Part shown: positions 1-64,000 of the stretch, piece by piece
Position numbering within the stretch: the first letter of the stretch is position 1
Layout: every line of letters begins with the position of its first letter
NCBI GenBank assembly: GCA_947489315.1
Contig: CANLCX010000001.1
Span: 189,501-253,500 of the forward strand
Direction of reading: 5' to 3'
DNA: 64,000 nt
From: an uncultured Sphingomonadaceae bacterium
Lineage (GTDB): Bacteria > Pseudomonadota > Alphaproteobacteria > Sphingomonadales > Sphingomonadaceae
Made by a program: the position numbers and the translations under genes
Notes under the pieces: generated by a model
The model's input: only the letters and a program-made list of their open reading frames with translations
Database searches by the model: none
What the model was told of the DNA's origin: nothing

Positions 1-729
1 TTTATCGAGAAAGAACCGGTCACCGTCATCATGTCGCAACGCGGCTGGATCAAGGCGATGAAGGGCCATGCCGATCTCAGCGCGCCTGACAGTTTCAAGT
101 TCAAGGAAGGCGACGGTCCGAAATTCGCCTTTCACGCACAGACGACGGACAAGCTACTGATGTGCTGTGACAATGGGCGCTTCTATACATTGGGGGCGGA
201 TAAATTGCCCGGCGCGCGCGGCTTTGGCGAGCCCGTCGCTTCGATGGTCGACATGGATCCTGGCGCGGAGCCAATTTCCATGACGGTGGCAGACATGAAA
301 GCTAAATTGCTGATCGCGTCGTCATGGGGGCGGGGTTTCGTCACCAATATCGCCGATGTGGTCGCGGAAACCAAGAAGGGCCGTCAGGTCGTAAACCTGA
401 AAGGCGATGCCAGATTGCTGGTCGTGCGTCCGGTTCCCGCTGATGCAGACCATGTCGCGGCCATTGGCGACAACCGCAAACTGGTCGTCTTCGCGCTGTC
501 CGAAATGCCGGAAATGGCCAAAGGGCAGGGCGTTATGTTGCAACGTTATAAAGATGGCGGCCTATCCGACGCGACGGTGTTCAAACTCGAAGAGGGTCTC
601 AGCTGGGCCATGGGCGGCGACACGGGTCGGACCCGCACCGAGCATGACCTGACCATGTGGCGGGTTGCGCGTGGGGCGGCTGGACGCCTGCCACCAACGG
701 GATTCCCGAAGACCGGGAAGTTTGATTGA
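1..729 (+). CDS. parC: DNA topoisomerase IV subunit A, C-terminal part (5' truncated by window)
   Basis: Frame open from base 1; translation IEKEPVTVIMSQRGWIKAMKGH...KFAFHAQTTDKLLMCCDNGRFYTLGADKLPGARGFGEPV matches the GyrA/ParC C-terminal beta-propeller style. Confidence 0.9.
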   Translation, partial: FIEKEPVTVIMSQRGWIKAMKGHADLSAPDSFKFKEGDGPKFAFHAQTTDKLLMCCDNGRFYTLGADKLPGARGFGEPVASMVDMDPGAEPISMTVADMKAKLLIASSWGRGFVTNIADVVAETKKGRQVVNLKGDARLLVVRPVPADADHVAAIGDNRKLVVFALSEMPEMAKGQGVMLQRYKDGGLSDATVFKLEEGLSWAMGGDTGRTRTEHDLTMWRVARGAAGRLPPTGFPKTGKFD

Positions 730-741
730 CCCTTGGATCGC

Positions 742-785
742 GCTAATGTCCGCTTGGGGCGCAAAAGCGGACGTAACGATTGGCT
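742..785 (+). repeat. Dispersed palindromic element copy 1 (GTCCGCTT...AAGCGGAC)
   Basis: gctaatGTCCGCTTggggcgcaaAAGCGGACgtaacgattggct; arms 748-755 and 765-772. Confidence 0.8.
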
Positions 786-846
786 AAACCTTCTGGTCAG
801 CTGCTTCATCTTGTCAGAGCCAAAGAATTATCTTTGACGATCTAGA

Positions 847-1470
847 TCACTGATAAACGGTATTGTTCGGCTCAGCTGGATTTACAACCAGCATCAGCCG
901 TTCTTCGCCGGTGCCTTCGATCGGTGGGGAGCGGTGTATGGCCGGAGCTTGTGATGACCAGAGGCGGCCTTTGAACAGGGCAACATCACCGGCCTGCATC
1001 TGCTGGATATTATGCGGATCGCTGCAATCGCAATCGGCTAGATCATCGCCATCAATCCACTGTGTGCCCTGCCCAACATAGGTAGTGATCAGCCGTGCTG
1101 TGACATAATCGGTGTGAAATTTCTTGCAGGCATTGGTTGTGACATGCTCGAGCCGGATTTCGACAAATTCGCTCTGCATGATTTGGGTGAAATGATTGGC
1201 GAGCACCAGAATATCGTTGTGCAAGATGTCCCGAGCAACGCTTCTTTCATGACCTGCATCGTCAAGAGCACTATCGAGCATGGCAGGTAGCTCATCGATA
1301 TTTACCGTAAAACGGACATCAACTATTCCATCCAGTTTAAGGTCCGACAGGCCCGATGGTGCTGAACGTTCCCAAATGGCAATTCCTACGTCCTCAACTC
1401 GAATCGCACGCAGGGCTTTGGGATTTCTGGCAGTGAATGCGATCGAAGGCGCTTTGGCATCCATGCTCAT
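847..1470 (-). CDS. DUF1826 domain-containing protein
   Basis: [35 protein letters not shown]...[24 protein letters not shown] overlap with the upstream COG0523 gene; family commonly neighbours COG0523 GTPases. Confidence 0.75.
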
Positions 1471-2702
1471 TCGGCAGGCTCCAGAGCAGGTTGTGGGGCT
1501 TCCCATGCCGGGAAGGGGTCGGCCAGTGTTGACCATATATCAGGCACGAATATTTCCTCTTCTACCAGACAGGTGTCAAGCTCGCGGCGAATACGGGCCT
1601 CGTCCATGCCGATGCCAATGAACACAAGTTCCTGCCGCCGGTCGCCCCATGTTGGATCCCAATGTTTCAAGACAAATTCTTCAAATGAGCCATCTTCGGG
1701 CCAACGGTTCTTCGGAACTGTTGCCCACCAGCGTCCCATGCGCGCAGTAATGGTCTGGCTACCGGCAACGGCGAGCTCGCCCAGATAATCGGGCCGAGTG
1801 GCGAGCCAAAAATGACCCTTAGCGCGGATAACACTATCGAGCCCATTTTGTGTCAGGAAATCATAAAAGCGCGAGGGGTCAAACGGGCGGCGGGCGCGGT
1901 AAACAAAACTTTCGACGCTATATTCCTCCGTCTCGGGACGATGGTCAGCATATCCGTATAATTCTTTGGCCCATAACGGGTGCATTTCCGCCTTTTCATC
2001 GTCGAATAAGCCAGTATCGAGAATCTGATCAAGATCGACCTTTGCGTAATCCGCCTCGATAATCTTCGCATCGGCGTTAAGCGAGGCAACAACCTGTTTG
2101 ACCACAGCCAGCTGTTCGGATGATACGGCGCTCGCCTTGTTGACGATGACGACATCGGCAAATTCAATCTGCTCGACCAGCAGGCTTACCAGGCGACGAT
2201 CATCACCTTCGCCAGCAGTTTCCCCGCGATCCGCCAGAAAATCATGGCTAGAATAATCGTTCATCAAGTTAACCGCATCGACCACAGTCACCATGCAATC
2301 AAGCCGTGCAGTATCACCCAGGCATTGCCCTTCCTCGTCGCGAAACGAAAAGGTTGCTGCTACGGGCAAGGGTTCGGACACGCCCGTGCTTTCTATGACA
2401 AGATAGTCGAAGCGGCCTTCTTCGGACAGCTTGCGCACTTCAAGCAGCAAATCATCCCGTAGCGTACAGCAGATGCAGCCATTGGTCATTTCAACCAGCG
2501 TCTCCTCAGATCGCGACAAAGCCGCCTCTCCACCGCGCACCAGATCGGCGTCGATATTCACTTCTGACATGTCATTCACGATCACCGCAACCCGCTTACC
2601 CTCACGGTTAGCGAGAATGTGGTTCAATAATGTTGTCTTGCCTGCTCCTAAAAAGCCGGAAAGGAAAGTCACGGGTAAGCGCTTGATGGATTCTGAAATC
2701 AT
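1467..2702 (-). CDS. COG0523 family (CobW/ZigA-like) GTP-binding metallochaperone
   Basis: P-loop [24 protein letters not shown] metal motif, NKAS; C-terminal CobW_C-like region. Confidence 0.92.
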
Positions 2703-2725
2703 AAAACTGAGTCCTTGCGAATCAT

Positions 2726-2750
2726 GTAATGTTGTATCATATCATTATTC
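2726..2750. promoter_or_regulatory. Candidate Zur box between COG0523 gene and merC-like gene
   Basis: GTAATGTTGTATCATATCATTATTC, AT-rich imperfect dyad in the divergent intergenic region; shares GTATCATATCATT with 3605-3622. Confidence 0.6.
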
Positions 2751-2791
2751 TCTTAATTTCTAGCCACGATGCCTGCAAGGAAAATTCAAAA

Positions 2792-3181
2792 GTGCCTCCA
2801 CAATATACCAACCGGTTTGAAACGTCCGCGCTGTTCCTGTCAGGTCTCTGTGTTGTCCATTGCATAGGCCTTCCGCTGCTTTTGGCCGCCATTCCTGCAC
2901 TAGCCAATGTCTTGGCATTACCAGAAACAGTGCATTTTTATATTGTCTTGCTCGCCTTGCCCTTGAGCCTGTCGGTCCTTGCTTATGGTACCTGCCAACA
3001 TAGGTCGTTCATTCCACTGGCAATGGGAGCTGCGGGGCTTTTCTCCATGACAGTTGCCCTTACTGCGACACATCATAGCGATGAAATTATCCTGAGCAGT
3101 ATCGGAGCTATCGTTGTGGCATTTGCTCACATTAATAACTGGAAGCGTCGCTCGCGATGCGCAGTCGATGCGGCAATTTGA
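2792..3181 (+). CDS. MerC-like integral membrane protein
   Basis: GTG start at 2792 (the track ATG at 2729 lies inside the candidate Zur box); SALFLSGLCVVHCIGLPLLLAAIPAL... and FAHINNWKR, MerC-type CxxHC motif. Confidence 0.75.
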   Translation: MPPQYTNRFETSALFLSGLCVVHCIGLPLLLAAIPALANVLALPETVHFYIVLLALPLSLSVLAYGTCQHRSFIPLAMGAAGLFSMTVALTATHHSDEIILSSIGAIVVAFAHINNWKRRSRCAVDAAI

Positions 3182-3549
3182 AATTGAAACGCCGGAAAGC
3201 CTTTGTCGTAGATGAGCAGGTCTGGAAAGTTCTGGTCAAAACTACCCGGCCCGTTGGCGCATATCAGATAGCCAATATGATACCCCCGATTGCGGCGTCA
3301 CAAGTGTATCGGTCTCTTGAACGTCTGGTCTCAACTGGCAAAGCAAGACGGATAGCCGCGCGCAATGCGTATGTTGCAGCATCTCCCAAAACCGATGTAG
3401 TAGTCATTTGCCGCAAATGCGGCGAATTTGAGCTGCTTGAATGCCCCGATGCAATCGAAGGATTGGGAAGGCATTGCGACCAGCGAGGTTTCCAGATCGG
3501 TCAGATTTTTCTTGAAATGACTGGAAGCTGTCGGACTTGCCGTGAGTGA
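3157..3549 (+). CDS. zur: Fur-family transcriptional regulator, probable Zur
   Basis: Winged-helix region GAYQIANMIPPIAASQVYRSLERLVSTGKARRI followed by CRKCGEFELLEC and CRTC zinc-site cysteines. Confidence 0.8.
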   Translation: MRSRCGNLKLKRRKAFVVDEQVWKVLVKTTRPVGAYQIANMIPPIAASQVYRSLERLVSTGKARRIAARNAYVAASPKTDVVVICRKCGEFELLECPDAIEGLGRHCDQRGFQIGQIFLEMTGSCRTCRE

Positions 3550-3604
3550 CGGGGATACTGGATCAACCATATCTGATGAGATTGGGCTTGGATAAATATT
3601 AGAG

Positions 3605-3622
3605 ATGATGTATCATATCATT
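3605..3622. promoter_or_regulatory. Candidate Zur box upstream of the ABC/DUF3299 operon
   Basis: ATGATGTATCATATCATT, near-identical to the 2726-2750 site; ends 1 bp before the first ATG of the operon. Confidence 0.6.
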
Positions 3623-3623
3623 T

Positions 3624-3911
3624 ATGATCAACGTCAAAAACATGCGTGCAATCACGATTCTATCCCTTGCAATGGTGGGCTTTGGCATGCAGCGGTTTAA
3701 TCCGTTTCAAGCAGAACCCTATGACAACAGCAGTTCATGGGGTGCCAGCCTCAACCAAAACAGAAAAATGACCCCTATGCCGAAACAGCAGGATTCAGAC
3801 ACAGAGCCTGCCGAAGAAACGTGGAACGACAAGCAGCAGTCAGATGAACAGCAAAACCTGACATCCGATACAGCCAGCGATCCGGCCGCTGACAAGGCGA
3901 TATTTTACTAA
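3624..3911 (+). CDS. Small exported hypothetical protein, first gene of the zinc ABC operon
   Basis: N-terminal hydrophobic signal (MRAITILSLAMVGFGM), polar Q/D/E-rich tail; tight spacing to next gene. Confidence 0.55.
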   Translation: MINVKNMRAITILSLAMVGFGMQRFNPFQAEPYDNSSSWGASLNQNRKMTPMPKQQDSDTEPAEETWNDKQQSDEQQNLTSDTASDPAADKAIFY

Positions 3912-3915
3912 AACC

Positions 3916-4569
3916 ATGTTGCTTGAAATTGAGAATCTTCAATATAATATCAATGAGAAGCCGCTGTTTTCTGGCTTTAATCTCTCGATAGAGGAGCAGA
4001 AGAATCATCTCCTTGTTGGTCCTTCTGGGTCGGGGAAAACAACACTCATCAATCTAATTTGCGGGCTGTTGTCGCCGGAAAAAGGTGCGATCAGAGTGGC
4101 CGGACATGATATTGCAGCCCTTTCCGAGAGTGGCCGTGATAAAATCCGGCGCGAACATATCGGCATTGTCTTCCAGACGTTACGGTTGGTTTCTGCGCTG
4201 GATTTGTCGGCCAATCTTTTGCTGGCCCAGCGGCTGTCTCGAGGCACTATAGATGCGTCCCTGATCACTTCTTTGTTGAAGAGGTTAGGCATAGCGCACC
4301 GCGCCAAAGCGAAGCCCCATCAGATGAGTCAAGGCGAAGCACAGAGGGCGGCAATTGCCCGGGCGTTGGTTACCCGGCCCCGGTTGCTAATTGCCGATGA
4401 ACCAACCTCTGCTCTTGACGAAACCAATGCCCGGCAGGTCATGGATCTCTTGTTGGAATGTACTGCTGACTATGGTGCCACATTACTGATCGCGACCCAT
4501 GATGACCGGCTAACGCCGCTGTTCCCCAACCGCATTGTTCTAACAGACCATATGTTGAAAGCGGCCTGA
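3916..4569 (+). CDS. ABC transporter ATP-binding protein (LolD/MacB-like)
   Basis: Walker A GPSGSGKTT, signature MSQGEAQRAAIARAL, Walker B LLIADEPTSALD. Confidence 0.93.
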   Translation: MLLEIENLQYNINEKPLFSGFNLSIEEQKNHLLVGPSGSGKTTLINLICGLLSPEKGAIRVAGHDIAALSESGRDKIRREHIGIVFQTLRLVSALDLSANLLLAQRLSRGTIDASLITSLLKRLGIAHRAKAKPHQMSQGEAQRAAIARALVTRPRLLIADEPTSALDETNARQVMDLLLECTADYGATLLIATHDDRLTPLFPNRIVLTDHMLKAA

Positions 4570-4572
4570 CCC

Positions 4573-5826
4573 ATGTTTGAACTTGCTCTTGCCTATTTAC
4601 GCGACCGCAGTCTCACAACCGCTCTCAACATCCTGTTACTCGGCATTTCTGTGGCGATGTTGGTTTTGCTAGTGCAATTCGGTAACCAGCTTTCCAGCCG
4701 TCTGGACCGTGATGCGCAAGGTGTCGATCTGGTCGTGGGCGCTAAGGGCTCACCGCTGCAACTCATTCTTTCGAGCATTTTTCATATTGACCAGCTGACT
4801 GGTAATATCCCGCTCGACAGCCTTGAAATGCTGCGCCGTGATCCGGCTGTGAAAGCGGCAATTCCTCTGGCACTGGGCGATAATTTTGATGGCTACCGGA
4901 TCGTCGGAACAGATGAATCCTATGCGACCTTTTATGGCAGCGAAGTTGAACAGGGAAAAATGTTCGAAAAGCCAATGGAAGCAGTTCTGGGTGCCGCGGT
5001 AGCCAAAACAACCGGGGCGCAGCTTGGGCAGCAGTTTATTGGCAGCCATGGCCTTGAAACGGAAGAAGGGGATGGGCAAGCGCACGACCAAACCCCCTTC
5101 CAAACAGTTGGCATCTTGGCCCCGACAGGTACCGTGGTTGACCGCCTTATCCTGACTTCGGTTGAGAGCGTCTGGGACGTTCACGGCATTGACCACCAGC
5201 ATGATCATCAGCCGAACGCCGGACATGATCATGGTCATGATACGGATGATCAGGTGCTGTCGGCGCGTGGGGAATTGCAACCCGAACTCACCGCCATATT
5301 GGTGAGCTATCGTAACGCGGCTGGCGCCATCCGTATCCCCGCCATGATCAACCGCCAGACCGAGATGCAGGCCGCAACGCCAGCAGTAGAAACGGCACGC
5401 TTGCTGGCCCTATTTGGTGCAGGGATCGAAGGTGCACGGATATTCGCATGGATACTCGCGGCGACCGGCGGCCTCGCTATTTTCATCGCCCTGTTGAACA
5501 TGGCCCGCGCACGTGAGGGCGACCTTGCGCTATTGCGGGTGATGGGCGCCAGCAAGGCTCAGGTTTTCGGAACAATATTGCTTGAAGGCCTGATCACGGC
5601 GGCTGCCGGAGCGACTCTGGGGATAGCCGCCGCCCACGCGGCGCTTTTTGTTGCCAGCCGCAGTTTCCAGACGCTGAGTGATCTTGGGCTAAGCGCAACA
5701 CAGTTTCTCCCTGCTGAACTGGGTATCATCGCTGCCGTGCTGCTCATCGGCATCGTTGCCGCGCTTATACCGGCAGCACGTATTTTCCGCATTAATCTGG
5801 CGAATACCCTCGCTCGAACATCATGA
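4573..5826 (+). CDS. FtsX/MacB-like ABC transporter permease with His-rich loop
   Basis: N-terminal TM plus periplasmic domain and three C-terminal TMs; loop HGIDHQHDHQPNAGHDHGHDTDD. Confidence 0.88.
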   Translation: MFELALAYLRDRSLTTALNILLLGISVAMLVLLVQFGNQLSSRLDRDAQGVDLVVGAKGSPLQLILSSIFHIDQLTGNIPLDSLEMLRRDPAVKAAIPLALGDNFDGYRIVGTDESYATFYGSEVEQGKMFEKPMEAVLGAAVAKTTGAQLGQQFIGSHGLETEEGDGQAHDQTPFQTVGILAPTGTVVDRLILTSVESVWDVHGIDHQHDHQPNAGHDHGHDTDDQVLSARGELQPELTAILVSYRNAAGAIRIPAMINRQTEMQAATPAVETARLLALFGAGIEGARIFAWILAATGGLAIFIALLNMARAREGDLALLRVMGASKAQVFGTILLEGLITAAAGATLGIAAAHAALFVASRSFQTLSDLGLSATQFLPAELGIIAAVLLIGIVAALIPAARIFRINLANTLARTS

Positions 5827-6332
5827 GGTCCTCCATGAAAATCCTCCACGCTATAATATTCGCATCAGCACTATCCTTATCCGCTGCGCCAGTGCCGGCT
5901 GCCATGCAAGATGGCGGTAAGGCACCTGTAAAGGATATCTGGAAACCCGCAGCCACCCCGAAAGGCGGAGTCTCATGGGCTATTTTAGAAGGGACAAAAG
6001 AGAAGACGCGAAAAGGTAAGGACGGTTATATCTATTCAAAACCGCTATTTACACCGGCCGTAAAATCGCTCGCCGGAAAGCGCATCAAGGTTGCAGGATG
6101 GATGACGCCACTTGATAAAGGTGTGCGGCAGAAGAGGTTCGTATTGCTCGCTTATCCGCCAGGATGCCCTTTCCATTTTCATGCGATGCCGAACCAGTTT
6201 ATCGAAGTACTGGCTGACATTCCCTTCCCCACGGACGAGAGGAAGATGCATATCGTTAGCGGTGTTCTTGAACTCACCGGACAAGATGAAAGCGGAATTT
6301 TCTACCGCCTTAAAGCCGCGAGCCCGTCATAG
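5823..6332 (+). CDS. DUF3299 domain-containing exported protein
   Basis: Signal peptide then VAGWMTPLDKGVRQKRFVLLAYPPGCPFHFHAMPNQFIEV, typical DUF3299. Confidence 0.8.
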   Translation: MRSSMKILHAIIFASALSLSAAPVPAAMQDGGKAPVKDIWKPAATPKGGVSWAILEGTKEKTRKGKDGYIYSKPLFTPAVKSLAGKRIKVAGWMTPLDKGVRQKRFVLLAYPPGCPFHFHAMPNQFIEVLADIPFPTDERKMHIVSGVLELTGQDESGIFYRLKAASPS

Positions 6333-6425
6333 AACCAGATACTCCTTGATGCTGCCGATCATTTAATTGTCTGGCATCAGCATTTGATAATCCAAGCTCT
6401 ATATATTTGAGAATTCCTCAAGCCT

Positions 6426-6510
6426 TATGTCCGCTTTCGGGATGAAGCAATCACTCGGCTAATGTCTGCTATGGGCGCAAAAACCTGCGTTAGAGCCCAA
6501 CCACCCAATT
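6426..6510 (+). repeat. Dispersed palindromic element copy 2 (degenerate, two half-copies)
   Basis: TATGTCCGCTTTCGGGATGAAGC... and CTAATGTCTGCTATGGGCGCAAAAACCTGCGTTA resemble the element consensus. Confidence 0.6.
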
Positions 6511-6553
6511 ATTTTGTGAATTCGATTTTTTCGTCAAAAGATAAAATAAGCTT

Positions 6554-7186
6554 TCACGTATCGGATGTTTGTGCGCGCATCAGAATATTTAGCAATATTG
6601 CATCACGCTCCTCTTTGTTTGCGTGTTGCAAAATATGGATGCGGCCTGTTTGTTCGGCACTGATAAGCTCGGCCAGACCGTGCGCCGCTGCCCATGTGGC
6701 GAGCACGTCCGCCATTGCAGATTCGTCCACAAAAGGATCCAACTTCGTAACTTGCTGAACCTCCTTGGCCAGTTTGTTGAATGCGGTTGTTGATACTGCA
6801 GAAAGCGCTTCATCACTTTTGTCTGGCCTTTTTGAACCAAACATCAATCGAAAAAGTGCCGGATTCTCAATGGCAAAATCAATATAGCCCAAACCGGCAG
6901 CAGCGAGTTGATTTTTGGGATCAGCTGGCCTCTCGCTTTGTCGTTGTTCTTGCGCCTTGATGAACCGCTGATACCCTATGGTGGATAATGCCGTCAGCAG
7001 GCCCTGCACATCGCCGAAATGATGTGTAGGTGCCGCATGACTGACTCCCGCCCTCTTGGCTACTCCCCTGAGAGAAAAGGCTTCGACGCCTTTTTCTAGC
7101 AACTCCTCTTCCGCGGCAGTCAAAAGAGCAGTGCGCAAATCTCCGTGATGGTAGTTGTTTTTTTTGCCCATTTTAGTTGGTTCCAT
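6554..7186 (-). CDS. TetR/AcrR family transcriptional regulator (WHG-domain type)
   Basis: HTH LRTALLTAAEEELLEKGVEAFSLRGVAKRAGVSHAAPTHHFGDVQGLLTAL. Confidence 0.92.
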   Translation of the reverse strand: MEPTKMGKKNNYHHGDLRTALLTAAEEELLEKGVEAFSLRGVAKRAGVSHAAPTHHFGDVQGLLTALSTIGYQRFIKAQEQRQSERPADPKNQLAAAGLGYIDFAIENPALFRLMFGSKRPDKSDEALSAVSTTAFNKLAKEVQQVTKLDPFVDESAMADVLATWAAAHGLAELISAEQTGRIHILQHANKEERDAILLNILMRAQTSDT

Positions 7187-7192
7187 ATGTTT

Positions 7193-7257
7193 GAGATAGA
7201 CCGGTATCTTTCCACTGTCAAAATTATCTTTACATTGGTAAGATACCGGTCTATCTC
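7193..7257. promoter_or_regulatory. Paired inverted TetR-type operators in divergent promoter
   Basis: GAGATAGACCGGTATCTT (7193-7210) and its exact reverse complement AAGATACCGGTCTATCTC (7240-7257). Confidence 0.85.
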
Positions 7258-7380
7258 CGATTCAGATTTGCTAGCCAGTTTTCATTGCAAAGTACAATTG
7301 AGCGTAGGCACAGTTGAACATTTGCACGTCGCTGGACCGCATATGAGAGATTGACGGATATATCTGAAGGACAGCGCTTA

Positions 7381-8259
7381 ATGCCGAATTCTAAACCAAC
7401 ACATAGTCCGAATGGACTGCACTATGAAATCCGTGGACACGGAAAGGAAACCATCCTGTTCTCGCACGGGATGGCGTGGAATACCGAACTGTATAAAGAG
7501 CAGATGACTGCATTCTCATCGCGTTTCCGCTGTGTAGCCTATGACCATATTGGACAGGGCCAGAGCGTTGTTCCATCCGAAGGCGACGAAATATCAATAG
7601 AAACATGCACTGACAAAACGATTGCGTTGATCAAGCATCTCGACTTGGCGCCCTGTCATTTCGTCGGCCTGTCTATGGGCGGATTTGTCGGGATGAGAAT
7701 AGCTGCACGCCGTCCTGATCTTCTCAAATCCTTGACCTTAATGGCAACATCGCCCGATCCGGAAACACCAGACAGTGCCCGGTCACTCCGATTTCTGAGT
7801 TTCATGGTACGATATCTTGGTGCGGGTTTGATCAAAGGAGGGGCCGCCAAGCAGCTTCTTGGAGAAACAACCTTAAAAGATCCGGCAAAAGCAGAAATCT
7901 TGAAGGAAGCGATACGTATCATTGGTTCGAACAAGCGATCATTGTTTAAGACGATAAACGGTGTTTTGCGGCGCGATAGTTGTCGTCATGAGCTAGCGAA
8001 AATCGATTTGCCAACAGCAATTATTCACGGCGAAGAAGACGCCGTGTTCCCGCTTGAAACGGCCAAGGAATTAACCAGCCTAATCCGAAATGCGCGCATG
8101 GTATCGATACCCGGAGCAGGCCATAGCCTTCCATTTGAAAACCCAAAGATGGTCAATGAGGCGCTTGAAGAATTTCTGAGTTCGGACGCTGTGAACAATA
8201 CACAGCAACTGACTCATCGCATCAATATAAGAGTAGATAAAATGAAGGAATCGACATAA
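7381..8259 (+). CDS. Alpha/beta hydrolase
   Basis: ILFSHGMAWN, nucleophile elbow HFVGLSMGGFVG, C-terminal GAGHSLPFE; ATG at 7381 preferred over TTG at 7351. Confidence 0.9.
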   Translation: MPNSKPTHSPNGLHYEIRGHGKETILFSHGMAWNTELYKEQMTAFSSRFRCVAYDHIGQGQSVVPSEGDEISIETCTDKTIALIKHLDLAPCHFVGLSMGGFVGMRIAARRPDLLKSLTLMATSPDPETPDSARSLRFLSFMVRYLGAGLIKGGAAKQLLGETTLKDPAKAEILKEAIRIIGSNKRSLFKTINGVLRRDSCRHELAKIDLPTAIIHGEEDAVFPLETAKELTSLIRNARMVSIPGAGHSLPFENPKMVNEALEEFLSSDAVNNTQQLTHRINIRVDKMKEST

Positions 8260-8705
8260 TGACGAGCGCTTATAAAGGAAAGGTTGGCCGCGCATTTGTA
8301 ACAATTGGTCTGTTGACGCTGCCTTTTGCTTACAGCAATTTTCTGCCCACTGCCTTGTCCAGCAATGCTCTGGCGGACTATATTAAAAATCATTTTATTC
8401 GCGAAGTAATATTTGGTGTCACTCTCGTGGCATGGACAATTATTTTGACTTTCAAGCCATTAAATCGCGCAAATTTTAGGAAAATAGCGATATTTGGTTC
8501 GGTCGTTGTCCTGCCATTCTGGATCGCCCGGGCATTTGGATGGTCCGTAGGCGGTATGGAAGCGGTTTGGGGTGAAGCGATCCAAGCCAGCGGCGCATAT
8601 GCTTTGCACGTTCCTCAGGCCTCATTATTTTTTATCGGTCTTGCGCTGTTGTGGGGTGAATTGAAATCGGCAGATTTTAAAGAGGCCAAGCACCCTGAAA
8701 TATGA
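8259..8705 (+). CDS. Hypothetical membrane protein
   Basis: Four hydrophobic segments; overlaps stop of the hydrolase gene (probable operon). Confidence 0.6.
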   Translation: MTSAYKGKVGRAFVTIGLLTLPFAYSNFLPTALSSNALADYIKNHFIREVIFGVTLVAWTIILTFKPLNRANFRKIAIFGSVVVLPFWIARAFGWSVGGMEAVWGEAIQASGAYALHVPQASLFFIGLALLWGELKSADFKEAKHPEI

Positions 8706-8895
8706 TTGCGATCTTCTTGTCTTGATCAAAAAAGGACCGGCTGATGGCATTTCCTTGCTGACATCAGGCTAGTCAAAAAACCCTTAAAACATTTGAATCT
8801 CTCATGACTTTCACATCCCGTCTGGCGCCCATGTCGGCAGCCAGCAGGAAACTATTAACTCTAAAACCCATCAACGTTAAAAGGTAAATCCCCCC

Positions 8896-9744
8896 ATGAA
8901 AAACTCAACATCACGTTTAACAAAAACAGTCGCTACTTCGCTTCTGGCCTGCACCATGTTCTTGCCTGTTCCTGCCTACGCGCAAAATGAGAATGAATCT
9001 AACGGTCAACGCGGCAATGAAGGCTGGCAGGTTTCTATTGCGGCAGGGACGATTTTTGCCCCAAAATATTATGGTGATGACGATTATCAATTGAACATCA
9101 TTCCCAATATTTCTGTGCAATATGACGATCTGTTCTTTGCCTCGATCGAAGGCATTGGGTTGAATGTCGTGAACAAAAATGGTTGGCGTATCGGGCCTAT
9201 AGCGAAATATCAATTTAGCCGTGATGAAGATGGCGACAATTTATTGGCTCTCGGCAACGATACGGATGATCTGATCGGCCTGGGCGATGTCGATGGAACC
9301 ATCGAACTAGGCGGGTTTGCCGAATATTCAGTGGTCAATTTCAGCGGAAAAGTTGAAATGCGTCAGGGTGTCAACGGACATGACGGCTTTGTGGGAGAGG
9401 CCGAGTTGAAATATAAGTCTACGTTCCCTGCATTTGGCACAACCGCTTATTGGTCGCTTGGTCCTGAACTGACCTTTGGCGACAATAAATATAATAGTGC
9501 CTATTTTGATGTTGATGCTATTCAATCAGCAGCCTCCGGATTGGCCCAATATGATGCAGACGGCGGGCTAAATTCATATGGTATCCATGGGTCCGTCGTA
9601 ATGCCTATGACGGACCACATCTCCCTTATTGGGTTCGCCGGATATGACCGACTGTCAGGAGATATTGCCGACTCTTCTCTGGTTCAAGAGCGTGGTTCTG
9701 AGGATCAAGCGATCGCCGGTATATTGCTTAACTATAGGTTCTAG
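8896..9744 (+). CDS. MipA/OmpV family outer membrane protein
   Basis: Signal peptide; WQVSIAAGTIFAPKYYGDDDYQLNIIPNISVQYDDLFFASIEGIGLNV...; terminal aromatic NYRF. Confidence 0.85.
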   Translation: MKNSTSRLTKTVATSLLACTMFLPVPAYAQNENESNGQRGNEGWQVSIAAGTIFAPKYYGDDDYQLNIIPNISVQYDDLFFASIEGIGLNVVNKNGWRIGPIAKYQFSRDEDGDNLLALGNDTDDLIGLGDVDGTIELGGFAEYSVVNFSGKVEMRQGVNGHDGFVGEAELKYKSTFPAFGTTAYWSLGPELTFGDNKYNSAYFDVDAIQSAASGLAQYDADGGLNSYGIHGSVVMPMTDHISLIGFAGYDRLSGDIADSSLVQERGSEDQAIAGILLNYRF

Positions 9745-9873
9745 AAAAAGCGCACCGGTCCATAGAAATGGAACCATCCGATAATCTGGGAGCTAATTTG
9801 GCTTAGGACTTTCCGCCACGTATAGACTTGTACGGATCGGGTATCTTGGTTGAACTTTTGAAATGAGGTCACG

Positions 9874-11091
9874 ATGAGTAAAAAGAAATACTTATACATA
9901 GTGGGAGGATTTCTAGGGATTTTGGGGCTTTCAACCGCACTGGCAAGCACCGGGTGCGAAGACCCACAGGGTAATTCCGCCAGTTTTGAAAGCGTAACAA
10001 TCGCTCCGGATTTGCTACCTTTTTCCGAAGGATTGACATTTACACAAGTCAAAAAAGAAGACGGCTCGATCGCGACGCTTTTGGTCGTAGAATATGATGG
10101 CGAGGATGTGCGCGCAATTGATGTGGCCTCACTTGGTTCCTCTGGTGGTGAGGACATATTCGATGCGATATCGGAATTGGAATGGTCCGATCTGCAATCA
10201 GCGACGGCACGTACCGATCTGCAAAACCTCTATCAGATGGAACAGCTGTTGCCAGCGGCTGGGTCGGGCAATCGCCATGTGGCTACAGGAACAAACTTTC
10301 CCGAACATGCCAGCGAAACCACAAGTACTTCCGTCTTCAACTTCCCCAAGTTCGGGCTGGCAACTCCACCTCGGACTAGCATCCGATATGATCCCGATAT
10401 ACTCCTCGACTATGAAGTTGAAATATGCAGTCGCTTTGATCGAAACATAGGCTCGGTCGAAGACTTCGATACCGCAAGAAAGGGGTTTTTCCTTTGCGGT
10501 GACTTTACTGATCGAGCAACCCTGATGCGTCTGATCGACACGAGCAATTTCGATTCCGGCAACGGGTTTAGCGACGCGAAAAGTGGGATCGGTTTCTATC
10601 CCAGTGGGCCTTTTCTGGTAGTTCCCAATGACTGGCGCGCGTTTGTCAAAGATGAACGGATGACGACATTTGTAAATGGCGAGCCCAGGCAGGATGCACG
10701 CGGTGGCGAGATGATGTTGGATTTTCGCCAGATTTCTGAAAAAATATTGAAAGATACCAAACAGCGTTTCCTCTATAGGGATGAACGCCACACATTAATG
10801 CCCAAGAATTTCCTGGAAGCAGGCATGAGCTTGATGTCGGGTACATCAGAGGGCGTAATTTTTACACCGCCCACACGCTGCGACATTGCCGCCGGTGTTC
10901 GTAGCAATATTTCTAGCGGCGATCTGTTCAGGGGTCGTCCGGTTTTTGAGTCAGTAGTAGAAACCTTCATCGAGCGCGAAATGCAATCCGGGCATTTTCT
11001 CCAGGCAGGTGATGTTGTTGATTATGAATCGAGCACCATGGGAACGATCAAAATCATAGTTACCCAGCCTGGTACATCCGATGCACCATAA
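9874..11091 (+). CDS. Exported fumarylacetoacetate hydrolase (FAH) family protein
   Basis: N-terminal signal/TM; FAH-like DPDILLDYEVEICSRFDR, GKGFFLCGDFTDRA-like region, GFYPSGPFLVVPNDW, VNGEPRQD, SLMSGTSEGVIFTPP, GDVVDYESSTMGTI. Confidence 0.65.
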   Translation: MSKKKYLYIVGGFLGILGLSTALASTGCEDPQGNSASFESVTIAPDLLPFSEGLTFTQVKKEDGSIATLLVVEYDGEDVRAIDVASLGSSGGEDIFDAISELEWSDLQSATARTDLQNLYQMEQLLPAAGSGNRHVATGTNFPEHASETTSTSVFNFPKFGLATPPRTSIRYDPDILLDYEVEICSRFDRNIGSVEDFDTARKGFFLCGDFTDRATLMRLIDTSNFDSGNGFSDAKSGIGFYPSGPFLVVPNDWRAFVKDERMTTFVNGEPRQDARGGEMMLDFRQISEKILKDTKQRFLYRDERHTLMPKNFLEAGMSLMSGTSEGVIFTPPTRCDIAAGVRSNISSGDLFRGRPVFESVVETFIEREMQSGHFLQAGDVVDYESSTMGTIKIIVTQPGTSDAP

Positions 11092-11284
11092 ACGCACCGT
11101 ACTTAAAATCACAAACTGAAATCCCGGACCCAAAATATGACCTCCGACACTACTATATACTCAGCTTTGTTACTGCGATGGATCTTATAACATAAAAAGT
11201 GTTGAAAAACAGCTGTTTGCGGACGTCTCCGGACTGTGAAATGGTGACGGTTGCAGTCTTCAGCGAACGGGTCTCTGTCGCAAT

Positions 11285-11454
11285 TTCCCTGTTCTGCGGG
11301 AATTTACAGAGACTCTTCCTGAAATCCGATGACCTCGACGTGATTGCTATGGTTGCAGGCCGGCATTTCTGCGGGCTTTAACCTAAAATTCCCTAACGAA
11401 CCGATCAGGGAATTCTCAGACTATATCAGGGAACAAAACTGAACATGCAGGGAA
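11285..11454. repeat. Intergenic cluster of TTCCCTG/CAGGGAA short inverted repeats
   Basis: TTCCC(11285)...GGGAA(11302); AATTCCCT(11387-11394)...AGGGAATT(11407-11414); CAGGGAA at 11427 and 11448. Confidence 0.55.
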
Positions 11455-11462
11455 GGTTGCTA

Positions 11463-11491
11463 GCGTCCGCTTTGGGCGCAAAAGCGGACAT
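11463..11491 (+). repeat. Dispersed palindromic element copy 3
   Basis: GTCCGCTTT gggcgca AAAGCGGAC, perfect 9-bp stem (11465-11473/11481-11489). Confidence 0.85.
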
Positions 11492-11566
11492 TGATGTGGT
11501 TTGATCTGAACAAGTGCAACGCAGCCCGCCCCGCAATTTAACTCACGGGTTGCAACGCCCATAGAA

Positions 11567-11582
11567 TGGTGTGATCACACCA
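11567..11582. promoter_or_regulatory. 16-bp perfect palindrome TGGTGTGATCACACCA
   Basis: Exact palindrome in intergenic DNA 3' of the NarL-type regulator gene. Confidence 0.5.
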
Positions 11583-11719
11583 GTTTATTGAAAAACAATG
11601 CACTGTAGAGTGCATCCCTTCTGATTTGGCTGCAGGAGACAGAAAGTGAGAATATCAAAACGGATATTTCAGGCGGCATTTGCAGGGCCATCGCGATGAT
11701 TATACTGATTTGCCCGAAA

Positions 11720-12406
11720 TTATTCCAAGTCAACAGTGCGCTCGGAGGTTCCAGTCCGGGTGTGATCGACAATTTCCAACAGCCCGTCACGCGCAGCCAA
11801 TGTCATGAGTTCGGCGAGTGAGTGCACATCCAATTTTTGCATCAGGCTGGTGCGATGATTGTTGACCGTGTTTATGCTGATCCCAAGGCGGGCAGCCAGG
11901 GCTCCGTTGCTGCTGCCCTGGATCAAACCGATAAATATCTGACGTTCCCGCCTGGTCAAGCTGTCATGAATGGAAGGTTCATCCAATACAGCTTTCACAC
12001 TCTTCGAAACCCGCCTTTCGCCATTGGCGATATCACAGAGAAGCTGGGGCCATCGATCAATTTCATCCCCCTTCAGAAGAAGACCATGAGCGCCGCTGGC
12101 CATGGCACATTTCATTATGGTCGGGTTTTGCAAGCCGGTCATAAGGACGATTTTTGTGTCCGGGCACCAGCGGCAGATCTCTTCAACCACCTCGAGCCCC
12201 GTAATGACCGGCATGGCAATATCGACAATCAGAATATCCGGACGGTGTTGTTTGGTTGCTGCAATGGATTTGAGACCGTCCTCGGCATCGGCAAGGATGA
12301 TAAAGCGACCATCACGTTCCAGCACGCCCCGCAGCCCCGCGCGCACAATCGCATGATCATCTCCGAGGACGATCCGCAATGGATTTTGCGAGTGAATAGT
12401 GTTCAT
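11720..12406 (-). CDS. NarL/FixJ-type response regulator (REC + LuxR HTH)
   Basis: IVLGDDHAIVRAGLRGVLE, DILIVDIAMPVITGLEV, C-terminal LTRRERQIFIGLIQGSSNGALAARLGISINTVNNHRTSLMQKL. Confidence 0.92.
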   Translation of the reverse strand: MNTIHSQNPLRIVLGDDHAIVRAGLRGVLERDGRFIILADAEDGLKSIAATKQHRPDILIVDIAMPVITGLEVVEEICRWCPDTKIVLMTGLQNPTIMKCAMASGAHGLLLKGDEIDRWPQLLCDIANGERRVSKSVKAVLDEPSIHDSLTRRERQIFIGLIQGSSNGALAARLGISINTVNNHRTSLMQKLDVHSLAELMTLAARDGLLEIVDHTRTGTSERTVDLE

Positions 12407-12467
12407 TGTCCCCCAACCACGTTTTTTCCAGCGGCTTGTCAGCAATACCCAGATCGGCGTGCATAAT

Positions 12468-14438
12468 ATGAACAGCGTGCCCGATATTATCAACCAACTT
12501 GTGCCGCACGTCCAAAACCGGCCATTTGGCCGGCTGAGACTGCCGCTGCTGGTCCTGTTTTCCTTCCTTGTTTTGGCAATGATGAGTGATCAAGCAAAAG
12601 CGAATCAGGGAGTGATTAATCTCGCAAATCTTTCCACAATCGAAGATATTCAGATGATTGCAAAACCGGTTTTGCGGAAGCAAACCGGCCAGCTCGAATT
12701 TGTCCGATATAGCTTGCAACTTGAAAACAGCGGAGACCAACCTCTCCTTTTCAGGATAGTGACCGAGGAAGCTGCACGGGCGGAAGTGCTGATAAGCCTC
12801 GTTGATGAAGGCCAGACAGAGATTCTTCTCCAATCCCGCCAACGGTTCAAAGATGCAGAAACGTTTAGTAGTCAAAACCTTCAATTGGCATCTCGACCGG
12901 TCGTTATCACCAAAAGCGGATCGGTCCGGCTTGATATTGATATCTATGTTGCCCTCAACGATAAGGCCTTTCCGATCAGTCTGGTTTCCGAAGATCAATA
13001 TATCGCTAAACGCCAATTGGTTACCGCAGTTCATGGCCTGTATTTCGGTTCAACCTTATTTGCAGTCGTGTTGGCCACTGGCTTTGCGCTGTTGATGCGG
13101 TCGCATGTCATCGCCCTATTTTCGTTTTACACTTTCACGCTGATCTTGCTGAATATTCATACCTATGGTTATGCAACACCCTATCTGCCAGAATTTTTCT
13201 CTATCCATCATGACGGAATAAAGCGCTTTTTGCGGCTTTCATGGTGCGTTTTCTATTTCTTCTTTGCGACCAGTTTTACCAACGCCTCTCACAATGCTCC
13301 GCGCATGTTTCGGGTTGCCCTATTTGTAGTTGGAGCAACGGTCATAAACTCCCTAATTGGTTCGGTGTTTCATCTGCCGATCACGACAATCATAATGATT
13401 GTGACCGGTACCGGATTCTTGGCTATTACCGGCTATTTTGTGTGGACAGCGCTTCGTGAAAAAGTCAAAGGCGCGGGTTTATTCGCATTCGGCTTTTGTA
13501 TCTTGCTTGCTTACATCATGCTCACAATACGCGCCGGGTTTCCGGATGTAGCCAGCTTTAATGATCAGTTCGACACCGCCGCTCTTTTTCTTCTGGTGCT
13601 GGATTGCCTGGTCTTCAGTGCTGCGATTATCAGCCAGGTGCGCGGCATCATTCAGGAACGGGACGCATCAAAAGAGCAACAGCTTGCGGCTGCCATGCAA
13701 AGCAGTGAGATCGCTAATCGGCTGGCACAAGCGCATGTTGATCGCAATGTCGCCCTTGCAGAGATTAGTCGCGCGCGGCGCAATTTGTCCGAAACGCGGC
13801 ATGATTTACGTCAACCGCTTGTTTCGTTGCAGAGCGCACTATCTGGCGTTGACCCCAAAAACCGGGAACTTCACCGGGCACTGGAATGGAGTATCGACTA
13901 TATAGATCAGTTGCTTTCAGCAACAACGCTGGACGAGGAAGGCGCTGTGACAACGCTCAAGCGGAAAACCGAGGATGTTCACAGTCGCAAGGAGACTGCG
14001 CTGAGTGAGCATTTATTGACGCTGGAACAGATGTTTGCTGAAGAGGCTCTGAATAATGGTTGCACCCTCAAAATTGGCAAAAGTGATCTTGTTCTGGCGG
14101 TACCGTCGGTTGCAATTCACAGAATTTTGTCCAATCTCATCGACAATTCGATCAAACATTCTGGCGCAACTTGCATCGGTGTGGAAGCCGGACTGCACGA
14201 TGGGCAAGCCTGGATAGAAGTGACCGATAATGGTTCGGGATTACCGCCAGAGATCATAGCAAAATTTGCCGATATGTACAGCGAAAGGGATCGCGATCAG
14301 AATCAGGGACCTCATGGATTGGGCCTTGGAATTGCGCGTTCGATTTCCACCGGTGAAGGCCTCAAACTCGAACTTTGCCCGACAGAATCCGGGACATGTT
14401 GGAGGTTATCCGATATTCCCCTTTCGAAACCCCGATGA
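12468..14438 (+). CDS. Sensor histidine kinase with 7TMR-DISM-type sensory region
   Basis: DISM extracellular beta-sandwich-like N-term, seven hydrophobic segments, LSETRHDLRQPLVSLQ H-box, NLIDNSIKHS and DNGSGLPPE ATPase motifs; divergent from the response regulator. Confidence 0.85.
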   Translation: MNSVPDIINQLVPHVQNRPFGRLRLPLLVLFSFLVLAMMSDQAKANQGVINLANLSTIEDIQMIAKPVLRKQTGQLEFVRYSLQLENSGDQPLLFRIVTEEAARAEVLISLVDEGQTEILLQSRQRFKDAETFSSQNLQLASRPVVITKSGSVRLDIDIYVALNDKAFPISLVSEDQYIAKRQLVTAVHGLYFGSTLFAVVLATGFALLMRSHVIALFSFYTFTLILLNIHTYGYATPYLPEFFSIHHDGIKRFLRLSWCVFYFFFATSFTNASHNAPRMFRVALFVVGATVINSLIGSVFHLPITTIIMIVTGTGFLAITGYFVWTALREKVKGAGLFAFGFCILLAYIMLTIRAGFPDVASFNDQFDTAALFLLVLDCLVFSAAIISQVRGIIQERDASKEQQLAAAMQSSEIANRLAQAHVDRNVALAEISRARRNLSETRHDLRQPLVSLQSALSGVDPKNRELHRALEWSIDYIDQLLSATTLDEEGAVTTLKRKTEDVHSRKETALSEHLLTLEQMFAEEALNNGCTLKIGKSDLVLAVPSVAIHRILSNLIDNSIKHSGATCIGVEAGLHDGQAWIEVTDNGSGLPPEIIAKFADMYSERDRDQNQGPHGLGLGIARSISTGEGLKLELCPTESGTCWRLSDIPLSKPR

Positions 14439-14568
14439 TCGCCCACGACATTTAAAACTGGCTCAGTTTGTCTGATATAGTGGGAATCAATATTATTCTC
14501 GCAAGCGGACAGCCGCCCTTCCCCGCTATCGACCATCATTTATCTTGCCGATTGCTGGTTGCTACCAA

Positions 14569-14587
14569 ATGGTGTGATTGCACTATT
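14569..14587 (+). promoter_or_regulatory. GTG-N6-CACTAT dyad motif, copy A
   Basis: ATGGTGTGATTGCACTATT, 57 bp upstream of the 14644 start. Confidence 0.4.
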
Positions 14588-14643
14588 CCGCAGCGGTCGG
14601 ACTGATCCTAGAACCAGCGGCACATCAATTCAGGAGACCCGAT

Positions 14644-15321
14644 ATGCGACCGCAAACCTTGCTGTTACTTGCCGCCACGAGTTTGACCCTTTCCGCCTGT
14701 CTCGGCGGCAGCGGGCCGGTTAAAAGCAATCTCTCGCAATTTCACACACTGGATTCCGTTCCGGCTTCCGCCACTTTTTCGGTAGTCTCTTGGCGGCCGG
14801 AACTAGACAGGTCGCTCGAGTTTCGCAGCTATGCGCAGCGTTTGACTGCGATCATGCGGGAAGCCGGACTAAGGGTTGTCGCACCTGGTCAACCGGCAGA
14901 CTATATCGCCTATCTCGATTATGGCATCGATGATGGCCGTCCTGTCACATATACTTATAACGTGCCGCAATGGGGCGTGACCTATAACGCCCAAACAACT
15001 TCAACCGTAGTGGATGATACCAATCCTGGGCAACAGGTCATCAACAGCACGGTGCGGGGCGCGGATCCGACATATGGGGTTACCGGATACCAACAGGAAG
15101 TACGGAACAGGACCGTCTATGCCCGGTTTGTGCATATCGATATCCTCCCAAAGAACGCAAACGCCCAATCCACTCCGGTATATGAGTTGCGTTTGAAAAG
15201 CAGCGGATCGTGCGGCAGCATTCCATCATTGATGCCGCGTTTCATGCGGGCCATCGAGAAACGGTTTGACCGCAAGTCCGGATATTCGGGCAAGGTCAAA
15301 ACCGGCGGTGTGGACTGCTGA
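14644..15321 (+). CDS. DUF4136-family lipoprotein
   Basis: LTLSACLGG lipobox; FHTLDSVPASATFSVVS...RLTAIMREAGLRVVAPGQPADYIAYLDYG. Confidence 0.8.
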   Translation: MRPQTLLLLAATSLTLSACLGGSGPVKSNLSQFHTLDSVPASATFSVVSWRPELDRSLEFRSYAQRLTAIMREAGLRVVAPGQPADYIAYLDYGIDDGRPVTYTYNVPQWGVTYNAQTTSTVVDDTNPGQQVINSTVRGADPTYGVTGYQQEVRNRTVYARFVHIDILPKNANAQSTPVYELRLKSSGSCGSIPSLMPRFMRAIEKRFDRKSGYSGKVKTGGVDC

Positions 15322-15424
15322 ACATCTGGCCGATGAACTCTGGCAGATAGCAGGCACAAGCCTCTGAATGGCCGTGATTTGTTGAAAATCCAATGAACTT
15401 CACATGAACGGTTTTATGCCGAAA

Positions 15425-15442
15425 ATAGTGTGAGTCCACTAT
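15425..15442 (+). promoter_or_regulatory. GTG-N6-CACTAT dyad motif, copy B
   Basis: ATAGTG tgagtc CACTAT, perfect 6-bp inverted repeat 60 bp upstream of the 15502 start. Confidence 0.45.
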
Positions 15443-15501
15443 GGGCTTCCAGGACATTTTTCCACATGATTGCTCGATCGCTAGACACGGGGAGAAAGAC
15501 C

Positions 15502-16566
15502 ATGAAAAAGATCAGACTGCATTCCGGATTGTCGCTTGCAACAATGGCATTGGCGGCGACCACCATTGCGGGAGCGCAGCCGGCGCTGGCACAGTCCAAA
15601 GATTTCCATTCCTTCTTCCCAAAGAACAGCAGCGAAGCCCGGGAGTTGGAACAGCGCGGCAATCAGACGCGAGACCAGAGACGAAATGCTCGGCGGACTG
15701 CCGATCCCGATTTCAATGACCCGGATTATCGCCGGCATGTCGGCGACCTCGCGGCCAATAGCGACCTGCAGGCGCTCGAACAGCGCGGTTATGACGCCCG
15801 GCGGGCACGGCCAGGACAGCAGATACGCGATGAATATGACTTAACACCGAAGGAGCGCCGGGATTTGCAGCAGCGTGGTCGGCAGGCGCAAATCACCCGC
15901 GGACAGCGTAACGGTTTTCGTCCTATGGCGACGGGAACAACCGCTGGCACTCGGCAATATCAACCTCGAGCGGGATATCGCAACAACGGATATCCGGGCG
16001 CTGGTAGAGCGCCGGTCCGCGGCCAGGGTGCGCGCAATATGAGCAGGACTAGCCGTATAAAAAGTACCGCAAGGACGGGCTTCACCGGGACATCCCTTTC
16101 GAACAAGGTTTCGGCGGTTGATCTGGGCACGGAAGCATTTGGAGGTCGGAGTACCGGAATCGGTGAATATGGTATCGATATGACTTTCGGCCAGGCGCAA
16201 ACCTTTGCGAACGGGAATGATCCCGTCATTGCTGCAGGCCGGGCGACACAACGATTTGGTCAGAATCTTTATGGCGCCGCAAACGGTGTTGGCGAGTCCA
16301 TCCGCGACCCGCGAAGGATTCCGGGAAATGTCGGCCGCGCTGCGACAGGCGTTGCCCGCACGGGTGTCGGCGCTGTCCAATATGTCGGACAAACGGCAAT
16401 CAAGACCACACGGGACGGGGCCCGGTTCATGACCGACCCCAAATATGCCACCAAGCAGGTAAACTATGGCGCGAAACAAGTCGGAAAAACTGTGAATAAT
16501 ATCAGCAAATCGACTTGCAAAGGTTTTTCCACGCTCCTCGGGCTCAACAAGAAGAAGTGTAGGTAG
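15502..16566 (+). CDS. Exported basic hypothetical protein with L(E/Q)QRG repeats
   Basis: Signal peptide MKKIRLHSGLSLATMALAATTIAGAQPALAQ; repeats ARELEQRGNQTR, LQALEQRGYDAR, RRDLQQRGRQAQ. Confidence 0.7.
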   Translation: MKKIRLHSGLSLATMALAATTIAGAQPALAQSKDFHSFFPKNSSEARELEQRGNQTRDQRRNARRTADPDFNDPDYRRHVGDLAANSDLQALEQRGYDARRARPGQQIRDEYDLTPKERRDLQQRGRQAQITRGQRNGFRPMATGTTAGTRQYQPRAGYRNNGYPGAGRAPVRGQGARNMSRTSRIKSTARTGFTGTSLSNKVSAVDLGTEAFGGRSTGIGEYGIDMTFGQAQTFANGNDPVIAAGRATQRFGQNLYGAANGVGESIRDPRRIPGNVGRAATGVARTGVGAVQYVGQTAIKTTRDGARFMTDPKYATKQVNYGAKQVGKTVNNISKSTCKGFSTLLGLNKKKCR

Positions 16567-16599
16567 GAACTCCGATCCTGACCAATTCATCCAGGGAGA

Positions 16600-16965
16600 A
16601 TGTACATGACCGTCATTTCGAAATTGGTTTCCGCGGCTGCCTGTCTGATCGCACCCATGACAGCATCGTTCTGGAGTGCACCGGCACAAGCCAGTGGAAC
16701 TACTCCTCAGTACCGCGCCTATTGCGAAAACAAATACCGAACCGGGGTCTTGAAAGGGGTCAAGCCGCGATGGAGTTATGGCTATAATCGTAGCACAAAG
16801 CGGATGGAGTGCCGGGAAGCGGACTCAATGGGGCTCAATACATCGGTAAAAGGCCGAACTTTCTGGATCAACTTGAATGACCTGTGTCAATTCACGACAG
16901 GCCAGTCGGATTTTCACTGGCATGGAGAAGGTCGTGTTGCCTGCGGCCGGAATGATCACAAATGA
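16600..16965 (+). CDS. Small exported Cys-containing protein (YRTGxLxG family, single domain)
   Basis: Signal peptide; YCENKYRTGVLKGVKPRWSYGYNRSTKRMECREAD...FHWHGEGRVACGRND; paralogous to N-terminal domain of next gene. Confidence 0.7.
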   Translation: MYMTVISKLVSAAACLIAPMTASFWSAPAQASGTTPQYRAYCENKYRTGVLKGVKPRWSYGYNRSTKRMECREADSMGLNTSVKGRTFWINLNDLCQFTTGQSDFHWHGEGRVACGRNDHK

Positions 16966-17774
16966 TGAGCGCATTAACCCGCCAGACCGCGCTGGGTACG
17001 TTGATGTTTTCCGTATGCCTTGCAATGTCGGGAATTCTGCTTCCTGAACCCGTCAAAGCCGGTGGATCATCGATCAATCTGTCGAAATTCTGTGACGGCA
17101 GATATCGTACCGGTCTGCTGCGAGGCTTGCAGGGCAAAATTCGCGCAAAGTGGAACCCCAAACGTAAGAAATGGGGCTGCTACATTCCCCAGAAAATCGG
17201 CTATGGCATTGTCACTCCGGCTGGTTTCAAGCCTCTTGGCTATGCCGAAGCCTGTCGAAAGATGCGCGGGACTTCGCTGTACCATGTTCATGGCCGGACG
17301 TTGCACTGCGGGCGGGACAATGCACAGCGCAAACAGCCGCCCCGCCAGCCGCAGCCCGCTCCGCCATCGACGGGGAACGGAAGAGGTGAAGCCCAGTATA
17401 CTGCGCTCAGCATGTGCAATCGATCGCGTACCGATACCATCTACGCTGCGTGGGTATGGCACGACTGGGGTGAACGGAAGCGTCCGAAAAACTGGCGTGC
17501 CCAAGGCTGGATCAGATTGGCGCGCGGACAGTGCGAACGGATAGAGTTTCCGCACTATCGTAACGGTGATCCTTATGACGATACGGTATATCTGCACGCC
17601 ACTTCGGACAGCATTAACTGGGGAAAAGGCGACTACGCCTTCTGTCTGCACCCGTCTGACTTTGATCATCTAGGTGCCGACAAAATGGCATGCACAGGTC
17701 GGGATCAGTGGCTTGCAGAGACGTTTGAGTTCCAGTTAAATCCCGGCGCCGAGAATAGGTTCAATTTCAACTAG
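16962..17774 (+). CDS. Exported two-domain protein: YRTGxLxG domain + DUF1036-like C-terminal domain
   Basis: FCDGRYRTGLLRGLQGKIRAKWNPKRKKWGC...YHVHGRTLHCGRDN then YTALSMCNRSRTDTIYAAWVWHDWG...WRAQGWIRLARGQCERIEF...YLHATSD. Confidence 0.7.
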   Translation: MMSALTRQTALGTLMFSVCLAMSGILLPEPVKAGGSSINLSKFCDGRYRTGLLRGLQGKIRAKWNPKRKKWGCYIPQKIGYGIVTPAGFKPLGYAEACRKMRGTSLYHVHGRTLHCGRDNAQRKQPPRQPQPAPPSTGNGRGEAQYTALSMCNRSRTDTIYAAWVWHDWGERKRPKNWRAQGWIRLARGQCERIEFPHYRNGDPYDDTVYLHATSDSINWGKGDYAFCLHPSDFDHLGADKMACTGRDQWLAETFEFQLNPGAENRFNFN

Positions 17775-17820
17775 CCGCTGATAGTGCCAGTGTTCAGACC
17801 AAAGTTTTACGAGGTGTAAC

Positions 17821-18858
17821 ATGCCTATATTTGCAAGAAAATTGGGTGCAATTATCAGTGCCGCTTTCCTGTTCGCATCGGTTCCGATATCGGCCCAACG
17901 CCTTCCGACTACGGAAAATGGCTTCTACATGATGCGCACGAATGCAGACGACCTTTCCGACTATCGGTCGGTAGACAGCATGTGTATCGGTGAGAATCAC
18001 GATGCGCTGATCGCCTTCAAAAGTACCGGTGATGGCACGGTTGACTTTTTTGATCTGAAACAGGGTGAAAAGGTTGTTCCAGCCAAATTGAAATTGAGCG
18101 AACCGGATGCCGGGGTCAGCCAGATACGTCACAAGCTGATTGAACCGGGAAGCGATGAGGTTGTTTTGGAACTGCATTTCATAAATCCTGGCGCATTGGG
18201 CAATTCAACCAAAATACCCATGGCGACGCTATCCCACGTCAATGTAGGGCAGATGAACTTCACAAATCTCGACTGCATGATGGGCAAGCATATATTATAC
18301 GCCGGTATCGATCAGGACCACAGAGTAACGGTGATGGCCGACGCAGAAGGTAATCTTTCTTTTCTGCTGAGCTCGATAAAAGAACCCGGAGTGGCGATGA
18401 ATTTGACCGGCGGGTTCTGGTCCTCTGGCAAGCGGGAAGAAATCATCTTTACCTTTATTGAAGGTAGCGCGGTGACAAGCATCAAGGCTGCGCCTCACCA
18501 GCGCATTGAATATCCGGCATGGCGAACCGCCAACCCGGACGGGCGTCAATATTCGGCAAGCCCTAATGGGTTTTTCGTAGCCGATATGGCAAAGCTGGGC
18601 AGCAAGTCGAACCGATTGCCCTATGGGCTCGCCCTGCATTTTGAACGGCTTGAAATTTGCCGTCATCTTGCTGGTGAAACCAGCGGTAACCCGGAGCGCG
18701 ACAAGCAGGTTGCTGAAAGTTGGTACAATGCAAGATGCGATGAAGCCAAGGCACAGCATGCGGGATATGTTAAACAGTTTGCGGACAACAAGGCGGTTTC
18801 CGAGATACTGAAAACGCATGGAGCAGATTTCTTGGACCGTGGTCACGGGCAACAGTAA
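17821..18858 (+). CDS. Exported hypothetical protein
   Basis: Signal peptide MPIFARKLGAIISAAFLFASVPISAQ; no recognised domain; same strand and tight spacing. Confidence 0.65.
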   Translation: MPIFARKLGAIISAAFLFASVPISAQRLPTTENGFYMMRTNADDLSDYRSVDSMCIGENHDALIAFKSTGDGTVDFFDLKQGEKVVPAKLKLSEPDAGVSQIRHKLIEPGSDEVVLELHFINPGALGNSTKIPMATLSHVNVGQMNFTNLDCMMGKHILYAGIDQDHRVTVMADAEGNLSFLLSSIKEPGVAMNLTGGFWSSGKREEIIFTFIEGSAVTSIKAAPHQRIEYPAWRTANPDGRQYSASPNGFFVADMAKLGSKSNRLPYGLALHFERLEICRHLAGETSGNPERDKQVAESWYNARCDEAKAQHAGYVKQFADNKAVSEILKTHGADFLDRGHGQQ

Positions 18859-18871
18859 CGGGGAAAAGCAA

Positions 18872-19891
18872 ATGGGCTACAAAAGCTATGCCGCCGGGGG
18901 GCTCGTTGCAGCGGTGCTGCTCACTATTTCTGTCCTTATGCCGACGGCAGTATCGGACAACCGGGCGCATGCGTCACCCGCCATTCCCGCTATGTTGCTT
19001 CAAACCTTGGATGAAGCCGAAAACCAATGCCGCATCGCACAGGAAAGCTGCATGATCAATTCGGACCGTTGCAAAGCCAATTATGATAACGCCGTCAGGC
19101 GACAAAATCAGTGCAAAGCCCAGCAGGATAAGCAATATCGAGCGTGTTACGACAGGGTATATCAAACGGTGCGGCCCAGCATTAGTACAAATCGTCAGCG
19201 GGTAGTGGAATGGAAGAATCAACAGGCTAAACATCAATGCCAATATCTAAAAGATACAAGCCAAAGTTGCCCGAGACCGAGAGATGACTGCTATTCTCGC
19301 GGCTATTGCATTCAGCAATATCAGCGTTGTTCATCCAATGCTTTCCTGCAGGACCAATCAAACAATCCGCCATCAGCTCGTCCGCGCAATGAGCGCCAGC
19401 CAGAACGGAGCGTTCGCCAAACCCCTCCGCCCCGCTCAGAACCTAAAAGGCCTGCCCATCCGTCCACAGTATTGAAACGGGCAAAATTGCGCGCAAGCCC
19501 TGCATTTTTCGAAGTCCGACTTACCAATCCATGCACGCACCCGGTTCGGGCTGCCTACGCCTATAATTGGGGCTCGAAAAATAGGGATTATGTATTATGG
19601 GGCTGGGAAACTATTCCGGCGCGCGGTGATACCATCGTCAAATTGCCAAAAAAAATGCACAATTTTTATGCCTATTTTGATCAAGCTAAGCTGGACCGGC
19701 GGCAACAAACCAAAAAATTATTATATATTAATCATGACTCGGATTTTCGGGCGGGCCTCAATCTTGATAATCGCCCAGCGAAGCCGAATGTTACGGAGGC
19801 GCAATATACTTATATAACGGGCAGAGGTTGGTTGCTCCGACAAAATTACAAAAAATATAATTCAGCGTCCATTACGGGCTGTGGGAGTTAA
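18872..19891 (+). CDS. Exported Cys/Gln-rich protein with DUF1036-like C-terminal region
   Basis: MGYKSYAAGGLVAAVLLTISVLM signal; CRIAQESCMINSDRCKANYDNAVRRQNQCKAQQ; C-term FFEVRLTNPCTHPVRAAYAYNWG...VLWGWETIPARGDTIVKL...YAYFD. Confidence 0.65.
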   Translation: MGYKSYAAGGLVAAVLLTISVLMPTAVSDNRAHASPAIPAMLLQTLDEAENQCRIAQESCMINSDRCKANYDNAVRRQNQCKAQQDKQYRACYDRVYQTVRPSISTNRQRVVEWKNQQAKHQCQYLKDTSQSCPRPRDDCYSRGYCIQQYQRCSSNAFLQDQSNNPPSARPRNERQPERSVRQTPPPRSEPKRPAHPSTVLKRAKLRASPAFFEVRLTNPCTHPVRAAYAYNWGSKNRDYVLWGWETIPARGDTIVKLPKKMHNFYAYFDQAKLDRRQQTKKLLYINHDSDFRAGLNLDNRPAKPNVTEAQYTYITGRGWLLRQNYKKYNSASITGCGS

Positions 19892-19896
19892 AGGGT

Positions 19897-20304
19897 GTGA
19901 ACATGATGCCGCGCTTCAATCCCGTTAGCCCCTTGGCTCTTGTGGTGACAACCGCGAGTCTGAGCTTGTTGCCGGCCCAATCCCAAAACAGTCATCGGAT
20001 CGTGTTCCAGACGGACCGGACAGCAGTTACCTACCATTGCGAAAATGACATGACGCTCAATATCACTTTCATGGCCATAGAAAATTTGCCGCTGATCAAG
20101 CTGACCCATCCGTCCAAGCGATCCGGCAAAAGCTGGCGTAATCTGCTGCTTCCGCAATCTCAAAGCGGAAGCGGAGTGCGTTATGCGACAGACTTTACCA
20201 GCGTGCATATGCAAAATGACGCGCTTGTGCTGACCTCAAGGGAGTCCGCGATGACAGATGAAATTTCACCGGTACGCTGCGCAAAAACGGCCATTGGCGT
20301 TTAA
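19897..20304 (+). CDS. Small exported hypothetical protein
   Basis: Signal-like N-terminus MMPRFNPVSPLALVVTTASLSLLPAQSQ; last gene of the secreted cluster. Confidence 0.6.
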   Translation: MNMMPRFNPVSPLALVVTTASLSLLPAQSQNSHRIVFQTDRTAVTYHCENDMTLNITFMAIENLPLIKLTHPSKRSGKSWRNLLLPQSQSGSGVRYATDFTSVHMQNDALVLTSRESAMTDEISPVRCAKTAIGV

Positions 20305-20363
20305 TATTTTAACGCTGTCGAACAAGCTAGGGCGAAATCTGAAGGGGCAGCATCCTATGCTGT

Positions 20364-20795
20364 TCAAATCGGCCATCTGCGATGACGCACCAGCCAGAAT
20401 GCGCCGCCGGCTGCAGCACCAATTGGGCCAAGCGTAACATAATCCTCCAGGGCACGCATCGCTGTTATCTGGTCGCCGCGGAACAGGACGGGGATGCCAG
20501 CAGAAGCTCCGGCAAGGAGGAAAAACCATAGCCCGGTGATGTTGCGGATTTCTGAAACAACTATCGCAACCAGAGCAACGGGGGCAGCAAAAATCCCTGC
20601 CATGGCAGCGAATACAGGCAGATAGCCCAACTGGTTCGCGAAATCCTCGATCGAAGTCACGCCTTCCATGAGTGGCTGACCAACCGTCATGAGACCAGCG
20701 ATCAAAAATATTCCGAGCGCGGCGGCGAGGCTGGCGGCGATATAGGCGATTAGAATGCGGATAAGTGCCTTCACGCTTGTCATGATGACGACCAA
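20364..20795 (-). CDS. Hypothetical membrane protein
   Basis: Four hydrophobic segments; no recognised family. Confidence 0.55.
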   Translation of the reverse strand: MVVIMTSVKALIRILIAYIAASLAAALGIFLIAGLMTVGQPLMEGVTSIEDFANQLGYLPVFAAMAGIFAAPVALVAIVVSEIRNITGLWFFLLAGASAGIPVLFRGDQITAMRALEDYVTLGPIGAAAGGAFWLVRHRRWPI

Positions 20796-20856
20796 AGCAG
20801 GTTCCTCTCTTCAGGGGTTCTTTTGCGACAACATAGCCCGGCCTTGATCAACTGCT

Positions 20857-20875
20857 AATGGTGTAAAGACACTAT
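20857..20875 (+). promoter_or_regulatory. GTG-N6-CACTAT dyad motif, copy C
   Basis: ATGGTGTAAAGACACTATT in the divergent intergenic region. Confidence 0.4.
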
Positions 20876-20989
20876 TATCGGCTAAGACAAGAAGACCGCG
20901 AGCAGTGCACCGCCATCCCAATGCACAAGGTCCGTCAGTCATACGGCCTTACAGATGACCGATATTCGGTCTTGTTTTCGACAATTTCT

Positions 20990-21018
20990 AGCGTCCGCTT
21001 TCGGGATATAGCGGACAA
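20990..21018 (+). repeat. Dispersed palindromic element copy 4
   Basis: agcGTCCGCTttcgggatatAGCGGACaa. Confidence 0.8.
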
Positions 21019-21058
21019 TATGCGTTGCAATCATGGCGGGATTGCCGGAAGAAAAGGG

Positions 21059-22723
21059 ATGAATTTTCGATCTGTTTTCTTAGTCCTTATCTTGTTCGTC
21101 AGCTTGAGTGCATTGGGACTATTCATATCGGCCCCATCTAACTCCGATGTGTCAATCCCGAATGTGGATAGCCTTACGGCAGCGACGCCATTGCAATTGG
21201 ATATCGTCGCTCAGGTTGGTCCGTGGCCAGTAGCCTCTCGGCTAATAGGCTATCGAGGAAGGTTATGGTTTGCCAATTCTATCAAGGGCCGCAATCATAA
21301 TTCTGCTGATATCTGGAGCCTCAATCCGGTAACTGGTGAAAAGCGATACGAACGCCATCTGTTCAGCCAGGATGCTGGTATACCATTGGTATCTAATGGT
21401 TTGCTCTACTGGCCGTTTGAGGACGCTTTGCTCTCGTTTGGAAATGGCGTGATCGAAGTGACCGACGGAGAGGCCTGGCAGCCTTTACTGATTCCTAACG
21501 CCCCAATTTACCACACTAATCAGTTGCTGGATTGGCAGGGAGGCTTGCTAGCGATTACCGGGACGCGAAATGCTGGGATGCAAGTGTCGAAAGACGCCGG
21601 GCGCAGTTGGGATGAATATTATATCCATCCAACACCGTCGACCCATGTCAGTCGCTTGAAGGAAATGATCGTGTTTGATGGCAAGCTTTATGCTGCATTG
21701 AACGATGCCAAAGTTAAACGGCTTACAGTCTGGACGGGTTCTGGTTACCAAACGGTTCGCAGCTGGCCGCTCAACCGATATTTCAATGGCTTGGTTGTTC
21801 ACAAAGAAGCAATTTATGGAATTGTCGGGCGCGGTAACGAACGAGAGATCTGGAAATATGATGGAGTCAATTCCATAAGGGTTGGTCAAAAAGGACCTTT
21901 TACTGACCTGACCAGTGACGGGGATCAACTCTGGATAGTCTCAAGAAACGGCAAGCTTTGGTCGAGTGCAATGGGCGAGAAATGGGTTCGTCATGGGGAC
22001 CTCAAAAAAGGCCGACCGACGTCTATTCAAGCTGTTGGGGGTTATATATATGTGGCCGGTGCCGGCGATGACGGACGCGGCATTATCTGGGGCCTGCGTG
22101 ACCAAGCCATCCCCATGGGGCCGAAACCAACAAAGCTGCCATTGCAAACCCAACCGAAACAAGGCGTTACGGATTGGGCCAATGCCGGTCAAAAGCTGGA
22201 TGCGTTGCTGTCAGACCCGTCGTCCTATGGGGCATCAGGAAACGGTAAGCTGAGCGCATTGGTGTTTCAGGCCGCCGCGCAAGGCGCGCCGCCGGGATTT
22301 TTTGCAGCGCGGCTTAAAGCGAAAATACCGTCCATGAATGTGTCCGCGTTCGGAGGTAATATGCAGCTGAGGGCGGAAGATATTGCGCAGTCCTTGCTGC
22401 TGTCGGGGATGGAGCGGGCGGGCCATCCTAATGTACCGGTCGAATATCTACTGGACCCGTGGGGATCTTCACCCAATTCCTATGAAAAATATTTTGAATT
22501 GGAACTGAGCGCTTTGCGCGCAGTGGTCGGTTCCGGCCAGAACGACAGTCCTACGATTGAGGCATTACTTAAACGGCTCGACTATGCTGACGACCCGCCC
22601 TGGTTGAAATCGCAAATCATCGGAACACTGACAGCGGTGAGCGATGAGCATTTCGGTTATGATATCAAAGCTTGGAAAAAATGGGTTCAGAGCAAAGGGC
22701 AGGATGCTATTCACGCAGATTGA
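21059..22723 (+). CDS. Exported beta-propeller (sialidase/BNR-like) hypothetical protein
   Basis: ATG at 21059 with purine-rich RBS, downstream of repeat copy 4; repeated WSLNP, LLDWQGGLLAITGTRNAGMQVSKDAGRSWDEYYIH, MIVFDGKLYAALND, GDQLWIVSRNGKLWSS. Confidence 0.65.
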   Translation: MNFRSVFLVLILFVSLSALGLFISAPSNSDVSIPNVDSLTAATPLQLDIVAQVGPWPVASRLIGYRGRLWFANSIKGRNHNSADIWSLNPVTGEKRYERHLFSQDAGIPLVSNGLLYWPFEDALLSFGNGVIEVTDGEAWQPLLIPNAPIYHTNQLLDWQGGLLAITGTRNAGMQVSKDAGRSWDEYYIHPTPSTHVSRLKEMIVFDGKLYAALNDAKVKRLTVWTGSGYQTVRSWPLNRYFNGLVVHKEAIYGIVGRGNEREIWKYDGVNSIRVGQKGPFTDLTSDGDQLWIVSRNGKLWSSAMGEKWVRHGDLKKGRPTSIQAVGGYIYVAGAGDDGRGIIWGLRDQAIPMGPKPTKLPLQTQPKQGVTDWANAGQKLDALLSDPSSYGASGNGKLSALVFQAAAQGAPPGFFAARLKAKIPSMNVSAFGGNMQLRAEDIAQSLLLSGMERAGHPNVPVEYLLDPWGSSPNSYEKYFELELSALRAVVGSGQNDSPTIEALLKRLDYADDPPWLKSQIIGTLTAVSDEHFGYDIKAWKKWVQSKGQDAIHAD

Positions 22724-22796
22724 AGTTACGTTCGGACTGAAATTGAGGCGGACGCCAATTCGCTAAGACTTGCTATCTGCAGAATATCAACCCCAT

Positions 22797-23987
22797 CTAT
22801 TCCGCCAGGCTTTCCATCTCATCCAAATCAACAGCCGCAACTGCAGATTTCAAAACGTCGATGGACTCTACCTTGCCCTTGGCTTCAACATTGAAGCGAT
22901 CAGCAAAAACAGTGCTATAACGCCCACGTTTGTTGCTGCTGTCATAGCGTTCGGTGGTTAGTCGCCCATCAACCTTGCCGGTTCTTTCCTCAACCGTACC
23001 GGTTTGTTTTTGGGACTCAATGTTGAGCGCCCCACCGAGAGTCGCAAGCCCAGCGGCCGCGCCCAAGTCAGTCACTTGAAGGGTGATTTGATCCTCGCCC
23101 GTTCCGTAAGTAGCCTCCGCGGATGATCCGCCAATGCCAGCAACGGAAGCACCATTTGTTTCAAAACCAGAACGGGTCAAGCCGCCGGGCAGGCTTGCGG
23201 GCAATAATTCTAACAATTTATCGGGTGCCGTTGGCGGTGTCGCTGCGCCATTCTGCGCCCGCTCGCTGGCGGCCTCCATCTTTTTACCGGCTTCTTCCAG
23301 CTTGCCTAAATCCACAGAGCCAATCCCCGGTACAGAAACAGTTCCGGACATGGCGCCATCATCGCTTATTGCAGATGGCCCGCTGGAAAAGAGGAACATC
23401 AGAGGGGCCATGATTGCGCTCAGGATAAACCCGGCAACAGCGGCGGAAACGACGATAACAATGGTGTAAACAACATTCTTGTCTTCCGGTGCCTTCATCA
23501 ATACCGGCAGGCCGGTATAGAGTAGATAAATGCTATAAAGTCCCAGAATAGATAGCATTCCAAGGCCTGGAACAAGATTGAAAATCGCCGCAACCCAACC
23601 GGCCGTTGCACTATAGGCGGCAAGCTTAAAGGCTTTGTCTCGGTTCGGTGTGGCGTCGAATTTCGGCGCCAAAAAGTCAATCAGCAGTGCCAACAGAAAA
23701 ACAATAACGAGCGTCGCTAGATAGCTGATAATTGCTGTTGAGAGCGCGCTGAAGAAAGACGGGCGGTAGGTGATACCAAAGGCACCATGGCCAAATGCCA
23801 GCGAGTGAATGAATGTTGCAACAGGCCCGATCGCAGCGAGCGGAAGAATGTAGGATTTATAAATATCAGCAATCGATGTTGTTTCACCATCGATAACCGA
23901 CCATTCGTCTTTGGGCTTCAACAATATGCCCTTGACCCGTTCCACCAGGCTATTTGTTCCCTTTAAAGAGTTGTTCTCGTCCACCAT
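22797..23987 (-). CDS. Yip1-family membrane protein
   Basis: SLVERVKGILLKPKDEWSVIDGETTSIADIYKSYILPLAAIGPVATFI, bacterial YIP1 pattern. Confidence 0.8.
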   Translation of the reverse strand: MVDENNSLKGTNSLVERVKGILLKPKDEWSVIDGETTSIADIYKSYILPLAAIGPVATFIHSLAFGHGAFGITYRPSFFSALSTAIISYLATLVIVFLLALLIDFLAPKFDATPNRDKAFKLAAYSATAGWVAAIFNLVPGLGMLSILGLYSIYLLYTGLPVLMKAPEDKNVVYTIVIVVSAAVAGFILSAIMAPLMFLFSSGPSAISDDGAMSGTVSVPGIGSVDLGKLEEAGKKMEAASERAQNGAATPPTAPDKLLELLPASLPGGLTRSGFETNGASVAGIGGSSAEATYGTGEDQITLQVTDLGAAAGLATLGGALNIESQKQTGTVEERTGKVDGRLTTERYDSSNKRGRYSTVFADRFNVEAKGKVESIDVLKSAVAAVDLDEMESLAE

Positions 23988-24417
23988 ATTTCCCCTGTTT
24001 TTTCCATACGAGCATGATTGCGAGGCTTAGGCAAGGCGAATTGGCTGCTTCGATTCCCAATTTCGCCGTTTGTAAATAACCACTTATGTCTGCGATCAGA
24101 CACTGCCAGCCAAAACATGACGCTATGATAGCCGGACAAACAGCAGCCCGGGTGAGCCAGATCACTGAGCTGTGCGAGTGACGAATTGGTTTGAGGTCAA
24201 CGCCGCGTTCTTCGTTGGGTAAAGATAAGTGCGAATTCTTGCCGCGTCCTAACTTGGCACAGACTTGTAAAAGGTTAACAAAAGCTTACCAAAAGTTTGA
24301 CTTTAAAGGCATTTTCGGGCCAATGAGGCGATAACGAATGGTCGTGAGGGGTCGCGCTCGATTCGATTTCGTCAGTTTTAATGCTTTAACGCCGGTAGAT
24401 CTGGCGAGAGGAATATA

Positions 24418-25131
24418 ATGAAGAAACTTTTTGCAGCGCTGGCACTATCAGCAGCAACACTCGCACCGGCACATGCTGGTGTTGTCTTTTCAGATAATTT
24501 TGACGCTGAAAACGGCGGTGCTTCGGCACTAAACTACACGGGTTATGCGAATTTTAACTCAACTGGAGCGGGCACAACAGATCTGGTCGCGAATGGCGAT
24601 TTTAGCATCAACTGTTCCGGATCTTGCGTAGACTTGGATGGCTCGCCAGGACCAGGAGAACTGGTCAGTAGCAGTAGCTTTGCTTTCAACACGGGTGATC
24701 TTGTCCGTCTGACTTTCGATATTGGTGGCAGCCAACGGCGCTCTGGATCAGATAACTTTTTTGCTGGTTTTAATTTTGGTTCTACTGTCACGATGAATGA
24801 CTATGGCTTTAATTTTACCGGTTCAGATATAGTTGTGTTCCCAACCGTTGATACCACGTCAGTTACTACCTCGTCATCAGTGGTTTTTGATGCAGCCTTC
24901 TCTTCCAGATCGATATTTTTCACCGCTGGATCAGCCGGATCATTGAACTTTCTGTTTGGCTCTAACAGCGCGGATAATGTTGGACCGTTGCTTGACAATG
25001 TCTCCCTCGATATCAGCGCGCCGGTTCCTGAGCCAGCAACCTGGGCGTTCATGATCTTTGGCTTTGGTCTCGTCGGCAGCGCGCTGCGTCGTAACCGCAA
25101 GTCGCTAACGGCCAAACCAGCTTTGGCATAA
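24418..25131 (+). CDS. PEPxxWA-CTERM sorting domain-containing exported protein
   Basis: Signal peptide; C-terminal VPEPATWAFMIFGFGLVGSALRRNRK. Confidence 0.92.
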   Translation: MKKLFAALALSAATLAPAHAGVVFSDNFDAENGGASALNYTGYANFNSTGAGTTDLVANGDFSINCSGSCVDLDGSPGPGELVSSSSFAFNTGDLVRLTFDIGGSQRRSGSDNFFAGFNFGSTVTMNDYGFNFTGSDIVVFPTVDTTSVTTSSSVVFDAAFSSRSIFFTAGSAGSLNFLFGSNSADNVGPLLDNVSLDISAPVPEPATWAFMIFGFGLVGSALRRNRKSLTAKPALA

Positions 25132-25170
25132 ATCCTGTGACCTAGCGCTGCTGGGTTTAGGTTCGAAATT

Positions 25171-25207
25171 AAAAAGGGCTCCCCGTTTACGCGGGGAGCC
25201 CTTTTTC
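25171..25207 (+). terminator. Rho-independent terminator
   Basis: AAAAAGGGCTCCCCG tttacg CGGGGAGCCCTTTTTCT, strong stem and T tract. Confidence 0.9.
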
Positions 25208-25240
25208 TATGGCGGTGCGAGGCGCTAGATGCTTGTCGCT

Positions 25241-26080
25241 TTATTTCGCATCCTTTTTTTGAAACGCCGGAAACTCCGAGCAGGCATCATAGTCTGCTTT
25301 GACCATCGCATAGCGGTGGTCAATTGCGCCGGAAAACTCGGGATGGGTAAAGATATACAGCCGGTCTTCTTCGACACACTGGGCCGTCCATTCCGCGACA
25401 TCAGACGGGTCCAGTCCGCCATCAATGACGGCGGCCATTTCCTTGAACCTTGGATCGCTCTCGTCGCTTCCGCCCGTGGGCTTGTCAAAGGCGCTGCGGT
25501 GAATATTGGTTTTGACCCATGCCGGGCAGAGGATGCTGACACCGATATTACTGGGCGCGAGCTCCAGCTTCAGGGCTTCGGAATAGCCGACAACCGCGAA
25601 TTTGGTTGCGTTATAGGGCGCCATTCCGGGGGCGGCACCGTGGCCGGCCATGGAAGCGGTGTTGATGAAATAGCCGCCTTCACCATGGCTTTGGATCAAC
25701 GGCGTGAAGATTTCGACGCCATGGGCGACACCGATCAGGTTGATATCGACGATCCAGCGCCAGTCTTTCATATCGATTTCGCCGGGCATGCCGCCGAGTG
25801 CCACACCGGCATTGTTGACGACGATATGGACCTTGCCGAATCGATCAATCGTTGCCTGAGCAGCGGCCCGCATCTGCGCTTCATCCGCCACATCGCAAAG
25901 GACGGTAGCAACGTCTGCGCCATTAGCGGTTAGCGCTGCGGCAGCCTCGTCCAGCTTGTCCTGATGGATGTCCGCCAGCATGATCTTCGCCCCGCGCGAG
26001 GCCAGCGCCCCTGCAATGGCATAGCCAATGCCCGCGGCTCCGCCTGTGATGAAGCAGACCATATCTTTTTCGATTTTCAT
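25241..26080 (-). CDS. SDR family oxidoreductase
   Basis: FITGGAAGIGYAIAGALASRGAKIMLADI, NNAGVALGG, YNATKFAVVGYSEAL. Confidence 0.93.
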   Translation of the reverse strand: MKIEKDMVCFITGGAAGIGYAIAGALASRGAKIMLADIHQDKLDEAAAALTANGADVATVLCDVADEAQMRAAAQATIDRFGKVHIVVNNAGVALGGMPGEIDMKDWRWIVDINLIGVAHGVEIFTPLIQSHGEGGYFINTASMAGHGAAPGMAPYNATKFAVVGYSEALKLELAPSNIGVSILCPAWVKTNIHRSAFDKPTGGSDESDPRFKEMAAVIDGGLDPSDVAEWTAQCVEEDRLYIFTHPEFSGAIDHRYAMVKADYDACSEFPAFQKKDAK

Positions 26081-26110
26081 ATATTTGTCCTTTTGTGATC
26101 GGCGTTTGGG

Positions 26111-27310
26111 TTAAGCGCTCTTGATAATATCGCGGGCAAGCGTGCGCACCCGGTCTTCGCCCGGAAACTGTTCAGCAATCCAAGCGGCTTCGACTGTCTT
26201 CAGGCTCTCGGCCACAATCGGCCCGGGTTTGAGGCCCATAGCGATCAAGTCGCCGCCGGTCATGGGCAAGACCGGCTTTACCCAGCCTTTGAGTTGGGCA
26301 AGGCTGGCTTCCAATTCATCATCTGCTGCAAATAATAAGGCGATATCTTGGGCGGCGTCGGCCCCATGGTGATAGGCGATTGCCGGGATATCCGAAACAG
26401 TCGGTTCTAACACCGCCAACCGGCATGCCACGGCGCGGCGCAGTTTCTTGGAAAATCTTAGGCCTGTGGTGATTTCTATGGCCTTGTCCGTGTCTTTGGG
26501 GAACAGGCCGACCAGTCGCCGCACAGGATCTGGTGAGATATCATGAGCTTCTTCGCGCAAGATGAGCGTGGCCAATATCTGTCCGGCATTCGTATCAATT
26601 TCGGAGACAATATTGGCAAAGACGTCAGCCTCGATCATTTCCTGAACAGCATAAACCGGATCAGCTGCGGCGAGCAATTTCATCAACTCGTCTGCTACCC
26701 GCTCTCGGGATAGCTTGCCAAGCTCTCGCGATGCCCGGCGGCAGGCGTCAAATGTTGCTTGGTCGACAGCATGCTGCCCGAACCGAGCGAGAAAGCGGAA
26801 ATAGCGCATGATCCGCAGATGATCTTCGGCGATCCGTTGCTCGGCAGACCCGATGAAGCGGATGTAGCGTTTTTCCAGATCGGCCAGCCCGCCGAAATAG
26901 TCGTAAATCTCGAGCGTTTCCGGGTCAGCAAACAGCGCGTTGATCGTAAAATCCCGGCGCGCCGCATCTTCTTTCCAGTCATCGCTAAACGCCACGGTGG
27001 CGCGGCGGCCATCGGTCGACACATCGCGGCGCAGAGTTGTGATTTCCACCGGACCATCTGTGGTGACGGCGGTAACCGTGCCATGCTCAATGCCTGTTGG
27101 AATGACCTTGATGTCGGCATCTTTCAGCCGAGCCATTACCGCATCGGGTTTCAGGATCGTTGCGACATCAATATCCTTTACCGGCAGGCCGAGCAACGTA
27201 TCGCGGACCGCGCCGCCAACGAAACGGGTAGCGCCTTTGCCGCCATCTAGCACAGCGATCAGGTTCTTCAGCGATGGCCGCTGATGCCATGGGGCTTCTG
27301 GTAATATCAT
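26111..27310 (-). CDS. cca: CCA tRNA nucleotidyltransferase / poly(A) polymerase family
   Basis: RFVGGAVRDTLLGLPVKDIDVAT, RRDFTINALFADPETLEIYDYFGGLADLEKRYIRFIG. Confidence 0.93.
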   Translation of the reverse strand: MILPEAPWHQRPSLKNLIAVLDGGKGATRFVGGAVRDTLLGLPVKDIDVATILKPDAVMARLKDADIKVIPTGIEHGTVTAVTTDGPVEITTLRRDVSTDGRRATVAFSDDWKEDAARRDFTINALFADPETLEIYDYFGGLADLEKRYIRFIGSAEQRIAEDHLRIMRYFRFLARFGQHAVDQATFDACRRASRELGKLSRERVADELMKLLAAADPVYAVQEMIEADVFANIVSEIDTNAGQILATLILREEAHDISPDPVRRLVGLFPKDTDKAIEITTGLRFSKKLRRAVACRLAVLEPTVSDIPAIAYHHGADAAQDIALLFAADDELEASLAQLKGWVKPVLPMTGGDLIAMGLKPGPIVAESLKTVEAAWIAEQFPGEDRVRTLARDIIKSA

Positions 27311-27918
27311 GAGAGCCAATCCAGTCGTTTGGATAGGTTGACCAATATGCCCGCAGTAATTCCCCAAATGCGGCGACCTTCCCAGTTAATCTGGTAATAT
27401 TCGCGCTTGGCACCGCGCCATTCACCGACATGGGCGTCTTGGTTTGTCGGATCGAGCACGAAATTTAGCGGAGCCTCAAACCAGTCGTCCACTTCTTCCG
27501 GGCAGGGCACGAGTGGCAGGTCGGGCGGGATTACGCCTAATATCGGTTGGATATTAAAGCCGCTGCCGGAATGATAGCGGTCGGTCGGGCCGATAATATC
27601 GACTTGCGCCGGATCAAGGCTGACTTCCTCTTCCGCTTCGCGAAGCGCGGCATGGATCGCGTCCTTGTCCTCAGGATCAATCTTGCCGCCGGGAAAGGCG
27701 ACCTGTCCCGGATGGCTGCGCATATAATCGGGCCGTTGGACCAAAATGACGCCGGGTTCGGGTCGGTCGGTAATCGCGATTAGCACCGCCGCACTGCGCA
27801 GACTGCCGAGGTCTTTGATGAAACCGCGTTCGTCCGACAGCGCATGATCAAGATCACTGGCATGGCCGCTCTCTAGCGCCAGCGCTAGTCTTGTTCTCAG
27901 ATCAAGCGAACTCGTCAT
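27307..27918 (-). CDS. CoA pyrophosphatase (NUDIX)
   Basis: GQVAFPGGKIDPEDKDAIHAALREAEEEVSL Nudix box. Confidence 0.92.
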   Translation of the reverse strand: MTSSLDLRTRLALALESGHASDLDHALSDERGFIKDLGSLRSAAVLIAITDRPEPGVILVQRPDYMRSHPGQVAFPGGKIDPEDKDAIHAALREAEEEVSLDPAQVDIIGPTDRYHSGSGFNIQPILGVIPPDLPLVPCPEEVDDWFEAPLNFVLDPTNQDAHVGEWRGAKREYYQINWEGRRIWGITAGILVNLSKRLDWLS

Positions 27919-28481
27919 TCCGGCTTTTCAATCGGAAAAAAGGCACCGTGGCTCCATAGCCCGAACGGATCGAGATCATCCGCCAACGCTTGTTCCGCCA
28001 GCTCATAGTAAACCGGACGCGCCAACAGGGCTTCGAGCCCTCGGCGAACATGCAGATAGGGTTGTGGAGCATCAGCGGCGGCCGGGAAGCGCAGGGGATG
28101 CTCGGCATTGGCGACAACCAGATGATCGGTATTGAGCCGGAAGGCCATTTTGCGATCCTTGCCTTGCCCTTCGCTTTCCATCTGAACGGCTATGAACGGC
28201 GCGTTTTCCACTTCGATGCTGAGCTTTTGATAAGGTGTGACCAACGCATAGCTGTCATCCACTTCGCGCCGGAGCAGGGTTGAAAAAGCGCGCACCATGG
28301 CCGGCCGGTTGATCGGTGATCCCTGGTGGAGCCAGCTGCCGTCTGCGTTGATGCGCATTTCGCTATCGCCGGTTTCCTCCGGCTGCCACTCTTCCACCGG
28401 CGGTAATTTTTGAGCCTCTGCCAGTTCCGCGATTGCGGAAAGGGACAGCGAGGCCAGTTCAGGTGGTGGTGCATAAGGCAT
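27915..28481 (-). CDS. DUF1285 domain-containing protein
   Basis: INADGSWLHQGSPINRPAMVRAFSTLLRREVDDSYALVTPYQKLSIEVENAPF. Confidence 0.85.
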   Translation of the reverse strand: MPYAPPPELASLSLSAIAELAEAQKLPPVEEWQPEETGDSEMRINADGSWLHQGSPINRPAMVRAFSTLLRREVDDSYALVTPYQKLSIEVENAPFIAVQMESEGQGKDRKMAFRLNTDHLVVANAEHPLRFPAAADAPQPYLHVRRGLEALLARPVYYELAEQALADDLDPFGLWSHGAFFPIEKPE

Positions 28482-28521
28482 AGCTATGGCCTATTGTGGG
28501 AAGCTGCTTTTGTAAACGGGT

Positions 28522-29046
28522 TCAGTTACTTGTAGGGCGGATCCATGGCCCCAGCTTGCCCTTTTCGGGTAAAACAGCATCTTTTGATGCGCGCACCAAC
28601 AACCGCTCCGGATCCCAAGGCCCTGGCAGGCTCCATCCGCCTGTCCGCTCAGGCGAGAATTCAAAGAAGCGGTCATAATAAGCCGGATCGCCTATCATCA
28701 CTAGCGGTAAGCTCTCTCCCTGTTGTAGTTCTTTGAGCAAGCCGTTCATTAGCGCTTGGCCAATGCCTTCGCCTTGACAATCAGGGTAAACAGCGACGGG
28801 CCCAACCATGATCATTGGATGCGTCTTGCCTGCGTCATCAGTGAGCGCGACCGGCCAGCATTGCAAAGAGCCGAGCAGCTCATTTTCTGCCATATTCACC
28901 GCTGCGACGCTTAATCCTTCCAGCATGTCCATGCCTTCACGGACTTTGTAAGCGGTGCGCTGGGTGCGCAGTTTGCCAAAGGCCGCGTTGAGCAGATCTT
29001 CGACCAGCGCAGGATCAATTTCGGCAAGGGGCATGATGGTCGTCAA
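28522..29046 (-). CDS. GNAT family N-acetyltransferase
   Basis: GPVAVYPDCQGEGIGQALMNGLLKE acetyl-CoA site. Confidence 0.88.
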   Translation of the reverse strand: MTTIMPLAEIDPALVEDLLNAAFGKLRTQRTAYKVREGMDMLEGLSVAAVNMAENELLGSLQCWPVALTDDAGKTHPMIMVGPVAVYPDCQGEGIGQALMNGLLKELQQGESLPLVMIGDPAYYDRFFEFSPERTGGWSLPGPWDPERLLVRASKDAVLPEKGKLGPWIRPTSN

Positions 29047-29147
29047 ATGATAAGTCCAATTCTGTCGATCAACTTCAAGAGTGGCGCATTTAACGTCATT
29101 GAGGGGTGGTGTCGAGCGGCAGTATGATAGGGCTAAAATCGGTCTTG

Positions 29148-29167
29148 CAGTGTTGATTGCACTATGG
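29148..29167 (+). promoter_or_regulatory. GTG-N-CACTAT dyad motif, copy D (spacer longer by 1)
   Basis: CAGTGTTGATTGCACTATGG, about 40 bp upstream of the 29206 start. Confidence 0.35.
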
Positions 29168-29205
29168 CGTCACCGCGTCTAAAAGACAGCAATCACAGGA
29201 GGGTT

Positions 29206-30072
29206 ATGCAAGTGAATAGTCAACAGGACCAGCAACCACAAACAGAACAACCAATCGCTGATGCCAGCGGACCAGTGACTGGAAGGCTGGCTAGGCTGCG
29301 CAAAGACCCAAAAGGTTGGATTGTACTGGTTTTAGCTATTAGTGCCGTGATCGTGTTTTTCGGATCTGCATTCGGGTCCGGCATTGGCCTGTGGGGTTGG
29401 CAAGCTGGCCTCGGAATTTTGCCATGGACTGGCTTGATCGCTGTGATTGCATTGATTATCGCGATTGTCGGGATCATATTGGATCGCCGCAAACAGCGTA
29501 AGACACGTTGGCCTCTGCTCGGTCTTGGAACCATAGTTTCGCTTGGTTTTGTCGGCTATCTGGCGAGCTATGCGATGACGATCGGGTCGCTTCCCGCGAT
29601 TCATGACATCACCACTGATCTGGCTGATACGCCACAATTTTCCGCTTTGACTTTGCGCGCGGATAATTGGGATAATATTCCCGGCGCGGACGATGGCGAG
29701 ATGCGCGGTATGAACCCGCGCCAACGCTGGGCGACTTTGCATCAGGATGCCTATCCTGACATCCGCTCGGTTCGGATTGATCAGCCGGTTGCTGAGGTTA
29801 TTGAAAAAGCCAAACGACTGGCCGAAGATCGCGGATGGGAAGTCGTTAGCGTCGACCCCGCATCAGGCCATTTGGAGGCCACCGCCACCATCTCCTTATT
29901 CCGGTTTAAGGATGACGTAGTCATTCGTGCCCGGGCCGCTGAAAATGGCCAAGCCAGTATCATTGATATGCGTTCTGTATCGCGGGTTGGTATTCACGAC
30001 CTTGGCGCCAATGCCAAACGCGTGCGTCAGTTTTTGAGCGATCTATCGGGAACGACTACTGCCGCTTCTTAA
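29206..30072 (+). CDS. DUF1499-type membrane protein
   Basis: TM N-terminus; LPAIHDITTDLADTPQF...AKRLAEDRGWEVVSVDPASGHLEATATISLFRFKDDVVIR...IDMRSVSRVGIHDLGANAKRVRQFL. Confidence 0.85.
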   Translation: MQVNSQQDQQPQTEQPIADASGPVTGRLARLRKDPKGWIVLVLAISAVIVFFGSAFGSGIGLWGWQAGLGILPWTGLIAVIALIIAIVGIILDRRKQRKTRWPLLGLGTIVSLGFVGYLASYAMTIGSLPAIHDITTDLADTPQFSALTLRADNWDNIPGADDGEMRGMNPRQRWATLHQDAYPDIRSVRIDQPVAEVIEKAKRLAEDRGWEVVSVDPASGHLEATATISLFRFKDDVVIRARAAENGQASIIDMRSVSRVGIHDLGANAKRVRQFLSDLSGTTTAAS

Positions 30073-30079
30073 GCTAGCG

Positions 30080-31285
30080 CTACTTTGCTGGTGTCAGCTT
30101 TAGCAATCGGCCGCCTTCGCCATCTTCGAGCACCCACAGAGCACCTTCTGGGCCCTGCTCGACTTCGCGGATGCGCTTGTCCATGGCATAGCGCTCTGCT
30201 TCTTGAGCGGTTTCGCCATCAAAGGATACGCGGATGATCGCTTCGCTTGCCAGCCCGCCGATAAAGGCGCTGCCTTTCCAGGCAGGGAAGAGGTCGTCTG
30301 AATAAATGATCATTCCAGATGGTGCGATGGTCGGAACCCAAGCCACTTTTGGTGCGGCGAACTCGGGACGCGTATCATGGTTTGGAATCTTCTTTCCATC
30401 ATAGTGATCGCCTTCGGAGACGATCGGATATCCATAATTGGCTTTCGGCTGGACGAGGTTTAACTCGTCACCGTCCTTCGGCCCCATTTCCTGGTTCCAA
30501 AGTCTACCTTCGCTATCAAACGCCATGCCGAGAATGTTGCGGTGTCCCAAGGACCAGATTTCAGGAAGCACGCCTTCCTGGCCGACAAACGGATTGTCTT
30601 CCGGCACGCTGCCATCGGGATAGAGGCGGACAATCTTGCCAAGATTACCGGTCATATCCTGTGACGGATCAAATTTCTGACGTTCGCCGGACCCGATAAA
30701 CAGATATTTGCCATCGGGTGAAAATACCATGCGATGGGAATAATGACCGCGGCCGGTGGTTTTGGGGTTTTGCGTCCAGATCGTCGTAAGATTGGAAAGC
30801 CCTGGCGCTTCGGCTTCTACGCCCGGTTCGTTCGGTGCCAGAGAGAGGTTAGCATGTGCGACAACGGCGCCTCTCGTATCATCTTCACCAGCTTCAACCC
30901 AACTCAGATAGATGCGCCCGCTGGTTGCAAAATCGGGAGATAGCACGACATCGCCAAAGCCGCCTTGCCCGCCATAATCCACTTCCGGGGTGTTGAATAT
31001 CTCGGTTTTCTCGCCTTTCTGGTCTACCAGAAACAAATTACCCTTTTTCTCGGTGACCAGCATCCGGCCATCGGGCAGGAAGGTCATCGCCCAAGGCTCA
31101 TCAAAGCTGGCGACTTCGGTTTTTTCAAAAGGTATCCGATCAACTGGCGAGATATCTCTCGAAGCTTGCGCTTCGTCCGAACCATTTTGAGTGGCCTGTG
31201 CATCGTCGCCATTGCTGCAGGCGATAAGGACAATAGACAATCCGGTAGCGAGGGTGAGGTTTCTCATTTTTGTTCCCATAATCAT
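30080..31285 (-). CDS. PQQ-dependent sugar dehydrogenase (YliI/soluble aldose dehydrogenase family)
   Basis: [84 protein letters not shown]; lipoprotein signal. Confidence 0.92.
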
Positions 31286-31443
31286 TTTATGTGGTGATCC
31301 AGTAAGTTATCGGGCGATGCAATAAGTTGCGAATTGCTAATTTCGAAAAAAATATAACGGATTGCAATGATAATTCATAGACTATTCGCGTCGAAATTGG
31401 ATGTTCACCGGTTACTTACCATTTCTGGTTAAAGCCTTGGACT

Positions 31444-32763
31444 ATGTTTATAGCAAAACCAGATGCCAATGATCCGCGTCCGCCATCGGCGGTGTCGGGC
31501 GGCGTTGGCGTAGCGGGTCTGATTGGCTTGGTTTCCTGGATATTAATTGCGCGCCAATATGGCATGGACGGGCCCTATTCGGCGCTGGTCGCTTGCGCGG
31601 CCTGTGGCATACCAATGGTGATATGGTCCTTGCTCTACGAGAAGGTGCATTTGCGGGAATCTACCGGAATTGACTGGAAAAATCCCAAGCCGTTCAAGCA
31701 GACATTTGATATTAGCGTGGCCAAGCTCGCCGGCCTTTGGGCGACATGGGCGATTATCGCGCTAATCTATTGCGTCGGGCGTTGGTATTGGACCGGCCAA
31801 TATCAGTTTTCGATGAATATGATGGAGGCAGCTGCGCCTTTCGTATTTGGCTTGTCGATCCCCTATGTGATGTGGATGGACCGGCGTTTTGTCGAACCGC
31901 GCGACGGCGCGTGGCATTTTGGGCAATTCCTGATGGGAGCCCGTGATGAATATGATCGCGAGCAGATTTATCATCATCTGCGTGCTTGGGCCGTGAAAGG
32001 CTTTTTCCTCGCATTCATGATTTCCATCGTGCCGGGCGGATTTGGCGACATTGTGCGTCTCGACATAGCACAAGTCATTAGTAATCCTGTGGCCATAGCC
32101 CATTGGTTGATTATCGCGATGTTCGTGGTCGATGTGCAATTTGCCACTGTCGGCTATTTGCTTACGATGAAGCCATTGGATTCCCATATCCGCACGGCCA
32201 ATCCTTATCTCGCCGGCTGGGTCGCGGCGCTGATTTGCTATCCGCCATTCATTCTAATGGACGGCCCGCTCAACTATCATGTCAACACAGCGGATTGGGC
32301 CTTTTGGCTGGAGGGACATGATACCATCTTAGCTATATGGGGCGGAATATTGGTTGTCCTGACGGCCATTTATGCTTGGGCGACTGTTGCTTTTGGTTTG
32401 CGCTTTTCCAATCTTACCCATCGCGGTATCCTGACCAACGGACCATACAGGTTTACCAAACATCCGGCCTATGTCGCCAAAAACCTCTATTGGTGGCTAG
32501 CGACCATGCCCTTTCTCGTCACGTCGAATAGCTTTACCGATATGGTGCGCAACACCGTCATTATCGCCGCCGTCAGTGGTGTCTACTATTGGCGTGCGAA
32601 GACCGAAGAAAAGCACCTGCTCAGCGATCCTGCCTATAAGGAATATGCCGAGTGGATGGATCGCAATGCACCGATCCCGCGCGCGATTAACTGGCTGAAA
32701 GTGAAAATTGGTTGGTGGCCGCCAGCGGACAAGGCTGAGCCCGATATTCAACCTGCCGAATAG
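31444..32763 (+). CDS. Membrane protein with ICMT/PEMT-like methyltransferase C-terminus
   Basis: Multiple TMs; LTHRGILTNGPYRFTKHPAYVAKNLYWW and EEKHLLSDPAYKEYAEW. Confidence 0.75.
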   Translation: MFIAKPDANDPRPPSAVSGGVGVAGLIGLVSWILIARQYGMDGPYSALVACAACGIPMVIWSLLYEKVHLRESTGIDWKNPKPFKQTFDISVAKLAGLWATWAIIALIYCVGRWYWTGQYQFSMNMMEAAAPFVFGLSIPYVMWMDRRFVEPRDGAWHFGQFLMGARDEYDREQIYHHLRAWAVKGFFLAFMISIVPGGFGDIVRLDIAQVISNPVAIAHWLIIAMFVVDVQFATVGYLLTMKPLDSHIRTANPYLAGWVAALICYPPFILMDGPLNYHVNTADWAFWLEGHDTILAIWGGILVVLTAIYAWATVAFGLRFSNLTHRGILTNGPYRFTKHPAYVAKNLYWWLATMPFLVTSNSFTDMVRNTVIIAAVSGVYYWRAKTEEKHLLSDPAYKEYAEWMDRNAPIPRAINWLKVKIGWWPPADKAEPDIQPAE

Positions 32764-32813
32764 GGTCGCCGTTCGGGCTATCCAAAACAGCACCGTCCTT
32801 TTATGGTCGGTCC

Positions 32814-33389
32814 ATGACAATCATCGGTACAGACGGAAAACATCGCTGTTTTGGCGGCCAAGCGGGTAAAGAATTTTACGGAATTTATCATGATGAGGAA
32901 TGGGGCGTTCCCGAGCATGATGATCAGAAATTATTCGAAAATCTGATATTGGAAGGGGCGCAAGCCGGATTGAGCTGGGAAACCGTGCTCCGCAAACGCG
33001 ATGGCTATCACCGCGCTTTTCACGGCTTTGATATCGCGGGTGTTGCGGTGATGACCGATGAAGAGCTGGAAGCCTTGCGAGAGGATGAGGGGATCATCAG
33101 GAATAAGTTGAAAATCTATTCGACCCGCAAAAACGCTTTGGTCTTTTTGGACATGCAGAAGGAATTTGGTAGCTTTGACGGCTGGCTTTGGGCGCATGTT
33201 GACGGAGAGCCGATCGTAAACCGACCGAAAGATAGTTCCGAAATGCTGGCCACCTCACCGATGAGCGATGCGATCTCCAAAGACCTGAAAAAGCGGGGAA
33301 TGAGCTTCGTCGGCAGCACGATAATCTATGCCTATATGCAGGCCATCGGAATGGTCGATGATCATATGGCGGATTGCTGGCAGGCTTGA
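32814..33389 (+). CDS. tag: DNA-3-methyladenine glycosylase I
   Basis: YHDEEWGVPEHDDQKLFENLILEGAQAGLSWETVLRKRDGYHRAFHGFD. Confidence 0.95.
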   Translation: MTIIGTDGKHRCFGGQAGKEFYGIYHDEEWGVPEHDDQKLFENLILEGAQAGLSWETVLRKRDGYHRAFHGFDIAGVAVMTDEELEALREDEGIIRNKLKIYSTRKNALVFLDMQKEFGSFDGWLWAHVDGEPIVNRPKDSSEMLATSPMSDAISKDLKKRGMSFVGSTIIYAYMQAIGMVDDHMADCWQA

Positions 33390-33461
33390 CCATCAATCGC
33401 TTAGGTGGTCCGGGCCAACTGTATAGTTGGCAAGCCTGTTCATTGCTGCGATAGGGCCGCC

Positions 33462-34676
33462 ATGACACACCCCGCACCCACAAGAGCCGCCGCGTTATCG
33501 CGGCTTGCCGATTTCACCGCAAATATTGGCCATAATTACGCACATAAGCGCAATTTTGACTATGGTCCGGATGCTGATATCGAACAGGATAAGTGGCGCG
33601 ACAATGTCTCGAAACTATCGCCCTATATCCGGCATAAGCTGCTCTCCGAACAGGAATTAATTGCCGCTGCGATTAAAGCCCATGGCGCGCAGGGTGCGGA
33701 TAAATTTATCGCGGAAGTGCTCTGGCGCGGCTATTTTAAGGGCTGGCTGGAACAGCGGCCCGAGGTCTGGGCCGACTATGTCACGAATAGGGACGCCAAA
33801 TTTAGACAGGTAAAAACGCAGGGCAGCGTGCGCAAAGCTTTTGAACAGGCTAAAGAAGGCCGTACCGGCATTGATGCGTTTGATCATTGGGCAAAGGAGC
33901 TTGTCGAGACGGGCTATCTTCACAACCATGCGCGGATGTGGTTTGCCAGCATCTGGATTTTCACGTTGAAGCTGCCTTGGGAGTTAGGCGCGGACTTTTT
34001 CCTCCAACATTTGATCGATGGTGACGCTGCGTCCAACACACTGTCCTGGCGCTGGGTCGGGGGATTGCATACGAAGGGCAAAACCTATCTCGCGACAAAA
34101 GAGAATATCGTGCAATTTACAAATGGACGTTTCACGCCAATAGGTTTGGCAGCAGAAACTATCCCGCTGGAAGAGGACAAAACTTACAAATTGCGTCCGT
34201 TTAAAGTTCCGCCTGCACCGCCAGCCGCTTCGGCCTTTGCGCTTTTGGTGCATGAAGAGGATTGTCATCCTGAAAGCCTCATATTGCCTCAGAAGCCATC
34301 GCTGATCATTGGCGTGAGCGGTCCGGATGGAAAGAGCCCCAAAGGCGTTTCGGACAAGGTCCGCGTTTTTTCAAACGGAGCCGTGGCCGACGCTGTGGCG
34401 CGCGCGGCAGAGCATTTTGATTGTGATTCCGTCATGTGGAACAAGGGCGAAAAATTGAGCACAGTTTTGGCCAATGCCAGGATAGAGCGGCTCCTGTCGC
34501 CGTGGCTGCCGGTTGGCGCACTAAAAGATTCGATTGGTAAGGAAATTCGGGGCAATAACACCCGATGGGTGGTCCGTGATTATGACGCTGCGATCTGGCC
34601 GCTGGCGACAAAAGGCTTTCACCCGGTGAAGAAAAAGGCACCGGATGCGCTGCGTGCCATCGGAATGGAGCTATAA
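33462..34676 (+). CDS. FAD-binding (cryptochrome/photolyase C-terminal-like) protein
   Basis: EVLWRGYFKGWLEQRPEVW, LVETGYLHNHARMWFASIWIFTLKLPWELGADFFLQHLIDGDAASNTLSWRWVGGLHTKGKTY. Confidence 0.88.
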   Translation: MTHPAPTRAAALSRLADFTANIGHNYAHKRNFDYGPDADIEQDKWRDNVSKLSPYIRHKLLSEQELIAAAIKAHGAQGADKFIAEVLWRGYFKGWLEQRPEVWADYVTNRDAKFRQVKTQGSVRKAFEQAKEGRTGIDAFDHWAKELVETGYLHNHARMWFASIWIFTLKLPWELGADFFLQHLIDGDAASNTLSWRWVGGLHTKGKTYLATKENIVQFTNGRFTPIGLAAETIPLEEDKTYKLRPFKVPPAPPAASAFALLVHEEDCHPESLILPQKPSLIIGVSGPDGKSPKGVSDKVRVFSNGAVADAVARAAEHFDCDSVMWNKGEKLSTVLANARIERLLSPWLPVGALKDSIGKEIRGNNTRWVVRDYDAAIWPLATKGFHPVKKKAPDALRAIGMEL

Positions 34677-34855
34677 TGAAAGAGCATTTTGAACGCCACA
34701 AACAGGCTTGGACCAGCGAAGAGGTTCAAAAACTCCATGCTTTTGCCAAAAAGGGTATGACCCTAAAAGCGATATCCAAAGGCCTGACCCGCAGCGAGGA
34801 ATCGATCAGGAAACGTGCCAAGGCCGACAAACTCAAAATAGCGAAGAAACGCTAG
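34676..34855 (+). CDS. Small SANT/Myb-like HTH protein (59 aa; below the ORF-track cutoff)
   Basis: MKEHFERHKQAWTSEEVQKLHAFAKKGMTLKAISKGLTRSEESIRKRAKADKLKIAKKR*; TAATG overlap with the upstream gene. Confidence 0.75.
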   Translation: MKEHFERHKQAWTSEEVQKLHAFAKKGMTLKAISKGLTRSEESIRKRAKADKLKIAKKR

Positions 34856-34936
34856 CGGAGCCTCTGACGAGCTGTAAAGCTATGTAAAATAGAGGAAATA
34901 GTAAAATATTTACATTTTCCCTCTACCTCACAATTT

Positions 34937-37300
34937 GTGGGGAATAATATGTTAGAAGACAAAAAGATCGGGGGGCTCGGGCAATCCGACCAAGACCTGA
35001 TTTTACGGGAACAACTTACCGAACATGGTAAGTCTGTGCGCGTGACGGTATTCGCGAATATTGTCAACGCTGTCATATTGTCGATATTGTTTTTTAATCA
35101 AGCGCCACTGGCCATGCATGTCCTTTGGTATGGCATGTTTGCCTATCTTTCCATCACACGGCTATATCTGGCTAAGCAGTCCGAAATCGTGGAATTGTCT
35201 CGTGAACAAATGTTGGGGCTGAAAAAGCGCGTTACATTTAATGCGGCTGGCTACGCCCATATGTGGGGCGCGGGTGTGGCTTGCCTGTTACCCGTTGCGA
35301 CGCCCAATCAACTGATGCTTCTGGCCATTATCGGGGCCGGAAAAATGAGTACAGCCGTCGTATCATTCCGGCACATTCCAGAAGCATCGCGGGCCTGGAC
35401 CATCATCATGTATATCGGTCTGACCGCAGGTTTGCTCTATCTTGGCGGGATTGAGAGCTATGCGGCCATCGCCTTGCTGACGATGTTCGCAGCGGTTCTA
35501 TATGTTAATTGCGGCAATATATTTGAGAATTTTGCCAAGCAGCTAACGACTGGACAGGAAATCCAGAGATCAGCAGAAACAGTTAAATTACTGCTGAATG
35601 ATTTTGAAGAACAAGCATCAAACTGGCTTTTCTCTGTCGATTCAGAGGGGCGATTGATTGACGTATGTGATCGTTTTGCAGAAGCGGCCCAACACTCCCG
35701 TGAGACGATGAACGGAATGAAGATCGTGTCGTTGATTGAGGACAAAGAACAGTGCGCGCGGTTGACCGATCATATTAGCAGTGGTCGTTCCTTTCGGGAT
35801 ATGACAGTTTCTGTGGATGTTGGCGGTGACCAGCTATGGTGGACGATCAGCGCCCGGGCGACAGACGATACGACAGACGCCGATAATATTACGATGCGCG
35901 GTGTGATCGAAGATATTACCGCGCAAAAAAATGCAGAAGCTAAAGTCAGTTATATGGCCCATTTTGACGGTCTTACCGATTTGCCCAATCGGCGACTGTT
36001 TACCGAGACACTGAATCGCACTGTTCATAGAGCTGAGCCGGACGACGAAATCGCACTCATCTTTTTCGACCTTGATCACTTCAAAGCGATTAATGATACA
36101 TTGGGCCATCCCATTGGTGACAAGCTGCTGCAAATGATTGCCCGTAGGCTCGAAACACTGGCTAAGCCAGGTGACTTGCTGGCGCGCATTGGCGGCGATG
36201 AATTTGCATTGTTGTTAACCGGTGCAAGGGCCCATGATGTTGCCGAAGTGGCAGATGCCATTGTCGAACAGGTTGGCGATCCGTTCATGGTTGATGACCA
36301 TAATGTCATAACTGGTGTGAGTGTCGGTGTCGCGTCGTGGAGCCCCGATATGGCCGATGCCAATCAGCTTCTGAAATATGCTGATCTAGCGCTCTATTCT
36401 GCAAAAGGCGATGGTCGCAACCGTGTCGCCTGTTTCGAAAAAGGCATGGACATTGCCGCCAAAGCGCGCCGGAATCTGGAGCTAGACTTACGAGCATCTT
36501 TGGGCCGTGATGAAATGCGCCTGCATTATCAACCTCTTGTTGACCTGAAAACGCAAAAGAAAATCGGCTATGAAGCCCTGTTGCGATGGGTGCATCCAGT
36601 ACGCGGCGTTGTTATGCCGGATGATTTTATTGGGGTAGCAGAAGAAACCGGAATGATTGTCCAATTGGGCGAGTGGGTTATTCGCAAAGCGTTGGATGAT
36701 GCCGCAATATGGGATGAAAACCTGACGGTCGCAATAAACCTGTCACCCACCCAAATGCGCAGCGCAAGCTTGGTGTCGACGATCGTCAACGCGCTGGCGC
36801 ATTCCGGCGTCGACCCCAATCGATTGGAGTTGGAAATCACAGAAAGCATCTTGATGCAGGATAGCGAAGCCAATATCCGTACCCTGCATACGTTACGCAA
36901 TCTTGGCATTCGTATCTCGCTGGATGATTTTGGTACCGGCTATAGCTCGCTCAATTATCTGCGCAGCTTCCCGTTCGACAAGATCAAGATAGATCGCTGT
37001 TTTGTTAGCGAGATTGATACACGTGAAGATTGCCGGGCGATTATTCGTTCTGTCATTAGTCTAGCGCAGAATCTGGGTATGACGACAACGGCCGAAGGCG
37101 TGGAACGGGAAGATCAGGTCGACGAATTGCGTTTGGAAGGCTGTGACCAAGTACAGGGCTTCTTATATGGAAAAGCGGAAGCCTTGGGAGAATTTACCGA
37201 TCTGCGAGCCAATGATAAAACGATTCCCAATGTGGAGACTATTTATCTACCAGCGGCGGAAATACCGATCGCAATAGACCAGAAACGCAAGAAAGCCTGA
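34937..37300 (+). CDS. Membrane GGDEF-EAL diguanylate cyclase/phosphodiesterase with PAS-like region
   Basis: DGLTDLPNRRLFTETL, RIGGDEFALL, YEALLRWVHP, NLSPTQ, DDFGTGYSSLNYLRSFPFDKIKID. Confidence 0.95.
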   Translation: MGNNMLEDKKIGGLGQSDQDLILREQLTEHGKSVRVTVFANIVNAVILSILFFNQAPLAMHVLWYGMFAYLSITRLYLAKQSEIVELSREQMLGLKKRVTFNAAGYAHMWGAGVACLLPVATPNQLMLLAIIGAGKMSTAVVSFRHIPEASRAWTIIMYIGLTAGLLYLGGIESYAAIALLTMFAAVLYVNCGNIFENFAKQLTTGQEIQRSAETVKLLLNDFEEQASNWLFSVDSEGRLIDVCDRFAEAAQHSRETMNGMKIVSLIEDKEQCARLTDHISSGRSFRDMTVSVDVGGDQLWWTISARATDDTTDADNITMRGVIEDITAQKNAEAKVSYMAHFDGLTDLPNRRLFTETLNRTVHRAEPDDEIALIFFDLDHFKAINDTLGHPIGDKLLQMIARRLETLAKPGDLLARIGGDEFALLLTGARAHDVAEVADAIVEQVGDPFMVDDHNVITGVSVGVASWSPDMADANQLLKYADLALYSAKGDGRNRVACFEKGMDIAAKARRNLELDLRASLGRDEMRLHYQPLVDLKTQKKIGYEALLRWVHPVRGVVMPDDFIGVAEETGMIVQLGEWVIRKALDDAAIWDENLTVAINLSPTQMRSASLVSTIVNALAHSGVDPNRLELEITESILMQDSEANIRTLHTLRNLGIRISLDDFGTGYSSLNYLRSFPFDKIKIDRCFVSEIDTREDCRAIIRSVISLAQNLGMTTTAEGVEREDQVDELRLEGCDQVQGFLYGKAEALGEFTDLRANDKTIPNVETIYLPAAEIPIAIDQKRKKA

Positions 37301-37310
37301 TTTTCCAAGT

Positions 37311-38069
37311 CTAAAGTCTTAGAATTCCCAGTTCTAGAGCTCGGATCGAAGCACCGGTCCTGTCACTGGCGTCCAGTTTCGCAAAAACTCTCCGAACATA
37401 AGTGTCGGCCGTTGATCCTCCGATTTTCAGCTCTGCCGCAATCGCTTTATTCGAACGGCCATGAGCGATTAGCTGGATAACTTGCGCTTCCCGTTCCGAT
37501 AACTGCACTTTACGTTCGAACTGTTTGTCCAGAATATTGCATATTCGGACATGGGCCGCGCCGGCCAAAGCGGCGACCGTAGCGATGGTGCTTTCGTCAA
37601 AGGTCAGTTGAACGGGATCAAATGTAAAAGCAGAATAGGCATGACGCCCTTTTGGACCAAATAGAGGGATGCCGATCCCTTCGGTTAGCCCATGGTCCTC
37701 AAGTTGACTAACGAACCTTTTTTCATCTTCATTGAGCCGACGTGACGCAAGCGCGTCCTGCCACAACATGGGTTCACCGTGCTGCATGATTATATCTGGG
37801 ATCGGATCACATTTTCGAAAACCAGCTTCTTCATACAGCTTCAGCCATTCTTTCGTAAAGCCTGATGTTGCTAGCTGTACCGTATGATCGGTTTGCGACT
37901 TCAATTTGGGAGTAAAGTGGTAACTGGTGCGGTTCGCGCCAAGGTTGACGGCAGCTATGCGAACAAGCTCGAGTATATCTGAGAGTGAAGATAGCCCTGC
38001 GATCTGTCGGAAAACGATACCGATATGGAAATTTTGGTTTTCCGTAGCCATGGCCCCGCTACTCCCCAT
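37311..38069 (-). CDS. LuxR-family regulator with autoinducer-binding-like domain (LuxR solo)
   Basis: RKCDPIPDIIMQHGEPMLWQDAL, GIPLFGPKGRHAYSAFTF, LSEREAQVIQLIAHGRSNKAIAAELKIGGSTADTYVRRVFAKL. Confidence 0.88.
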   Translation of the reverse strand: MGSSGAMATENQNFHIGIVFRQIAGLSSLSDILELVRIAAVNLGANRTSYHFTPKLKSQTDHTVQLATSGFTKEWLKLYEEAGFRKCDPIPDIIMQHGEPMLWQDALASRRLNEDEKRFVSQLEDHGLTEGIGIPLFGPKGRHAYSAFTFDPVQLTFDESTIATVAALAGAAHVRICNILDKQFERKVQLSEREAQVIQLIAHGRSNKAIAAELKIGGSTADTYVRRVFAKLDASDRTGASIRALELGILRL

Positions 38070-38210
38070 TAATTGTATATCATGCGGCAGTTTACAAATT
38101 TTTTCAAGTTGTCCCCCGTTTGCGTGACACAACCTCTTGACGCTACGCTTATTAGAGCGCCGCTGACAGTCGACACTATTAACATGCCCCTCAATGTAAA
38201 GTAGAGAAAT

Positions 38211-38711
38211 ATGATGGATCAAACGCAAGATCAAACGTCGCTATTGGAAGAAATCCGGCAAAGGCTTGAGCGGTTGGAGAACCAACATTGGGAGCGTGCG
38301 ATCGAAGAGATCGATCTCGGCCAATTTGCGATTGATCTCAGGCGCTCTAGAGTTGGTATTTTTCCTGATGAATATTGTACGGGCAACATTTGGGACGTCT
38401 TGCTGGAACTATATGAGGCAAAACGATCTGATGGAAAACTGAAACTATCAGAGATCGCGACCAAAGCAAAAATACCTGAAAAATTGACGCTTCGGTATAT
38501 CAACCTGCTATCGGCGGATGGATTTCTATATTACGAAGAAGACGGAAATGACCATGGCGAGCCATATATATTACTGACAGACAAAGCCATGGTTCGGATC
38601 GATCAATTATTTAAGCATACCCGGATGAGGCTTGGCGGGCCGACAGGCCTGCCTGGCTTGGCCGATAACGACACAGCGACTGCTATGGACAGCGCTGCGG
38701 AGGTCGTTTGA
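38211..38711 (+). CDS. Hypothetical winged-helix-like protein
   Basis: LKLSEIATKAKIPEKLTLRYINLLSADGFLYYEEDGNDHGEPYILLTDKAMVRI resembles a MarR-type winged helix. Confidence 0.6.
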   Translation: MMDQTQDQTSLLEEIRQRLERLENQHWERAIEEIDLGQFAIDLRRSRVGIFPDEYCTGNIWDVLLELYEAKRSDGKLKLSEIATKAKIPEKLTLRYINLLSADGFLYYEEDGNDHGEPYILLTDKAMVRIDQLFKHTRMRLGGPTGLPGLADNDTATAMDSAAEVV

Positions 38712-38801
38712 CTTCTTTTTTGTGCTGCCGCGACCATATTAATCGCGAGCGGCGGCAATCAGAATCTTGACGCGGCGACTGCTTCAAAGCATGGCCGTCT
38801 T

Positions 38802-39803
38802 ATGCGATTTTTCTCCGACAATGCTGCGTCCGTCCATCCTAAGGTGATGGCGGCATTGGCTGCGGCCAATAGTCAAGATACCGCTTATGATGGCGATGCC
38901 TTGAGCGCGCAATTGAGCAGCGCTTTTTCTGATCTGTTTGGAACCGATGTCGAGGCAATGTGGGTGGCTACCGGAACTGCGGCAAACTCATTGGCTCTGG
39001 CGGCGCTGTGCCAGCCGCACCAAGGCGTGATTTGCCACGAAGAAGCCCATATCGAACAGGATGAAGCGGGAGCGCCCGGTTTCTATACTGGCGGCGCGAA
39101 ACTGATGCTCGCAGGTGGGGCAGGCGCGAAGCTTTCGCCCGATACGATTGACACTATGTGTGCCGCGATCCGGGATGATGTGCATCAGGTGCAGCCGGCA
39201 GCGGTGTCGATCACCAACGCGTCGGAATATGGCCTGGTCTATACTCCGGACGAGGTTGCAGCGGTCTCGGAAGTTTGCAAACAGCGCCGTCTTGGGTTGC
39301 ATATGGATGGAGCCCGCTTTGCCAATGCGGTTGCCACGCTGGACTGTCATCCCGCCGATGTGACATGGAAGGTGGGCGTCGATGTGTTGAGCTTCGGCTT
39401 TGTGAAAAATGGCGGCATGGGCGCGGAGGCTTTGGTGTTCTTTGACAAGGACCTAGCCCGCGAAACCCATTATCGCCGCAAGCGTGCAGGTCATTTACAG
39501 TCGAAGGGTCGCTATCTTGCAGCCCAGCTATTGGCCATGCTTCAGGATGATTTGTGGCTCGACAATGCGCGGGCGGCCAATCAAGGCGCGCAGATCATTG
39601 CGGAGGCCGCCAGCGAACGGTTGCTCTATCCCGTCGAGGCCAACGAGATTTTCATCAAGCTATTGGCAACCGAAGCGGAAGCTCTTCGCAATGCTGGATT
39701 TGATTTCTACGATTGGGGTGAAGGACAGGCGCGGCTGGTAACCAGTTGGAACCAGAGCGCGGAAGATATTCGTCCCTTGGCAGAGGCCATCGGAGCCTTA
39801 TGA
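38802..39803 (+). CDS. Threonine aldolase family PLP enzyme
   Basis: FFSDNAASVHPKVMAALAAAN, THIDQDE-like CHEEAHIEQDEAGAP, LHMDGARFANA, DVLSFGFVKNGGMGAEALVFF. Confidence 0.92.
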   Translation: MRFFSDNAASVHPKVMAALAAANSQDTAYDGDALSAQLSSAFSDLFGTDVEAMWVATGTAANSLALAALCQPHQGVICHEEAHIEQDEAGAPGFYTGGAKLMLAGGAGAKLSPDTIDTMCAAIRDDVHQVQPAAVSITNASEYGLVYTPDEVAAVSEVCKQRRLGLHMDGARFANAVATLDCHPADVTWKVGVDVLSFGFVKNGGMGAEALVFFDKDLARETHYRRKRAGHLQSKGRYLAAQLLAMLQDDLWLDNARAANQGAQIIAEAASERLLYPVEANEIFIKLLATEAEALRNAGFDFYDWGEGQARLVTSWNQSAEDIRPLAEAIGAL

Positions 39804-40726
39804 ACGCAGAGCAGGGCGGCGAACCAAATTTGCTGACGCCGCGGATATTATTGCCGTTTCTCTTGGTCTCTCTGATCTGGGGCTCGACCTGGCTGGTGAT
39901 CAAGGATCAGATTTCCGACGTTCCGCCAAGCTGGTCGGTCAGCTATCGTTTCATCATCGCTTCGGCCGCGATGTTTGTGCTGGTCGGATTCAAGCGGCTG
40001 CCATTTCGGCTGGGGACAAAGGGTCAGTTCTGGGCGATCCTGATCGGCATTGCCCAATTTTCGTTCAACTTTAACTTTGTCTATAATGCCGAACTTTTCA
40101 TCACCTCTGGCCTCGTCGCGGTGCTCTTTGCCTTGCTGATGGTGCCTAATGCGATATTGGGCCGGATATTCCTGGGCCAACAGATTAACGGTGCCTTCAT
40201 GGCGGGGTCAGCCATTGCTGCAGTCGGGATCGGTCTGCTCTTCTGGCACGAATATAAGAGTTCCCCGGCCACATTGGCCGATGTTCTCTTGGGCGTAGCG
40301 CTGACCGTCGGCGGGATATTATCTGCTTCTGTTGCCAATGTGATGCAGGCTTTGCCCAAGCTCAAAACCTATCCGATCCTCACGCTTTTAGGATGGGCGA
40401 TGTTTTGGGGGGCGTCCATCAATGTAATATTGTCGTGGATAACGGTCGGGCCACCGGTCATAGAAATGCGCGCGGCCTATCTCGGCGGAATAGTCTATCT
40501 CGCGATCGTCGGTTCGGTCATTACATTCCCGCTTTATTTTTCTCTACTTAGAGAAATAGGCGCTGGAAAAGCGGCCTATTCCAGTGTGCTTGTGCCAGTC
40601 GTAGCGATGATCTTATCGACCTTGTTCGAGGATTATGAGTGGACGGGTCTGCCAGCCGCTGGCGCGCTTTTGGCGATGGCGGGATTGCTGGTGGCACTCC
40701 GGGCGCGCAAGCCGAAGCAATCATAG
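39800..40726 (+). CDS. DMT superfamily (EamA) transporter
   Basis: LLVSLIWGSTWLVIKDQISDVPPSWSVSYRFIIA; ten hydrophobic segments. Confidence 0.9.
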   Translation: MNAEQGGEPNLLTPRILLPFLLVSLIWGSTWLVIKDQISDVPPSWSVSYRFIIASAAMFVLVGFKRLPFRLGTKGQFWAILIGIAQFSFNFNFVYNAELFITSGLVAVLFALLMVPNAILGRIFLGQQINGAFMAGSAIAAVGIGLLFWHEYKSSPATLADVLLGVALTVGGILSASVANVMQALPKLKTYPILTLLGWAMFWGASINVILSWITVGPPVIEMRAAYLGGIVYLAIVGSVITFPLYFSLLREIGAGKAAYSSVLVPVVAMILSTLFEDYEWTGLPAAGALLAMAGLLVALRARKPKQS

Positions 40727-40758
40727 CCGGTGCAAACGAGCGACAAGGCTTACCCGTT

Positions 40759-41643
40759 CTAGGTCGAGAATTGTGCTGGAATTTCTGGATCCATCGTATT
40801 GAGCAGCGGAATGCTGTTTTTCGGCAAATGGGCATAAGCAGCGGTCCAGCGCGATACCCAATCGGGATCTTCAATCTTGCTGGGATGATAACCGGGTAGC
40901 ACAGATTTGATCAAGGCTGGCGCAATGTTCACAAAGAACCGCGCGATCATCCGATAGAGCCGCAACCGGCTCCACCAGCTTTTCCATAAGCCGTCTTTTT
41001 TCAGCATTTTCATATAAGCCTGACGGCTATATTTTGCCACATGATAGGTTGCGAAAATCAAACCCCAGACACGCGCCCGATAGGAACCGAACAAATCCTG
41101 ATACAGATCAAAGGCGACGTTCTTATGTTCCGTTTCTTCGACCATATGCCATAATACCAGCGATGTTACCGCAGGATCAGCACCAGCAAACAGGTCTCGC
41201 CGGTCCTTGATCAACCATTCGGTTATGCCCATGGTCATGGTTTCAAACCCGGCGGCATAGGCCACACGCCAGCGCAGGCTCTTGCCTTGCAGTCGACGGT
41301 AATCACTCTCCATATTCGCCTCAACATCGACGAGATCAGGATAATGGCCTTGCTTCAATATCTCATTATAGCGGCGATGGTTCTGATAATGCTGACCTTC
41401 CTGACCAATGAAACCATATACGTCTTCTTTCAATTCCTGATTGCTGGCGTTTTTCAATCCCTCTTTGACCGTCTTGATCAGAAACGGTTCGAGGTAGGGC
41501 ATGGTCAGCGACGCGCCGTTGAGCATGTGACTCCATTCGGGGCGGTCAGGATGCCAAACAGGATTAATTTGCTCATCAAAGGCAAAGGGGATCGAGCGGA
41601 CTATGATATCGGGATAGCCATCCCGGGATAATGTGCTGCTCAT
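40759..41643 (-). CDS. Metal-dependent hydrolase (PF10118-like)
   Basis: RSIPFAFDEQINPVWHPDRPEWSHMLNGASLTMPYLEPFLIKTV, FIGQEGQHYQNHRRYNE, WHMVEETEHKNVAFDLYQ. Confidence 0.85.
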   Translation of the reverse strand: MSSTLSRDGYPDIIVRSIPFAFDEQINPVWHPDRPEWSHMLNGASLTMPYLEPFLIKTVKEGLKNASNQELKEDVYGFIGQEGQHYQNHRRYNEILKQGHYPDLVDVEANMESDYRRLQGKSLRWRVAYAAGFETMTMGITEWLIKDRRDLFAGADPAVTSLVLWHMVEETEHKNVAFDLYQDLFGSYRARVWGLIFATYHVAKYSRQAYMKMLKKDGLWKSWWSRLRLYRMIARFFVNIAPALIKSVLPGYHPSKIEDPDWVSRWTAAYAHLPKNSIPLLNTMDPEIPAQFST

Positions 41644-42140
41644 GATGGATTTCCCAATGTCTTATAATGCTTCCATGCGCCCCATGCGAACAGACCGAAA
41701 CCGATATGCACCGCGACGATGGGCGGCCAGCCGAACAAATAGATGATATTGTTGATCGTCACGTCACCGGGAAAGGGACCGCCGCCAAATTCCAGACCTC
41801 TGGTGCCGAATATGGCATTGGCAATGGCCGGCAGCGTAAACAACCACGCATAGGTCAAAGAGGACCAGAAAAGCCATGTCTGGCCTTTGGACCCCAGTCG
41901 CACAAACGGCGAGACAGCGGCGAGTGCAATCAGGATCAAACCATTGGTGATGCCTTCCAGATGCGCCATATTCCATGCTCGGCGATCGCCGCCAATTTCA
42001 ACCGGAATATCGGTAAAAAGTGGCCACAGGTCCAGCGCGCCCAGCAGGAAAAAGAAATAGAGCCATCCTGCTAGAGCAGAGGAAATGAGCAATCCAACCC
42101 CATTTAGTATCAGTAATGTTCGTCGCTTCTCGCTCAGCAT
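41640..42140 (-). CDS. Small membrane protein resembling styrene-oxide isomerase (StyC-like)
   Basis: Four TMs; WNMAHLEGITNGLILIALAAV and GLEFGGGPFPGDVTINNIIYL resemble the StyC arrangement. Confidence 0.5.
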   Translation of the reverse strand: MLSEKRRTLLILNGVGLLISSALAGWLYFFFLLGALDLWPLFTDIPVEIGGDRRAWNMAHLEGITNGLILIALAAVSPFVRLGSKGQTWLFWSSLTYAWLFTLPAIANAIFGTRGLEFGGGPFPGDVTINNIIYLFGWPPIVAVHIGFGLFAWGAWKHYKTLGNPS

Positions 42141-42168
42141 GATATTCCCCTATATCTATCGGCCAATT

Positions 42169-42759
42169 CTATCGGCTCTGCGTTTTTTTAGTCGATCCCT
42201 TTATGGGCACCACATTGGACAGCTTCGCGACCGCCTCCACGCTCAATCTTTCGAGCGCTTGCGTGCACCAGTCGGCCCATTCATTTTCATATCTTATGCC
42301 CACTTCCAGCGCGAGTTGCCGCCCCAGATCGGAAAGGCACTCCGCATCACCCAATATCTTGTGTTTGGCCAAATATTGCGCATGCCGGTCGCGATGGCGT
42401 TCCAGTCGCAGGGACAAATGTTCCCGCAGGGCATCCAGATCCACAGCATCAATGCCGTAAAGCTGAACCAGAAAATCATCTTTCAATTCCTGGGGCTGTG
42501 ATGGCTCGCGAGACCATGACAGAAGCGCCTCACGACCAGCGTCTGAAATCGTGAAAACGATGCGATTGGGTTTGCCGGTTTGTTGCATTTCCTCTGCAAA
42601 AACGAGCTGCTTTTCTTTCAGCTTTCCCAATTCGCGATAAATTTGCGAATGACGCGCGCGCCAAAAGAAACCGATGGTTTCATCAAACTGCTTTGCCACA
42701 TCATAGCCCGACTTCGGACCCTCACTAATCGCGACAAGGATTGAGTATTTTAGTGACAT
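42169..42759 (-). CDS. PadR family transcriptional regulator
   Basis: LKYSILVAISEGPKSGYDVAKQFDETIGFFWRARHSQIYRELGKLKEKQLVFAE plus C-terminal helical domain. Confidence 0.93.
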   Translation of the reverse strand: MSLKYSILVAISEGPKSGYDVAKQFDETIGFFWRARHSQIYRELGKLKEKQLVFAEEMQQTGKPNRIVFTISDAGREALLSWSREPSQPQELKDDFLVQLYGIDAVDLDALREHLSLRLERHRDRHAQYLAKHKILGDAECLSDLGRQLALEVGIRYENEWADWCTQALERLSVEAVAKLSNVVPIKGSTKKTQSR

Positions 42760-42776
42760 AAATTGGTCCCGACCCT

Positions 42777-42820
42777 ATTCCACTAATGGAATATATATGA
42801 CACTTGTATAATATGAGTCA
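42777..42820. promoter_or_regulatory. Candidate PadR autoregulatory operators
   Basis: ATTCCActaaTGGAAT (42777-42792) and TGACACTTGTATAATATGAGTCA (42798-42820) just upstream of padR. Confidence 0.45.
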
Positions 42821-42855
42821 AGTTTGGCCGGAAATGTGGTCGGTCTGATAATAAA

Positions 42856-42888
42856 AAGTCCGCTGTATCCCGAAAGCGGACATTAGCT
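42856..42888 (-). repeat. Dispersed palindromic element copy 5 (minus orientation)
   Basis: aaGTCCGCTgtatcccgaaAGCGGACattagc. Confidence 0.8.
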
Positions 42889-42930
42889 TAGATTGAAAGC
42901 GCAACGATTTTTAGTCGAGAGGCAAGGTGT

Positions 42931-43854
42931 CTAAGACTCTCTCTTGGTCTCAGGTTTTCCATAGTAGTAGTATTTCGATTTTTCCTTTTGGGGAGCTATC
43001 TGTGGCAAATTACCCGCATGCCTTTGAGTCAAGCCAAGATACAGCTTCCAAATGGTAATTTGATCATCACCCGTTCTATCTTCATTTAGAGCAGCTAATA
43101 GCTCGTCAGAAATATAGACCTTGCTCCATATGTCATGATCTGGAGCTTCAAGCAGAAACAAATGCTGTTTCATTCTCTCTGCGCGCAAATGGATATACCG
43201 AATTGGGTTAAATATATCGGTCCCAAATCTGTATGTTTTTTTGATTTGATCGGCTGACATTGGCGACACATCGATTGATTTCGTATCAAAATCCGATTTT
43301 GAAAGATCGATCGCATCAATCCAATTAAAAACATTTAGATACCACATCTTACCAACTTTATCGCCCAGCCATTCCGGCTTTGGCTGCGGTCGATTTGAAA
43401 TAACCGACGACATTTTGAACTCTTGCCCACGCACCACATCTACCGGGAAAAATTCAATATTCGGAATGTCGAAAGACTCTATGATCTCTTTTGCACGATT
43501 TGTGATTATGGCGCCGCTGCGGGTGCAAGGCGTGAGCGGTTTTACATTATCAAGATTTTCATCAAGGCTAACGGCTCGCAAAACAGGTGCTTTCCCATTT
43601 TTAGGCATTAACGGATAACCGAATGCCCGATAACTCATGAAATCCAAAAACTGCTCCTCGCCGCTTTCGTCAAATCCCAGAGAGTCGTCACCCCCCATGT
43701 ATATGCTTGCAGTGCCAGGTTCAGTACCGACAGCTGCGCGCTTCAAAGATATCAGATACTCAAAGCGGTTAACTTTCCTTCTCTTAAATAAAAACACTGT
43801 TCTGACTTTCTCCGATAGGCTGCGCAACAATAATCTAAACTGTTCCGAGCGCAA
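42931..43854 (-). CDS. Imm11/DUF1629-like protein (candidate orphan immunity protein)
   Basis: NIEFFPVDVVRGQEFKMSSV...KMWYLNVFNWIDAIDLSKSDF...; flanked by repeat copies 5 and 6; start uncertain. Confidence 0.55.
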   Translation of the reverse strand: MRSEQFRLLLRSLSEKVRTVFLFKRRKVNRFEYLISLKRAAVGTEPGTASIYMGGDDSLGFDESGEEQFLDFMSYRAFGYPLMPKNGKAPVLRAVSLDENLDNVKPLTPCTRSGAIITNRAKEIIESFDIPNIEFFPVDVVRGQEFKMSSVISNRPQPKPEWLGDKVGKMWYLNVFNWIDAIDLSKSDFDTKSIDVSPMSADQIKKTYRFGTDIFNPIRYIHLRAERMKQHLFLLEAPDHDIWSKVYISDELLAALNEDRTGDDQITIWKLYLGLTQRHAGNLPQIAPQKEKSKYYYYGKPETKRES

Positions 43855-43861
43855 TCGTAGT

Positions 43862-43896
43862 GTCGGCTTTCGAGCCCATAGCGGACATTGGCTAGC
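43862..43896 (-). repeat. Dispersed palindromic element copy 6 (minus orientation)
   Basis: GTCGGCTTTcgagcccatAGCGGACattggctagc; reverse complement gctagccaatGTCCGCTatgggctcgaaAGCCGAC. Confidence 0.8.
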
Positions 43897-43905
43897 GTCA
43901 ACGCG

Positions 43906-45258
43906 TTACACCTTATTTTCAGTGGCCAAGTCTATATCCAGATGTTCGCTCAGGATAGCGCGGACGTCTATTTTCGCCTTCAAACGTGAGGCGAGCAAGG
44001 CCATGCCGCTGATTTTGCGCTGAATGAACAGCAGGTCGGTTGGCGGGATATGCCAAGTGGCTCTGTCTGCGGCCACATCCATGCCTTGTTCGGTTAAAGC
44101 GGCGACAAAGCTGCGGTCGCTAAAGTCAAAAAGACCAGGGCGGTTGAGCTCGCCGAGAATGATGTCGATCATGCTATCAATGCGGGCGCGGTGTTTTTTG
44201 ATTGCAGCTTCGCCAACAAAACCAGCCGCCAGTGCTGCGTTGCGGACCGCGGCGCGATCATCGTTGAACGCGGCTTGGATCAAGTGTTTGTAAGCCTCGG
44301 TTGTATCAGCTTCGACCAACCGCGTCGCCCCGAAGTCGAGCAGCACCAGCTTTCCTGTGTCCGGTTGATAGCGATAATTGGCAAAATTGGGATCGGATTG
44401 GATCATGTCAAATTCAAATATTTCGCGCAGAACCAGCTGAAACAGCAAACGCATGGCCACGTCACGGGTCTCTTGCGGGGCATCCACCAGCGTTTCAATT
44501 GCCTTGCCCTCGACAAAGCTCATCGCGAGGACTTGATCGGTGGTGAATTCCTTGTCGAGAACGGGAATGACATATTCAGGCGAGCCAGCCAGCAAATCCC
44601 TGAACAGCGTTAAATATTTACCTTCGCGGACATAATCCGCTTCCTCACGTAATTGCTTTTTGGCCTCCGCCAAAAGCGGCGCGATGTCGAGTTCCCGCGG
44701 CAAGAGATTGGATATCCTGAGCAAGGCGGCAACATTATCGACGTCGGAATCGATGCTTTCCCGCACGCCGGGATATTGGACTTTGATCGCCAGATCGCGA
44801 CCATCATGGGGCATGGCCCGGTGTACTTGTCCGATCGACGCTGCCGCAATTGGGGTCGCGCCAAAACGGGTAAAGCGTTTCCGCCAATCTTCCCCCCATT
44901 GCTCCGCCAAGACCTCTTGCAGCTGTTGCGGTGGCATGCGGTGGGCATTTTGGCGCAATCGCGCCATAATCTCGCTCAGTTCGGGTGGAAGCATATCGCC
45001 AGCATCCATCGAAATCATCTGGCCCAGTTTCATCGCTGCTCCGCGCAAATGAGACAGGCGATCGGCGACTCTTGAGACATTGCCCGGCGTGAGCATCATA
45101 TCGCGCATGGCCGGCCGTTCGCCATTGGCCAGTCTCCGCGCGCCCTCGGCCATCATCCCGCCAGCAACGCCGCTGGCAAGGCGTCCAAATTGTCCGAACC
45201 GGGACAATCGCCCGCGCGGAACGCTACGACCCTTTGGATCGTTATTATCGGTTGTCAT
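43906..45258 (-). CDS. ABC1/AarF/UbiB-family atypical kinase
   Basis: LRGAAMKLGQMISMDAGDMLPPELSEIMARLRQNAHRMP KxGQ motif, AAASIGQVHRA, LAIKVQYPGV, FDMIQSDPNFANYRY. Confidence 0.93.
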   Translation of the reverse strand: MTTDNNDPKGRSVPRGRLSRFGQFGRLASGVAGGMMAEGARRLANGERPAMRDMMLTPGNVSRVADRLSHLRGAAMKLGQMISMDAGDMLPPELSEIMARLRQNAHRMPPQQLQEVLAEQWGEDWRKRFTRFGATPIAAASIGQVHRAMPHDGRDLAIKVQYPGVRESIDSDVDNVAALLRISNLLPRELDIAPLLAEAKKQLREEADYVREGKYLTLFRDLLAGSPEYVIPVLDKEFTTDQVLAMSFVEGKAIETLVDAPQETRDVAMRLLFQLVLREIFEFDMIQSDPNFANYRYQPDTGKLVLLDFGATRLVEADTTEAYKHLIQAAFNDDRAAVRNAALAAGFVGEAAIKKHRARIDSMIDIILGELNRPGLFDFSDRSFVAALTEQGMDVAADRATWHIPPTDLLFIQRKISGMALLASRLKAKIDVRAILSEHLDIDLATENKV

Positions 45259-45261
45259 ATC

Positions 45262-45759
45262 TCACCATCCCCGGCTACCGGGAATTCCTTTAAAGGGGCC
45301 AGCTAGCTTGCTTGTGATCCAGCCGCCATAAAAAACGCCAGATTGTGGGACGACTTTTTCGCCGTCGACGCTGCAGCGATCAAATGGCGCAGCATAAAAA
45401 GCAACATGATCCCGCAACATAGCGAAGGTTTCGCTGGGCGTGGGGTAACTCCAGCCGACCCGTGGCAAAACGATATCACCGACTATGACATCCCAATAGG
45501 CCGCAGCGCCCTTCCATTCGCAAAAGGAGCTTCCTTCTGCGCGGCGCAGCATGCCCGGTGCAATATTTTCGGGCGGGATATAATAGCTCGGCGGGTGGCT
45601 GGTTTCGAGCGTACGGATACTGCGCCGCGTGTCTGCTACGATCAGTCCCTTATGTTCGATCACTATTCGCGAGGGGCTAGGCTCGGCTTTGGCCGGGCGG
45701 GGATAGTTCCATACGCTTTCTTGGCCTTTGCTGACGGGTTCGGGTTTCGGCCTCATCAT
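45262..45759 (-). CDS. DUF427 domain-containing protein
   Basis: ESVWNYPRPAKAEPSPSRIVIEHKGLIVADTRRSIRTLETSHPPSYYIPPENI...SFCEWKGAAAYWDV. Confidence 0.9.
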   Translation of the reverse strand: MMRPKPEPVSKGQESVWNYPRPAKAEPSPSRIVIEHKGLIVADTRRSIRTLETSHPPSYYIPPENIAPGMLRRAEGSSFCEWKGAAAYWDVIVGDIVLPRVGWSYPTPSETFAMLRDHVAFYAAPFDRCSVDGEKVVPQSGVFYGGWITSKLAGPFKGIPGSRGW

Positions 45760-46115
45760 GTTTTTGCCCTTCCGCCTGCCAACCGTTGCAGGCGCGGTCT
45801 GACACGGAGGAATAGGAGATATGTCCGTTCGATCAGATTTGATACTGATGATCGCTGCGCCGCGATACCAAGGGGCCGCAACAATGGAATGGCCCGCCAC
45901 ATCACTGCGAATGCCGCGGCGCCAGAGTGCAACGTGCCATTTTCTGAAGCGTGAAAGCGTTCCATCATCAATGTACGATCCACAGGACAAGGCGTTTCGA
46001 AACGTGTCAGATCAATAAACGCGACGCCATTTTTCCTATCGAGACGTTTCATCAGCGCTATTTCGCGAATACACAAGGGACAACTGCCGTCATACCAGAC
46101 TGTAACATGGGTCAT
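45756..46115 (-). CDS. DCC-type thiol-disulfide oxidoreductase (DUF393)
   Basis: VTVWYDGSCPLCIREIALMKRLDRKNGVAFIDLT. Confidence 0.9.
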   Translation of the reverse strand: MTHVTVWYDGSCPLCIREIALMKRLDRKNGVAFIDLTRFETPCPVDRTLMMERFHASENGTLHSGAAAFAVMWRAIPLLRPLGIAAQRSSVSNLIERTYLLFLRVRPRLQRLAGGRAKT

Positions 46116-46251
46116 ATTTCTAACTTGTTCCTTGGGACATATTGTCCGACCGCGAGTTCTCGCTAAAAGCTTAAGTCCGGGTTTGATAAATGCTTCAGCA
46201 GTTTATACGCCCCTATGCTTCCTCAACGCCATACGGCCGAAAGACACAGTT

Positions 46252-47187
46252 ATGAAAATTGCCATTATCGGTTCCGGACTATCCGGCTTGGCATCTGCTG
46301 ATTATTTCGTCGCCGCTGGGCATCAGGTTTGCCTGTTTGACAAAGCGCGCGGACCCGGCGGTCGGATGTCAACGCGTCGCGTGGAAAGCTCCGCTGGAGA
46401 AATTAGCTTTGACCATGGCGCGCAATATTTTACGGCTCGCGATCCGGTTTTTCGAGCGATTGTGGATGGATGGGAAAAGCTCGGCGTGGCGAGCCGATGG
46501 CTTGATGCGGGCGCGGATGCATGGGTTGGATCGCCAACCATGAACGCGCCGGTAAAAGCTCTCGCGGCCGGTCATGACGTAAGTTGGTCAATGCGGATAG
46601 AGGGATTGGTCCATAAGGAAAACGGCTGGCAATTGCAAAGTGACACAGGTCCGATCGATGCGGTCTTCGACACCGTCATCATGGCCATTCCCGCTGAACA
46701 AGCCGCCACAATGCTGGCGCCATGGGAACCGAGGTTCGCAGCTATCGCCAAGGCGACCGTTTCCGAGCCGTGCTGGACTTTGATGCTGGCATTTGAAAAG
46801 CCGCTCGGCATAGCAAATCCCATAATTCGTGATGATCCGGTGATTGGATGGGCTGCCCGCAATTCCGACAAGCCCGGTCGTACCGGACCGGAAAGCTGGG
46901 TCATACAGGCTTCTCCATTATGGTCCGTGGAACATCTCGAAGACAGTCAGGAAGATGTTATCGCAAGCCTCACTGACCGTTTCGCGGAACTTTCCGGCGT
47001 ATCTTTGCCTGATTCGTTAGTAATATCCGCGCATCGTTGGCGTTATGCACGATCTGGCCGGACAGCTTTCGACGCCCTCTATAACGACGACCTCAAGATA
47101 GGCGTCTGCGGTGACTGGACGCTTGGGCCGAGAGTCGAATGTGCTTGGTTATCCGGCGCCGCGCTAGCAAAACTGGTGCTGGCCTAA
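46252..47187 (+). CDS. FAD-dependent amine oxidase-like oxidoreductase
   Basis: MKIAIIGSGLSGLASADYFVAAGHQVCLFDKARGPGGRMSTRR dinucleotide-binding fold. Confidence 0.92.
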   Translation: MKIAIIGSGLSGLASADYFVAAGHQVCLFDKARGPGGRMSTRRVESSAGEISFDHGAQYFTARDPVFRAIVDGWEKLGVASRWLDAGADAWVGSPTMNAPVKALAAGHDVSWSMRIEGLVHKENGWQLQSDTGPIDAVFDTVIMAIPAEQAATMLAPWEPRFAAIAKATVSEPCWTLMLAFEKPLGIANPIIRDDPVIGWAARNSDKPGRTGPESWVIQASPLWSVEHLEDSQEDVIASLTDRFAELSGVSLPDSLVISAHRWRYARSGRTAFDALYNDDLKIGVCGDWTLGPRVECAWLSGAALAKLVLA

Positions 47188-47218
47188 AAGGCTGCGGACC
47201 AATGCGTGGTGCCTGAGC

Positions 47219-48022
47219 CTATTCCACCAATGCAGCCATGCCTGCCTTAAACTCGGGATATAGCGGTTCCCATCCCAACAGCCGCTTTGCTTTGCCATTG
47301 GCGACCCGGCGATTTTCTTCGTAGAACCCCAATGCAGACGCTGATAAATCGGCGTTTTCCAACGACAGCAGCGGCGGCGGCTCCATACCAATGAGCCGCG
47401 CGGCATGGGCGATAACCGCATGCTGCGGCGCCGGCAGGTCGTCGGAAATATTGTAGACGCCCGCCGGTCCATCGAAGGATGCGATCACTGCGGCAACAAT
47501 GTCATCGACATGGATGCGGCTGAACACTTGTCCCGGGACATCAACGCGCTTGGCTTTACCCTGTTGCACCCGGGTGATTGGATTGCGATCCGGTCCATAA
47601 ATGCCGGGCAGGCGGAGCACGCGGACGTCGTTGCGCAGCGCCTGCCAACCCAGGTCGGCGTTGCTGCGAGCCTTGCGCCGCCCGGAACCAATGGGCGCGC
47701 TTTCATCAACCCATGCACCTTTGACATCGCCATAGACCCCGGTGGAGGAAAGATAGCCCGTCCATTGGAGTGACGCGGCTTTGATAGCCTCGCCATAATG
47801 ATCCAGCACCGGCTCACTGCCATCGCGGGACGGCGGGACGGATGAGATTATGTGGGTGGCCGCGCCAATCGCTGCCAAGACCGAAGTTTCATCATCAAAC
47901 GCAATGGCATTATCCGTTTCTTCTCGCCGGGTAGCCGTGACCTGCCACCCTTCGCCGCGCAGCCGGTCGGCAAGACGGCTTGCTGAGTAGCCCAGTCCAA
48001 AGATCAACATATGGGGCATCAA
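47219..48022 (-). CDS. NAD(P)-dependent epimerase/dehydratase (YeeZ-like)
   Basis: MLIFGLGYSASRLADRLRGEGWQVTATRRE, YLSSTGVYGDVKGAWVDE, RIHVDDIVAAV. Confidence 0.88.
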   Translation of the reverse strand: MMPHMLIFGLGYSASRLADRLRGEGWQVTATRREETDNAIAFDDETSVLAAIGAATHIISSVPPSRDGSEPVLDHYGEAIKAASLQWTGYLSSTGVYGDVKGAWVDESAPIGSGRRKARSNADLGWQALRNDVRVLRLPGIYGPDRNPITRVQQGKAKRVDVPGQVFSRIHVDDIVAAVIASFDGPAGVYNISDDLPAPQHAVIAHAARLIGMEPPPLLSLENADLSASALGFYEENRRVANGKAKRLLGWEPLYPEFKAGMAALVE

Positions 48023-48025
48023 CGT

Positions 48026-49348
48026 CTATTCTTTCTCTAGTGGACCAGGTTGGACGATAGCGGGATTATCTGTGTTCTTCGCCTTCCACTCCATAGCCAT
48101 TCTAACGCGAGTTGCGCCCGATGGGTGATCAAAGAACAGCATCTCTTCAATTTCTCCCGGTTCGATTTTGCGGTATTCCGATAGCCGCATCGCAACCTTG
48201 GCAAAGCCATCCGGCTCTTTGGCCGCGTTGAGGCCGAAGAGATCGGCATCGCTTTCATTCACGCGGATCAGCGTGTTAAGCGCCGGTGTTGCGGCAAGGA
48301 AATAAACCGTCAGCAACAGGCCGAATAACGGTAGAGCCGCCGGATCGGTCATATCTCGGACACCCCATTTTTCGCCATGGCGGGCTATGAGCTTTGGCGC
48401 GATCCGTGCCACTAGGAACAAGCCAACCGCCATGATCAAGCCAATGATAAAGATAGATCTCCAAGTATGACCTAGAACATAGTGGCCCAGTTCATGGCCC
48501 ATGACCGCCGCGACCTCTTCGGGATCGGTGCGCTCCAGCAGATTGTCATTCAGCGATATGCGGATAGAGGGGCCGATACCCGAGACGTTGGCAGAAATCC
48601 GCTTGTGCTGTTTGGACTGGTTAAAGACATAGATATGCTCGGTCGGGACGTCATGTTCCGCAGCCATAGCGACAATGCGGTCACGTAGTGGGCCGGGTTC
48701 CATTTCCGTATATTCGTTGAACAAGGGCGATATGAAGACGGGACCCAATAACAGTCCGATAAAGAGGAATATCGAGATCACACCGGTTCCCCAGATCCAC
48801 CAGGTTTTTGGTGCTCTGCGAATGACCGAGAAAATGGCCATGATCAACAACGGGAAAATGATAAGGGTAATCAGAAGTCCGATGGCTTGCTCACCGGCCC
48901 ATTCGCCAAAGCTCTGGCTCATCAGATCATATTGTTTTTCGCGGAAGAAATCCGTGTAAATGATCCACGGCAAGGTCAGTATAAAGCTGACGACAAGATA
49001 GGGTATGGAGGTGAGCCAGGTGACAGCCCATTTGCGCTTTACTTTCCGTTCCGCCCACGCCCGGAAACCTGATGATAGACGTGATTTCAGTATGAAAAAA
49101 TCAACCAGAAATGTGACGATAGCGCCCCATAGGATGAGCCAATAGCCACCTTCAAAATAGCTATTAGATTTTTCCAGCTCTCCGCCTTGCAACGTGTCGA
49201 TATAGGCCCGTGTGGCGGTTTCGACGTCGAAGCCACCGGTCGCTCCTTGTGCCATTGCCGGTATCGTGACTGCTGCCAATAGCAGCAGCGCTTTGCTAAT
49301 GACCGGTTTCGAAAATGTCACAATGGCTTCTCCTCGGAAAATACTCAA
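48026..49348 (-). CDS. M48 family (Ste24-type) membrane metallopeptidase
   Basis: AAVMGHELGHYVLGHTW HExxH motif, NESDADLFGLNAAKEPDGFA. Confidence 0.95.
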   Translation of the reverse strand: MSIFRGEAIVTFSKPVISKALLLLAAVTIPAMAQGATGGFDVETATRAYIDTLQGGELEKSNSYFEGGYWLILWGAIVTFLVDFFILKSRLSSGFRAWAERKVKRKWAVTWLTSIPYLVVSFILTLPWIIYTDFFREKQYDLMSQSFGEWAGEQAIGLLITLIIFPLLIMAIFSVIRRAPKTWWIWGTGVISIFLFIGLLLGPVFISPLFNEYTEMEPGPLRDRIVAMAAEHDVPTEHIYVFNQSKQHKRISANVSGIGPSIRISLNDNLLERTDPEEVAAVMGHELGHYVLGHTWRSIFIIGLIMAVGLFLVARIAPKLIARHGEKWGVRDMTDPAALPLFGLLLTVYFLAATPALNTLIRVNESDADLFGLNAAKEPDGFAKVAMRLSEYRKIEPGEIEEMLFFDHPSGATRVRMAMEWKAKNTDNPAIVQPGPLEKE

Positions 49349-49428
49349 TCCGACTGTATTATAAATCCAACACAGTCAAGTTGGATATTTTGATTGTCGT
49401 AATCTACTGCCGGTCATAAAGCAGAGCC

Positions 49429-52041
49429 ATGCTAGATATTCAAAAGACCGACGCAGCCATGCCTGCGACAGCCCCTGCCATCATCCGCCGCGAAGATTAT
49501 CGCCCGCCGGCTTGGTTCGTTCCCGCCATCGCGCTCGATTTCCAGCTGGGTCTGGATCATACGGTTGTGCACGCCATGCTCGACGTGCGGCGTTCGAAAT
49601 CGGCTAAATATCAGGAACCGTTGCTGCTCGATGGCGACGGCTTGATCCCAACGGCGGTCAAAGTTGATGGCGCGCCGTGGACCGACTGGCAGCTGATCGA
49701 CGGCAATTTGCAATTGCCGCTGCCCGGTACGGCACATGAAGTGGAAGTTACCGTTGAGATTGACCCGTCGACCAACACGCAGTTGATGGGACTCTATGCC
49801 TCACAAGGCATGTTGTGCACTCAGTGCGAGTCAGAAGGCTTCCGCCGGATTACCTTCTTCCCTGACCGGCCCGATATTTTGAGCCGCTATTCGGTGCGGA
49901 TGGAGGGCGACAAAAAGACCTTCCCGATCCTGCTGTGCAATGGTGACAAGGTGGCGGAAGGCGAAGGCGACAATGGTCGTCACTGGGCGCAATGGAATGA
50001 TCCTTGGCCCAAGCCGAGCTATTTGTTCGCGCTAGTCGCCGGTGATCTGGTCGTCAATACGGACAGCTTCACGACGCGGTCGGGCAAGCCGGTAGAGCTG
50101 AATATTTGGGTTCGCGATGGCGATTTGCCGCGCACCGGCCATGCGATGCAGGCGCTGAAAGACTCGATGCGCTGGGACGAAGAGGTTTATGGCCGCGAAT
50201 ATGATCTGGGGCTGTTCAACATTGTTGCGGTGAGTGATTTCAACATGGGGGCGATGGAGAATAAGGGACTGAATGTCTTTAATTCCCGCTATATATTGGC
50301 AGATCCCGAGGTCGCGACCGACGCGGATTTCGATGGCATTGAGGGCGTTGTGGCCCATGAATATTTCCACAATTGGTCGGGCAACCGGGTCACTTGCCGC
50401 GATTGGTTCCAGCTTAGCCTGAAAGAGGGCTTTACGGTCTATCGCGATCAGAGTTTTTCGGCGGATATGGGATCGGCCGCGCTCAAGCGGATTGAAGATG
50501 TCCGCATCCTGCGCGCCGCGCAATTTCCCGAGGATGCCGGGCCGCTCGCCCATCCGATCCGGCCGGAAAGCTATCAGGAAATTTCCAACTTCTACACCGC
50601 CACAGTCTATAATAAGGGTGCCGAAGTCATTCGCATGATGGCGACTTTATTGGGCGCTGAGCGGTTTCGCAAAGGCACGGACCTCTATTTTGATCGCCAT
50701 GATGGGGAAGCTGCGACCTGTGAGGATTTTGTTGTCGCCATGGAAGAGGGCGGCGAGATTGATCTCGCCCAGTTCCGCGGCTGGTATCAAACACCCGGCA
50801 CCCCGCGCGTGTCGGCGAAACTGAGCCACGACCCGCAAACCGGGACAGCAACACTCGATCTGAAGCAAAGTCTGGCCGCCGGCGGAGCGCCGCAGCAACC
50901 ATCAGATATGGTCATCCCGTTGAAAGTCGCTTTGCTCGATCCCGCAACCGGCGCGCATGAAGGCGAACAGCTGATTACGCTCGATCAAGCGGAACAGAGC
51001 TTTACTTTCGAAGGACAGAAAGACCATCCGATCCTCTCGATCAATCGCGGATTTTCTGCGCCGATCATTCTCGAGAGCAGCCGGACCGCCGAGGAACTGG
51101 CTTTTCTGTCATCCCATGACGATGATCCGTTTGCGCGGTTCGAGGCGATGCAGCAGCTGATGACCAACTATCTGGTCGCGAAAGTGACAGGTACGCCAAC
51201 GGACCGCGACACCATCTTGCAAGCCGTCGGCGCCGTTTTGGCCGATGAAGATATCGATCGCGCGTTTTTGGCAGAATTGCTTCTGCTACCTAGCGAAGCG
51301 TTTCTGGGCGACCAGATGACGGAAGTCGATCCGCAGGCGATCCATGACGAGCGTGAGAAATTGCGCGGCAAAATTGGTGTTCAGTTTGAGCGCAAATTCC
51401 GGCGGCTCTATAAGCAATGCGTGCCGGGTGAATTCTCGCTGGATGCCGAAGCGCGGGCAGACCGCAAATTGCGCAATGTGGCGCTCGGCTATATTGCTGC
51501 ATCACAGGTCGAAGATGCAGCAGAGCTTGCTTTTGCGCAATTTAAAGACGCCAATAATATGACGGCGATGCAGGGCGCGCTTGGCGTATTGTCGCATATG
51601 GATGATAAAGAGCGGAACTGGGCGTTTGAGGATTTCTTCAAGCGGTTCAAGGACAATGCGTTGGTGCTCGACAAATGGTTTACATTGCAGGCCATGTCAC
51701 AGCGCAGCGATACGGTGAAGCGGGTCGAAAGCCTTGCGAAACATCCGGATTTTACTTTGTCCAATCCCAATCGGGTGCGCGCGCTTTATGCCGGTTTTAC
51801 TGGCAATCCTGTGCGATTCCATGACCCATCCGGCAAAGGTTATCAGATGCTTGCCGATATGGTGATCGCGCTGGATGGGCAGAACCCCCAGACCGCAGCG
51901 CGCTTCATCCCGCCACTGGGCCGCTGGCGCCGATATGAGCGCGGCCGATCGGAATTAATGCGATTGGCGCTGGAGAAAATTGCGGCAACGCCCGGTCTAT
52001 CGAAAGACGTGTCCGAGCAGGTGAGCAAGAGCCTTGCCTGA
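49429..52041 (+). CDS. pepN: Aminopeptidase N
   Basis: GAMENKGLNVFN, VVAHEYFHNWSGNRVTCRDWFQLSLKEG. Confidence 0.97.
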   Translation: MLDIQKTDAAMPATAPAIIRREDYRPPAWFVPAIALDFQLGLDHTVVHAMLDVRRSKSAKYQEPLLLDGDGLIPTAVKVDGAPWTDWQLIDGNLQLPLPGTAHEVEVTVEIDPSTNTQLMGLYASQGMLCTQCESEGFRRITFFPDRPDILSRYSVRMEGDKKTFPILLCNGDKVAEGEGDNGRHWAQWNDPWPKPSYLFALVAGDLVVNTDSFTTRSGKPVELNIWVRDGDLPRTGHAMQALKDSMRWDEEVYGREYDLGLFNIVAVSDFNMGAMENKGLNVFNSRYILADPEVATDADFDGIEGVVAHEYFHNWSGNRVTCRDWFQLSLKEGFTVYRDQSFSADMGSAALKRIEDVRILRAAQFPEDAGPLAHPIRPESYQEISNFYTATVYNKGAEVIRMMATLLGAERFRKGTDLYFDRHDGEAATCEDFVVAMEEGGEIDLAQFRGWYQTPGTPRVSAKLSHDPQTGTATLDLKQSLAAGGAPQQPSDMVIPLKVALLDPATGAHEGEQLITLDQAEQSFTFEGQKDHPILSINRGFSAPIILESSRTAEELAFLSSHDDDPFARFEAMQQLMTNYLVAKVTGTPTDRDTILQAVGAVLADEDIDRAFLAELLLLPSEAFLGDQMTEVDPQAIHDEREKLRGKIGVQFERKFRRLYKQCVPGEFSLDAEARADRKLRNVALGYIAASQVEDAAELAFAQFKDANNMTAMQGALGVLSHMDDKERNWAFEDFFKRFKDNALVLDKWFTLQAMSQRSDTVKRVESLAKHPDFTLSNPNRVRALYAGFTGNPVRFHDPSGKGYQMLADMVIALDGQNPQTAARFIPPLGRWRRYERGRSELMRLALEKIAATPGLSKDVSEQVSKSLA

Positions 52042-52816
52042 GCAGAGCCAATTGGCGGTGGATGTCACGACATCACCGCTTTTGAAGGGCACAGATCACG
52101 GCTTTCTTGGGCGAGCAGGCGGGCTATCCAACGGCATTTATGCCGGGCTGAATGTCGGCCTTGGCAGTGACGATGATCGCGATGCCATAATTGAAAATCG
52201 CCGGCGGGCTAAGGCTGCGGTCTTGCCGGACAGCGAACTTGTCACGCTGCATCAAGTGCATAGCGCTGATGTCGCAACGGTCACCAAACCCTTCGCCCTT
52301 GATGCACGTCCCCATGTCGATGCGATGGTGACGGACCAGCCGGGCCTGCTCCTCGGTATATTGACCGCTGATTGCGTGCCGGTGTTGTTTCATGATGCGT
52401 CGGCACAAGTCATCGGCGCGGCCCATGCCGGTTGGAAAGGCGCCATTGGCGGGGTCACGGACAACACGATTGTGGCCATGGAAGCACTCGGTGCCTCTCG
52501 CGACAACATAAGTTGCGCTATCGGCCCCTGTATTGCGCAGGCTAGCTATGAAGTGGATGCGGGTTTTTATCAGCGCTTTGTCGAGGATGATCCTGCTAAC
52601 GCCGGTTTTTTTGAAGCGGGGCAACCAGATCATTTTCAATTCGACATCGAATCCTATGTTGCGGATCGCTTGGCCAAAGCGGGCATTGCGAAAATCGACA
52701 AGCTCGCTCTCGATACCTATGCGCATGAGGATCGCTATTACAGCTACCGCCGCAGTTGCCATCGCGGGGAAGCGGGCTATGGTCGGCAGATATCGCTGAT
52801 CGGTTTGCGACGCTAG
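52034..52816 (+). CDS. pgeF: Peptidoglycan editing factor PgeF / laccase-domain (YfiH) family
   Basis: LHQVHSADV, LLGILTADCVPVLFHD, GAAHAGWKGAIGG, AIGPCIAQASYEVD; TTG start overlapping the pepN stop. Confidence 0.93.
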   Translation: MPEQSQLAVDVTTSPLLKGTDHGFLGRAGGLSNGIYAGLNVGLGSDDDRDAIIENRRRAKAAVLPDSELVTLHQVHSADVATVTKPFALDARPHVDAMVTDQPGLLLGILTADCVPVLFHDASAQVIGAAHAGWKGAIGGVTDNTIVAMEALGASRDNISCAIGPCIAQASYEVDAGFYQRFVEDDPANAGFFEAGQPDHFQFDIESYVADRLAKAGIAKIDKLALDTYAHEDRYYSYRRSCHRGEAGYGRQISLIGLRR

Positions 52817-52818
52817 CC

Positions 52819-52971
52819 GTGCCCCTGCGCAGGCAGGGGCCCATCTCCAATTTCGGCAGCTAGATGCAACGGCGTTATTGAAAGCCAAGCTAAAGACTTG
52901 CGATTGCTATTCCATGACTATTGCGACTAGATGACCCCCTCGGAGATGGACTCCTGCCTGCGCAGGAGCAC
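52819..52971. repeat. Inverted pair of 30-bp palindromic intergenic repeats
   Basis: GTGCCCCTGCGCAGGCAGGGGCCCATCTCC (52819-52848) and inverted GGAGATGGACTCCTGCCTGCGCAGGAGCAC (52942-52971), 27/30 match. Confidence 0.85.
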
Positions 52972-52990
52972 AAGGAGTGGGGAACAGGAA

Positions 52991-54397
52991 ATGAACGCCC
53001 AGCGCGTCGGACTTTTTGGTGGCTTGGCGGTATTTGTAGCGATGTTGTTCATTCCCGCTCCGGCGGCGATGAGCCCGGCGGCATGGCATGTCGCGGCGCT
53101 GACCATATTGATGGCGACATGGTGGATGACACAGGCGGTGCCATTGACCGCGACCGCTTTGCTGCCGTTCCTTGCCCTGCCGGTGATGGATGTGATGGAT
53201 GTCAAAGCGACCGCCAGCCAATATTATTCGCCAATATTGTTTCTGATCTTGGGCGGAGCCTTTCTGGCGCTCGCGATTGAGCGCGTCGGTTTGCATCGGC
53301 GGCTGGCGCTCGCGATTGTCAGCATGGCCGGCAAAAGCGCATGGGGCACTTTGTTCGCCTTCATGATCGCGACCGCTTTGCTGAGCATGTTGATTTCCAA
53401 CACATCGTCGACCCTGATCATGATCCCGATCGCCGTGGCGGTGCTGGTCGCTGGTGGGGTCAAGGATGGCGAGACCGAGGGTTTTGCCGGAGCGCTGATC
53501 ATGGGCGTAGCCTTTGCCGCCTCCATTGGCGGTTTGGGCACATTGGTGGGGAGTCCGACCAATGCGATTGCCGCGGGCCTGATCAACAAGACATTGGGCA
53601 TGGATATCGATTTCCTCAGCTGGCTAAAGTTCGGCATACCAATTGTTTTGATAGGAATTCCGGTCTGCGCAGCGATCCTGATCACGGTCCAGAAGGTCGG
53701 CAAACATAGTTTTGACGGCGTCGGTGTAAAGGCGGCCATCGGTTCCCCCGGCCCTTGGAGTATCCCAGAAAAACGCGTGGTACCGGTTGTCGCTATCGTC
53801 GTGCTGGGCTGGCTGTTTCTGCCGCAGATAAAGGCGGTGCTGCCCGATGGCGCAGTGCATGATGGAAGTATTGCGATATTGGGCGGCTTGCTGTTGTTCA
53901 TGCTGCCCGATGGCACAGGACGCAGATTGCTCAACTGGGACGAGGCCGATCGCGCGCCATGGGGCGTGATCATGATGTTCGGTGGCGGTCTGGCGCTGGC
54001 CGCTGGGATCATTGAGTCGGGCCTAGCCGATTGGTTGGGACTGGCCCTTGCGCCGCTGAAAAATGTACCCGTCATTGTTATCGCGGTGGCGCTCGTCGCG
54101 CTGGTCATTCTGGTCACCGAATTTGCCTCTAATGTCGCAACCGCCAGCGGGATCATGCCGGTGGTGGCCAGCCTGATCCTCGCCACTGGCGTTGATCCGG
54201 TATTGCTCGCGATGCCTGCCGCAATGGCGGCAAGCTGGGGCTTTATGTTGCCTTCCGGCACGGGGCCAAACGCCATTGCCTGGTCTACCAATCACATCGA
54301 ATTGCCCAAAATGCTGAAATCGGGGTTGGTGCTCGACTTGGCCGGGATACCGATCATCATCGGCTGTATCTGGATGGTTTCATTTGTAATCAGTTGA
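52991..54397 (+). CDS. SLC13/DASS family anion (dicarboxylate) symporter
   Basis: MLISNTSSTLIMIPIAVAV, LGTLVGSPTNAIA, FGGGLALAAGI, MLPSGTGPNAIAWS; start moved out of the repeat. Confidence 0.92.
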   Translation: MNAQRVGLFGGLAVFVAMLFIPAPAAMSPAAWHVAALTILMATWWMTQAVPLTATALLPFLALPVMDVMDVKATASQYYSPILFLILGGAFLALAIERVGLHRRLALAIVSMAGKSAWGTLFAFMIATALLSMLISNTSSTLIMIPIAVAVLVAGGVKDGETEGFAGALIMGVAFAASIGGLGTLVGSPTNAIAAGLINKTLGMDIDFLSWLKFGIPIVLIGIPVCAAILITVQKVGKHSFDGVGVKAAIGSPGPWSIPEKRVVPVVAIVVLGWLFLPQIKAVLPDGAVHDGSIAILGGLLLFMLPDGTGRRLLNWDEADRAPWGVIMMFGGGLALAAGIIESGLADWLGLALAPLKNVPVIVIAVALVALVILVTEFASNVATASGIMPVVASLILATGVDPVLLAMPAAMAASWGFMLPSGTGPNAIAWSTNHIELPKMLKSGLVLDLAGIPIIIGCIWMVSFVIS

Positions 54398-54446
54398 GTA
54401 TTCAGGCATGCACGCTCCATCAAATTTCATGGTGGAGAGAGAAAAA

Positions 54447-55799
54447 ATGTCCGATCAAAATGACGCCAATCAAAGTGAGGATGGCCCGCAAGAGATTGAT
54501 GTTCCTGTAACGCCTCGCCGGATGCCCAAAGCACCGATAGAAAAAATTGGCGGACGCAAGCTCAAGCCCTCTACTTTGATGATGGGCCATGGCTATGATC
54601 CGGTATTGTCGGAAGGTTCGCTCAAGCCACCAATTTTTCTAACCTCCACCTTTGCATTCGAAAATGCGGCGGCAGGCAAGCGGCATTTTGAAGGCATTAC
54701 CGGCAAGCGCCCTGGCGGTTCTGACGGTCTGGTTTATTCGCGCTTCAACGGCCCCAATCAGGAAATTCTCGAAGACCGTCTCAGCATTTGGGACGAAGCC
54801 GAAGATGCGCTGGTTTTCTCCAGTGGCATGTCGGCCATTGCGACAGTGTTGCTCGCCAATGTCAATCAAGGCGATGTCGTGGTTCATAGCGGACCGCTTT
54901 ATGCAGCGACCGAAACCCTGATCAACAAGATATTGGGCCGTTTTGGCGTGACCTTCCTTGATTTCCCAGCAGGCGCCAGTCCCGATGAGGTTTCCGCACT
55001 GCTCGAGAAAGCCAAGGCGCAAGCTGTCGAAAATGGCGGCAAGGTCGCGATTATCTATCTTGAAAGTCCGGCCAATCCCACCAACGCGCTGGTTGATATT
55101 GAAGGCGTCGCTGATGCCCGCAATCAGGTTTTCGGTGACGAGGCCGCTCCACCTATCGCGATTGATAACACCTTCCTCGGCCCCTTGTGGCAGCAGCCGC
55201 TCAAACATGGCGCGGATATCGTGATTTACAGCCTGACCAAATATGTCGGCGGGCATAGTGACTTGGTCGCTGGCGGTGTTCTGGGCTCCAAAGCGCATAT
55301 GGATCCGATCCGGGCAATCCGGAACACGATCGGGACGATTTGCGATCCCAATACGGCGTGGATGTTGATGCGCAGTCTCGAAACACTGGAACTGCGCATG
55401 ACCCGCGCCGGTGAAAATGCAGAGAAAGTCTGCGCGTTTTTGCGCGATCATCCAAAAGTGGATGGCCTTGGCTATCTCGGTTTCATTTCCGATGCCTCAC
55501 AGCAGGATATTTATGACCGTCATTGTAGCGGAGCGGGCTCAACCTTCTCGGTCTTCATCAAGGGTGGAGAGGCCGAAGCCTTTGCGTTTCTTGATGCCCT
55601 GAAAATCGCGAAGCTGGCGGTTAGTCTTGGCGGAACCGAAACATTGGCAAGCCTGCCAGCGGCCATGACCCATTTGTCCGTGCCGGACGATCGCCGGGCA
55701 GCGCTTGGCATTACGGATAATCTGGTACGGATTTCTATTGGTGTGGAAGATCCCGACGATCTGATCGCTGATTTTGAACAGGCGTTGGAAGCGGTTTAA
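54447..55799 (+). CDS. Cystathionine gamma-synthase family (Cys/Met metabolism) PLP enzyme
   Basis: YSRFNGPNQEILEDRLSIWDEAEDALVFSSGMSAI, IDNTFLGPLWQQPLKHGADIVIYSLTKYVGGHSD. Confidence 0.95.
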   Translation: MSDQNDANQSEDGPQEIDVPVTPRRMPKAPIEKIGGRKLKPSTLMMGHGYDPVLSEGSLKPPIFLTSTFAFENAAAGKRHFEGITGKRPGGSDGLVYSRFNGPNQEILEDRLSIWDEAEDALVFSSGMSAIATVLLANVNQGDVVVHSGPLYAATETLINKILGRFGVTFLDFPAGASPDEVSALLEKAKAQAVENGGKVAIIYLESPANPTNALVDIEGVADARNQVFGDEAAPPIAIDNTFLGPLWQQPLKHGADIVIYSLTKYVGGHSDLVAGGVLGSKAHMDPIRAIRNTIGTICDPNTAWMLMRSLETLELRMTRAGENAEKVCAFLRDHPKVDGLGYLGFISDASQQDIYDRHCSGAGSTFSVFIKGGEAEAFAFLDALKIAKLAVSLGGTETLASLPAAMTHLSVPDDRRAALGITDNLVRISIGVEDPDDLIADFEQALEAV

Positions 55800-55919
55800 G
55801 TCGGGTTGGTGGGTACGAAAATGGATAGGGTCACACAGGGTCACACTCCCTAAAGCGGCAAGATATTCTTACCAGTGAACAATATTCAAAACTGAGAAAG
55901 AGCCGCTATTTTATGTAAC

Positions 55920-56037
55920 ATAGCGGCGCGATTGTAGGAAAGCCCTCTGTAGCGAAAGGCTCGTGTGTATTTCCATCGGAGGCGCGCGACCGGATGATCT
56001 GATCACTAATTTCGAACAGGCGCTGGAAATGGTTTGA
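55920..56037 (+). pseudogene. Degraded duplicate of the 3' end of a Cys/Met PLP enzyme gene
   Basis: Frame reads RRDCRKALCSERLVCISIGGARPDDLITNFEQALEMV*, versus intact gene DDRRAALGITDNLVRISIGVEDPDDLIADFEQALEAV*. Confidence 0.8.
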
Positions 56038-56040
56038 TAT

Positions 56041-56188
56041 ATTCCTCTCCCCTTGAGGGAGAGGAAACCAAAGCCTTGGCAGCTTGCTGCTTAGGCGACG
56101 TTGGTGAGGGGGCAGCACCCCTCACCGAGTTGCGCTAGTGAACACGTTCACAAGCTCCACTTGTCCTCTCCCTCAAGGGGAGAGGAAT
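56041..56188. mobile_element. 148-bp MITE-like element with 25-bp perfect terminal inverted repeats
   Basis: ATTCCTCTCCCCTTGAGGGAGAGGA (56041-56065) / TCCTCTCCCTCAAGGGGAGAGGAAT (56164-56188); internal hairpin GGTGAGGGGgcagcaCCCCTCACC. Confidence 0.75.
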
Positions 56189-56859
56189 TAATCCCAATCG
56201 ATGATTTTCCACCCTTGCTTCTTGGCTAATGCGCGCAGCTTTGGCGTTGGTGTCGTCGCAATTGCTTCATCGGCAAATTCGAGCATGGGCGCGTCACTGA
56301 CATGGTCGGAATAGGCGCGGATATGGATGGCTTCACGGGCTAAGCCTTGCTCGTCCAGAAAGACCTTGATCCGGTCAAGCTTGGCTTCGTCATAGCAATT
56401 TTCGCCGACAATTTCCGGTAGCACTTGCCCCTGCTCATCGATTTCCAACTTGGTCGCGATAACATCATCAAAGCCCAGTCGCGTGGCTATGGCGTTGACA
56501 TAAAGCTCATAAGAAGCCGTCGCCAACACCAGCTTTCTGCCTTCCGCTCGGTCAGCTTCGACCTGCGCAATGGCTTTGGCATAGCTATTCGCCTGCATCA
56601 CTTTGTCGGCATAGCTCTCGATATGCGGCTCCAGCTTTGCAAGGCTCGGTTTGCTGCCGAGCAACAGCCTCTGATTATAGGTTTTTAGGCCCTTGCGGCT
56701 GATCAGCTTCAAACCATAGCCGATAAACCCGAAGGGTAGCAGCGGAAGGAAAACCAGCCGCCATGGCGCGCGCGCGAACAGCATGTGAAACAGGAACGGC
56801 GTATAGGTCCCTCGCACCGTAATCGTCCGATCCATATCGTAAATAGCCAACTTAGTCAT
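56188..56859 (-). CDS. HAD-IB family hydrolase (SerB-like phosphatase)
   Basis: MTKLAIYDMDRTITVRGTYTPFL, LVLATASYELYVNAIA, AYSDHVSDAPMLEFAD. Confidence 0.9.
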   Translation of the reverse strand: MTKLAIYDMDRTITVRGTYTPFLFHMLFARAPWRLVFLPLLPFGFIGYGLKLISRKGLKTYNQRLLLGSKPSLAKLEPHIESYADKVMQANSYAKAIAQVEADRAEGRKLVLATASYELYVNAIATRLGFDDVIATKLEIDEQGQVLPEIVGENCYDEAKLDRIKVFLDEQGLAREAIHIRAYSDHVSDAPMLEFADEAIATTPTPKLRALAKKQGWKIIDWD

Positions 56860-56966
56860 CGCGCCCCATTTCTCAGTAATGCGATCCTATTAGCAGCACC
56901 GACAAGAATGCACCAAATAAATGACTTGTCATAATGGCTTGAGCTTTCAGCGAATTTCGGTCACCA

Positions 56967-58088
56967 ATGGCGGTGATGACAGTGCCTAGCGATTTTGTCG
57001 AAGAAATGACGGAAGACGGAGTGACTTCACTGCGCTTCACCGGTGATCTGTCTATCGCAGCCATCGGCGATTTGCCGGAACGTTTGCGCGATTATGGCGA
57101 GGGCGTGCAGCGGCTCGACCTCTCCGATATTGGTTATATCGATACCGTTGGCGCCTGGTTAATCCACCGCACGGCTCGCGATAGTGGCGCTGAAATTGTC
57201 GGTGGGGATAACGACGCGGAACGCTTGATCGCCGCCGTGAGCGGAGTTGATCAACCCGCTGAAGTACGTCCGGATCCCCCCAATCCCGTCATTCGCGTGT
57301 TGGATGAAGTGGGCGAAGCGACAACAATCGCCTTGACGACTTTGGCCGGTTTGGTCGGATTTTTTGGTTCCGTCCTGGTTTCTGCTGGTTCATTGATTCG
57401 GCATCCTGGGCGTATCCGTTGGAATGCAGTGATCCAGCGATTTGATGTGGTTGGTGTGCGCGCGTTGGGAATTATCGGATTGATGAGCTTTCTGATCGGC
57501 TTGGTGATTGCCCAACAGGGCGCGGTTCAGCTGAGGCAATTTGGCGCGGAGGTCTTCACCGTCAATCTGGTTGGACGCCTGACTATGCGGGAACTGGGCG
57601 TCCTGATGACCGCCATCATGGTTGCGGGCCGTTCTGGTTCCGCTTTTGCCGCGCAAATCGGGACGATGAAGCTGACCGAAGAAATTGACGCGATGCGCAC
57701 CATTGGGGTGTCACCGGTCGAAGCTTTGGTGCTGCCGCGCTTTCTCGCGGCGGTTTTCATGCTCCCGTTGCTGGGTTTCTATGCATCGGTTGTCGCGATC
57801 ATCGGCGGCGGCCTGCTGAGCTGGGTAGAGCTGGACATTCCGCCCGCGACCTTTTTCGCGCGGATCCGTGAAGTGGTGCCGCTGACCGATGTCTATGTCG
57901 GCCTCGTCAAGGCGCCGGTATTCGGCGCGATCATCGCTGTTTGTGGCTGTTATCAGGGAATGCAGGTCAAAGGAAATGCCGAAGAAGTCGGCAAACGGAC
58001 AACCGCTGCGGTGGTACAGGCGATATTCCTGGTCATCGTGCTCGACGCGTTTTTTGCCGTATTTTTCAGCTGGATCGGATGGAACTGA
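56967..58088 (+). CDS. mlaE: MlaE-family lipid ABC transporter permease with N-terminal STAS domain
   Basis: STAS-like LDLSDIGYIDTVGAWLI then MlaE core RELGVLMTAIMVAGRSGSAFAAQIGTMKLTEEIDAMRTIGVSPVEALVLPR. Confidence 0.94.
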   Translation: MAVMTVPSDFVEEMTEDGVTSLRFTGDLSIAAIGDLPERLRDYGEGVQRLDLSDIGYIDTVGAWLIHRTARDSGAEIVGGDNDAERLIAAVSGVDQPAEVRPDPPNPVIRVLDEVGEATTIALTTLAGLVGFFGSVLVSAGSLIRHPGRIRWNAVIQRFDVVGVRALGIIGLMSFLIGLVIAQQGAVQLRQFGAEVFTVNLVGRLTMRELGVLMTAIMVAGRSGSAFAAQIGTMKLTEEIDAMRTIGVSPVEALVLPRFLAAVFMLPLLGFYASVVAIIGGGLLSWVELDIPPATFFARIREVVPLTDVYVGLVKAPVFGAIIAVCGCYQGMQVKGNAEEVGKRTTAAVVQAIFLVIVLDAFFAVFFSWIGWN

Positions 58089-58903
58089 TGGTTGATGAAG
58101 ATCCTATCATCGTAGACCGCGAATTTTCTGGGCCGCTGATTTGTGTTAAAGGGCTGCGCAACAGCTTTGGCGATCAGGTGGTTCATGAAGGCCTAGATAT
58201 TGACGTCCGCAAGGGCGAGATTTTGGGAGTGGTCGGTGGGTCCGGCACCGGAAAATCGGTATTGATGCGCTCCATTATCGGGCTGCAACAACCCGATGAG
58301 GGTTCCATCGAAGTGTTCGGTGAATCGCTGTTGGGTCGCTCGGATGCCGAAACCATAGATGTGCGCAAACGCTGGGGCGTTTTGTTTCAGGGCGGCGCAT
58401 TATTTTCTACGCTGACCGTGGCAGAAAATGTGATGGTTCCGATCCGCGAGTTTTACCCCGAAATGGACCGTGATTTCAGGCGAGAAGTGGCCAAATATAA
58501 AGTCTGCCTGTCCGGTTTGCCGCCCGAGGCTTCGCCCAAATATCCATCGGAACTGTCCGGAGGGATGAGAAAACGAGCAGGGATCGCTCGGGCGCTGGCG
58601 TTGGACCCAGAGCTGTTGTTTCTGGACGAACCCACCGCTGGACTGGACCCGATTGGCGCTGCGGCTTTTGATAATTTGACCCGGGAATTGCAACAGACTT
58701 TGGGGCTTACGGTTTTTCTAATCACTCACGATCTGGATACGCTTCATGCCATTTGCGACCGGGTAGCCGTGCTCGCCGACAAACAAGTGATTGCCGTGGG
58801 AACGATACCAGAGCTGCTCGCTATGGATCATCCGTGGATACAGGAATATTTCAATGGTCCGCGCGGGCGCATGGCAGCATCACAGACGGCGAGTGGAAAT
58901 TGA
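58088..58903 (+). CDS. mlaF: MlaF-family ABC transporter ATP-binding protein
   Basis: Walker A GGSGTGKSVLMR, LSGGMRKRAGIARAL, LLFLDEPTAGLDP. Confidence 0.94.
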   Translation: MVDEDPIIVDREFSGPLICVKGLRNSFGDQVVHEGLDIDVRKGEILGVVGGSGTGKSVLMRSIIGLQQPDEGSIEVFGESLLGRSDAETIDVRKRWGVLFQGGALFSTLTVAENVMVPIREFYPEMDRDFRREVAKYKVCLSGLPPEASPKYPSELSGGMRKRAGIARALALDPELLFLDEPTAGLDPIGAAAFDNLTRELQQTLGLTVFLITHDLDTLHAICDRVAVLADKQVIAVGTIPELLAMDHPWIQEYFNGPRGRMAASQTASGN

Positions 58904-58967
58904 AAATGCCCGCTAAATACAGAGATTTGTTGCAGGTGCCGATCCGGCTGGCCATAAAGGTGAAATA

Positions 58968-59915
58968 ATGGAGACACGGTCCAATCATATTCTTGTGGGT
59001 GCTATCACCCTGATCTTGCTTGCTTTGGTGGCGGCATTTCTGGTGTGGATTGTCCGTTTTGGCGATGGTGCGCAGAAAGAATATGATATTTTCTTCGCTC
59101 AATCCGTTGGCGGCCTTGCCAAGGGGACTGGCGTTACTTTTGCCGGTGTTCCATCGGGCCAGGTCTTGGGTGTGGAATTGTGGAAAAAGGACCCGAATTT
59201 CGTGCGGGTGCGCATCGCGGTGAGCGAAGAAACACCGATTTTGCAGGGCACGACGGCAACGATCCAGAGCATCAGTTTTACCGCCCCACCCAATATCCAA
59301 CTCGATGGTGCGGTTAAAGGCGCGCCACCTATCGTCGATCTCGGGCCTGAAGGCGTTCCGGTCATTCCGACCAAGCCCGGCGCATTGGGGGAGCTGCTAA
59401 ACAGCGCGCCATTGGTGGTGGAGCGGCTAGCAACCCTGACAGACCGGCTGACTTTATTGTTGTCGGACAAGAACCAGGAATCCATCGAAGGTATTTTGAA
59501 CAATACCGAGCAGCTGACCGGCAGTCTGGCGAAGCAAGCGCCCAATCTGGAAGCGTTGATGGCGGAATCGGCGATTGCAATTCGCAATGCCGGACAAACG
59601 GCCGAAAAGCTCTCTTCCGTTGCGGATAATGCCAATCAGCTATTGAGCAATAATGGCGAACCATTGGCGAAAAACCTCACCAAAACCTTGGCTGCTGCAG
59701 AGAAAAGCATGGCGGCGTTGAACGTTGTTCTGGATGATGCACGTCCCGGGGTTCAGCAACTGGGAACCAAAACATTGCCCGAAGTCGATCAACTCGTTCA
59801 GGATATGCAGGCGCTGACGAAATCGCTCACGTCAGTGACCGAGCGGCTGGATCAGGGCGGGGCAGGGTCATTACTATCTGCGCCCACGCTGCCAGATTAT
59901 GAACCAGGCAAATAG
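58968..59915 (+). CDS. mlaD: MlaD/MCE-family substrate-binding protein
   Basis: N-terminal TM; FFAQSVGGLAKGTGVTFAGVPSGQVLGVELWKKDPNFVRVRIAVSEETPILQGTTATI MCE domain. Confidence 0.93.
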   Translation: METRSNHILVGAITLILLALVAAFLVWIVRFGDGAQKEYDIFFAQSVGGLAKGTGVTFAGVPSGQVLGVELWKKDPNFVRVRIAVSEETPILQGTTATIQSISFTAPPNIQLDGAVKGAPPIVDLGPEGVPVIPTKPGALGELLNSAPLVVERLATLTDRLTLLLSDKNQESIEGILNNTEQLTGSLAKQAPNLEALMAESAIAIRNAGQTAEKLSSVADNANQLLSNNGEPLAKNLTKTLAAAEKSMAALNVVLDDARPGVQQLGTKTLPEVDQLVQDMQALTKSLTSVTERLDQGGAGSLLSAPTLPDYEPGK

Positions 59916-59923
59916 AGGCACCA

Positions 59924-60538
59924 ATGGGAAAGCAAGGCTTCATGACCATATTCCATAAGACAAAATCCTTGGGGTTATTGGCTGGCCTTGGCCTGCTGAG
60001 TGCATGCGTTAGTTTTGGCGGCGCGGAACCACCGCCATTTCTATTGTCGCTGACGTCGGGCATGCAAGTCGATGCTGGTGCGGTCCGTGCGGGCCCTAGG
60101 GCTGGTGCTTTGGTGGTTCGGTTGCCTTCCACACCGCAAAAATTGAACAATCTGCGTGTACCGGTCCAGACCGGTGCCACCGGAATCGCCTATCTGAAAG
60201 AAGCAACCTGGGTCGACAAACCGGCCCGGCTTTTCCAAGGGCTGCTTACAGAAACCATCGCGGCCAAGAATAACCGGCTGGTGCTGACACCCGTTCAGGC
60301 GCAGGGGAAAGCAGATACCTATCTGGCCGGTGAACTGGTCAATTTCGGTCTGGATGGCCCGAGTTTGACGGTCACTGTCACTTATGACGCCGTGAAAATG
60401 CGTCAAGGCCAGCCGATCGAGAAACGGCGTTTTGAGGTTAGTGAGAAAGTTTTTGCAGCCGAAGCAGGCCCGGTGGGTCAGGCTTTGAATAGTGCAGCGA
60501 ATAAAGTGGTTCTGGAAGTGGCGGACTGGGTCGGTTGA
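59924..60538 (+). CDS. ABC-type transport auxiliary lipoprotein
   Basis: LSACVSFGG lipobox; VVRLPSTPQKLNNLRVPVQTGATGIAYLKEATWVDKPARLFQGLLTETI. Confidence 0.88.
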   Translation: MGKQGFMTIFHKTKSLGLLAGLGLLSACVSFGGAEPPPFLLSLTSGMQVDAGAVRAGPRAGALVVRLPSTPQKLNNLRVPVQTGATGIAYLKEATWVDKPARLFQGLLTETIAAKNNRLVLTPVQAQGKADTYLAGELVNFGLDGPSLTVTVTYDAVKMRQGQPIEKRRFEVSEKVFAAEAGPVGQALNSAANKVVLEVADWVG

Positions 60539-60560
60539 TCGATATCACTGGGCTCAACGC

Positions 60561-61625
60561 TTAACTTTCGCCGTAAACAAAGCCTTCCGGTTCTGGCCAT
60601 TCCATTGATGTTGCTGCCATGACCCGAAACAGCCTGCCCATTTCATCGAGATGCGTTAGCCGATGATGGGCGGCGCGAATGGAGCCCGCCTGTTTGGGTG
60701 CGCGCTCAGCCAGTTTTTTGGCTCTTTGGTCAATCCCAAGTGCTTTGAGCCACTGGCCCTGTTCTGCTGGACCATGGACGGATAAAAGTCGGGTTTTGGC
60801 GATATTAGCGAGGCTGTGAAAATTGACATGGGCCGTGAGATCAGAGGTTCCCGGGCTGTCAAACGGGCTGATTGGCAAATGGTCTTTGACCGCTTGCAAC
60901 GTACTGCCTGTGCCCGGCCGATCATAGCCATAGTCGATGACCAATATCACCCCGCCCTGTTTAGCGAGCCGGCCGGCGAGCTTTTCGAAAAGTTGCGAAC
61001 TAGCCGGTGAGCTTTCCAATATCGTTCCGTTGGGCAAACCGGCAGAGGATTTGGAAACCTGATTTTCAATGGTTTGCGTGCCGGGAATGGCGATAAATTT
61101 ATTGCGATCCCGGGCAACCATATGACGGCGCCATCCCGCCTGCGTAGAGACAAATTGTTCTACCGGCAGGGCATCGAAAAATTCATTGGCGACGATCATG
61201 AGCGGTGCATCGGTTGGCAGACTGTCGATGCTCTCATGCCATGCAGCACTGGTATGCAGTGCGGCTTGTTTGGTTTTTAGAACGGGGCTTGTTTCAACAA
61301 AATGGACTTGCGGATCACAGCCGAATTTCGCCATGGCGCGCCGCGCATCCGCCGCGAGGGTTCCGCGGCCGGGGCCCAGTTCCACATAATGGACATGATC
61401 GGGACTGCCTTTGCGGAGCCATAGGTCCGATAGCCATATTCCGATCAGCTCCCCGAACATCTGACTAATCTCTGGCGCGGTTACGAAATCGCCATCCTCG
61501 CCAATCGGGTCTTTGCTCGCATAATAAGACGCATTGGCAATGCCGATATACTCACTGAGTGGAATCGGCCCTTCTCGGTCGATTTTTTCAGCGAGGATAT
61601 GCGCGGCCGATAGGCTCTCAGGCAA
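60561..61625 (-). CDS. SAM-dependent methyltransferase, MidA/NDUFAF7 family
   Basis: [73 protein letters not shown]. Confidence 0.93.
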
Positions 61626-62484
61626 CGCTCTTGTCCCCAGCGGTTGGTTCCACGCGCACGCGCCGGCCCTTGGCCGTAAACACCAGATAGATACCGAGCA
61701 GTAACATCGGCACCGTCAGGGTCTGTCCCATGGTCAGGCCCCAGCTGAGATTTTCTAGGCCCTTATCCGGCTGGCGGAAAAATTCGACCGTGAACCGGCT
61801 GAGCCCGTAAACCAGCAGGCCGGTGCCGACCAATTTGCCCGGATGATAGCGCGCGTCGGTTTTCCAGAACAGCAGCGACGTGATGATGAAGTAAAGCAAC
61901 CCTTCCAGACCTGCTTCATAAAGCTGGCTCGGATGGCGAGGCAAATCACCAGCTGCAGTTTGCGTAAATACAATTGCCCAAGGAACATCAGTGACGCGGC
62001 CCCAAAGCTCGCCATTGACGAAATTGGCCAAGCGGCCAAAGAGCAGGCCGAACGGAATAACACAGGCGATATAGTCACAAATGCGCAAGAAACTAAGCTT
62101 TTCCTTCCGGGATATGTACCAGATGGCGAGCACGACACCCAAAACACCACCATGGAGCGACATGCCGCCATTCCAGACTTGGAGTATTTCAATCGGGTTG
62201 GACAATATTGCCGGATTATAGAAAAATACGTAGCCGAGCCGCCCACCGAGAATGATACCCAGCGTTGCATAGAAAATCATATCATCTGCATGGCGCCGCG
62301 CCAAGGGAGCGCCGGGCTGAACGATCAGCTTGGTGAGATACCAATAGCCGATCAAAATGCCCGCCAGATAGGCCAGTGAGTACCATTTTAACTGGAAAAA
62401 CCCGAGGTCAAGTGCGTTGGGAGACAGTCCCAATTCCTCAAATCGCGTAAATTGCGCCGCACTTGCAAGAATAATATCAATCAA
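61618..62484 (-). CDS. lgt: Prolipoprotein diacylglyceryl transferase
   Basis: [60 protein letters not shown]. Confidence 0.97.
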
Positions 62485-62589
62485 CTCTTTTCCCCATCAG
62501 GTTTCATCGTCATATAGCAAGGGCATATAACGGGAAATTCTCCGATACCAAGAGGGAAACCCAAACTGACTTTGCGGGAGAAAAATGAA

Positions 62590-64000
62590 ATGCCGTCGCC
62601 ATTAGACACGATGATCAACGAAACGCTGGCTGCGATGACGCAGCCGGGACAGCTTTTGGAGCTGGATAAGGTCCAGAAATATGGCGTGGACATGCCCATT
62701 TTCAAAAATGCCCCGAATAATGTTTCCGATTATTTTGCCTTTTTCTGCATGCAGCATGCGGATAAGGAATTTCTCGTTGATGGCGATATCCGGCTGACTT
62801 TCAAGGATACTTATGCCGCTGCGCGTGTGTTGGCTGGCGGCCTTGTCGCCGGACATGGCGTTCAAAAAGGCGATCGGATCGGTATAGCGGCACGCAATTC
62901 GGCAAATTGGATTATCCTCGACATGGCGATCACCATGGCTGGTGGCGTGTCTACCAAGCTTAATGGTTGGTGGCAGGGTGATGAGCTGGCTGATGGTATT
63001 GAGGATGTCAGTTGCTCGATTGTTTTTGCCGACAAACAACGCGCCGCGCGCTTGTCCGAATCGGGTCGCGATCATGGAGCGGAAATTGTGCTGTTCGAAC
63101 ATGACCTGCCGCCGCTCGAAGGTTTGAAGGCCTGTCTCGCAAAAGGCGGGGACGCCCAAACCGCGCTGCCGCAAATGGGGCCTGAGGATAATGCGACGAT
63201 ATTGTTCACATCTGGTTCCACCGGGCGGTCCAAAGGCGCCTATGCCGAGCACCGGTCGGTTGTTCAGGGCGCGATGAGCTTTGTCGGCGCTTTTGCGGTC
63301 ATGGCGCATCTGATGGAAAAAGCCGGAACTTTGCCGGATATTCAGCCAACCGCCTTGGTTGCTGTGCCGTTATTTCATGTCACGGCTTCCGTGCCGTTGA
63401 TCCTCGTTAGCTTTGCCATCGGCCGTAAGCTGGTGATGATGAAAAAATGGGATGCCGAAGAAGCGATGCGTCTCATCGAAAAAGAAAAAGTGACCTATTT
63501 TGTCGGCGTACCGCTGATGAGCATGGAGATTTACTCGCACCCCAAACTGGCCGATTATGATCTCAGTACCTGCGTTTCCATGGCTGCTGGCGGCGCGCCA
63601 CGGCCGGTGGAGCATGTCAAACGGATTAAGGAAGGCATGGGCAAGGGTTTCCCGCTCATTGGCTATGGTCTGACTGAAACCAACGGCGTGGGTTGCTCGA
63701 ACACCAATGAAAATTATCTCGAGAAGCCGGATAGCACTGGTCGCGCGACGCCACCGATTGTGGATGTCGGAATATTGGACGATGATGGCAATAAGGTAGC
63801 GCAGGGTGAGCGCGGCGAAGTGTGTATCCGCAGCAGCGCCAATTTCACGGGCTATTGGAACAACGAACAGGCGACCAAGGAAGCCTTTACCGACGATGGA
63901 TATTTCCGCAGCGGCGATATCGGTTATCTCGACCCGGACGGCTATCTCTATATTGTCGATCGCAAGAAAGAGATTATCATTCGTGGCGGCGAAAATATCA
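62590..64000 (+). CDS. AMP-dependent acyl-CoA ligase/synthetase (3' truncated by window; not in ORF track)
   Basis: Open frame from ATG 62590: MPSPLDTMINETLAAMTQPGQLLELDKVQKYG...ILFTSGSTGRSKGAYAEH...GYGLTETNGVG...YFRSGDIGYLDPDGYLYIVDRKKEIIIRGGENI. Confidence 0.95.
   Translation, partial: MPSPLDTMINETLAAMTQPGQLLELDKVQKYGVDMPIFKNAPNNVSDYFAFFCMQHADKEFLVDGDIRLTFKDTYAAARVLAGGLVAGHGVQKGDRIGIAARNSANWIILDMAITMAGGVSTKLNGWWQGDELADGIEDVSCSIVFADKQRAARLSESGRDHGAEIVLFEHDLPPLEGLKACLAKGGDAQTALPQMGPEDNATILFTSGSTGRSKGAYAEHRSVVQGAMSFVGAFAVMAHLMEKAGTLPDIQPTALVAVPLFHVTASVPLILVSFAIGRKLVMMKKWDAEEAMRLIEKEKVTYFVGVPLMSMEIYSHPKLADYDLSTCVSMAAGGAPRPVEHVKRIKEGMGKGFPLIGYGLTETNGVGCSNTNENYLEKPDSTGRATPPIVDVGILDDDGNKVAQGERGEVCIRSSANFTGYWNNEQATKEAFTDDGYFRSGDIGYLDPDGYLYIVDRKKEIIIRGGENI

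Follow-up and report, generated by a model that had tools for sequence, protein, structure and literature searches.

Layout, ends and distribution of the block

A single unit, here called the block, occupies approximately positions 11465-21016 of the window, by which we mean the whole 64,000-nucleotide stretch of DNA from an uncultured member of the Sphingomonadaceae that was analysed. The unit is bigger than the initial annotation described, and the earlier boundaries were wrong: it also takes in a LuxR/NarL-type response regulator (11720-12406, minus strand), a 7TMR-DISM histidine kinase (12468-14438, plus strand), and F5, a conserved hydrophobic membrane protein (20364-20795, minus strand). 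The remaining genes lie on the plus strand and exist as first described: g0, a DUF4136-like lipoprotein (14644-15321); g1, an exported basic L(E/Q)QRG-repeat protein (15502-16566); g2, small and exported, whose YRTG domain contains a cystine (16600-16965); g3, exported and combining a YRTG domain with a DUF1036 domain (16962-17774); g4, an exported orphan (17821-18858); g5, exported and cysteine-rich, with a modular and highly variable C-terminal domain (18872-19891); and g6, an MliC-like relative of lysozyme inhibitors (19897-20304, with an alternative ATG start at 19903). All block genes, F5 included, are real by their conservation across genomes. The successive gaps from g1 to g6 are 33, -4, 46, 13, and 5 nt, in agreement with the tight spacing noted previously, and that between g0 and g1 is 180 nt. 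The N-termini, judged by reading, look Sec-like, as the proposed signal peptides require.

The block is present in 8 of 33 genomes of Parasphingorhabdus, a marine bacterial genus, with a scar in one genome and a fragment in another, and it was found in no other genus. Core gene order is fixed across the eight carriers, the genes are co-inherited, and the independently scattered orthologues that would have counted against a system were not seen. The flanks are unlike between most carriers, the same block lying at unrelated loci. An empty-site test based on the right-hand neighbour gene (22797-23987) did not succeed, as this gene has unrelated neighbours in other genomes. Dispersed palindromic repeats sit at the recognisable ends: on the left GTCCGCTTTGGGCGCAAAAGCGGAC (11465-11489), within which homology between type-1 blocks (see below) starts, and on the right GTCCGCTTTCGGGATATAGCGGAC (20993-21016); the window's genome contains 15 exact copies of the searched form. 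Like REP-like extragenic palindromes, these are short dispersed palindromes between genes, but in this case they bound a block that is exchanged. The block, whose distribution in Parasphingorhabdus is patchy, is best read as a self-contained mobile island. No integrase or transposase is found among its genes, and a phage or plasmid origin was rejected because g4 has no relatives in viral contigs and neither g3 nor g4 has a match in plasmids.

Operators, promoters and the two-component pairs

The palindrome ATRGTGT-N4-ACACYAT, a predicted operator, lies upstream of the block's transcription units, and a -10 hexamer resembling TAnnnT stands at a distance of 22 nt from it. The leftmost copy, ATGGTGTGATCACACCAG (11566-11583, plus strand), is followed 22 nt downstream by TAGAGT at 11606-11611 (TACAAT in relatives). 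The g0 copy (14569-14586), which in relatives is also that of a divergent MliC-like gene, precedes TAGAAC at 14609-14614; the copy of the g1-g6 operon (15425-15442) precedes CATGAT at 15465-15470; and on the minus strand the F5 copy (20858-20875) precedes TATGTT at 20830-20835. In type-2 blocks, g4 has an operator of its own; the intergenic region between kinase and regulator yielded none. Downstream of the 11566 operator, a weakly supported candidate for a 17-codon ORF or a small RNA can be read at 11646-11699 (plus strand); it would be driven by that operator and be convergent to the response regulator. The single transcript first envisaged was not borne out, as a separate operator with its -10 precedes each of g0, g1, and F5. 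Several promoters, which had been named as evidence against a system, do therefore exist, but one operator is common to all of them.

The exact operator form occurs only in the block in the window's genome but, having first been spotted there by eye, its occurrence in the window is no independent test. Across the eight block genomes there are 25 distinct sites, every one within the block; one further site, in the genome that retains a block fragment (G022), adjoins that fragment, and the remaining 24 genomes together have two. The reversed pattern, used as a control, gave no matches. At 22 nt, the hexamers of five promoter classes average 4.15 of 6 matches to TATAAT; means at the other 44 offsets tested were 2.52 or lower, and the best mean among 5000 sets of five random positions was 3.60. 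On the side of the divergent MliC-like gene, TAGANT is found at 22 nt in five of the six genomes having the gene there, the exception being L034, with only 2/6 matches, and in the two genomes without the gene at this place the hexamer is degraded (AAGATA and AGGATA). That the block is one regulated unit, with a block-specific operator and near-invariant promoter geometry, is well supported by these comparisons.

Each block carries one of two divergent kinase/regulator pairs (type 1 or type 2). Close relatives of the window-type kinase sensor (at least 83% identity) are confined to the four type-1 block genomes, and those of the type-2 kinase (at least 87%) to the four genomes with a type-2 block, the kind carried by Parasphingorhabdus marina DSM 22363. 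The regulator comprises a receiver (Response_reg) and a GerE/LuxR HTH, and the kinase HisKA and HATPase regions, as in LuxR/NarL-type two-component systems; the HisKA region of the window kinase scores below the Pfam cut-off (18.7 vs. 26.9), but HDLRQP is conserved. The two proteins share their domain content with known 7TMR-DISM kinases and LuxR/NarL-type regulators, and retain the HDLRQP phospho-acceptor region and the receiver Asp; they differ in being tied to a mobile block, whose two strongly diverged pairs sit at different positions with the operator kept. Outside the cell, the type-2 kinase exposes a 7TMR-DISMED2 domain (84.9 bits), of a type regarded as carbohydrate-binding. Within the block, only the response regulator is recognised as a DNA-binding protein; it is predicted to bind the palindrome and would act as an activator. 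Identity between the HTH regions of the two regulator types is only 53% (36/68), yet both types go with one operator, so another protein could bind it.

The exported proteins

The most conserved member is g0 (90-97% identity), with an LSAC lipobox as judged by reading. A direct Pfam search gave no match to DUF4136 (PF13590), the family to which it had been assigned; a link to the family comes only by way of an intermediate, in that a g0 profile reaches a protein (L129; E 8e-14) which itself matches DUF4136 at 56 bits. The g0 subfamily differs from DUF4136 at large in having been seen only in the block and in one 55% identical homologue from another genus. The g1 protein is glycine-rich and basic (pI about 10.9), and the window copy is shorter by one repeat period of about 96 amino acids that all seven orthologues (7/7) have.

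That g2 and g3 have the YRTG domain in common was confirmed (hhalign 97.6%, E 3e-12). The C-terminal domain of g3, the only DUF1036 domain found in the window's genome, belongs to PF06282 (32 bits; Pfam cut-off 23) and differs from that family in being fused to the YRTG domain, which has no Pfam family. In the one paper found to mention DUF1036 by name, a CLas protein is listed as an interactome hub that is reported essential for L. crescens (PMC10687234). The AlphaFold2 models of g3 and g4 have mean pLDDT values of 48 and 46, and because of this low confidence, Foldseek resemblances to PUD-1, pilotins, and cytolysin domains (E 0.008 or worse) were set aside. A second DUF1036-like C-terminus, that claimed for g5, was not upheld, with no Pfam match and an hhalign probability of 4% against g3.

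The C-terminal domain of g5 falls into three classes that are only 17-30% identical to each other, attached to a better conserved N-terminal part, whereas g3 and g4 in the same blocks are 71-99% identical. This variation is not followed by the neighbouring genes: between L028 and L030, the g5 C-domains are 20% identical but F5 is 92% and g6 93% identical, and between L028 and L031 the values are 85% for the g5 C-domain and 72% for g6.

Previously considered an orphan, g6 resembles a lysozyme inhibitor of the MliC/PliC family (PF09864). Pfam scores are 21.3 bits for the window copy, 20.8 for L028, and 22.6 for L031, the last exceeding the cut-off of 22, and the only match of the g6 profile in the PDB, albeit weak (E 0.78), is E. 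coli MliC/YdhA (2f09). In common with the family, g6 has a conserved cysteine pair and an SGSGxRY-type loop; it differs in lacking a lipobox. The inhibitory serine and lysine of P. aeruginosa MliC are S89 and K103 (PMC6033460). The serine region is present in the window copy, and a lysine at the K103 position is found in six of seven g6 copies but is missing from that of the window, which reads HMQND where its six relatives have HIKG and is just 32-42% identical to the block orthologues. The protein is a putative inhibitor of c-type lysozyme. The position of g6 moves between block genomes.

Interpretation and alternatives

Apart from the resemblance of g6, searches of Pfam, NCBIfam, PHROGs, PADLOC, and the sequences of the PDB revealed no characterised pathway, and a known anti-phage defence system was rejected, there being no PADLOC match at E 0.01. 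Literature on DUF1036, on Parasphingorhabdus, on islands in Sphingorhabdus, on lysozyme in connection with 7TMR-DISM, and on REPs of sphingomonads yielded nothing on the block. The proposal of one undescribed extracytoplasmic system is supported by co-inheritance in eight genomes and by the block-specific operator and promoter geometry. Chance neighbourhood of unrelated exported genes could appeal to the scarcity of known domains and to the shifting position of g6, but is hardly credible for a block that recurs at unrelated loci with its own operator and a 22-nt spacing.

We favor, at a probability of about 0.4, a mobile island encoding an inducible, two-component-activated response of the envelope or surface to some external agent by which the envelope is attacked. 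The 7TMR-DISM kinase would sense an external signal and cause the LuxR-type regulator to be phosphorylated; the latter, on ATRGTGT-N4-ACACYAT at about -43, would switch on the block promoters together. The products (the g0 lipoprotein, the basic repeat protein g1, g4, g6, and membrane-bound F5, and likewise the cystine-containing domain proteins g2, g3, and g5) are predicted to reach the periplasm or surface. Hosts, predators, or competitors may supply this agent in the form of lytic enzymes or proteins; g6 would inhibit a muramidase-like enzyme, and the variable g5 domain may meet a changing counterpart. On this reading the role of the block would probably be defensive. Among the block genomes, L029 lacks g6, and the window g6 is without the lysine equivalent to K103, a residue required for inhibition; both observations sit uneasily with this explanation.

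Part of the same evidence can be read otherwise. The exported proteins could form a surface layer or matrix, with a carbohydrate-sensing kinase and with g5 varying because it is exposed and selected by phages or grazers. Such a coat or adhesion island would be in keeping with exported proteins that are basic and rich in cysteine, with the repeat protein and the lipoprotein, with the 7TMR-DISMED2 domain of the type-2 kinase, and with g5 diversity, but no lectin, pilus, S-layer, or export machinery was recognised, the low-confidence models give no fold evidence, and the MliC-like gene fits poorly; we consider this doubtful. An interbacterial antagonism locus, in which the secreted toxin is g5 or g1 and immunity comes from g6 or F5, would explain why g5 combines a highly variable C-terminus with an N-terminal part that is better conserved, a small membrane protein within the regulon, and mobile, patchy distribution. 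It is, however, quite improbable, as neither F5 nor g6 co-varies with g5, Pfam shows no toxin domain, the block has no secretion-system gene, and L029 has g5 without g6; a polymorphic toxin-immunity locus is weakened in particular by this lack of co-variation. Finally, the regulon may be real but its operator bound by a repressor or other factor encoded elsewhere, the two-component pair controlling something else. Two divergent regulators with a single operator, and kinase/regulator promoters without one, are compatible with this, but the near-complete confinement of the exact operator to block genomes, the absence of any other recognised DNA-binding protein in the block, and an operator at about -43 with no clear -35, which fits activation, make it similarly improbable.

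A more ambitious form of the envelope-response reading, which we regard as unlikely, is a new inducible extracellular recognition-and-protection system, in which g5 supplies swappable recognition domains, a lysozyme-inhibitor-like protein disarms the attacker, and a promoter code private to the block can be driven by two strongly diverged kinase/regulator pairs. What were hypothetical exported proteins are now a defined regulon, with an operator, promoters, regulator candidates, boundaries, and strains naturally possessing or lacking it, so that its function becomes testable through deletion of the regulator and through comparison of strains with and without the block. The block also provides a setting for DUF1036 and DUF4136, two families without known function, and a case of common promoters apparently driven by two diverged two-component pairs.

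Extent and gene content of the block

The run of exported genes described at 14560-20310 in the initial annotation is real, and the block genes are genuine, each reading frame being kept in other genomes; its bounds, however, were too narrow, as the unit also includes the membrane protein gene F5 (20364-20795, opposite strand) and a kinase/regulator pair. All N-termini of the seven plus-strand genes g0 (14644-15321), g1 (15502-16566), g2 (16600-16965), g3 (16962-17774), g4 (17821-18858), g5 (18872-19891), and g6 (19897-20304) look, on reading, like Sec signals, in line with the signal peptides originally proposed; that of g0 also reads as a lipobox, and DUF4136 was reached from g0 by way of a homologue. 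A cystine-containing YRTG domain is common to g2 and g3, and DUF1036, previously assigned to two proteins, was retained for g3 alone by Pfam. Neither g1 nor g4 had a match in Pfam or NCBIfam. The window g1 lacks one repeat period of ~96 amino acids relative to 7/7 orthologues, which could reflect recombination between repeats or assembly collapse.

On sequence grounds, g6 is MliC-like (lysozyme-inhibitor-like): its L031 orthologue is above the Pfam cut-off, and E. coli YdhA/MliC is the sole PDB match of the family profile, a weak one (E 0.78). In P. aeruginosa and Neisseria, inhibition depends on both a lysine and a serine (PMC6033460); the window protein is without this lysine, a weakness of the MliC lead. 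In the window the gene stands at the operon end, on the plus strand; six genomes have it upstream of g0 on the minus strand, and the L029 block lacks it.

Searches placed the window in Parasphingorhabdus (Sphingorhabdus sp. EL138, P. marina DSM 22363, and uncultured Sphingomonadaceae), where 8/33 genomes carry the block, F5 closing it in all eight. The window-type kinase and regulator lie upstream of the block genes in four genomes (the window, L028-L030); a different pair (kinases 25-26% identical to the first, regulators 41-42%) is placed between g3 and g4 in L031-L034, and close relatives of each kinase type are confined to their own four block genomes. The remnant in genome G012, comprising the regulator, the C-terminal 32 residues of g3, and ~54 residues of g4, is a scar of loss, and F5 with its operator is at a contig end in the incomplete genome G022. 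Outside the genus, no relative was seen in a pattern-limited scan for g3 over 85,488 species or with g3 and g5 profiles in ~350 Sphingomonadales genomes, and wider kin were found for g0 only. A lone g5-like gene (~33-36% identical) occurs in genome G006 (locus L035, 8720-9928, minus strand), the rest of the block being absent; its C-domain most resembles the L030 one (40%). In another genus (L146; G330 contig 2, 1-20000), a homologue with 55% identity to g0 is surrounded by genes for an ECF sigma factor, a TPR serine/threonine kinase, a small Gly/Asn-rich peptide, a radical SAM enzyme, a TIR-TPR protein, and a trypsin-like protease, a cluster that looks like a peptide-maturation conflict system.

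Operator and promoters

An 18-bp palindrome, ATRGTGT-N4-ACACYAT, was first spotted by eye in the intergenic regions. Allowing up to two mismatches, the 64-kb window has five matches, all within the block (one, inside g3, probably by chance), against 0 to 2 (mean 0.15) in 20 shuffles. The eight block genomes hold 25 distinct exact operators, none of them outside the block; elsewhere in the genus there is one beside F5 in G022, and the remaining 24 genomes have two between them. The promoters form five classes (g0, g1, F5, g4, and the site at 11566); in each, a hexamer resembling a -10 (TAnnnT or close to it) starts 22 nt past the operator, shifted by one base at the F5 promoters of L028 and L030. 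The mean match to TATAAT is 4.15/6 at offset 22, at most 2.52/6 at 44 other offsets, and at most 3.60 for random position sets. The operator centre is therefore near -43, a usual activator position, and we infer that the regulator binds there. The g4 operator is restricted to blocks with the kinase pair inside the operon and to the G012 scar. The 11566 promoter, at the left end (11566-11699), points at what may be a 17-codon ORF (VRISKRIFQAAFAGPSR in the window, MRILKRIFQTAFAGPS in relatives) or a small RNA, in convergent orientation with the regulator gene.

On the far side of the g0 operator, TAGANT is present at 22 nt in five of the six genomes with a divergent MliC-like gene and a poor hexamer in the sixth; in the two genomes lacking the gene at this place, the sequence reads AAGATA and AGGATA. 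In either arrangement, then, the MliC-like gene probably belongs to the regulon.

Exchange and variation

In most pairs compared, homology between blocks does not extend past the block ends; L031 and L032 have the upstream flank in common as well. From g0 to F5, the blocks of L028 and L029 share 98% identity, compared with 89% for another, syntenic 15-kb stretch of these genomes, and the DNA around the two blocks is unrelated. A dispersed palindrome, GTCCGCTTTNGGG...GCGGAC, is present at both window block ends (11465-11489 and 20993-21016), with 15 exact copies of the searched form genome-wide and none of the reversed pattern; we did not find it described in the literature. Homology of L031 with L034 begins within 4 nt of a copy, the end palindromes are degenerate in several relatives, and L033 has no recognisable end copy. 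There is no recombinase in the block, which was presumably exchanged by recombination at or near these palindromes. More copies (GTCCGCTTTCGGG) are at 6429-6441 and 42869-42881 in the window. Adjoining the block, outside its boundary, 9874-11091 encodes a fumarylacetoacetate hydrolase-type domain protein (51 bits) with an apparent signal/lipobox.

Relative to L028, the nucleotide identity of the window is 90-100% from 14650 to 18650, falls to 79-80% in the first half of g5 and to ~50% in its second half and in g6, and is 82-86% in F5. Relative to L030, identity is 69-81% from 15650 to 17400 and 91-98% from 17400 to 18650, a mosaic indicating recombination within the block. The g5 C-domains of the block genomes fall into three classes, 18-30% identical (17-30%, across most pairs, counting the lone L035 copy), combined independently with two classes of N-parts.

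Probable function

Accessory islands that encode exported proteins under two-component control are a known type; in the open-access literature, we found no description of this block composition, of its private operator with fixed geometry, or of the exchange of its kinase pair under a kept operator. A kinase-regulated, probably protective envelope set is our main reading, at a probability of about 0.4. Its regulatory half is well supported; protection is suggested by the likeness of g6 to MliC, the export signals, the variability of g5, and the mobility. That the exported proteins instead make up a surface coat is unlikely, and antagonism is more doubtful still, since neither F5 nor g6 varies in step with the g5 class, evidence against a toxin paired with its own immunity protein. 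Under the protective reading, the kinase would detect a signal from outside, the regulator would switch on four or five promoters together, and the exported proteins would be deployed at the envelope, probably as protection from a lytic or binding agent that is not the same everywhere; g5 would be the variable partner that may face it.
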